Part shown: one piece after another, positions 1 through 33,460 of the stretch | Layout of the letters: each line of letters starts with the position of its first letter | Numbering within the stretch: the first letter of the stretch is position 1 | Origin: Clostridia bacterium | GTDB lineage: Bacteria > Bacillota > Clostridia > Christensenellales > Aristaeellaceae | Assembly: GCA_017550745.1 (NCBI GenBank) | Contig: JAFZOG010000084.1 | Span: 1 to 33,460 of the forward strand | Direction of reading: 5' to 3' | Length of the DNA stretch: 33,460 nucleotides | The notes under the pieces: model-generated | Told to the model about the DNA's origin: nothing | What the model saw: only the letters and a program-made list of their open reading frames with translations | Databases searched by the model: none | Translations under genes and position numbers: made by a program

Positions 1-30
1 CGCCTGCGCTCCTTACAGAAATTTTCCGTC

Positions 31-90
31 CTCGCGCCGTACACGCCGCCGCTGCGGATTTCAGTCAAGGGGAGAACCCCTTGACAATCC
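31..90. repeat. Dispersed intergenic repeat, copy A
   Basis: This stretch holds the core GTACACGCCGCCG (39-51), then CTGCGGATT (52-60), then a perfect 9-bp hairpin with arms GTCAAGGGG (64-72) and CCCCTTGAC (77-85). The same order of core, CTGCGGATT and hairpin recurs at 9990-10053 with a different hairpin sequence. I see no gene in bases 1-155. The element is described from sequence only; it does not match a family I can name. Confidence 0.6.
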
Positions 91-155
91 CCCTCTTGTT
101 CCGTTTCTTCGTTGGTTCTCCAGGGGTGGCTGAGCAGTAACTGTGAAATAATAAA

Positions 156-202
156 CACAAACCCTGCCGCCGGGCTGGAAGCGCCGGCAGACAGGGTTTG
201 TG
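156..202 (-). terminator. Rho-independent terminator of the WG-repeat genes
   Basis: Perfect outer arms (ACAAACCCTG at 157-166 and CAGGGTTTGT at 192-201) enclose a second GC-rich stem. On the minus strand the hairpin is followed by a T-rich tail (GTGTTTATTATTT). It lies just past the stop codon at 218. Confidence 0.8.
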
Positions 203-217
203 CATCATACGTCAGGG

Positions 218-1672
218 TTATTCTTCGATGACTTTATACAATTCATATCCGCTATTTTTCGTCTTGATAATGAATCTGTCGTCATCTGTCACGCTGATAT
301 TTGAGTAGTTCACAGGCAGGAGCGACTTGCCATACCAGGTAATGACATTGTAACCGCCGCTGAAGCTGCCGACCAGCAGGAATCCGCTGCCGCGGGACTT
401 TTTGACCGAGCACAGCTTGGAGCCTTCACGGCCGTCCGGGGAGAAGAACTGAGTTTTTGTAATCTTCCCGTTTACGACCGTGGCGTAAAGCGCGGCGCCG
501 TACATGCTGAGCTCCACTTCTTCGTTGTCCCATTCCACAGCCGGAAGCAGCGCTTTTGTCGCGACCTCGTAGAAGCAGGTCTCTTCATCCTTCACCACGC
601 AGATATAGCCGTGGCAATTGAAAGGATCAAGAGCGGTTTTGTTTTCATAGATCTCATCGTATACGCAGGGAAGGATCAGGTTTTTTTGAACACGGGAATA
701 CAGGCCCTTCTTTCCGTTCACGTTGCTGGTCAAAACGGCGTAATCCGTGTAAACGGCGGAAATCGTGACATTCCACATGGGAATGATGACTTCACCCTTT
801 GTAGAGAGCAAAGCGTTCCACTTTTTTCCCTGGAAATCTGTCCTGGCCGCGATCAATACCGTTTCTCCAGGAAGCTGAACCTCGCTCACCCCTGAGCATC
901 CGTCCAGCAGCATTTCGCCGGTCGCAAAGTTCATCAAAGACCAGTTTTTGATACCGAAGGGGCTGCTGTTAAGATTTTTTGCGCCGATATCCACCTGTTC
1001 ACCGGATGAATCGTACACAGTGACCTCATTTTCCCTGTTTTGGATGGACAGATAGTCGCCATGCGCTTTGGCGTTCTGAAATTCGTCCCGGGTCAGAGAG
1101 GCGACCAGGCGGCAGGATGATTTGCCGGCTACTGTGTTTCCATCATATTCGCGGTAGAAGATATCGCAGCGCTCGATCTGGAGATAATGCTCCTTATCCG
1201 GCGTATAGTCATGGTCCGCCTTCGTTCCGGGCACCAGCACCCACCCGGCGCACCAGGAAGGTGAGAATGCTTTTAACGTACCGTAAGCATACTCGGTAAG
1301 CACTGTGCCGTCAAAAGACATCAGCGCGTGGGAGTTGAGCTCATCCTGGGGGATGGGCAGATGCTCGTTATACGTTTTAACGGGAAAAGCGCCGACGTTC
1401 AGAAAGTTATACGCCACATAAGCTAAGCTCTCATGCTCAAAGGGAATGACAATGTTGGCGTCGGTGTCATACAGGCCCCATTTGAACTGATTCGGTTCCT
1501 GCGCTACAAGGAGATTGGTTCCGTTGATCGGCGTTAAATTTTCTATTCGCTTTAACAGCTGAACAGTCGATACGGAACCGCTGGTGTCTGCCGTTGCTGG
1601 CTGAAGCATACAGGTCAGCATCGCGCACAGCAAAAGCAGACATACAATGTGTATCTGCTTTTTATTCTTCAT
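218..1672 (-). CDS. Secreted WG-repeat protein (second paralogue)
   Basis: This 484-residue exported protein is built of WG (KWG-type) repeats, visible as KWGLYD near the N-terminus, KKGLYS in the middle and further degenerate units with 'VIP' or 'LPC' strands. The function of such proteins is generally unknown; the repeats form beta-rich modules. A signal peptide (MKNKKQ, a leucine-rich core, then a probable cut after ATA) lacks a lipobox. The start is the ATG at 1672, six codons inside a longer frame, because GGAGG sits just before it; the alternative GTG at 1690 has no such site. It follows its paralogue at 1687-3045 by 14 bases and ends at a terminator. The two share order and several motifs (GLY, LPCVY, HGYICV/HNGYVCV), so they look like a tandem duplication. 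Confidence 0.8.
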   Translation of the reverse strand: MKNKKQIHIVCLLLLCAMLTCMLQPATADTSGSVSTVQLLKRIENLTPINGTNLLVAQEPNQFKWGLYDTDANIVIPFEHESLAYVAYNFLNVGAFPVKTYNEHLPIPQDELNSHALMSFDGTVLTEYAYGTLKAFSPSWCAGWVLVPGTKADHDYTPDKEHYLQIERCDIFYREYDGNTVAGKSSCRLVASLTRDEFQNAKAHGDYLSIQNRENEVTVYDSSGEQVDIGAKNLNSSPFGIKNWSLMNFATGEMLLDGCSGVSEVQLPGETVLIAARTDFQGKKWNALLSTKGEVIIPMWNVTISAVYTDYAVLTSNVNGKKGLYSRVQKNLILPCVYDEIYENKTALDPFNCHGYICVVKDEETCFYEVATKALLPAVEWDNEEVELSMYGAALYATVVNGKITKTQFFSPDGREGSKLCSVKKSRGSGFLLVGSFSGGYNVITWYGKSLLPVNYSNISVTDDDRFIIKTKNSGYELYKVIEE

Positions 1673-1686
1673 GGCAGCCTCCGATT

Positions 1687-3045
1687 TCACCGGATGATCT
1701 GATCCATCTGCAGGCCTGTGCTGGTACGGATGATGGCGTTGGAATCATCGGTGACCGTGATCGGTTTGAAGTGGTACAGCGGCAGGATGATGTTGCCGTG
1801 CCAGTCGACCAGGCCGTAGGAAGTGCCCTTTTGGGCATCCAGCAGGTATCCGTTTCCGCGGGTGGCGACGATTACATCCGCATCCACGACGTTCACTTCG
1901 CCGTCCCCGGCAACGATCGACAGGTAACCTTCGATGCTGGTGAAGATCAGGGAGCAGCCGATGTTCGTCACCGCATGCTTGGAGTATTTCGGCGCGCAGC
2001 TCTCAACATCGTTTACGATGTCATAGAAGCCCAGCCGATCGTCCTTTTCCACGCACACGTAACCGTTATGCACGTATTTGTCGATATCGGTATTGCTGGA
2101 TAAGATGGAGGAGTAGACGCAGGGGACAACGAGGCGCTGTTCTTCCAGATCGTACAGGCCCCGCTGATTTTCCAGATCGGCCACGACAACATAACGGTTC
2201 GTAATGTCGATCAGCTGATATTCGGCAGGCAGAATAATGGAACCGTCGGGGCTGAGCAGGGCGGAGACTTTTAACCCATTCATGGCGACGCGATTGCCTC
2301 TGATCAGCATCCGGTCTGCCAGGTTGACTTCGGCCACCTCTGAATAACCGTCGTCCAGCGCTTTCTTCGTAATCAGGCTGACGATCTGGTATTTATCGAT
2401 TTTGTAGAGCGGCTTATTGGCGGCGTCCAAAGTCACATCCACAGGCTCGAAATGGCTGTCGTAAACGGAAACGGCTTTCTCGCGGTTGGTGATGGCGATG
2501 TAATCCCCGTGAATCGCTGCGTCGGCGTATGCTTCGCGTTCCAGGGTGGCGATGGGCTCAATGGTTTCGGTCTGCCCATCGGTCACATAGTACAGATCAA
2601 TGTTGGCATACTGATAATTCTTGGAGCCGATTTTGATGTCCTTGACGCTGTCTTCCACCGGTTCCGGATCAATGATGAAAGCGGCGACCCAGTGGTTGTT
2701 GAAGACCTTGAAGGCGCCGTAGATAGCATCGCCGACCTTGCGCCCGTCGCCGGTCCACAGCGCTCTGGCGTCAATGCTTTCTTTGTCGTTGTAAGCGGTG
2801 AAGAAGTTATTGGAAATGTAGTCCAGGAAAACGGTCGTGCAGGGAATGATCTCCTGGCCGGCGGTGTTGTACAGGCCGCGGGTATTGTCCTTTTTGGATT
2901 CAACGATCACGTAACTGGTGCCGGCAACCGTCTGGATGACAGGCATGTACTGGAAGACGGTGTTGAGCGTCACTTCGGCAGCAGCGCTTGTGATGAGCAG
3001 AACGGCAATCAGAACAGTACACAGGCATTTCAGCAGATGTTTCAT
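1687..3045 (-). CDS. Secreted WG-repeat protein (first paralogue)
   Basis: This 452-residue exported protein has WG-like repeats: TRGLYN near the start, QRGLYD in the middle and YGLVDWHGNIILP at the C-terminus. The signal peptide MKHLLKCLCTVLIAVLL ends at a probable signal peptidase I site (AAA-EV); there is no lipobox cysteine in a suitable place. The start is the ATG at 3045, preceded by AAGGAG; a longer frame would begin inside the promoter at 3081-3110. It is the first gene of a two-gene unit with the paralogue at 218-1672. Its molecular role is unknown. A cell-surface or envelope role is only an inference from export and repeat structure. Confidence 0.8.
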   Translation of the reverse strand: MKHLLKCLCTVLIAVLLITSAAAEVTLNTVFQYMPVIQTVAGTSYVIVESKKDNTRGLYNTAGQEIIPCTTVFLDYISNNFFTAYNDKESIDARALWTGDGRKVGDAIYGAFKVFNNHWVAAFIIDPEPVEDSVKDIKIGSKNYQYANIDLYYVTDGQTETIEPIATLEREAYADAAIHGDYIAITNREKAVSVYDSHFEPVDVTLDAANKPLYKIDKYQIVSLITKKALDDGYSEVAEVNLADRMLIRGNRVAMNGLKVSALLSPDGSIILPAEYQLIDITNRYVVVADLENQRGLYDLEEQRLVVPCVYSSILSSNTDIDKYVHNGYVCVEKDDRLGFYDIVNDVESCAPKYSKHAVTNIGCSLIFTSIEGYLSIVAGDGEVNVVDADVIVATRGNGYLLDAQKGTSYGLVDWHGNIILPLYHFKPITVTDDSNAIIRTSTGLQMDQIIR

Positions 3046-3080
3046 TTTTTTCTCCTTTCGATGCTCAAATGGTGATGGGA

Positions 3081-3110
3081 AGTATATCAATCTGGATTTC
3101 ATTCTGTCAT
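3081..3110 (-). promoter_or_regulatory. Promoter of the WG-repeat operon
   Basis: On the minus strand ATGACA (3105-3110) is separated by 18 bases from TATACT (3081-3086). It predicts a transcript starting about 30 bases before the ATG at 3045. This is a sequence match only. Confidence 0.55.
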
Positions 3111-3134
3111 CCTGCCGCGCCGCCGTATCATAGA

Positions 3135-3180
3135 TGAAAAGCGTCCCATGCCGATGATCCCGCGTTTAGTGCGCTTTTCA
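3135..3180 (-). terminator. Weak hairpin after the nucleotidyltransferase
   Basis: Nine-base arms TGAAAAGCG and CGCTTTTCA enclose a loop of about 28 bases between the kinase/nucleotidyltransferase operon and the WG-repeat promoter. The loop is long and the T-run is inside the stem, so termination is uncertain. Confidence 0.3.
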
Positions 3181-3245
3181 ACCGCGTTTGATCACGGAGG
3201 GCCCGGCAATGCCCAGAATAAAAACCATAATGATTTCGGGAAGAA

Positions 3246-3983
3246 TTATCGGGTGATGCCATGGTAAGTGCTTTGGGCTTTTTCGTAGCTTTCCAGATTG
3301 CCGATATCGTACCGGTTTCCGGGCATTTCCATGCTGTGCACCACGGTATGCCTGCACATCCAGGCGACCAGGGACCCCGGCGCGTCTGTGCCGCAGCCGT
3401 CTGCAATGGCCGCCTGAATGCAGGCGGCGTCCTGTTTTTTGTAGTAATAAAATGGCGGAGTGCACCAATGGGACTTGGGAACGGCAGGCTTTTCCTCCAA
3501 AGACAGCAGCCTGTCGTTTTCTCCCAGCTCTGCGACGCCGCTCTTTTGCAGGCGTTTTTCATCCGCCTCATAATAACGCATGACGCAGGATGTATCCTTT
3601 TCCACGGCATAGCGGATAAAGCGGGTCAGGCTGAAATCCAGCAGGTTATCTCCGGCGATGATCAAAAGGTCGTCGTCCAATTGCAGCCGGTCAATGGCAA
3701 ACTGGATATCGCATACCGCGCCGAGCCGGGTTTCGTTGGAACTGGTGCCGTCGTCCACAACAGTGACAGGCAGCCTGTTTGCTTCCGCCCACGCCTGAAA
3801 GTGGGGAGCAAATTTGTGGTTGGAGATCACCGCGTATTGATCCACAGCGCGCGAGGTGTCGATATCCTCCAGCAGCCAGTCCAGGATCGTTTTATCCCCG
3901 ACTTTTAACAGGGGCTTGGGGAAGTTTTCCGTCAGCGGATACAGCCGGGTAGCATAGCCAGCGGCCAGAATCAAACATTTCAT
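3246..3983 (-). CDS. Sugar-1-phosphate nucleotidylyltransferase
   Basis: This 245-residue enzyme is of the RmlA-like NTP_transferase family, which joins an NTP and a sugar-1-phosphate to give an NDP-sugar and pyrophosphate. The N-terminal nucleotide loop reads LAAGYATRLYPLT (residues 6-18), followed by FPKPLL with the conserved lysine at 23. AGDN (110-113) carries the metal-binding aspartate, and NRYDIGNLESY is the usual C-terminal family block. The ATG at 3983 overlaps the kinase stop codon (ATGA), so the two are translationally coupled; an in-frame extension to 4010 lies within the kinase gene. Because the preceding gene should make a sugar-1-phosphate, the simplest role is converting that product to a UDP-sugar, perhaps UDP-galacturonate. 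Substrate and nucleotide cannot be read from the sequence. Confidence 0.85.
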   Translation of the reverse strand: MKCLILAAGYATRLYPLTENFPKPLLKVGDKTILDWLLEDIDTSRAVDQYAVISNHKFAPHFQAWAEANRLPVTVVDDGTSSNETRLGAVCDIQFAIDRLQLDDDLLIIAGDNLLDFSLTRFIRYAVEKDTSCVMRYYEADEKRLQKSGVAELGENDRLLSLEEKPAVPKSHWCTPPFYYYKKQDAACIQAAIADGCGTDAPGSLVAWMCRHTVVHSMEMPGNRYDIGNLESYEKAQSTYHGITR

Positions 3984-5149
3984 ACCGTCACCCCATCCGC
4001 GCTGCGGCACATATGCACGCTGTATTTTCCGTTTAAATGGGGGAATGCGTTCAGGTATTCCCGGCTGACCTTTTCCACGATGCTTTCTTCATACTTTGGG
4101 TCGATCAGCGCCATACAGCAGCCCTTGAAGCCGGCGCCGGAGAAGCGCCCGCCGTAGATGCCTTCCGTATCGCGCATGATCTCATACAGCTTGATTTGTT
4201 CCGGCGCGCCTGATTCCCAGTTGTGGATGCTGCTCCAGCCGGATTCAAAGCTGAGGCGGCCGTATTCCTCAATGTCGCCGCGCCGCCAGGCTTCAGCCCC
4301 CGCTTCCACGCGCTTAAACTCCGTGTACCAATGCTCGCAGCGTTTGGCCCAGGATTCGGGCAGTCTGCTTTTATACTGCTGATAAGTATCCCAGGATACG
4401 TCCCGCGCCATGGCTTCGTTGAATTTGCCGTACGCATAGCCGGAAAAAGCCTGAAGCGCGTATACGCCCGCCCGCAGCTCATCCACACGCATGTTGTATT
4501 TGCTGCCGGCCAGGGAATGCTCCAGCCCCGAAAAGAAGATCGCGATTTTGTAGGGCTTCATCGCCGGGCTGGCGGGGATCAGCTGATAGCTGTTGTCCTT
4601 GCAGTCCAGATAAAGCAGATGATCCTTCCTGCTGAGCACTTCGCAGCTTTGGTCCAATGTTCCGACGTTCACACCCACGAAGTTTTTTTCCGCATCATAG
4701 GCGGTGTCGATGAGCTCCCGGGCAGAAAGGCAGATGCCATTGACCTTGCACAGCGCGTTGAGGAACGCCAGGATCACCGCGGCAGAACTGCTCAGGCCGC
4801 CGATGGGCAGGCTTCCTTCGATCACGCCGCAAAGCCCCACGTTCAAGGTGTGTTTTTTTTCCAGCGCCCAGGTGGCTCCGCGCAGATAATCCGCCCAGTC
4901 GCCCACTTTTTCACCGATTTCCCGGATGTGCCACTGAGCGCGTTTGGGGAACTGCAGGGAGGACATCTCAATGACGCCGTTGCGCTTTACATCATAGGCA
5001 ATGTGGATCCCCTGGTCAATGGCGAAGCCGGTGATCTTGCCCAGGTTGTGGTCGCTGTGAGCGCCGATGGGGCAGATGCGGTAAGGAGAAAAAGCAATGC
5101 TTTCCGGCTGCCGTTTATAGATATCAAAGAAAGCTTCTTCACAGCGCAC
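3980..5149 (-). CDS. GHMP sugar kinase, galacturonokinase-like
   Basis: This 389-residue kinase of the galactokinase branch of the GHMP family phosphorylates a sugar at C1 using ATP. The sugar-binding signature reads YRICPIGAHSDH (23-34). Galactokinases have GEHTDY here, and their glutamate contacts the C6 hydroxyl. The change to alanine (A30) and the flanking YRICP match plant galacturonokinases as I remember them, so galacturonate is the likely substrate. GGLSSSAAV (117-125) is the phosphate loop, TLDQS gives the catalytic aspartate D166, and GGRFSGAGFKGCC (333-345) is the third GHMP motif. Translation starts at GTG, with AGGAGG about 10 bases before it. The gene is 3 bases after the dehydrogenase and overlaps the nucleotidyltransferase by 4 bases. 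Galactokinase remains the alternative. Confidence 0.8.
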   Translation of the reverse strand: MRCEEAFFDIYKRQPESIAFSPYRICPIGAHSDHNLGKITGFAIDQGIHIAYDVKRNGVIEMSSLQFPKRAQWHIREIGEKVGDWADYLRGATWALEKKHTLNVGLCGVIEGSLPIGGLSSSAAVILAFLNALCKVNGICLSARELIDTAYDAEKNFVGVNVGTLDQSCEVLSRKDHLLYLDCKDNSYQLIPASPAMKPYKIAIFFSGLEHSLAGSKYNMRVDELRAGVYALQAFSGYAYGKFNEAMARDVSWDTYQQYKSRLPESWAKRCEHWYTEFKRVEAGAEAWRRGDIEEYGRLSFESGWSSIHNWESGAPEQIKLYEIMRDTEGIYGGRFSGAGFKGCCMALIDPKYEESIVEKVSREYLNAFPHLNGKYSVHMCRSADGVTV

Positions 5150-5152
5150 CGT

Positions 5153-6655
5153 TCAATCCCTCCTAAACAAATCGCGGGTGTATACCTTTTCCTGCACGTC
5201 GTCCAGCACCGGGTCATACCGGTTGGCGATGATGCATCCGCACATCTTTTTGAATTTTTTGATATCATTCACTACCTGGGAGCCAAAGAAGGAAGCCTCA
5301 TTTTCCAGCGTCGGTTCATAGATCACCACGACGGCGCCTTTGGACTTAATCCGCTTCATGATGCCCTGAATCGAAGACTGGCGGAAATTATCGCTGTTGG
5401 CTTTCATGGTGAGGCGGTAAACGCCCACCACGATTTCCTTTTGTTTTTGCTCCTGATCGTGGGAAAAAACGGCGCTGTTTCCGTAACTGCCCGCGATTTC
5501 CAGCACCCGGTCGGCGATATAATCCTTTCTGGTGCGGTTGGATTCCACGATGGCCTGGATCAGGTTCTGCGGCACGTCCATATAGTTGGCCAGCAGCTGC
5601 TTGGTATCCTTGGGCAGGCAGTAACCGCCATAGCCAAAGGAGGGATTGTTGTAGTAGTCGCCAACGCGGGGATCGAGGCATACGCCCTTGATGATCGGGG
5701 CGGTTTTCAAGCCCTTCACTTCGGCGTAGGTGTCCAGTTCATTAAAGTAGGAAACGCGCAGGGCAAGATACGTGTTCACAAACAGCTTGGTTGCCTCCGC
5801 TTCCGTGCAGCCCATGAACAGGGTTTCGATATTGGGCTTGACGGCGCCCTGCTGAAGAAGGGCGGCAAAGCACTCCGCCTGAGGCCGGGTCTGTTCATCG
5901 CAGCCAACGATGATACGGCTTGGATACAGGTTGTCGTACAGCGCCTTGGATTCCCGCAGAAATTCCGGGCTGAACAGGATGCTGCCGAAGCCGAGGGCTT
6001 CACGGATATGCGCCGTATATCCTACGGGAACGGTGGACTTGATCACGATCGCCGGCTTTTCCTTCCTGCCTTTCGCGCAGTCCAGCACCGACCTGATAAC
6101 GCTTTCCACGGCGGAACAGTCAAAGAAGTTCCGCTTGGGGTCGTAGTTTGTCGGCGCGGCGACCACCACGAAGTCAGCGTCCGCATAGGCGGAAGCGCCG
6201 TCTGTGGTGGCCTTCAGGTTCAGCGTGCGCGTGCCGTTTTTCGCTTCCTCAAGATACTTTTCAATATAATCATCCTGAATGGGGGAGACAAAGCGATTCA
6301 GCTTTTCCACCTTTTCGGGCAGGATGTCCACGGCGGTTACTTCATTATGCTGCGCCAGCAGCACGGCCAGCGATAAGCCCACGTAGCCGGTTCCGGCGAC
6401 GGCGATTTTGTATGGCCTGTCCGGCGTTTCCTTTTCACTGTCCGATGAAACAAAAACCTGGGACGGACTGAAATCCAGCACCTCGGACAGCGCCAGCAGC
6501 TGATCGACAGAAGGCATATAATCGCCCGTTTCCAGCCGGGACAGGACGGAACGGTTGATTCCGGTGGCCTGGCTGAGCCGCGCCTGGGTCATATTTTTCG
6601 CTTTCCTCTGGAAAGCCACTGTTTCGGCAAGAAAGGGCAAAGAGAGCTTCTTCAT
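5153..6655 (-). CDS. XRE helix-turn-helix fused to UDP-glucose 6-dehydrogenase-type enzyme
   Basis: This 500-residue fusion has two parts. Residues about 11-65 form an XRE/Cro DNA-binding domain ([29 protein letters not shown]). Residues about 82-500 form a complete nucleotide-sugar dehydrogenase: the NAD-binding GTGYVG at 88-93, the STVPVGYT block, the SPEFLRE block, and [10 protein letters not shown] with the catalytic cysteine at about 346. The family oxidises UDP-glucose or a related UDP-sugar to the uronic acid with 2 NAD+. The start is the ATG at 6655, with AGGGGA before it; the frame continues to 6703 without a site. It leads the operon with the kinase and nucleotidyltransferase. The promoter is perfect consensus and is overlapped by a palindrome (6710-6736), so autoregulation by the fused domain is likely. 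Substrate identity and DNA binding are inferred. Confidence 0.88.
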
Positions 6656-6709
6656 ATGTATTCCCCTTTGTATTCCGGGATAGAGAAAGCCTTTATTCAA
6701 CAAGATGAA

Positions 6710-6736
6710 ACACAGAAATTATACCAAATTATGTGT
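6710..6736. promoter_or_regulatory. Palindromic operator candidate at the dehydrogenase promoter
   Basis: This 27-bp imperfect inverted repeat has ends ACACA and TGTGT, with 9 of the 11 outer base pairs matched and a short unpaired centre. It covers the -10 box and the start site of the promoter at 6718-6746. Its size and placement suit a dimeric XRE repressor; the XRE domain encoded by the first gene is the obvious candidate. Confidence 0.5.
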
Positions 6737-6746
6737 TGCCTGTCAA
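6718..6746 (-). promoter_or_regulatory. Consensus sigma-A promoter of the UDP-uronate operon
   Basis: On the minus strand TTGACA (6741-6746), a 17-base spacer and TATAAT (6718-6723) match the consensus perfectly. The transcript should begin near 6711, giving a leader of about 56 bases to the ATG at 6655. Confidence 0.85.
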
Positions 6747-6782
6747 TTATTTATGCCATGATTTACGCGATATTTATAGAAA

Positions 6783-6810
6783 ATTGTTGCTGAATTGAAC
6801 ATTGTTGCTG
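6783..6810. repeat. Pair of 10-bp direct repeats
   Basis: ATTGTTGCTG occurs at 6783-6792 and 6801-6810, 18 bases apart, about 40 bases upstream of the -35 box of the dehydrogenase promoter. This could be a regulator site or chance. The rest of 6747-6886 shows nothing I can assign. Confidence 0.4.
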
Positions 6811-6886
6811 GCCAAACAACCATCATCATATTCTGGAGCGGGAAATGCGTAAGGCGGTTCCTGCACACAGGAGAACCGGTGAATTT

Positions 6887-7693
6887 TCAATAAACTTTCC
6901 CCAGCAGGATTACACACACGACCAGCGCCGCCACGACGATGCACGCGATGAAATCCCGTTTTTCGCATTTCAGCACCCGCAGGCGGGTCCTGCCCTCGCC
7001 GCCGTGATAGCAGCGGGCCTCCATGGCCATGGCCAGGTCTCCGGCCCGGCGGAACGCGCTTACGAACAGCGGCACCAGCAGCGGCACCATGGCCTTGGCG
7101 CGGGCGATCAGATTGCCGGATTCAAAGTCCGCGCCGCGGGCGGTCTGGGCCTTCATGATTTTATCGGCCTCCTCCATCAGCGTGGGGATGAAACGCAGGG
7201 CAATGGACATCATCATCGCCATTTCATGGGCGGGGAAATGGATCACCCGCAGCGGGGAAAGCAGGCGTTCCAGGCCGTCCGTCAGGGCGATGGGCGGCGT
7301 GGTGAGCGTCAAAATGCTGGAAAACAGCACCAACAGAATCAGGCGCAGAGAATAATGGATCGAAAGCATCAGCGATTCCAGTTTGATCTGCGCAAAGCCC
7401 AGGTCCAGCAGCACAGTTTCTCCCTGCAGGAAAAACAGGTTCAGCACGAAGGTGAGGATCAGGATCAGGCGCAGGGGTTTCAGCCCCTTTGCCATCATTT
7501 TCACCGGCACTTTCGCCAGCTTTGCCACGATCACCAGGAACGCGGCCACCGGCACGAAGGCCAGCAGGTTTCCTGCCAGGAAAACAGCCACGATCACAGC
7601 GATCAGCAGCAGGATCTTCACGCGGGGATCCATCCGGTGCACCACGCTGTCGGCAGGGTAGTACTGGCCCAATGTGATATTATTCAGCGCCAT
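6887..7693 (-). CDS. ecfT: ECF transporter transmembrane component EcfT
   Basis: This 268-residue membrane protein of the CbiQ/EcfT family is the scaffold that couples the two EcfA ATPases to interchangeable substrate-binding S components for vitamins or metal ions. Several hydrophobic spans are visible (residues about 27-60, 72-92, 110-130 and the C-terminal ACIVVAALVVCVILL). The two cytoplasmic coupling motifs are QTARGAD and MEARCYHGG, each with the Ala-Arg pair that docks on the ATPases. Its start overlaps ecfA2 by 14 bases, so it is the last gene of ecfA1-ecfA2-ecfT. No S-component gene is present in the window, so the module probably serves S components encoded elsewhere (a group II system). 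Confidence 0.93.
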   Translation of the reverse strand: MALNNITLGQYYPADSVVHRMDPRVKILLLIAVIVAVFLAGNLLAFVPVAAFLVIVAKLAKVPVKMMAKGLKPLRLILILTFVLNLFFLQGETVLLDLGFAQIKLESLMLSIHYSLRLILLVLFSSILTLTTPPIALTDGLERLLSPLRVIHFPAHEMAMMMSIALRFIPTLMEEADKIMKAQTARGADFESGNLIARAKAMVPLLVPLFVSAFRRAGDLAMAMEARCYHGGEGRTRLRVLKCEKRDFIACIVVAALVVCVILLGKVY

Positions 7694-8549
7694 GGCGTTT
7701 CCCCTCCTTCCACAGGGCCAGCAGGGCGGAAAGCGCCTGTTCCTCCCGGAAAACGTCTTCGGGACAGGGGATGCCCATTTCCCGCAGCTTCATCATCAGC
7801 TTGCACACGGAGGGCACATCCAGGCCCATACCTTCCAGGCGTTCCGCATGGCGGAAAATGATCTCAGGCGCGCCTTCCATCACAATTGTTCCGTGCTCCA
7901 TCACCACGGCGCGGGTGGCAAAGCGGGCCACATCATCCATGGAATGGGAAATCATCACGACGGTGGTTCCCTGCTGGTGCAGCCCGGCAATCAATTGCAG
8001 CATATCTTCCCGGCTTTGCGGATCGAGACCGGCGGCAGGCTCATCCAGCACCAGGACCCGGGGACGCATGGCCAGCACCCCTGCCATGGCGACGCGGCGC
8101 ATCTGGCCGCCGGACAGCTCAAAGGGGGATTTTTCCGCGATGCCCGGCTCGTCCAGCCCTACCTTGCGCAGCGCCTCCTGTACCCGCTCGGCGATTTCCG
8201 CGTCTCCCAGGCCCAGGTTTTTGGGGCCGAAGCCAACGTCCTTTGCGACTGTCTCTTCAAATAATTGGTGTTCCGGATATTGGAAAACCAGCCCTACGAT
8301 CTTTCGTACTTCTTTTTTATCAAAGCCCTTCTGGTGAATGTCCTGCCCGTCCAGCAGCACCCGGCCGGACGTGGGCTTCAGCAGCCCGTTGATATGCTGG
8401 GCCAGTGTGGACTTGCCGGATCCGGTATGGCCGATCAGCGCCAGAAATTCCCCCTCCCGGACGGCCATGCTGACATCCCGGATGGCGGTTGCCTGGAAGG
8501 GGCTGCCGGGCTGGTAGGTATGGGTCACATGCTCCAGGATCACTTGCAC
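7680..8549 (-). CDS. ecfA2: ECF transporter ATPase EcfA2
   Basis: This 289-residue ABC ATPase has Walker A GHTGSGKST (40-48), a Q-loop in VFQYPEHQLFEETV, the signature LSGGQMRRV, and Walker B VLVLDEPAAGLDP. The Q-loop sequence YPEHQLFEET is typical of EcfA2 rather than EcfA1 (which has NPDNQ). It pairs with EcfA1 to power EcfT-based uptake at the cytoplasmic face. It overlaps ecfA1 by 10 bases upstream and ecfT by 14 bases downstream, which implies coupled translation. Confidence 0.93.
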   Translation of the reverse strand: MQVILEHVTHTYQPGSPFQATAIRDVSMAVREGEFLALIGHTGSGKSTLAQHINGLLKPTSGRVLLDGQDIHQKGFDKKEVRKIVGLVFQYPEHQLFEETVAKDVGFGPKNLGLGDAEIAERVQEALRKVGLDEPGIAEKSPFELSGGQMRRVAMAGVLAMRPRVLVLDEPAAGLDPQSREDMLQLIAGLHQQGTTVVMISHSMDDVARFATRAVVMEHGTIVMEGAPEIIFRHAERLEGMGLDVPSVCKLMMKLREMGIPCPEDVFREEQALSALLALWKEGKRHGAE

Positions 8550-9376
8550 AGCCGAGCCACCTCCTCCGCCATTTCATCCACCGTCAGGATGCCTTCTTTC
8601 AGCGGCATCCCCTGGCTGCGGAGCTGTTCCGCCAGCCGCGCCATGGGCGGCGCGTCCAGCCGGTAAGGGCGGATGCGCTCCATATCGGAAAAAATGTCCC
8701 TGGGGGTGCCGGAAAGCACGATCTTTCCTTTATACATCACATGCGCCTTGTCGCAGGCTACGGCTTCCTCCATAAAATGCGTGATCCACAGCACGGTAAT
8801 GCCCTGGTCCCTGTTCAGCCGCTTTACTGCCTGCAGCACTTCCCGCCGCCCCTGGGGGTCCAGCATGGCGGTGGATTCGTCAAAAATGATTGCTTCAGGG
8901 GCCATGGCCAGCACGCCTGCAATGGCGACGCGCTGCTTCTGCCCGCCGGACAAAAGGTGCGGCGCCCGGTCGGCATAGGCCAGCATGCCCACGTCTTTCA
9001 GCGCTTTTTCGATGCGCTCCGGCATTTCGGCGGTAGGTACGCCGATATTCTCAAGGCCGAAGGCCACGTCTTCGCGCACGACGGTCGCCACCAGCTGGTT
9101 ATCCGGGTTCTGGAACACCATCCCTGCCCGGCGGCGGATCTCCCAGGTATTTGCGTCGTCCTGCGTGTCCATGCCGCAGACCGTCACGCGCCCCTCCGAG
9201 GGCAGATACAGCCCGTTGATCAGCTTTGCCAGCGTGCTTTTGCCGGACCCGTTTTGCCCTAAAATGGCATGGAAGGAGCCGCGCTCAATGCTTAGCGATA
9301 CGTCCTGCACCGCCATTTTGCCGCCGTCCTCATAAGCGAAAGATACGTGATCCACCGCGATGATTGGTTCTGCCAT
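8540..9376 (-). CDS. ecfA1: ECF transporter ATPase EcfA1
   Basis: This 278-residue ABC ATPase has Walker A GQNGSGKST (40-48), Q-loop FQNPDNQLVATVV (88-100), signature LSGGQKQRV (142-150), Walker B IIFDE (163-167) and switch histidine in ITH. The NPDNQ form identifies EcfA1. It is the first gene of the three-gene energising module and has its own extended -10 promoter. In many Bacillota these genes sit in a ribosomal-protein cluster (after rplQ); here they stand alone between the UDP-uronate operon and a tRNA. Confidence 0.93.
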   Translation of the reverse strand: MAEPIIAVDHVSFAYEDGGKMAVQDVSLSIERGSFHAILGQNGSGKSTLAKLINGLYLPSEGRVTVCGMDTQDDANTWEIRRRAGMVFQNPDNQLVATVVREDVAFGLENIGVPTAEMPERIEKALKDVGMLAYADRAPHLLSGGQKQRVAIAGVLAMAPEAIIFDESTAMLDPQGRREVLQAVKRLNRDQGITVLWITHFMEEAVACDKAHVMYKGKIVLSGTPRDIFSDMERIRPYRLDAPPMARLAEQLRSQGMPLKEGILTVDEMAEEVARLCK

Positions 9377-9423
9377 CCGTTTCCCGTTCCTTTCATCATC
9401 CGCGCATCCGAGGCGCAGGGCAA

Positions 9424-9452
9424 ATTATACCATACTTTCCTGAAGACCGCAA
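9424..9452 (-). promoter_or_regulatory. Promoter of ecfA1-ecfA2-ecfT
   Basis: TATAAT (9424-9429 on the minus strand) is preceded by TGG, an extended -10 element. A weak -35 (TTGCGG, 9447-9452) lies 17 bases upstream. Confidence 0.6.
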
Positions 9453-9640
9453 GAAGCGGGAAACACCGCCAGCCGTTTCGGGGACCCAGACTTTATGATT
9501 TTGGCAGCGGGTGTAAGGATTGTCAAGTCTTTTCTTTGGTTATATAAATCATAGGATAAGACGGAAAAGCTTACTGGACGAATGGAATTGCGCATGCTTA
9601 TATGGGTAACTGCGCCTGAGCCCCGCGTTTGGTTTTCCGC
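9453..9640. other. Intergenic stretch between ecfA1 promoter and tRNA promoter
   Basis: No coding sequence can be supported here. A promoter-like pair (TTGTCA 9520-9525, TATAAA 9543-9548, 17-base spacer) points right but has no gene of its own before the much stronger tRNA promoter. Confidence 0.4.
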
Positions 9641-9669
9641 TTGACAGAATCATGGAAAGCAGGTATAAT
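9641..9669 (+). promoter_or_regulatory. Consensus promoter of tRNA-Leu
   Basis: TTGACA (9641-9646), a 17-base spacer and TATAAT (9664-9669) match the sigma-A consensus perfectly. The tRNA begins 27 bases downstream of the -10 box. Confidence 0.88.
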
Positions 9670-9696
9670 GATCCCGTAAATCGGGAGGATAGCTGT

Positions 9697-9781
9697 GCCG
9701 GCGTGATGGAATTGGCAGACGTGACGGACTCAAAATCCGTTGAGCTAATCACTCGTGTGGGTTCGAGTCCCACCGCCGGCA
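9697..9781 (+). tRNA. tRNA-Leu (anticodon CAA)
   Basis: This 85-base class II tRNA has acceptor arms GCCGGCG and CGCCGGC with discriminator A. The anticodon loop within CGGACTCAAAATCCG gives anticodon CAA (reads UUG). It has a long variable arm, and the T-arm GGGTTCGAGTCCC. The 3' CCA is not encoded. It is flanked by a perfect promoter and a terminator, so it is a single-gene unit. Confidence 0.95.
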
Positions 9782-9785
9782 TGAA

Positions 9786-9815
9786 AAGAGCTTTGTTTTC
9801 AGGGCTCTTTTTTCT
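9786..9815 (+). terminator. Terminator of tRNA-Leu
   Basis: AAGAGC and GCTCTT arms are followed by a T-run just after the tRNA. Confidence 0.75.
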
Positions 9816-9820
9816 TTGCA

Positions 9821-9988
9821 CAGGCTGTCGAAAAAGTTTTCGACAGCCTGCGAATGAAAGCGGAATCAGGATTCCTCTTTCATTCGATGCATCCATTTCC
9901 TGCAAAAACGGGTTTTCGTCCTCCAAAGGAGGCCAAAAACCCTATTTTTGCGGCCGGAAATGGATATAGGAAGCAACATTCTGTTGCT
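9821..9988. repeat. Chain of four inverted repeats behind the tRNA
   Basis: Four palindromes follow one another. At 9821-9850 there are 14-bp perfect arms (CAGGCTGTCGAAAA and its complement, 2-base loop). At 9851-9886 there are 10-bp arms (CGAATGAAAG and CTTTCATTCG) plus inner GAAT/ATTC. At 9891-9965 a 75-base imperfect hairpin starts ATCCATTTCC and ends GGAAATGGAT, with further pairing of its A/T-rich and GGAGG/CCTCC blocks. At 9972-9988 the arms are AGCAACA and TGTTGCT. There is no supported gene in 9782-10131. Confidence 0.75.
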
Positions 9989-9989
9989 C

Positions 9990-10053
9990 CTCGGCGACGT
10001 ACACGCCGCCGCCTGCGGATTAAAAATCGAAGGGCTGCGGCCCTTCGATGCAT
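9990..10053. repeat. Dispersed intergenic repeat, copy B
   Basis: This second copy of the element at 31-90 has the same core GTACACGCCGCCG (9999-10011) and CTGCGGATT (10013-10021), followed by a hairpin with arms ATCGAAGGGC (10026-10035) and GCCCTTCGAT (10040-10049). The hairpin position is kept while its sequence differs, suggesting that structure is conserved. Confidence 0.6.
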
Positions 10054-10069
10054 CCCAGGGGTTTTTCGA

Positions 10070-10121
10070 CAATCTGAGCAAACGGTATACCCGGTTATCC
10101 GGATATACCGTTTGCAGATTG
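10070..10121 (-). terminator. Long hairpin at the 3' end of the YtfQRT/YjfF-like operon
   Basis: Nearly perfect arms CAATCTG..CAAACGGTATA and TATACCGTTTG.CAGATTG close on a short CCGG-TTAT-CCGG centre, starting 11 bases after the stop codon at 10132. No clear T-run follows on the minus strand, so it may protect the mRNA 3' end rather than terminate. It adjoins the palindrome chain. Confidence 0.5.
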
Positions 10122-10131
10122 GCAACAAGGG

Positions 10132-11202
10132 TTATTTTTTCCCTTTCAGCCAGGAGGGAAGGCTGGCTTTCTTTCCGCGGCTGGAAAGCACGATGCTTTG
10201 CAGCAGGATGAAGAAGCACAGCATCGCACCGGTGGTGATGCTTTGCCACCAGGGGTCGCGCAGGCCGGAGGTGACCACGATGGATTTGATGGTGGTCAGG
10301 GTCAGCACGCCGAAGAAGGTGCCGATGATGTTGCCTACGCCGCCGGTCAGCAGCGTGCCGCCGATGATGGAGGAGGCGATGGCGTTCATTTCGGCGCCCG
10401 CCGCGTTGGTGGCGTTGCCCGCGCCGGTGTGCATCATGAACACAAAGCCCGCCAGGCCCGCCAGTACGCCGCTGATGACGTGGGCGATAAACCGGGTGCG
10501 GCGCACGTTCACGCCCAGCATCAAAGCGCTCTGGCTGTTTCCGCCCAGGGCGTAGAAGTTCCGGCCCAGTTTGGTTTTGCGCAGCATGATCAGGACAATC
10601 AGCACGACCGCCAGCGCTACGACCACGCCGATTTCCATCCGGGCGGGGATCAGGTTGCCGTTCTTAGCGGTATAGCCCAGCCAGGGGATTTCGATCTTTG
10701 TGTTCATCAGCTGCTTGAAGCCTTCATGGGCCACCTTCTGGGGCTCCACGCTGACGATGGTGATCATGCCCCGGGCAAAGAACATACCGGCCAGGGAAAT
10801 GATGAAGGGCTGGATCTCCAGGTAAGCGATCAGATACCCCTGCACCAGACCGAAGGCGAGGCCGATCCCCAGGGAAATGAGGATCGCTGTGAAGATGCTG
10901 CCGCCTCCGTTCAGATGCACTACGCCCACCATGACCACCAGCGCCGTCACGCCGCCGACGGAGATGTCAATGCCTCCGCTGATCATCACGATGGTCAGGC
11001 CGCAGGCCACGATCAGCAGCGCGGCGTTGTCGTTGAGCAGGTCAAAAATCTTCTGGGGCCGCAGAAAGCCGCCGCCCCAAATGAGCATGGCCGCGCCGTA
11101 CATGGCAAAGAAGATGCAGATGGTGATGGTGAGCAGCAATTGCGTGTCCGTTAAAGGCTCACGGCGGCGGTTTTTCTGCCGCAGATCGGGTGTACTTGTC
11201 AT
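10132..11202 (-). CDS. Sugar ABC transporter permease, YjfF/RbsC type
   Basis: This 356-residue inner-membrane permease belongs to the BPD_transp_2 (RbsC-like) family. About eight to ten hydrophobic spans are visible, and the family block MISGGIDISVGGVTALV (near residue 73) is intact. GGNSQSALMLGVNVRRTRFIAHVISGVLAGLAG is split over the coupling region, and IASSIIGGTLLTGGVGNIIGTFFG follows. The gene order (binding protein, double ATPase, two permeases) is that of the E. coli YtfQ-YtfR-YtfT-YjfF system for galactofuranose, and this gene is in the YjfF place. Its ATG overlaps the preceding permease stop (ATGA). The substrate is not provable; a furanose or pentose sugar is likely. Confidence 0.85.
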   Translation of the reverse strand: MTSTPDLRQKNRRREPLTDTQLLLTITICIFFAMYGAAMLIWGGGFLRPQKIFDLLNDNAALLIVACGLTIVMISGGIDISVGGVTALVVMVGVVHLNGGGSIFTAILISLGIGLAFGLVQGYLIAYLEIQPFIISLAGMFFARGMITIVSVEPQKVAHEGFKQLMNTKIEIPWLGYTAKNGNLIPARMEIGVVVALAVVLIVLIMLRKTKLGRNFYALGGNSQSALMLGVNVRRTRFIAHVISGVLAGLAGFVFMMHTGAGNATNAAGAEMNAIASSIIGGTLLTGGVGNIIGTFFGVLTLTTIKSIVVTSGLRDPWWQSITTGAMLCFFILLQSIVLSSRGKKASLPSWLKGKK

Positions 11203-12278
11203 ACCGCCATCTCCTTTCCGGCCCGGCCGGGTTTATTGGTCAGCCGCTTCCACAGACCGCTCACCGCCTGCTTGACCACGGGAGAGCCCAGCGCCACGAT
11301 CAGGATGATCACAATGGCTTTATACGCCTTGATGTTGGTGGAGGGCACCTTCATGGCGTAGAGCGTGATGGTCAGCGCCTGGATCGCGTAAGCGCCCAGG
11401 ATGGATCCCAGCATGCGGAACTTGCCGCCGCCCAGGGAGTTGCCGCCGATGGCCACTGCCAGGATGGCGTCCATTTCGATGTCCAGCAGCAGGGTTTCGT
11501 GGTTGATCAGGCTCAGCCTGCTCACGCCGATCACGCCGGACACGGAGCAGCAGACGCCCAACAGGATGAATGCCAGCAGCTTCATGCCCACCGCGTTGAT
11601 GCCGTTCAGCCGGGCCGCGCCCTGGTTGATGCCTACGGTCTGGATATACAGGCCCAGCGTGGTGAATCGGAACAGCAGCGCGAACAGGATGCCCATGACC
11701 AGTACGATCAGGATGGGCGTTGGCACCGGGACGCCGGGAATAAAGCTGCCGATGGCGGTAATGATGGGGCTGTCAACGGTGGGCGTCGCGCCGCCGTTGA
11801 TCCAGTAGGCGATGGAACGCCCGCAGGTGTAAAGGATCAGAGTGGCGATCATGGGCTGGATATGGAAGACGGACACCAGCGTGCCGTTGAACGCGCCGAA
11901 ACACATGGCGACGGCGCAGCAGGCAAGAAAGCCCAGGATCACGGTCAGGGGCGTTATCCCGGCCCCGGCGCGCAGAACCTTGACGAACATGCTGCCCGCG
12001 ATGGCGCCCAGCGCGCCGACGGAAATATCCTGGCCTCCGGACGCGGCGGTGACCAGCGTCATGCCCATAGCCAGGATCACAAGCTCGGACGCGCCGTTCA
12101 GAATGCTGATCAGGTTGCCCCGCAGCACGGGGTCGCCGTTATTGTTGGCGGCCAGCTCCACCGAAAAGAAGCTGGGGTCACGGATCAGGTTGAACACCAC
12201 CAGCGCCAGGAGGGCGAGCAGCGGCATAAGCAGCTGGGAAAAACCGCTTCCCGCTTTTTTCTTGAATTCGGTTGCCAT
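11199..12278 (-). CDS. Sugar ABC transporter permease, YtfT/RbsC type
   Basis: This 359-residue multi-span permease carries the family block AASGGQDISVGALGAIAGSMF and the second block GGNSLGGGKFRMLGSILGAYAIQAL. It is the first of two permeases, which probably form a heterodimer in the membrane. The start ATG at 12278 lies one base after the ATPase stop and is preceded by GGAGGAGG inside the ATPase 3' end. It overlaps the second permease by 4 bases. The long hydrophilic loop with GATPTVDSPIITAIGSFIPG is typical of YtfT-like members. Confidence 0.85.
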   Translation of the reverse strand: MATEFKKKAGSGFSQLLMPLLALLALVVFNLIRDPSFFSVELAANNNGDPVLRGNLISILNGASELVILAMGMTLVTAASGGQDISVGALGAIAGSMFVKVLRAGAGITPLTVILGFLACCAVAMCFGAFNGTLVSVFHIQPMIATLILYTCGRSIAYWINGGATPTVDSPIITAIGSFIPGVPVPTPILIVLVMGILFALLFRFTTLGLYIQTVGINQGAARLNGINAVGMKLLAFILLGVCCSVSGVIGVSRLSLINHETLLLDIEMDAILAVAIGGNSLGGGKFRMLGSILGAYAIQALTITLYAMKVPSTNIKAYKAIVIILIVALGSPVVKQAVSGLWKRLTNKPGRAGKEMAV

Positions 12279-12279
12279 A

Positions 12280-13785
12280 TCAGTTTCCTCCTCCCGCGAT
12301 GGTATACATCACGTGGTCCTGCGTCAGCTCGTCTCCTGTCAGTTCCCCCACGATGTTCCTGTCGCGCATCACGATCAGGCGGGAGCATGTGCGCAGCATC
12401 TCTTCGATCTCGGAGGAAATGAAGGTGACGCTCATCCCCTCCTCGGCCAGACGCAGCACCAGGCGCTGGATTTCCGTCTTGGTGCCCACGTCGATGCCGC
12501 GGGTCGGCTCGTCCAGGATCAGATACTGCGGATGGGTGAGCAGCCAGCGGGCCAGGATCACCTTCTGCTGGTTGCCGCCTGACAGGGATTTAATGGGCGT
12601 ATCGGAAGATGCGGTTTTGATTTCCAGGGCTTTGATATATTTGTCCGCAAACGCTTCGGCCTCCGCCCGGGAGAAAGGATGGAAGAAGCCTTTCATCACC
12701 TGCAGGGCCAGGATGATGTTCTCCCGCACGGACAGGTCGGCGATGATGCCGTCCCGCTTCCGGTCTTCAGGCAGATACCCGATGCCGTTTTTCATGGCGT
12801 CAAAGGGCTTGGTGATTTTCACCGGCTTGCCGCCTACCCGTACCTCGCCGCCGGTGACGCGGTCCGCCCCGAAAATAGCCCGTACGCTTTCGCTGCGTCC
12901 GGATCCCAGCAGGCCGGTAAAGCCGTTGACCTCTCCCTTGGCGATGTTGAAATCGAAGGGGCGGCTGGCGGTGCTGGACAGGCCGTGGGCCTGATACAGC
13001 GTTTCCGCTTTGCCGTTTTCGCTGACGCCGCTTTTCTTGATCACGTTCAGCCCTTCCAGCTCCTTGCCCATCATCTTGGCCACCAGCTCCACCTGGGGCA
13101 GCTTTTCCACTTCGTATTCGCCCACCAGCTCCCCGTTGCGCAGCACGGTGATGCGGTCGCTCACCTCATAGACCTGCTCCAGGAAGTGGGTGACGAAGAT
13201 GATGCCGACGCCCCGGGCTTTCAGGTCCCGCATGAGCCTGAACAGCATCTCCACTTCCTTGTCGTCCAGGGAGGACGTGGGCTCGTCCAGGATCAGCACC
13301 TTGCAGTCAATGTCAACAGCCCTTGCGATAGCGACCATCTGCTGCACCGCCAGCGAGCAGCTGCCCAGCTGCTGCTTGGGCCGGGCGGGAATGCCCAGGC
13401 TGTCCAGCAGCTTTCCGGCCTTTTCTGTCATTTCATTCCATTTTACGGTGACGCCTTTTCCTCTGCCGATGTACATATTTTCCGCCACCGTCAGGTTCGG
13501 GCACAGGGTGATTTCCTGATACACCGTGCTGATGCCGTAGCTTTGCGCTTCCTGGGGCGAACGGATATGGATGGCGTCCTGAACGCCTTCAATATAAATT
13601 TCACCGCCGTCCTTGGGATAAACGCCGGTCAGCACCTTGATCAGCGTGGATTTTCCCGCGCCGTTTTCACCCATCAGCGCGTGGATTTCCCCTTTGCGCA
13701 GGGTAAAATCAACATTTTGCAGGGCGCGCACGCCTGGAAAAACCTTATCGATATGCCGCATGGATAAAACGATTCCGTTCTCCAT
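12280..13785 (-). CDS. Sugar ABC transporter ATP-binding protein, YtfR/RbsA type
   Basis: This 501-residue protein has two ABC domains in tandem. The first has Walker A GENGAGKST (39-47), signature LAVQQMVAIARA and Walker B VLILDEPTSSLD. The second has the degenerate Walker A GLLGSGRSES usual in this family, then LSGGNQQKVILARWL and YLILDEPTRGIDVG. It energises uptake by the two downstream permeases. The start is the ATG at 13785 with GAGGAGG eight bases before it; the frame extends to 13890 only through the upstream hairpin. A terminator-like hairpin lies between the binding-protein gene and this one. Confidence 0.92.
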   Translation of the reverse strand: MENGIVLSMRHIDKVFPGVRALQNVDFTLRKGEIHALMGENGAGKSTLIKVLTGVYPKDGGEIYIEGVQDAIHIRSPQEAQSYGISTVYQEITLCPNLTVAENMYIGRGKGVTVKWNEMTEKAGKLLDSLGIPARPKQQLGSCSLAVQQMVAIARAVDIDCKVLILDEPTSSLDDKEVEMLFRLMRDLKARGVGIIFVTHFLEQVYEVSDRITVLRNGELVGEYEVEKLPQVELVAKMMGKELEGLNVIKKSGVSENGKAETLYQAHGLSSTASRPFDFNIAKGEVNGFTGLLGSGRSESVRAIFGADRVTGGEVRVGGKPVKITKPFDAMKNGIGYLPEDRKRDGIIADLSVRENIILALQVMKGFFHPFSRAEAEAFADKYIKALEIKTASSDTPIKSLSGGNQQKVILARWLLTHPQYLILDEPTRGIDVGTKTEIQRLVLRLAEEGMSVTFISSEIEEMLRTCSRLIVMRDRNIVGELTGDELTQDHVMYTIAGGGN

Positions 13786-13844
13786 CCGTTCATCCTCCTC
13801 TTCAGGAAGGGCTCCTGTCATTGTAATATCTTTATGCCTCAATG

Positions 13845-13894
13845 AGAAAAACGCGGTGTGGACCGCGGAATGTTTCCACTCCTTCCACACCGCG
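13845..13894 (-). terminator. Intercistronic hairpin after the sugar-binding protein
   Basis: Ten-base arms CGCGGTGTGG (13852-13861) and CCACACCGCG (13885-13894) are followed on the minus strand by TTTTT. It probably terminates part of the transcription so that the binding protein is made in excess over the ATPase and permeases. Confidence 0.65.
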
Positions 13895-13919
13895 CATAAT
13901 ATGGTTTACCGGTTTCGGA

Positions 13920-14879
13920 TTAGTCGCCCAGGCCGTAGGTGGCGATATCATCCTCGGTGATGGTGCGGGCGTCGAAGCCCTTTTCAACGGAGATGATCTG
14001 CTTGGCGTCGTTCAGGCCTTCGATGGCGTTGCCGGCTTCCAGGGTCTTGATCATTTCGTCAATGACGGCGGCCTGGAAGGGGCTGCACTGTCCGTCGTAG
14101 TTCCAGTTGCCGGCCAGCAGTTCGCGCAGGGCCCACTTGTTGCAGTCGAAGCCCATCACAACGACCTTGCCTTCGACACCGTGGGTGATGCCGGCTTCGT
14201 CCAGAGCCGCCACAGCGCCCTTGGCCATGCCGTCGTTTTCAGCGTAGATCACGTTGAATTCTTCGCCGGAGTTGATGACGGATTCCACGATCTTCTTTGC
14301 TTCAGCTTCGTCCCAGGTAGCGGTCTGCTGCACGACTTTCTTCATGGTGCCGGCGGCGAACTGAGCGTCCAAAGCGCCGGTGCGGCCCAGCTGGGCGTCG
14401 CTGCCCATAGCGCCCTGGATGTGGATCACGTTGTATTCGGGCAGAGCCAGGCTCAGCAGCCATTCCACTGCGGTGTCGCCTTCAGCGGCCATGTTGGAAA
14501 CCACGGCGGCTTCAAACAGTTCCTTGTCGCAGTCGATCATGCGGTCGAACAGGAACACCCGGATGCCGGCTTCCTGAGCGGATTTGAGCACTTCGTCCCA
14601 GCCGGTGGTTTCAGCGGCGGAGACCAGCAGGTAGTCCACGCCGTCGGTGATGAAGCCCTGGGCGGCAGCCAGCTGCTCGTCGTTCTTCAGGCTGTAGAAG
14701 GTCTTGGCTTCATAGCCGTTTTCGGCGGTGAATACAGCTTCAAAGTCCTTCACATTAGCTTCACGGTAGCCGGATTCAGAGGGGGGGTTGTTCACGATAC
14801 CAACTTTGATTTCCGCCAGAGCGGACACGGCGCTGCATACCATCAGCACAGCCAGAACGAGGGCCAACAGTTTCTTCAT
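13920..14879 (-). CDS. Sugar-binding protein, YtfQ-like (PBP1/RbsB type)
   Basis: This 319-residue exported substrate-binding protein starts with a signal peptide MKKLLALVLAVLMVCSAVSALA cut before EIKVG. The mature part matches the periplasmic-binding type 1 fold: KVGIVNNPPSESGYREANVKDFE at the N-terminus, VDYLLVSAAETTGWDEVLKSAQ, then FLFDRMIDC. These blocks resemble YtfQ, which binds galactofuranose. There is no lipobox. The start is the ATG at 14879; the longer frame to 14921 lacks a signal-peptide-like start. It is the first gene of the transporter operon and has its own promoter and a hairpin behind it. Confidence 0.85.
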   Translation of the reverse strand: MKKLLALVLAVLMVCSAVSALAEIKVGIVNNPPSESGYREANVKDFEAVFTAENGYEAKTFYSLKNDEQLAAAQGFITDGVDYLLVSAAETTGWDEVLKSAQEAGIRVFLFDRMIDCDKELFEAAVVSNMAAEGDTAVEWLLSLALPEYNVIHIQGAMGSDAQLGRTGALDAQFAAGTMKKVVQQTATWDEAEAKKIVESVINSGEEFNVIYAENDGMAKGAVAALDEAGITHGVEGKVVVMGFDCNKWALRELLAGNWNYDGQCSPFQAAVIDEMIKTLEAGNAIEGLNDAKQIISVEKGFDARTITEDDIATYGLGD

Positions 14880-14905
14880 GATCAAGTCCATCCTTTCATT
14901 ATTTA

Positions 14906-14920
14906 TGCGGCATCGTCGCA
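14906..14920. promoter_or_regulatory. Candidate operator in the leader of the sugar ABC operon
   Basis: This 15-base near-palindrome (TGCGGCATCGTCGCA) with outer arms TGCG/CGCA lies between the predicted start site and the ribosome binding site of the binding-protein gene. The position suits a repressor. The sequence does not match cre. Confidence 0.3.
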
Positions 14921-14930
14921 TGTTGTTTAA

Positions 14931-14959
14931 ATTTTAGCATAATTATCCCAAATAGTAAA
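14931..14959 (-). promoter_or_regulatory. Promoter of the YtfQRT/YjfF-like operon
   Basis: On the minus strand TTTACT (14954-14959), a 17-base spacer and TAAAAT (14931-14936) preceded by TGC (extended -10) lie about 50 bases before the binding-protein ATG. Confidence 0.65.
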
Positions 14960-15052
14960 GAGGCGCTTGTTACATTTTTATGAAATAATAGGTCGATTTT
15001 TTGCATTGCAGCCCGGCATGCGGAGGGTCGAAGGGCCTGCGCGCCGCAGGAA

Positions 15053-15304
15053 TCACCACTTCCTGAAGGGACATTTTTCCCGCGCGTAGGCGGCGCGAAG
15101 CTCCACCAGGCAGCCGCAGCCCATGCAGGTGCCCGTTTGCAGCTGATCGCAGGAAGAACAGAGGGAAAGGCGCTGCCGGTACAGGGTTTCCGGGGCTTTT
15201 GCGCCTGCCGGGATTTTTAGCAGAAGCCCCGATACATATTTTTCATAATCCGCGGGAAAGGCTTCCCGCAGGAGACAGCGCCTGCATTTCTTTTCTTCGC
15301 CCAT
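15053..15304 (-). CDS. Small cysteine-rich protein, DUF6171-like
   Basis: This 83-residue protein has six to eight cysteines in pairs: CRRC near the N-terminus, CSSC in the middle, CMGCGC and a final CP. The pattern (CRRCLLRE ... RLSLCSSC ... CMGCGCLVELRAA ... CPFRKW) fits the DUF6171 family as I remember it. It probably binds zinc; the function is unknown. It starts three bases after the GH51 stop and is the last gene of the leftward unit. Whether it takes part in sugar use or simply sits there cannot be told. The ribosome binding site is weak, suggesting dependence on translation of GH51. Confidence 0.75.
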   Translation of the reverse strand: MGEEKKCRRCLLREAFPADYEKYVSGLLLKIPAGAKAPETLYRQRLSLCSSCDQLQTGTCMGCGCLVELRAAYAREKCPFRKW

Positions 15305-15307
15305 GGA

Positions 15308-16780
15308 TCACTTCACGGCCAGATGCACCACGCTGCAGGGCGGCAGGGTGGCGATGAGGCCGCTGCCGTTCAGGGAGAAGCTGACGAAGGGCTGATCCTC
15401 CACCTGGTGCGGATCCTCAAAGGTGTTGTGGTCGCCCATCGCGCCGGTGAGCATCCGGCCCGCGGCATGGGCGGGATGGAGGCCGTTGGTTTCTACGGTG
15501 ACCACCTGGCTGTCCTTGAGGCCGGGGTTGACGAGGGTGATATGCACTGTGCCATCGGGGGCGATGGAGCAGGATTCCTGGACGGCGGGCAGCTTTACGC
15601 CGCCCGATTCCACCTGGGAAGTCAGCAGATGGCTGTCCAGCAGCTCGTTCTCCTGGTGGTCCTTAAAGAGCTTGAACACAAAATAGGAGGGCGTCAGCAG
15701 CATCCGCGGGCCTTCGGTGAGGATCATGGCCTGCAGCACGTTCACCAGCTGGGCGATGTTGGCCATGCGCACGCGGTCGCAGTGCTTGTTGAAGATGTTC
15801 AGGCTCAGGGCGGCCACCATGGCGTCGCGCATGGCGTTCTGCTGGTAAAGGAAGCCGGGGTTGGTGCCTTCTTCCACATCGTACCAGGTGCCCCACTCGT
15901 CCACGATCAGGGCCACGCGCTTCTGGGGGTCGTACTGATCCATGATCGCGCTGTGGCGGGTGATCAGCTCGTCGATGAACAGGGCCTTTTTGAGCGTTTC
16001 AAAGTAATCCGCCTCGGTGAAGTTCAGGGCGCTGCCCTTGTGCTCCCAGTCATGCGGCACGGTATAATAATGCACGGACAGCCCGTCCATGAACCGGCCC
16101 GCATGCTTCATCAGCACTTCCGTCCAGTGGTAGTCCGCGCTGTTGGCGCCCGCGGCGATCTTGAAAATCTTCTGCTTGCCGTACTGGCGCACATAGGTCT
16201 GGTACTTGCGGTACTCGTCCGCGTAGTATTCGGCGGTCATGTTGCCGCCGCAGCCCCAGGGCTCGTTGCCCATGGCGAAGTATTTCACCGGGAAGGGCGC
16301 TTCGCTGCCGTTCTCCTTGCGCAGGTTTGCCATGGGGGAGAGGCCGTCGAAGGTCATGTACTCCACCCATTCGTTCATTTCCCGCACACTGCCGCTGCCT
16401 ACGTTGCCGTTGACATATGCTTCACAGCCGATCTGCCTGCACAGCTCGAAGAATTCATGGGTGCCGAAGCTGTTGTCCTCCGTGACGCCGCCCCAGTGGG
16501 TGTTCACCATTTTCTTGCGTTTTTCCTTGGGGCCGATGCCGTCCTCCCAGTGATACTCGTCCGCAAAGCACCCGCCGGGCCAGCGCAGCACGGGGAGGTC
16601 AATGTCCTTGAGCGCTTTGACAACGTCGCTGCGCATCCCGTTCACGTTCGGGATGCTGCTGCTCTCGCCCACATACAGCCCGCCGTAAATGCAGCGTCCC
16701 AGATGCTCGGAGAACTGGCCCTGGATATCCTTGCTGATGTGTCCTTGGGTGACCTGGGTGTTGATGACCAGCTTGTTCAT
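15308..16780 (-). CDS. abfA: GH51 alpha-L-arabinofuranosidase
   Basis: This 490-residue retaining glycosidase releases terminal alpha-L-arabinofuranosyl residues from arabinan, arabinogalactan or arabinoxylan oligosaccharides. The N-terminal [16 protein letters not shown] and [19 protein letters not shown] blocks are typical of GH51. The acid/base glutamate is E173 in GNEPWG and the nucleophile E295 in VDEWG. A C-terminal beta domain follows. Length is normal, and no signal peptide is present, so the enzyme is cytoplasmic and acts on imported oligosaccharides. It lies in the leftward unit behind GH112, RhaM and AKR. Arabinan side chains occur on rhamnogalacturonan-I, fitting the locus. Confidence 0.95.
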
Positions 16781-16807
16781 GGGGCTTCCATCCTTTCTGT
16801 TTGCTCG

Positions 16808-17797
16808 CTATTGATTCAATATGGCTTCGATGCGTTTCAGCTCCGCCTCCGTCAGCGGCGGAGCGCTGAGGATGCTCAGGTTATCGGTGATCTGTTCGGG
16901 GCGGCTGGCGCCGATGAGGGCGGTGCTGACCACCGGGTCCCGCAGCACCCATTGGAGGGCCAGGTGATGCAGTTTCTGTCCCCGTTCCTCGGCGATTCCC
17001 TTCAGCGCGCGGATCTTGCCCAGCTTTTCATCCGTAAGCGCTGCGGGCTTTAAATAGCGCCCGTCCTTCGCCATGCGGGACTCGGCGGGAATGCCCTCCA
17101 GGTATTTGCCCGTCAGCAGCCCGTTGGCCAATGGCGCGAAAGCGATGCAGCCCACCTTTTCTTCCCGGAGCACATCCGTCAGCCCGTTTTCGATCCAGCG
17201 GTCAAGCATGGAATAGCGGGGCTGGTGGATGAGGCAGGGCGTCCCCAGCCGTTTTAATTCTTTGACGGCGGCTTTTGCCTGCTCCGCGCTGTAGTTTGAC
17301 AGGCCCACGTACAGCGCTTTGCCGCTGCGCACGATCTGGTCCAGCGCGCCCATGGTTTCCTCGATGGGCGTATCCGGATCGGGGCGGTGGTGGTAGAACA
17401 GGTCCACGTAGTCCAGCTTCATCCGTTTTAAGGATTGGTCGATGGAGGATATCAGGTATTTCCTGCTGCCATGGTCGCCATACGGGCCGGGCCACATGTC
17501 GTAACCCGCCTTGGTGGAAATGAACAGCTCGTCGCGGTAGGGCCGGAAATCCCGCTCCATATGGATGCCGAAGTTCCGTTCCGCTTCGCCGTAGGGCGGG
17601 CCGTAATTGTTTGCCAGGTCGAAGTGGGTGATACCGTTGTCAAACGCGGTGCGCAGCAGCGCCTGCTGGGTTTCAAAGGGGGTGATGGCTCCAAAGTTGT
17701 GCCACAGGCCCAGGGCCAGGCAGGGCAGCATCACCCCGCTGTTTCCGCATCTGCGGTACTGCATGCCGGCGTAGCGGGCTTCATTGGCTGTATACAT
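16808..17797 (-). CDS. Aldo/keto reductase, YghZ-like
   Basis: This 329-residue NADPH-dependent oxidoreductase has an (alpha/beta)8 barrel. The catalytic tetrad is readable: D60 and Y65 in DLANNYGPPYG, K96 in STKAGYD, H136 in YHHRPD. The sequence follows YghZ/Gpr (L-glyceraldehyde 3-phosphate reductase), including the long GPPYGEAERNFG loop and the MWPGPYGDHGSRKYL block. In a rhamnose context it could reduce L-lactaldehyde, the product of rhamnulose-1-phosphate aldolase, to propanediol; that is inference. Its start is six bases after the RhaM stop, with GGAG in the RhaM 3' end. Confidence 0.9.
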   Translation of the reverse strand: MYTANEARYAGMQYRRCGNSGVMLPCLALGLWHNFGAITPFETQQALLRTAFDNGITHFDLANNYGPPYGEAERNFGIHMERDFRPYRDELFISTKAGYDMWPGPYGDHGSRKYLISSIDQSLKRMKLDYVDLFYHHRPDPDTPIEETMGALDQIVRSGKALYVGLSNYSAEQAKAAVKELKRLGTPCLIHQPRYSMLDRWIENGLTDVLREEKVGCIAFAPLANGLLTGKYLEGIPAESRMAKDGRYLKPAALTDEKLGKIRALKGIAEERGQKLHHLALQWVLRDPVVSTALIGASRPEQITDNLSILSAPPLTEAELKRIEAILNQ

Positions 17798-17803
17798 AGG
17801 TTT

Positions 17804-18121
17804 TCACTCCATCCTGAACATCATTTGCAGCTTGGGCTGCGCGCCGGTCACCGGATCCATCACCAGCTCCAGCACATCGTCCATGTACTCGTTCCACTTG
17901 TCAACGATGGGGCTTTCAGCCTGCGTTTTTTCGGCGAAGGCAATGCCCTTTTCGCATTCGTAATAGCCGAATACATCCCGCCCGTCGCTCCAAATGGTGT
18001 AGTTTTTGATACCCGCCGATTTGAGCAGCGCCAGCATTTCCGGCCAGATCTCATCGTGGCGGCGCTTGTATTCCGCCTGCATCCCTTCCTTGATGCGTCC
18101 CTTCCAGGCAAAGCGTTCCAT
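17804..18121 (-). CDS. rhaM: L-rhamnose mutarotase
   Basis: This 105-residue protein of the RhaM family interconverts the alpha and beta anomers of L-rhamnose in the cytoplasm, speeding entry into rhamnose isomerase. The conserved RRHDEIWPEML block gives the catalytic histidine H22, followed by IKNYTIW and FGYYECE. Length is typical. It lies directly after the GH112 phosphorylase, which argues that the phosphorylase releases L-rhamnose. AGGAGAG precedes the ATG. Rhamnose isomerase, kinase and aldolase are not in the window. Confidence 0.92.
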   Translation of the reverse strand: MERFAWKGRIKEGMQAEYKRRHDEIWPEMLALLKSAGIKNYTIWSDGRDVFGYYECEKGIAFAEKTQAESPIVDKWNEYMDDVLELVMDPVTGAQPKLQMMFRME

Positions 18122-18181
18122 GTGTTCATCTCTCCTTTCTTATCATGAAGATTTCGGCATTGGCCGGATCAATACACTGGT

Positions 18182-20338
18182 TTATAAAGCGATTTCTTTG
18201 GTTTCCAATGGCATCAGGCTCACGTTCAGCCAGTTGCCGTCCGGGAGGGAAACGGTGGTTTCCACGCACTCCGGGGCATTATTGACCACGATCAGCGTTT
18301 TGCTTGCGGGATAATACGCCGCTTCCGCGCGGCAGTCGCCGGTGATGTAAGGCGCTTTGTCGGTCAGGTTCGCGGCGTAGACCAGGATGTCCAGCAGCAT
18401 CCGGGTGTTGCGCGGGTTCACGATGAAATCGCTCAGGTACACGCCCCATCCGCTGCCGAAGCGGTTTACCGACATTTGCGGCACGCCCTTCATGTCGGCG
18501 ATTACATGGGCCTTGCCGTCGGTCAGGTACAGGTGTTCCTTGTCCTTGAGGCCATCCGACGGGTCGCCGAAGGGGAAGGACGGATCGATTTTGTATGTCC
18601 ACCTGCCGTGGCACACCCGCGCGCCGGTGTCTTCGTCAATGCCCAAAACCTGCGCCATGCGGAAAAAGGTATCATATCCCGGCACGGCGGAGGGCTCGTC
18701 CACGCCGATGAAAGCGCCGCCGTTGTACACAAATTCCGTCAGCTTTTCCACCAGCCTGTTCCGCTTCCAGGCGTCGCCGCCGCTCCAGGCGTCTCCTGCG
18801 CGGCCTGCGTTGATGACTGTGTTCAGGCCGTCCAGCGCGCCGTTTTCCGCGTCCTCAAAGGAGATGAATTTCACCTCCACCGGCAGGCCGGACAGCGCTT
18901 CATTGATGTGGATGAGGGGGTGCATGTAGGTTTCATGGAAGTGGCCGCTGAGGGTCCAGCTGCGCAAAGCGCCCCAGGTGTGCAGCACGGCAACCCTGAT
19001 GGGCAGGGTATAGGCAGGGCCGTCCTTTTGCAGCGCCTTGATTTTCCGGAATTCCATACCGATGCGCTCGATGGCGTCCACAAAGGCGGGATGCCCCTGC
19101 GTCAGGTGCAGGTAGCCGCCCAGCCCGATTCTGTCCACACATTGCCGCAGCAAAGCGCGGCGGGCGCTGACCCAATATTGCAGCGCGTCCTTTTCCGGGT
19201 GTCCGCCTTCCTGGAAGGTGGGCAGCCCCCCCAGCCCCACGGGAAACAGATAGGGGTGCAGCCTGATTTCGTGGGCCGGCACATTCGCGCCGGCGCAGAG
19301 GCGGCACTCAAAGCCGGAAAAGATGCACTTGATGAGCCCGTCAAACCCGATGGAGGCAAAGCGCTTGCCGTAGGGCTCCATGCCCACCCAGCTGTCATCA
19401 TAAAACACATAGGCTTTCTTGCCGTACGAATGCACGATGTCTACCAGCGCTTTGGCCTTTTCCGCCACGAACGCCTGGATAAAGTCCATATAGTCCCGCT
19501 TGTGCGCTGTGGGCGGCATATGGGTGGCCTGCAGTTTGCGCTGATTGATGAAATCCTCGGCGGTCAGGGCGTAGCCGTATTCGGCTGAAAACGCTTTGAG
19601 CGCGGCGGGGGAGGCGGTGAAATCGTAGCTGGCCCAGTCTGTGAAGCGGTTGCGCAGCCGCGCGTCGCTGCCGAAGATCCAGACAAAATTATAAAATAAG
19701 GAAGTAAAGCGCACAACCGTGGTGTCCGGATTTTGCTCACACCAGTCCCGCAGCCACTTTTGCAGGTATTCCCAGGCCAGGGGATGGCGGGGATCCAGCT
19801 GGCGCAGATGTTCGCTGGTCCAATGGTTGGTGGTGTGGTTGTACATGTTGATTTCTTCCCACACGCGCCATGCCAGGAAGGATACGGTGTAGCTGTGCCA
19901 GGGAACGCAGGGGGAGACAATCACCGCGCCGTTTTCATATTTCCAGTGTTCCCTCGGCACTTCCGTATCCGTTGTGCGGTCGTACACCTGCCAGCAGGCC
20001 ATGGCTTCCGGGGAATCGTTTACCTGGAACTGCTCTTCAAAGTAACCGTCCAGCGGGCGGAGGATGACGCTGCTGCCTGCGGCTACCACCGGGTCGGAGC
20101 AAAGGAAGGTCTGCTGCTGGCTGTCCGGATGGGCCAGGGCAAATTCGTTGTGCTGGCGGATGATGCAGATGGTGGAGTAAATGCCGTAGCCCGCCTTTAC
20201 AATCTCGTCGGACAGCTTCGTGCCGTCGCTGTCGCGGATCACGTCCGCGCCCCACTTCTTAGCCAGATCCAACGTCAGCTGTTCATAGCCCGCTTCCCCG
20301 GGCAGGGTGAAATCTCCCTGACGGAAATTCTCGCTCAT
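18182..20338 (-). CDS. GH112 beta-galactoside phosphorylase, probably D-galactosyl-beta-1,4-L-rhamnose phosphorylase
   Basis: This 718-residue enzyme of family GH112 splits beta-galactosides with phosphate to give alpha-galactose 1-phosphate. The family start FTLPGEAGYEQLTLDLAKKW followed by GADVIRDSDGT is clear, FYDDSWVGMEPYG carries the general acid (D315), and the C-terminal beta-sandwich is complete. GH112 contains lacto-N-biose/galacto-N-biose phosphorylases and D-galactosyl-beta-1,4-L-rhamnose phosphorylase (first found in Clostridium phytofermentans). The adjacent rhamnose mutarotase, GH105 and PL22 favour the rhamnose type, since Gal-beta-1,4-Rha is the galactan attachment on rhamnogalacturonan-I. 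There is no signal peptide, so it is cytoplasmic. The ribosome binding site is GAGGTGG. The galactoside acceptor needs assay. Confidence 0.92.
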   Translation of the reverse strand: MSENFRQGDFTLPGEAGYEQLTLDLAKKWGADVIRDSDGTKLSDEIVKAGYGIYSTICIIRQHNEFALAHPDSQQQTFLCSDPVVAAGSSVILRPLDGYFEEQFQVNDSPEAMACWQVYDRTTDTEVPREHWKYENGAVIVSPCVPWHSYTVSFLAWRVWEEINMYNHTTNHWTSEHLRQLDPRHPLAWEYLQKWLRDWCEQNPDTTVVRFTSLFYNFVWIFGSDARLRNRFTDWASYDFTASPAALKAFSAEYGYALTAEDFINQRKLQATHMPPTAHKRDYMDFIQAFVAEKAKALVDIVHSYGKKAYVFYDDSWVGMEPYGKRFASIGFDGLIKCIFSGFECRLCAGANVPAHEIRLHPYLFPVGLGGLPTFQEGGHPEKDALQYWVSARRALLRQCVDRIGLGGYLHLTQGHPAFVDAIERIGMEFRKIKALQKDGPAYTLPIRVAVLHTWGALRSWTLSGHFHETYMHPLIHINEALSGLPVEVKFISFEDAENGALDGLNTVINAGRAGDAWSGGDAWKRNRLVEKLTEFVYNGGAFIGVDEPSAVPGYDTFFRMAQVLGIDEDTGARVCHGRWTYKIDPSFPFGDPSDGLKDKEHLYLTDGKAHVIADMKGVPQMSVNRFGSGWGVYLSDFIVNPRNTRMLLDILVYAANLTDKAPYITGDCRAEAAYYPASKTLIVVNNAPECVETTVSLPDGNWLNVSLMPLETKEIAL

Positions 20339-20376
20339 AGCGCCACCTCATTTATTTCATGTCCTGAAAAAACCAA

Positions 20377-20928
20377 TCAACGCTCGTTTTTCAATAACCC
20401 GTAATAGCGCTCGTCGCAGATCCCCTGATTGTTTATGCCTGCGCTTCGCAGCGTTCCTTCATATTTCATACCGCATTTTTCCATCACTCCGCCTGAATGG
20501 GGGTTTCTTGCGTCATGCCTTGCCTCAACGCGGTTTGCGCCGACCCGGTCAAAGAAGAAATCCATCACGGCTTTCATGGCCTCGGAGGTGATGCCCTGAT
20601 GCCACCATTTCCTTCCAATGCAATAACCGATATGCACCATGGAAACAGCTTCGTCCATCCGCACCGCCGCGATGCTCCCGATAGGTTCTTCGGGGTGCTC
20701 CTTGAATGTGATGGCCCACTGGTAATACGTGTCATCCGCATAGGAGTCCACCCAGCTTTTCAGCACGGCGGCGGTCACTGAGGCGTTTGGATGCGCGGGC
20801 CAGGACAGGTACTTCGTCACTTCCGGATCGTTTGTCCAGTTGCGGTACATTGCTTCGGCGTCGCCCGGCACGAACCGCCTTAAAAGCAGCCTTTGCGTTT
20901 CCAGCCTTTGTGTTCCAAGATGATTCAT
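20377..20928 (-). CDS. GNAT acetyltransferase, RimJ/RimL type
   Basis: This 183-residue GNAT-fold N-acetyltransferase transfers acetyl from acetyl-CoA to an amine. It opens with LETQRLLLRRF as in RimJ/RimL-like proteins; the acetyl-CoA loop is in IGRKWWHQGITSEAMKAV, and the C-terminal NPHSGGVMEKCGMKYEG is the usual closing block. The start is the ATG at 20928 with AAAGGAG before it; an open frame continuing upstream overlaps lacI and is not real. It lies between lacI and GH112 in one transcription unit. The substrate is unknown and a role in pectin use is not evident. Confidence 0.88.
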   Translation of the reverse strand: MNHLGTQRLETQRLLLRRFVPGDAEAMYRNWTNDPEVTKYLSWPAHPNASVTAAVLKSWVDSYADDTYYQWAITFKEHPEEPIGSIAAVRMDEAVSMVHIGYCIGRKWWHQGITSEAMKAVMDFFFDRVGANRVEARHDARNPHSGGVMEKCGMKYEGTLRSAGINNQGICDERYYGLLKNER

Positions 20929-20951
20929 CGCTTCATGCTCCTTTGAGGTGT

Positions 20952-21974
20952 TTACTGCTGTCCGAACCTTGCGCAGCTGTCCCGGATGACGAACTCCCAT
21001 CCCGCGTCCACGCGCTTTTCTTCTCCGCTGAGCAGCAGCTTCACCGCCTCCGCCCCCAGCTCCTGCTGGCGGGTGTTGACGCTGGTGAGGGCGGGGGAGA
21101 GGTAGGGCGCGCAGAACAGGTTGTCGCAGCCTAAGACGGACAAGTCTTCCGGCAGGCGCAATCCCCGTTTCCGGGCGGCGGCCATACAGCCCATGGCGAC
21201 CAGGTCGTTCAGCGCGATCACGGCCGTGGGCCAATAGGAAGGCAGGAGGGAGGAAAGCATTCCTTCCAGCGCCGCTTCGCCCGCCGCCGCTGTGCCGTCG
21301 CAGAACGCGCGGTAGGAAGCGATGCAGGGAAGCTGCGCTTCTTTCAGCCCTTCCATGTAGCCGACGTCCCGGCGTTGCTCGTCCTGGTCCGCCTCCGTGC
21401 CGCCGATGAAGGCTATCTTTTCATGCCCAAGCCCCACCAGATAGGAAACGGCCTGCCGCATGATTTCCGCCATGGGGTAGGTGATCGTCGGATAATCATA
21501 ATAGGAAGGAACGCATCCGATCAGCACGATGGGCATGTATTGGCGCAGCTCCTTGAGCGTGATCTGCAGGCGCTCGTTCCTGTCGGGGGACAGGTATTCC
21601 ACGCACACGATCAGCCCGTCCAGCCGCCGGTTGGCCACGGAAAGCGCGGGCTGCTCGTCGCTGATGCTGCTCCAGGGGAACAGGCTGATCAGATGGCCGT
21701 TGCGCCTGGCCTCGTCGTTGGCTCCGGTGAAGATCATGGCGTAGTTGGGGTTCAGCAGCTTCGGCAGGATCATGCCCAGCGTGTAGGTCTTTTTACTGGT
21801 CATGCCCTGGGCGATGACGCTGGGATGATAGTTATACCTGGCAATGGCGGCTTCCACCTTTTTTCGCGTAGCGGCGGACACGCACCCGCTGTTCCGCAAA
21901 ACGCGGGAAACCGTGGTGATGGACACGCCCGCTTCTGCGGCGATATCGTAAATTGTGCTTTCGGAACCATTCAC
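20952..21974 (-). CDS. LacI-family transcriptional regulator
   Basis: This 340-residue repressor has an N-terminal helix-turn-helix (STIYDIAAEAGVSITTVSRV, residues about 6-25), the hinge helix region YNYHPSVIAQGM, and a periplasmic-binding-type sugar sensor domain ending LTSVNTRQQELGAEAVKLLL. Translation starts at GTG with AAGGAGG nine bases upstream. It is divergent from GH105 and is followed by GNAT and GH112. Three LacI-type operators lie in the shared intergenic region, so it probably controls both directions and itself. The inducer is likely a rhamnogalacturonan breakdown product. Confidence 0.92.
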   Translation of the reverse strand: MNGSESTIYDIAAEAGVSITTVSRVLRNSGCVSAATRKKVEAAIARYNYHPSVIAQGMTSKKTYTLGMILPKLLNPNYAMIFTGANDEARRNGHLISLFPWSSISDEQPALSVANRRLDGLIVCVEYLSPDRNERLQITLKELRQYMPIVLIGCVPSYYDYPTITYPMAEIMRQAVSYLVGLGHEKIAFIGGTEADQDEQRRDVGYMEGLKEAQLPCIASYRAFCDGTAAAGEAALEGMLSSLLPSYWPTAVIALNDLVAMGCMAAARKRGLRLPEDLSVLGCDNLFCAPYLSPALTSVNTRQQELGAEAVKLLLSGEEKRVDAGWEFVIRDSCARFGQQ

Positions 21975-21993
21975 CTTGAGGCTCCTCCTTTTG

Positions 21994-22007
21994 CGAAAAC
22001 GTTCTCA
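21994..22007. promoter_or_regulatory. LacI-type operator 1
   Basis: CGAAAACGTTCTCA matches the cre consensus TGWAARCGYTWNCW at 12 of 14 positions. It overlaps the predicted start site of lacI, suggesting autoregulation. Confidence 0.55.
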
Positions 22008-22012
22008 TACTG

Positions 22013-22041
22013 ATTATAACAGATTTTCCGCCGCACATCAA
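22013..22041 (-). promoter_or_regulatory. Promoter of the lacI operon
   Basis: On the minus strand TTGATG (22036-22041), a 17-base spacer and TATAAT (22013-22018). Confidence 0.75.
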
Positions 22042-22049
22042 GAGAAAAA

Positions 22050-22063
22050 TGAAAGCGTTTTCT
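22050..22063. promoter_or_regulatory. LacI/CcpA-type operator 2
   Basis: TGAAAGCGTTTTCT matches the cre consensus at all 14 positions. It lies just upstream of the lacI -35 box. Confidence 0.65.
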
Positions 22064-22130
22064 AAAAAACCGGGGAACGAATCTGTCAGCTTGTGGAAAT
22101 ATGAATTTTTCAGAACATTTTAGAAAACTA

Positions 22131-22159
22131 TTGACAGGTATATGGAAAAAATGTATAAT
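22131..22159 (+). promoter_or_regulatory. Consensus promoter of the GH105 operon
   Basis: TTGACA (22131-22136), a 17-base spacer and TATAAT (22154-22159) match the consensus perfectly. Operator 3 begins at the last base of the -10 box. Confidence 0.88.
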
Positions 22160-22172
22160 GAAAGCGCTAACA
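22159..22172. promoter_or_regulatory. LacI/CcpA-type operator 3
   Basis: TGAAAGCGCTAACA is a perfect 14-base cre match with a palindromic AGCGCT centre, placed over the start site of the GH105 operon, where binding would block transcription. Confidence 0.7.
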
Positions 22173-22194
22173 ATCACAACGCGCGGAGGTAACG

Positions 22195-23247
22195 ATGATG
22201 AATTACCATGAGATCGCGGAAAAAGTGCTGGCAATGCTGAAGGCGGCGGACGGCAACGACCCTTCCAACGGCCATCTGACCATGGACAACTGGGAATGGC
22301 CCACCGGCGTGGCGCTGTACGGCATCTACAAGACCTATCAGCAAAGCGGCGATCAAGCGATCCTGGACTATCTCATCAGCTGGTACGGCGATATGCTGAG
22401 CCGCGAAGAACAGCCGCACCGGAACGTGAACACCGTCGCCCCCGTACTGGCCCTCACCTGCCTGTATGGCGAAACCCATAATCCCGACTATCTGCCCGTG
22501 ATCGAAAGCTGGATCGACTGGGTAATGAAGGAAATGCCCCGCACCGAGTACGGCGGCCTGCAGCACTGCACGGTCTGGAACAAGCATTACCAGCAGCTCT
22601 GGTGCGACACGCTGTTCATGGTGGGCCTGTTCCTGGCCAAGGCAGGCAAGGTGCTGAACCGTCCGGAACTGATCGAGGAAGCGGAATACCAGTTCCTGAT
22701 TCACATCCGTTATTTGCAGAATAAGGTCAACGGCCTGTTCTACCACGGCTGGACGTTTGACCGCCGCCACAACTTCGCCGACGCTTTCTGGGCCCGGGGC
22801 AACGCCTGGTTCACTGTCGCGGCCATCGAATTGTATGATATCACAAAACGTGATAACGCCGCCATGCGCATGATCAAAGCCGCCTGGCAGGATCAGGCCC
22901 TGGCCCTGTGGAAGTACCAACGGGTGAACGGCCTGTACACCACCCTCATCAACGTGGAGGAATGCTACTGCGAAACCAGCGCCACCGCCGCCATCGCTTA
23001 CGGGATCCTCAAAGGCGTGCGCCTGGGCTGGTTGCCTCAGGAACAATACGCCCAGATGGGCCTGCTGGCCGCCAACGCCGTGATCGATCAGATTGACGAG
23101 ACTGGCGCGGTGCAGGGCGTCAGCGGCGGCACCGGCATGGGCCACGACCTGGAACACTATAAAAACATCATCGTCACGCCCACTGCCTACGGGCAGGGCC
23201 TGACGTTCCTGATGCTGACGGAACTGATGATGGAAGAAAAGTGGTAA
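22195..23247 (+). CDS. GH105 unsaturated rhamnogalacturonyl hydrolase, YteR-like
   Basis: This 350-residue enzyme of family GH105 removes the unsaturated galacturonosyl residue left by rhamnogalacturonan lyases, giving rhamnose and 5-keto-4-deoxyuronate. The (alpha/alpha)6 barrel motifs DNWEWPTGVALYGI (31-44), WCDTLFMVG with the catalytic aspartate D138, FWARGNAWFTVA and ETSATAAIAYGI match YteR. There is no signal peptide, so it acts in the cytoplasm. GGAGG precedes two adjacent ATGs; the first is taken. It heads the rightward unit before an ABC transporter of the YteP/YtcP/YtcQ kind, the same partners as in the Bacillus subtilis rhamnogalacturonan cluster. Confidence 0.93.
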   Translation: MMNYHEIAEKVLAMLKAADGNDPSNGHLTMDNWEWPTGVALYGIYKTYQQSGDQAILDYLISWYGDMLSREEQPHRNVNTVAPVLALTCLYGETHNPDYLPVIESWIDWVMKEMPRTEYGGLQHCTVWNKHYQQLWCDTLFMVGLFLAKAGKVLNRPELIEEAEYQFLIHIRYLQNKVNGLFYHGWTFDRRHNFADAFWARGNAWFTVAAIELYDITKRDNAAMRMIKAAWQDQALALWKYQRVNGLYTTLINVEECYCETSATAAIAYGILKGVRLGWLPQEQYAQMGLLAANAVIDQIDETGAVQGVSGGTGMGHDLEHYKNIIVTPTAYGQGLTFLMLTELMMEEKW

Positions 23248-23308
23248 AAGCCCCTCCGCGGGCAGACGCTGCATAAAACAAACCGCCGACGAAGAAAGGA
23301 TTATATCA

Positions 23309-24262
23309 ATGAGCCAGGAAGCATTGAAAACAGCGCCTTTTAAGCGCAAAGTTCCATATGGCAGGAAGCTGCGCCTGGATATTTTGAGAAACAAATGGCT
23401 GTATATCATGCTGATCCCCGGCGTTGTTTATTTCCTGGTCTTCAAGTATCTGCCCATGTGGGGCGTCGTGATTGCCTTTGAGGATTATTCTCCCTTCCTG
23501 GGCCCGCTCAAGAGCGCGTGGAAAGGGCTGTACTGGTTCCAGCGCTTTTTCTCAACGAAGAAATGGATGACGTACCTGACGAACACCCTGGTGCTTTCGT
23601 TCATGAGCATCATCCTCACCTTCCCTGCGCCGATCATCCTGGCGCTGATGCTCAATGAAGTGCGCAATATCCATTATAAAAAAGTCACCCAGACGCTGCT
23701 GTACGTGCCGCATTTCATTTCCATCGTGATCGTGGTCTCCATCACCTATGTTATCTTCGGCGCGGACGGCATCATATACAAGCTGACCACGCAGATGCTG
23801 GGCCACTCCATCGACTACCTGGGCGATCCCAAGGTGTTCCGCTGGATGATCGTGGGGCAGGCTATCTGGAAAGAAACGGGCTGGGGCACCATCATCTTCC
23901 TGGCGGCGCTCACCAACGTGGACACCCAGCTGTATGAAGCTGCCATGATCGACGGCGCCAACCGCGCCCAGCGCCTGTGGCACATCACCCTGCCGGCCAT
24001 CCGCTCCACCATCGTGCTGCTGCTGGTGCTGCGCATGGGCAGCGTGCTGGATACGGGCTACGAGCACCTGATCCTGATGAGCAACGCCCTGAACCGCTCT
24101 GTTTCCCAGACGCTGGACGTGTTCGTATATGAAAACGGCATCAAAAACGGTCAGTTCTCCTACACCACCGCCGTTGGCCTGATGAAGAGCCTGGTGTCCG
24201 TGATCATGGTGGTATCCGCCAACAAGATCGCGCACGCGCTGGGCGAAGAAGGCTTGTACTGA
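23309..24262 (+). CDS. Oligosaccharide ABC permease, LplB/YteP-like
   Basis: This 317-residue type I permease has about six membrane spans. The start NKWLYIMLIPGVVYFLVFKYLPMWG is typical of LplB/YteP, and the ATPase-coupling loop is EAAMIDGANRAQRLWHITLPAI. It forms a heterodimer with the next gene. No ATPase gene lies in the unit, so a shared MsmK-like ATPase elsewhere must energise it (usual in this family). AAAGGA precedes the ATG. The context with GH105 and PL22 indicates rhamnogalacturonan or galacturonan oligosaccharides as cargo. Confidence 0.9.
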   Translation: MSQEALKTAPFKRKVPYGRKLRLDILRNKWLYIMLIPGVVYFLVFKYLPMWGVVIAFEDYSPFLGPLKSAWKGLYWFQRFFSTKKWMTYLTNTLVLSFMSIILTFPAPIILALMLNEVRNIHYKKVTQTLLYVPHFISIVIVVSITYVIFGADGIIYKLTTQMLGHSIDYLGDPKVFRWMIVGQAIWKETGWGTIIFLAALTNVDTQLYEAAMIDGANRAQRLWHITLPAIRSTIVLLLVLRMGSVLDTGYEHLILMSNALNRSVSQTLDVFVYENGIKNGQFSYTTAVGLMKSLVSVIMVVSANKIAHALGEEGLY

Positions 24263-24279
24263 AAAAGGAGGCGGGCAGC

Positions 24280-25236
24280 ATGGCAAAAAAGAAAAATGAG
24301 ATCACGTCAGTGGAGCTCAACGGTAAAACCATTTCCGTCTCGTCCGGTCCTGTGGGCGTGTACCGCACAACGGGCAGCGTGATCTTTGATATATTCAATT
24401 ACCTGGTGATCGGCCTGGCGGCGTTTACCACGGTGATGCCCATCATCTACATCATTTTCAACTCCTTCGCCACGGAGCTGGAATTGCAGACCCGGTCCAT
24501 GTTCATCATTCCCAACACCTGGTCTACCGACGCGTATAAATACATCTTTGCGTCTCCCAAGCTGCTGCGCGCGTTTGGCAATTCCGTGTTCATCACTGTC
24601 TGCGGTACGCTCATCAACCTGTTTTTCACCGTCACCATGGCCTACCCGCTGAGCAAAAAGTTCCTGCGCGGGCGCAAATTCCTGCTCAATATGGTCATTA
24701 TTTCCATGTTTTTCTCCGGCGGCATGATCCCGGGCTACGTGGTGGTTTCCTCGTGGCTGGGCATGCGCGGCACTTACTGGGCCATCCTGCTTCCTGGCGC
24801 GATTTCCGCTTACAATATGATGATCGTGAAAAACTTCTTCCAGGGCATTCCGCAGGAGCTGGAGGAAAGCGCCAACCTGGACGGATGCAATGACCTGGGT
24901 ACCCTGGTCCGCATCGTGCTGCCCCTGAGCCTTCCCGTGCTCGCCACCTTCGGCCTGTTCTACGCGGTGGGCCACTGGAACAGTTACTTCTCCGCCATGA
25001 TCTACCTGACCAACGATAAGATGTATCCCCTGCAGCTGATCCTGCGCAACATCATCGTTACCGCCGAGGCCGCCGCGGGCGATATGAGCCTGATGGATCC
25101 CAACTTCGTCGAGCCCCCCAAGCAGTCCATCAAGATGGCCGTTATCGTGGTGGCCACGGTGCCGATCATGTGCATCTATCCTTTCCTGCAGAAATACTTC
25201 GTCAAGGGCGTCATGGTGGGCGCGCTGAAGGGGTAA
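24280..25236 (+). CDS. Oligosaccharide ABC permease, LplC/YtcP-like
   Basis: This 318-residue partner permease is of the YtcP/LplC type. It has about six hydrophobic spans, the coupling loop EESANLDGCNDLGTLVRIVLPLSLPVLA, and the typical C-terminal end PFLQKYFVKGVMVGALKG. AAAGGAGG lies seven bases before its ATG, 17 bases after the first permease. A charged N-terminal extension of about 40 residues precedes the first span. It is followed by the binding-protein gene after 72 bases. Confidence 0.9.
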   Translation: MAKKKNEITSVELNGKTISVSSGPVGVYRTTGSVIFDIFNYLVIGLAAFTTVMPIIYIIFNSFATELELQTRSMFIIPNTWSTDAYKYIFASPKLLRAFGNSVFITVCGTLINLFFTVTMAYPLSKKFLRGRKFLLNMVIISMFFSGGMIPGYVVVSSWLGMRGTYWAILLPGAISAYNMMIVKNFFQGIPQELEESANLDGCNDLGTLVRIVLPLSLPVLATFGLFYAVGHWNSYFSAMIYLTNDKMYPLQLILRNIIVTAEAAAGDMSLMDPNFVEPPKQSIKMAVIVVATVPIMCIYPFLQKYFVKGVMVGALKG

Positions 25237-25308
25237 ATGCTGAATCCCGGTTATCCGCGGCGCTGAAAGGCCGCTGAACGATAACAAATACAAAAAGGAG
25301 GCTTTCCC

Positions 25309-26823
25309 ATGAAGAAAATCGTTTCCCTGTTCATGTGCATGGCAATGCTGGTTACTCTGGTCAGCTTTGCCGCTGCCGAGGATGAAATGACGCTTAAGGT
25401 CATGCTCCCCGACTTCTACTCTGACGCTGAATGGATGACCCTGGAAGACGGCAATCCCGTGCTGCAGGCCATTTATGAGGCCACCGGCGTGAAGATGGAA
25501 ATCACCTGGGTTCCCAATTCCGGCTACGGAGAAATGACTTCCCTGACCCTGGGCGATCCCAGCAATATGCCCGAAGTCATGGTCATGCAGGGCCCGCGCG
25601 ATGCCATCACCATTTCCTCCGCCCGCGCCGGCGCGTTCTGGGATCTGACGGATTACATCCCCCAGTACGCCAACCTGGCTGCCGGCCAGCAGTCCACCTA
25701 TGACAACACCGCCATCGACGGCCGCATCTACGGTATCTACCGTGCCCGCGCCTATGCCCGCGCCGGTATCTATTACCGCAATGACTATGCCGCCAAGGCC
25801 GGCGTTGACGCCGTGCCCACCACCGTGCAGGAGTTCAAGGATTTGTGCATGGCCATGGCGAAGCTGGATGACGTGTACGTCATCAATATGTGCAAATACG
25901 TGGCCGGCACCATCGGCATCACCACCGTTATGTGCGGCGCTCCGTATCAGTATGGCGTGAATGCCGAAGGCAAGATCTATCCCGCCTTCGAAGATGAACA
26001 CTTCCAGGAAGGCCTGGATTTCCTGCGTGACCTGTATGCCGCCGGCGGCATCGACCCCAACTTCATGACCATCGAATCCGGCAACTGGAACGACGCCGAA
26101 CGGTCCGACCCGCCCAAGGCCCTCATGCGCCTGGACTGCCTGGACAACGGCTATCGTTACCAGGAATGGCTGCAGGAAAACATGGGCGCTTCCAACGTGC
26201 CCGGTGAAGAAATCGTTACCCTGCTCACCGCCCTGCCCTATGAAGAAGGCAAAATCCAGATCTGGCCCCAGAACACCGGTGCTTCCGGCGAAATCGTGAT
26301 CACCAAGACCGTCAGCGAAGAAAAGCTGCCCAAGGTGCTTGCGTTCCTCGACTGGTGCAACAGCGCCGAAGGCCAGACCCTGCTCAACTGCGGCCTGGAA
26401 GGCGTGACTTACTGGATCCATGAAGACGGCTATCGCTACACCTATCCCGAAGGCGAAGAAACCAACTCCGCCCAGTATGCCACCTACACCAACACCGTGC
26501 AGCACAGCCTGAACCAGCTGGGCATGAACGTGAACGGCGACCTGACTCCCCCCACTGCCGCCACCACGCTGCGCGCCTGGTACAACCAGAACCTGATCGA
26601 CAACGCCCAGTACGTTATCGCTGACCCCTGCCTGACCCTGGACAGCGAAACCAATACCCTCATGGGCAAGACCCTGGCTGACGACGTGGAGGCCGCTGAA
26701 GTGCAGTACATCGCCGGCAAGATCGACCTGGCCGGCCTGAAGGCTGCTTACCAGACCTGGTACGACATGGGCGGCGAAGACATCCTGGCCGAATACCAGG
26801 CTGCTTACGACGCTCAGAAGTAA
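25309..26823 (+). CDS. Oligosaccharide-binding protein, YtcQ/LplA-like
   Basis: This 504-residue family 1 extracellular solute-binding protein captures the oligosaccharide for the two preceding permeases. The signal peptide MKKIVSLFMCMAMLVTLVSFA ends AAA-ED; the cysteine at position 10 is inside the hydrophobic core and does not form a lipobox. The mature part is rich in aromatic residues, has the YYRNDYAAKAGVD block common in LplA-type proteins, and shows strongly biased codons (GCC, ATC, CTG), as expected for a highly expressed gene. A very strong site (AAAAAGGAGG) precedes the ATG, and a perfect 10-bp hairpin follows the stop. Confidence 0.92.
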   Translation: MKKIVSLFMCMAMLVTLVSFAAAEDEMTLKVMLPDFYSDAEWMTLEDGNPVLQAIYEATGVKMEITWVPNSGYGEMTSLTLGDPSNMPEVMVMQGPRDAITISSARAGAFWDLTDYIPQYANLAAGQQSTYDNTAIDGRIYGIYRARAYARAGIYYRNDYAAKAGVDAVPTTVQEFKDLCMAMAKLDDVYVINMCKYVAGTIGITTVMCGAPYQYGVNAEGKIYPAFEDEHFQEGLDFLRDLYAAGGIDPNFMTIESGNWNDAERSDPPKALMRLDCLDNGYRYQEWLQENMGASNVPGEEIVTLLTALPYEEGKIQIWPQNTGASGEIVITKTVSEEKLPKVLAFLDWCNSAEGQTLLNCGLEGVTYWIHEDGYRYTYPEGEETNSAQYATYTNTVQHSLNQLGMNVNGDLTPPTAATTLRAWYNQNLIDNAQYVIADPCLTLDSETNTLMGKTLADDVEAAEVQYIAGKIDLAGLKAAYQTWYDMGGEDILAEYQAAYDAQK

Positions 26824-26843
26824 TTCTTCTCAAATACCCTTTG

Positions 26844-26880
26844 GGGCTGCCGCAATGGTTACAGGGCGGCAGCCCTTCTC
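26844..26880 (+). terminator. Intercistronic hairpin after the binding protein
   Basis: Perfect arms GGGCTGCCGC (26844-26853) and GCGGCAGCCC (26866-26875) are followed by TTCTCT. It is probably an attenuator or mRNA stabiliser that keeps the binding protein more abundant than the downstream enzymes. Confidence 0.6.
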
Positions 26881-26895
26881 TATGCGGAGGCACAG

Positions 26896-27696
26896 ATGAA
26901 TAAAGTATATACCTGCTATCCCGGAGGAACATTCAAGGCCCTCACCATGAGCTATGACGACGGGCGCACCTATGACCGCAGGCTGGTGGAGATTTTTAAC
27001 CGATGCGGCATCAAAGGAACCTTTCACCTGAACAGCGGCTTTTTAGGGGACGAGCATCATATTTCAGCCGAAGAAGTGAAAACCCTGTACGTGGGGCACG
27101 AAGTATCCTGCCACACTGTCACCCATCCTACCATCGCCCGGTGCCCGCTGCCCGAAGTGGCCCAGGAGGTGCTGGAGGACAGGAAAGCCCTGGAAGCGCT
27201 GTGCGGTTATCCGGTGCGCGGCCTCAGCTATCCAAACGGCTCCCTGAGCAAAGAGATCGAAGCGCTTTTGCCTGCCTGCGGCATCAAGTATTCCCGGGTG
27301 GTGGGTTCGTCGGATTCCTTTGCCCTGCCGGAAAACCCCCTGCGCTGGCAGGCCACCTGCCACCATAACCACCGGCTGATGGAGCTGGGCGAACAGTTCC
27401 TGGACCTGTTCAAGAGGCAGTACCTGTACCTGATGTACGTGTGGGGACACAGCTATGAGTTCAACGACAAGGGCAATTGGGAATTGATCGAGGGCTTCTG
27501 CGAAATGATGGGCGGCAAGGACGATATCTGGTACTGCACGAATATCCAGTTCATCGACTATATGGAGGACGCGGCAAGATTGCAGTTTGCCGCTGACAAT
27601 TCCTTCGTCCATAACCCCAATGCCCAGGATATTTGGATTGCCGTCAACGATAACGCCCCGGTGGCTGTCCCGGCGGGGAAAACCGTAACGCTTTAA
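26896..27696 (+). CDS. NodB-type polysaccharide deacetylase (CE4-like), cytoplasmic
   Basis: This 266-residue protein carries a NodB homology domain, a metal-dependent deacetylase fold. Motif 1 is TMSYDDGRTYD (D21, D22), motif 2 is HTVTHP (73-78) with two metal-binding histidines, and RGLSYPNGS resembles motif 3. There is no signal peptide, unlike most CE4 enzymes that act on cell wall or chitin. In this operon it may remove acetyl groups from imported pectin fragments, but the family also includes enzymes with other substrates. GGAGG is six bases before the ATG. The end reads IAVNDNAPVAVPAGKTVTL, a short beta-rich tail. Confidence 0.82.
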   Translation: MNKVYTCYPGGTFKALTMSYDDGRTYDRRLVEIFNRCGIKGTFHLNSGFLGDEHHISAEEVKTLYVGHEVSCHTVTHPTIARCPLPEVAQEVLEDRKALEALCGYPVRGLSYPNGSLSKEIEALLPACGIKYSRVVGSSDSFALPENPLRWQATCHHNHRLMELGEQFLDLFKRQYLYLMYVWGHSYEFNDKGNWELIEGFCEMMGGKDDIWYCTNIQFIDYMEDAARLQFAADNSFVHNPNAQDIWIAVNDNAPVAVPAGKTVTL

Positions 27697-27708
27697 AGGA
27701 AGAAAAGT

Positions 27709-28770
27709 ATGAAAATTTATCAAGATCCCATCACCGGCTACGAGGTACGGAAATACACCGGCGGCCCGGAGCGGAACGCAAAGCTGTATTTCACCTGCGA
27801 GAACTTTTCTTTGGACGACAGGTATTTCTTCTTCATGAAAAATTCCATGCAGAAGGAGCTGGGCGGCGGGTGTTACAAGGCCGATGTGGAAACGGGCGAG
27901 CTGATTCAGGTGACGAACGATGATTTCCGGGGCTTTGCCACGGACCGGGAAAAAAACATCGGCTACACCTGCAAAAACAACACGGAAGTATTCGCGGTGG
28001 ATCTGTCCACCAACGAGATGACCAAAATCGGCGATTTGCCAAAGGGCGGACAGATCACCGGACATCTGACCGCCGCAAACACGGGCCGCCTTGCGTGCAG
28101 CTATCACATGGCGAACAAGTATTACGCCCTGGTGATCCTGGATCCGGGGAAAGAAGCGGAAATCGTTTATCAGACCGACTACCGCCTGGGCCATGCCCAA
28201 ATATGCCCCACTGACGAAAACCTGATATTTTATATCCACGAAACCGAAGGGGACGCGTTTCAGCGCACCTGGATGTTCGACGTGAAGGAGCGTTACGTCC
28301 GGCCCTACTATGTGGAGCATCCAAGCGAATGGATCACCCATGAGGTGTGGTCTTCGGACGGCAGTGAAATGGCTTTGATGAAGCTGGATCCCCCCGGGTT
28401 CGTGGACGGGAGCAAGGGCGAAACCCACACGGGACATATCATCATCGGCGACAAGGACGGCCGTCACTTCGACGTGGCTGCCGGCAGCACCCAATTGCTG
28501 CACCCCTGCCTGAGCCGGGACAGGAAATGGTTCTGCGCTGACCGCATCAGCTATCTGGGCACCCAGATCCAGGAGGGCGTGGTGCTGATCGAACGGGCCA
28601 CGGGGAAAGCAAAACTCATCGCTTCCACCGGAACCTGCAAGACCGGCGCGGATCACCAGCACCCTTCCTTTAACCGGAAAGGGGACATGATCCTGTTCTC
28701 TAACCCCGATGAAAACGGGCTGGCGCAGGTATGTGTCATTGATTTGAAGCAGGTATGGAAGGATTGGTGA
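27709..28770 (+). CDS. ogl: PL22 oligogalacturonate lyase
   Basis: This 353-residue cytoplasmic enzyme of family PL22 is a seven-bladed beta-propeller that cuts (unsaturated) digalacturonate by beta-elimination, giving 5-keto-4-deoxyuronate. The GHAQICPTDENLIFYIHE and EWITHEVWSSDG blocks and DHQHPSFNRKGDMILFSNPDENG are characteristic. H211, H316, Q317 and H318 are placed like the Mn-binding residues of characterised PL22 lyases. Length is near the usual 380-390, slightly short. It starts 12 bases after the deacetylase and ends overlapping the upstream part of the esterase frame. Confidence 0.9.
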   Translation: MKIYQDPITGYEVRKYTGGPERNAKLYFTCENFSLDDRYFFFMKNSMQKELGGGCYKADVETGELIQVTNDDFRGFATDREKNIGYTCKNNTEVFAVDLSTNEMTKIGDLPKGGQITGHLTAANTGRLACSYHMANKYYALVILDPGKEAEIVYQTDYRLGHAQICPTDENLIFYIHETEGDAFQRTWMFDVKERYVRPYYVEHPSEWITHEVWSSDGSEMALMKLDPPGFVDGSKGETHTGHIIIGDKDGRHFDVAAGSTQLLHPCLSRDRKWFCADRISYLGTQIQEGVVLIERATGKAKLIASTGTCKTGADHQHPSFNRKGDMILFSNPDENGLAQVCVIDLKQVWKDW

Positions 28771-28775
28771 AGCAA

Positions 28776-29435
28776 ATGTCGACCATTTGGATCATCGGAG
28801 ATTCCACTGTGGAGGACAACCAGCCGCCCTTCCGGGGCTGGGGCTGGGCATTGCCCCAATACGTAAAGGAGGGCGTGGCGGTACGCAATCATGCCCTCAG
28901 CGGCAGGAGCAGCCGCAGCTTTTGGGAGGAAGGATTGTTTCAGCCTGTGTCGGAAGGGATGCGGCCGGGGGATATGCTGCTTATCCAGTTCGGCCACAAC
29001 GACGAAAAGGACGACGAGCGCCACACCGACCCGGACACCACCTTCCCGGAATGCCTGATGCGCTATGTAAACGCGGCCTGGGAAAAGATGGCCCTGCCTG
29101 TGCTGATCACACCGGTGTCCCGCAGATTTTTCTCCGAGCCGACCAGCCTGATGTATACCCATGGGGAATACCCCAAGGCCATCCGCGATCTGGCGGAGAA
29201 AGAAGGCCTGCCTCTGTGCGACCTGGAAAAGGACAGCCGCAGCCTGTATTTATCGCTCGGCCCGGATAAAACGGCGGAGCTGTTCGTGCGCTTGGCCCCC
29301 GGTGAAAATCCCGATTTCCCCGACGGCCACGACGATAAGACACACTTTAACGCCTTTGGCGCGAAAAAGATCGCGGAGCTGGTGGCGGAAGAATTGAAGA
29401 TGTGGAGTCGGTGCGCGGATTATCTGAAAGCATGA
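28776..29435 (+). CDS. SGNH acetylesterase, rhamnogalacturonan acetylesterase-like (CE12)
   Basis: This SGNH-hydrolase of 219 residues matches CE12 rhamnogalacturonan acetylesterases (YesT/RhgT). It has GDSTVED with nucleophile S10, the NHALSGRSSRSF block giving the oxyanion glycine, GHND with N75, and DDKTHFNAFGA with D187 and H190. It removes acetyl esters from galacturonate in rhamnogalacturonan. There is no signal peptide, so it works on imported oligosaccharides. I prefer the ATG at 28776, which follows the PL22 stop and a GGTGA site; an in-frame ATG at 28755 would overlap PL22 by 16 bases. It is the last gene of the rightward unit. Confidence 0.9.
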   Translation: MSTIWIIGDSTVEDNQPPFRGWGWALPQYVKEGVAVRNHALSGRSSRSFWEEGLFQPVSEGMRPGDMLLIQFGHNDEKDDERHTDPDTTFPECLMRYVNAAWEKMALPVLITPVSRRFFSEPTSLMYTHGEYPKAIRDLAEKEGLPLCDLEKDSRSLYLSLGPDKTAELFVRLAPGENPDFPDGHDDKTHFNAFGAKKIAELVAEELKMWSRCADYLKA

Positions 29436-29443
29436 CTTTGCAG

Positions 29444-29471
29444 TGGCTTCCGAATCGGAGGCCATTTTTAT
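29444..29471 (+). terminator. Terminator of the rightward pectin operon
   Basis: TGGCTTCCG and CGGAGGCCA arms (one G-T pair) close on AAT and are followed by TTTTTATTT. Confidence 0.8.
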
Positions 29472-29496
29472 TTGCGGTAAGCAAAAAAGGATGATC

Positions 29497-29525
29497 TTGT
29501 TGAAAAGGCTGAAGGGTGCTATAAT
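29497..29525 (+). promoter_or_regulatory. Promoter of the histidine phosphatase gene
   Basis: TTGTTG (29497-29502), a 17-base spacer and TATAAT (29520-29525), 32 bases before the ATG. Confidence 0.65.
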
Positions 29526-29557
29526 CATATTAGATTACTTGCCGGGAGGAACGGAGC

Positions 29558-30232
29558 ATGCGCATCGTATTTGTGCGTCACGGAGAACCGAATTATGAAA
29601 AGGATTGCCTGACACCCCTGGGGCATCGCCAGGCGCTGGCTGCGGCAGAACGGCTGCGGGAGGAAGGGATTGAAGCGATCTATTCCTCGCCCTTTGGCCG
29701 CGCCATGGAAACGGCCCGGGCCGCCTCCGATCTGCTGAACATCAAGCCCGTTCATTCGCTGCAATTCATGCATGAACTGTACTGGGGCAGCGTGGACGGA
29801 AACCCCACCTTTGCCAACGGGCATCCTTGGGACATTGCCGATGACCTTGCCAGCAAGGGCTGGGATCTGACGCGCACCGACTGGCCGAGCCATCCGTATT
29901 TTGCCAATAACAAGGTCACGGCGGAAGCCGCCCGCGTAGCCCGCGAAACGGACGAATGGATGGAAACGCTGGGCTATGTGCGGGAAGGCGCATACTACCG
30001 ATGCGTCGGCAAGGACGATCAGCAGCACACCGTGGCCCTGTTCTGCCATGGCGGCTCCTCAGCCGCGGCCCTGGCGCGCATCTTCAATCTTCCGTTCCCC
30101 TATATGTGCGGCGCGCTGCACCTTCCTTTTACTTCCCTCACCATCGTGCGCCTGAATAAAACCCCCGGCGGCAAATCCCTGCCCGTGATGGAGCTCATCG
30201 GCGACGGGCGGCATATCCAGGGAATCGAATAA
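29558..30232 (+). CDS. Histidine phosphatase family protein
   Basis: This 224-residue protein of the phosphoglycerate-mutase-like histidine phosphatase family has RHGE with the phospho-accepting H8, the SSPFGRAMETA block with R48, and a second catalytic histidine in FCHGGSS (H164). It is a single-gene unit with its own promoter and terminator. The middle insertion (YWGSVDGNPTFANGHPWDIADD) is longer than in simple cobC/gpmB-like members. Substrate is unknown: a small phosphorylated metabolite is most likely. Confidence 0.9.
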   Translation: MRIVFVRHGEPNYEKDCLTPLGHRQALAAAERLREEGIEAIYSSPFGRAMETARAASDLLNIKPVHSLQFMHELYWGSVDGNPTFANGHPWDIADDLASKGWDLTRTDWPSHPYFANNKVTAEAARVARETDEWMETLGYVREGAYYRCVGKDDQQHTVALFCHGGSSAAALARIFNLPFPYMCGALHLPFTSLTIVRLNKTPGGKSLPVMELIGDGRHIQGIE

Positions 30233-30251
30233 CCATCTGAATTTTGCAGGG

Positions 30252-30281
30252 CCGCGGCGGAATGAATCGCCGCGGTTTTTT
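30252..30281 (+). terminator. Terminator of the histidine phosphatase gene
   Basis: Perfect arms CCGCGGCG (30252-30259) and CGCCGCGG (30268-30275) are followed by TTTTTT. Confidence 0.9.
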
Positions 30282-30305
30282 ATAAAAAAATCTGTGGCCA
30301 GGGGC

Positions 30306-30333
30306 TTGACATGGAGAGAAAAAGTGATACAAT
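30306..30333 (+). promoter_or_regulatory. Promoter of clpB
   Basis: TTGACA (30306-30311), a 16-base spacer and TACAAT (30328-30333). The CtsR box overlaps the expected start site. Confidence 0.75.
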
Positions 30334-30342
30334 ATGATTGAA

Positions 30343-30359
30343 GGTCAAAGAAAGTCAGA
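30343..30359 (+). promoter_or_regulatory. CtsR operator
   Basis: GGTCAAA-GAA-AGTCAGA is a heptad direct repeat that matches the known CtsR box (RGTCAAA-NAN-RGTCAAA) except for one base. It lies directly after the -10 box, where a bound repressor blocks transcription until heat or protein stress. Confidence 0.8.
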
Positions 30360-30404
30360 AATGATCTTCCATCAAGTTACATTTTCCCGAAAGGGGTTGA
30401 GCTT

Positions 30405-33002
<2,598 letters not shown>

Positions 33003-33330
33003 TATGCTGCTCCGGAATGGAACAAAAAACTGCCGATCCTCCTTCCTGCAGGAAGAAAAAGGCAGATGACACATGATTATCAACTGTAATCAAACCGCAC
33101 CCAATAGCAATGAAAAAATCCCGGAAACCCGCGTAATTGCTGGGCTTCCGGGATTTTGCTGTTTATTCCCACTCTCTCAGACTTAACATATTCTGTATAA
33201 TTTCTGCGTGTCTGATTCCAGGCGGTGACTCTGATTCTCTGTGGTATTCCTATTCTTCTGCCTATCCAGCCTTTGGTTATCAAAATGTTATCATGGTGAT
33301 AACCGTAGGACGAATCGCTGATGCATATTA
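33003..33330. other. Non-coding stretch after clpB
   Basis: No gene is supported. It holds the clpB terminator (33115-33160) and a small hairpin GTTATC-ATGGT-GATAAC (33287-33303). On the minus strand an open frame runs through but lacks a start site and any family motif. Its AGA/ATA-rich codons differ from neighbouring genes, which suggests recently inserted or decayed DNA. Confidence 0.5.
33115..33160 (+). terminator. Terminator downstream of clpB
   Basis: Twelve-base perfect arms AAAATCCCGGAA (33115-33126) and TTCCGGGATTTT (33146-33157). It is T-rich on one side and A-rich on the other, so it can work in both directions. Confidence 0.8.
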
Positions 33331-33440
33331 CGGACTGAGAAGGCCGCTTGCACGGACTTTTAGGGCCACCATCACGGAGAAATAAGGCCACCCTGTCGGA
33401 GAAAAAAGTCCACCGTAACGGATCAGAAGGCCAGTACTGC
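33331..33440. repeat. Array of 22-bp degenerate direct repeats, possible IS21-like element end
   Basis: CGGA recurs at 33331, 33353, 33375, 33397 and 33419, exactly every 22 bases. Each unit then has an A-rich spacer and a GGCCACC-like block (GGCCGCT, GGCCACC, GGCCACC, GTCCACC, GGCCAGT). Just beyond lies CTTGACAG (33443-33450). Regular binding-site arrays next to a TGTCAA/TTGACA end resemble the ends of IS21-family elements, but no transposase gene is in the window. Confidence 0.55.
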
Positions 33441-33460
33441 ATCTTGACAGGATTGCATGA

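Follow-up and report, generated by a model that had tools for sequence, protein, structure and literature searches.

PutA and BirA are enzyme-repressors, in which an active enzyme and a DNA-binding repressor of its own genes share one chain. The DNA-binding domain is a ribbon-helix-helix in PutA and a winged helix-turn-helix (HTH) in BirA. The family described here, in which an XRE HTH precedes a UDP-glucose 6-dehydrogenase (UGDH), has the same proposed layout, an enzyme and a repressor of its own genes in one chain, with another enzyme and another DNA-binding domain. BzdR joins an XRE domain to a shikimate kinase fold whose activity was lost, and Q1 is a synthetic bifunctional chimera which, unlike the inactive Q2, does not respond to inducers in vivo (PMC3602430). 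The fused proteins share with BzdR and Q1 an N-terminal XRE domain, a linker and a C-terminal enzyme fold, but while the enzyme of BzdR is dead and Q1 is man-made, they are natural and their catalytic residues are kept in 99 of 99 cases. The titles and abstracts that we searched hold no description of a UDP-glucose or nucleotide sugar dehydrogenase fused to an HTH or XRE domain.

The window, i.e. the whole stretch of 33,460 nucleotides analyzed here, contains the HTH_3 and UDPG_MGDP_dh domains in a single uninterrupted frame (6655 to 5153; Table 1). The N-terminal, central and C-terminal dehydrogenase domains lie within residues 83-488 and all exceed their Pfam cut-offs; the motifs GTGYVG and GGYCLPKD occupy residues 88-93 and 343-350, respectively. 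A first-pass annotation of this DNA had claimed an intact dehydrogenase fused to an XRE HTH, with the ATG and a ribosome binding site placed ahead of the HTH, and this description is correct on each point: one frame of 500 aa, domains above cut-off, both motifs, and the start signals at the expected place.

Table 1. Features of the fused gene, its product and its surroundings, in window coordinates.
Feature	Position	Strand	Remarks
Nucleotidyltransferase, sugar-1-phosphate type	3246..4010	-	overlaps the kinase gene; probable operon partner
GHMP kinase, galactokinase type	3980..5149	-	three bases after the stop codon of the fused gene; probable operon partner
Fused gene, XRE helix-turn-helix + UDP-glucose 6-dehydrogenase	5153..6655	-	500 aa; ATG 6655; stop 5153-5155
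Dehydrogenase part, residues 83-500	5156..6409	-	UDPG_MGDP_dh N, central and C domains (Pfam)
Linker, residues 67-82	6410..6457	-	sequence poorly conserved, length nearly constant
HTH_3 domain, residues 17-65	6461..6607	-	Pfam E 1.6e-12, 47.7 bits (cut-off 23)
Recognition helix region, residues 34-42 (N34 R35 S36 V37 L38 S39 R40 L41 E42)	6530..6556	-	R35 in 76/76; residue 36 covaries with operator base 4
Likely ribosome binding site AAAGGGGAA	6661..6669	-	read from the sequence, just before ATG 6655
Promoter TTGACA (6746-6741), 17 nt, TATAAT (6723-6718)	6718..6746	-	12/12 consensus bases, sigma-70-type
Near-perfect half-site GGCAACA (minus strand)	6734..6740		directly after the -35 box
Degenerate operator TGTTCAATTCAGCAACA (minus strand)	6785..6801		11/14 consensus positions, one perfect half-site
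Second perfect half-site AGCAACA (minus strand)	6803..6809		18 bp from the first, at 6785

The search for proteins with both domains, which the annotation had suggested, was successful. The best 80 of 486 confirmed relatives were kept, a choice by score which favours full-length matches, and 75 of these 80 loci align from residue 1 of the window protein. Together with the window they form the first set (n = 76), in which L059, with a gap in the HTH, and L054, with a divergent HTH, were retained. The five remaining loci are L067, cut by a contig end; L053 and L062, which have the HTH and each an operator, yet enter no count; and L060 and L064, which are without the HTH. The gene seen as L060, L120 and L178 comes from one genus-mate (G531); in it the starting residues MKKLSL remain, most of the HTH is gone, and the dehydrogenase follows directly. 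A further set comprises 23 additional fused genes. Genes were dropped only when their upstream region was the same as an earlier one over 150 bp, and some of the 23 are perhaps close relatives of first-set members; L120 and L178 were set aside, and L108 offers just 30 bp of upstream DNA.

The full-length fusion is also present on plasmids of Butyrivibrio fibrisolvens, Enterococcus faecalis and E. hirae (three records). These copies are annotated only as nucleotide sugar dehydrogenase, so that the regulator is hidden in plain sight. In all three (L200, L201 and L202, respectively) oppositely oriented polysaccharide or capsule-type genes adjoin the fused gene. In a family sample of 200 genomes, the matches listed include 28 fused genes of full length, spread over 26 genomes, and many close unfused genes as well. 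For 398 genomes of the phylum, the only listed match that runs from residue 1 is the window's own; the fusion thus looks like a minority form there, and a phylum-wide spread is rejected. On a FastTree tree of 139 scored rows the state, fused or unfused, changes at least 5 times.

In the dehydrogenase part T169, E231, E235, K290, N294, C346 and D350 are identical in the 99 fused proteins. We take their catalytic roles to be those of the S. pyogenes enzyme. The GxGxxG motif and these Cys, Lys, Asn, Asp, Thr and Glu residues place all 99 in the UDP-glucose/GDP-mannose dehydrogenase family. The closest PDB matches are two enzymes of the short type, Klebsiella Ugd (3phl, 3plr) and S. pyogenes UGDH (1dli); they begin at residue 82-83 and correspond to residues 82-500 in sequence and fold, with the catalytic-type residues kept. 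Unlike the fused proteins, these two enzymes are without a DNA-binding domain. The best NCBIfam match is the Ugd equivalog PRK15057, at 516 bits and below its cut-off of 757; the subfamily model TIGR03026 is passed (299 bits for a cut-off of 189.8). The C-terminal part is most likely an active UDP-glucose 6-dehydrogenase.

The HTH has the features of an XRE regulator, i.e. an HTH_3 match above cut-off and a conserved recognition helix: R17, K18, Q24, G32, R35, E42, P48, Q52, L60 and F62 are conserved in 73-76 of the 76 proteins of the first set, and R35, in the recognition helix, in all of them. The closest solved sequence is the P22 C2 repressor (2r1j, E 1.4e-4), whose Val33, presumably a base-contacting residue, aligns with residue 36 of the fused HTH. 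This repressor of the XRE/Cro-CI type has a related HTH and, as in the fused family, a palindromic operator; the fused family differs from it by the junction to a metabolic enzyme, by a 17-bp TGTYRYT-N3-ARYRACA operator, and by its probable role, mainly that of an autoregulator with a single target. In the predicted structure the HTH is well defined (pLDDT block means of 90-96 over residues 11-60; helices at 24-31 and 35-42) and the dehydrogenase part is poor (overall mean pLDDT 73.6, pTM 0.54). The linker spans 28-31 residues between L60 and G88 in 89 of the 99 proteins, and this almost constant length would keep the HTH near the NAD-binding domain. It looks as if the HTH has been retained for DNA binding.

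We then compared the DNA upstream of the fused genes, a check proposed in the first-pass annotation, and this revealed a 17-bp palindrome specific to them. The pattern TGTYRYT-N3-ARYRACA was read by eye off the first set, and a site was scored when at least 12 of its 14 consensus positions and at least 5 of its 7 palindromic pairs were present within 400 bp upstream. For the first set such an operator is found in 63 of 76 upstream regions, against 1.44 in Markov shuffles; with at least 13 consensus positions the values are 55 against 0.22, and for perfect sites 32 against 0.0. The further fused genes, which played no part in deriving the pattern, have it in 21 of 23 cases (shuffle expectation 0.4), the plasmid copies in 3 of 3. 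Overall 84 of the 99 fused genes possess an operator at threshold, while the window and its nearest relative, L009, are among the 15 without. Conversely none of 40 unfused UGDH homologues (60-74% identity) has an operator (shuffle expectation 0.4), even when the search is widened to about 700 bp, and L060 and L064 have no site in the 500 bp upstream of the match. A palindromic operator at the controlled promoter, as expected of an XRE regulator, is thus found for the family and reduced to half-sites, below threshold, in the window itself.

Two side observations concern these upstream regions. At L154 (G557:C14:41000-45158) two UDP-glucose dehydrogenase genes are adjacent on the same strand, one fused and one unfused, and the unfused one is without an operator at threshold. 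Some fused proteins with Gly39 have, by eye, a variant palindrome of the type TTCTGTT-N3-AACAGAA upstream (L069, L051, L078), others with Gly39 do not; this variant is possibly a second specificity class.

Base 4 of the operator is either T or C. To relate the operator bases to the protein we used 90 of the 99 loci, leaving out nine without usable half-sites. Among 500 protein columns, residue 36 is the most informative for base 4 and residue 34 the second. Single linkage at 80% puts 80 of the 90 sequences in one cluster and is useless as a control for phylogeny; average linkage was used instead, and with permutation within the resulting clusters of related dehydrogenase domains residues 36 and 34 remain first and second at three cuts. 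Loci with G36 have C in all 15 cases and those with T36 in 8 of 11, as does the single locus with P36; T accompanies A36 in 11 of 12 loci and S36 in 43 of 51. A test on independent pairs of the tree, for which the residue groups were chosen after these counts had been seen, supports 7 pairs; on average 5.5 of them agree in direction, 0.2 run the opposite way and 1.4 show no difference (median p 0.0625). Between nearest pairs, base 4 differs in 7 of 13 with a different residue 36 versus 5 of 32 with the same residue. The covariation with the helix is less clear for bases 5 and 6 than for base 4: for base 5, residues 38, 36 and 37 hold ranks 1, 3 and 4, the second being a column outside the HTH, and for base 6 other columns rank above the recognition helix.

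Perfect sites are concentrated at the fused gene, which argues for a mainly local autoregulator: 44 of the 46 found in 867 kb around 75 loci fall within 400 bp upstream of it. Thirteen whole genomes, picked in part for their good operators, contain 33 perfect sites versus 16 with a reversed control pattern; 21 of the 33 are at the fused gene (by coordinates and strings), and among the 12 genomes that have a perfect site, 7 have them nowhere else. The other 12, a number near the control count, may be chance occurrences or further targets.

A good promoter was recognised in 82 of the 99 loci. Relative to the inferred transcription start, 58 sites lie after it, 49 of them with centres between +21 and +40, and 80 lie before it, 53 of them with centres between -115 and -50. 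This placement around the promoter corresponds to a repressor layout. A proximal and a distal operator coexist in 44 of the 99 loci only, 94-163 bp apart in 37 of these 44. Their helical phasing (R 0.38 at 10.5 bp, p 0.0015 for unique gaps versus random gaps; best period 10.75) is only a hint, because shared ancestry remains in the statistic.

For the window copy the situation is less favourable. No full palindrome at threshold occurs upstream of its fused gene, nor in L009. With a position weight matrix run over the 33 kb the window operator scores 9.2 bits, second to a 14.4-bit site at 3433-3449 within the nucleotidyltransferase gene. No full-strength operator was found in the window. Across its whole genome, with up to 3 mismatches allowed, the pattern has 58 sites and the reversed control 53, close to equal. 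The heptamer AGCAACA occurs four times in the 33 kb, for a chance mean of 3.63, and two copies stand 18 bp apart at 6785 and 6803; it is their placement, not their total, that is notable. At 9972-9988, in a stretch after what by eye resembles a tRNA-Leu gene, AGCAACA-TTC-TGTTGCT presents the operator half-sites in inverted (outward) order.

The genus-mates L009 and G547 have TTCAGCAACA where the window has the degenerate TGTTCAATTCAGCAACA. In L009, the closest relative, AGCAACA replaces the GGCAACA which follows the -35 box, and G547 combines a distal TGTCGTTTTCAGCAACA with a perfect proximal site. Alignment of upstream DNA within the genus is poor (mean column identity 46%) except at two places, the common TTCAGCAACA and the half-site that follows the -35 box. 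The window appears to belong to a branch with an eroding or changing operator. Since its operator has decayed to half-sites, control of this copy may be weaker or altered, which lowers confidence for the window copy more than for the family. The first-pass annotation had named 6710-6746 as the DNA to be tried in a gel shift: the half-site at 6734-6740 does fall inside, but the best candidate is the DNA of 6785-6809, and 6746 is the first base of the promoter.

The two probable operon partners of the fused gene are a sugar kinase and a nucleotidyltransferase (Table 1). In many relatives an SDR epimerase/dehydratase of about 360 aa is found near the fused gene: its neighbour cluster has 42 members, 29 of which are the next gene on the same strand, and the three scanned members match this superfamily. 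We infer that this neighbour is a UDP-uronate epimerase. At L010 the fused gene is followed, in this order, by a protein of kinase length, a nucleotidyltransferase and an epimerase. Such operons would make UDP-uronic acids by de novo synthesis and by salvage together. After the operon, at 218-3102 of the window, two proteins follow in tandem (490 and 471 aa), of which the first has a WG repeat match below threshold; neither has a family above cut-off, and they cluster together and, among the neighbours compared, only with two L009 proteins. Elsewhere in the window, at 6887-9376 and 10132-13890, the neighbours are ordinary, namely an ECF transporter module with two ATPases and a CbiQ-type protein, and a sugar ABC transporter that has two permeases.

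Taken at the level of the family, these observations make it highly probable that the fused protein is bifunctional, a DNA-binding autoregulator and an active enzyme, with or without ligand gating. The C-terminal enzyme would convert UDP-glucose and 2 NAD+ into UDP-glucuronate, supplying UDP-uronic acids for surface polysaccharide. UGDHs of the short type are dimers, thus each enzyme dimer could hold one palindrome: the XRE domain, as a dimer, would bind the 17-bp site in the promoter of its own operon. The proximal operator would typically sit just downstream of the transcription start, with a second copy further up in the 44 loci with two operators. Binding would block or loop the promoter, resulting in negative autoregulation of this operon alone. 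This mode of action, perhaps with looping, is likely from the operator positions; physical binding, repression rather than activation, looping and ligand gating are what we infer for the protein. The own ligands of the enzyme, UDP-glucose, NAD(H) and UDP-glucuronate, may gate the binding, and a sensing of the NAD or UDP-sugar state is plausible. Two elements of a PutA-type protein, an active enzyme controlling its own genes by ligand, are supported, by the catalytic residues and by the operator. The earlier proposal of a DNA-binding enzyme controlling its operon like PutA finds strong comparative support in the family, through the fused-specific palindrome, the covariation and the place of the sites around the promoter, and is weakened for the window by its degenerate operator.

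Other explanations were weighed against this reading. The draft genome to which the window belongs is fragmented (186 contigs, 88.78% complete), and an assembly or frameshift error might join two genes. The first-pass annotation had raised a frameshift, or an absence of the fusion in close relatives, as objections, and neither holds: 75 of the 80 kept loci and three plasmid records carry the full fusion, with a near-equal linker length, in independent assemblies, isolates and complete plasmids. An artefact is thus ruled out for all practical purposes. After the precedent of BzdR, an XRE domain on an inactive shikimate kinase fold (PMC3602430), the dehydrogenase could be just a ligand-binding domain, a dead-enzyme sensor. 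Judged from the residues kept in 99 of 99 proteins, however, the loss of catalytic activity that marks the BzdR-like class has not occurred; in addition, the two other dehydrogenase matches in the window's genome (88.78% complete) are just 26-30% identical to the fused protein, so that the fused gene is the only close copy found there. A dead enzyme is in our view very unlikely. We give as little credit to a different XRE regulator binding the operator in trans, the fused HTH having another target or none. Other XRE proteins do exist, with 33 HTH_3 matches in the host genome, but the operator stands before 21 of 23 fused genes and before none of 40 unfused homologues, the two relatives without HTH are also without site, and residues 36 and 34 of the fused HTH itself are the best predictors of operator base 4.

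A more serious alternative is a sub-case of the bifunctional reading, namely an autoregulator without metabolite sensing, in which the dehydrogenase merely supplies the dimer and the level of the enzyme is set irrespective of ligand. All the DNA-binding evidence fits it equally well, and the linker sequence is poorly conserved. Against it, the linker of 28-31 residues in 89 of 99 proteins places the HTH near the NAD-binding domain, and UDP-glucose dehydrogenases change conformation upon ligand binding. We estimate its probability to be somewhat short of one half. The fullest form of the bifunctional reading has an even chance of being right: a lineage of natural, active UDP-glucose dehydrogenases would have captured an XRE domain and evolved a dedicated operator whose bases change together with the recognition helix, and would read its own pool of substrate, cofactor or product to gate one polysaccharide-precursor operon, in many members via a two-operator loop.

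UDP-glucuronate commits carbon to capsules and exopolysaccharides, and it is at this step that the fused proteins would act. The set assembled here holds natural enzymes with an added DNA-binding domain, their unfused sister enzymes and relatives without the HTH, which makes the evolution from enzyme to transcription factor directly testable. It also offers a ready set of protein-operator pairs with changed specificity. If the proposal is true, this lineage would be the living counterpart of the enzyme-to-regulator intermediate that was artificially built for BzdR.
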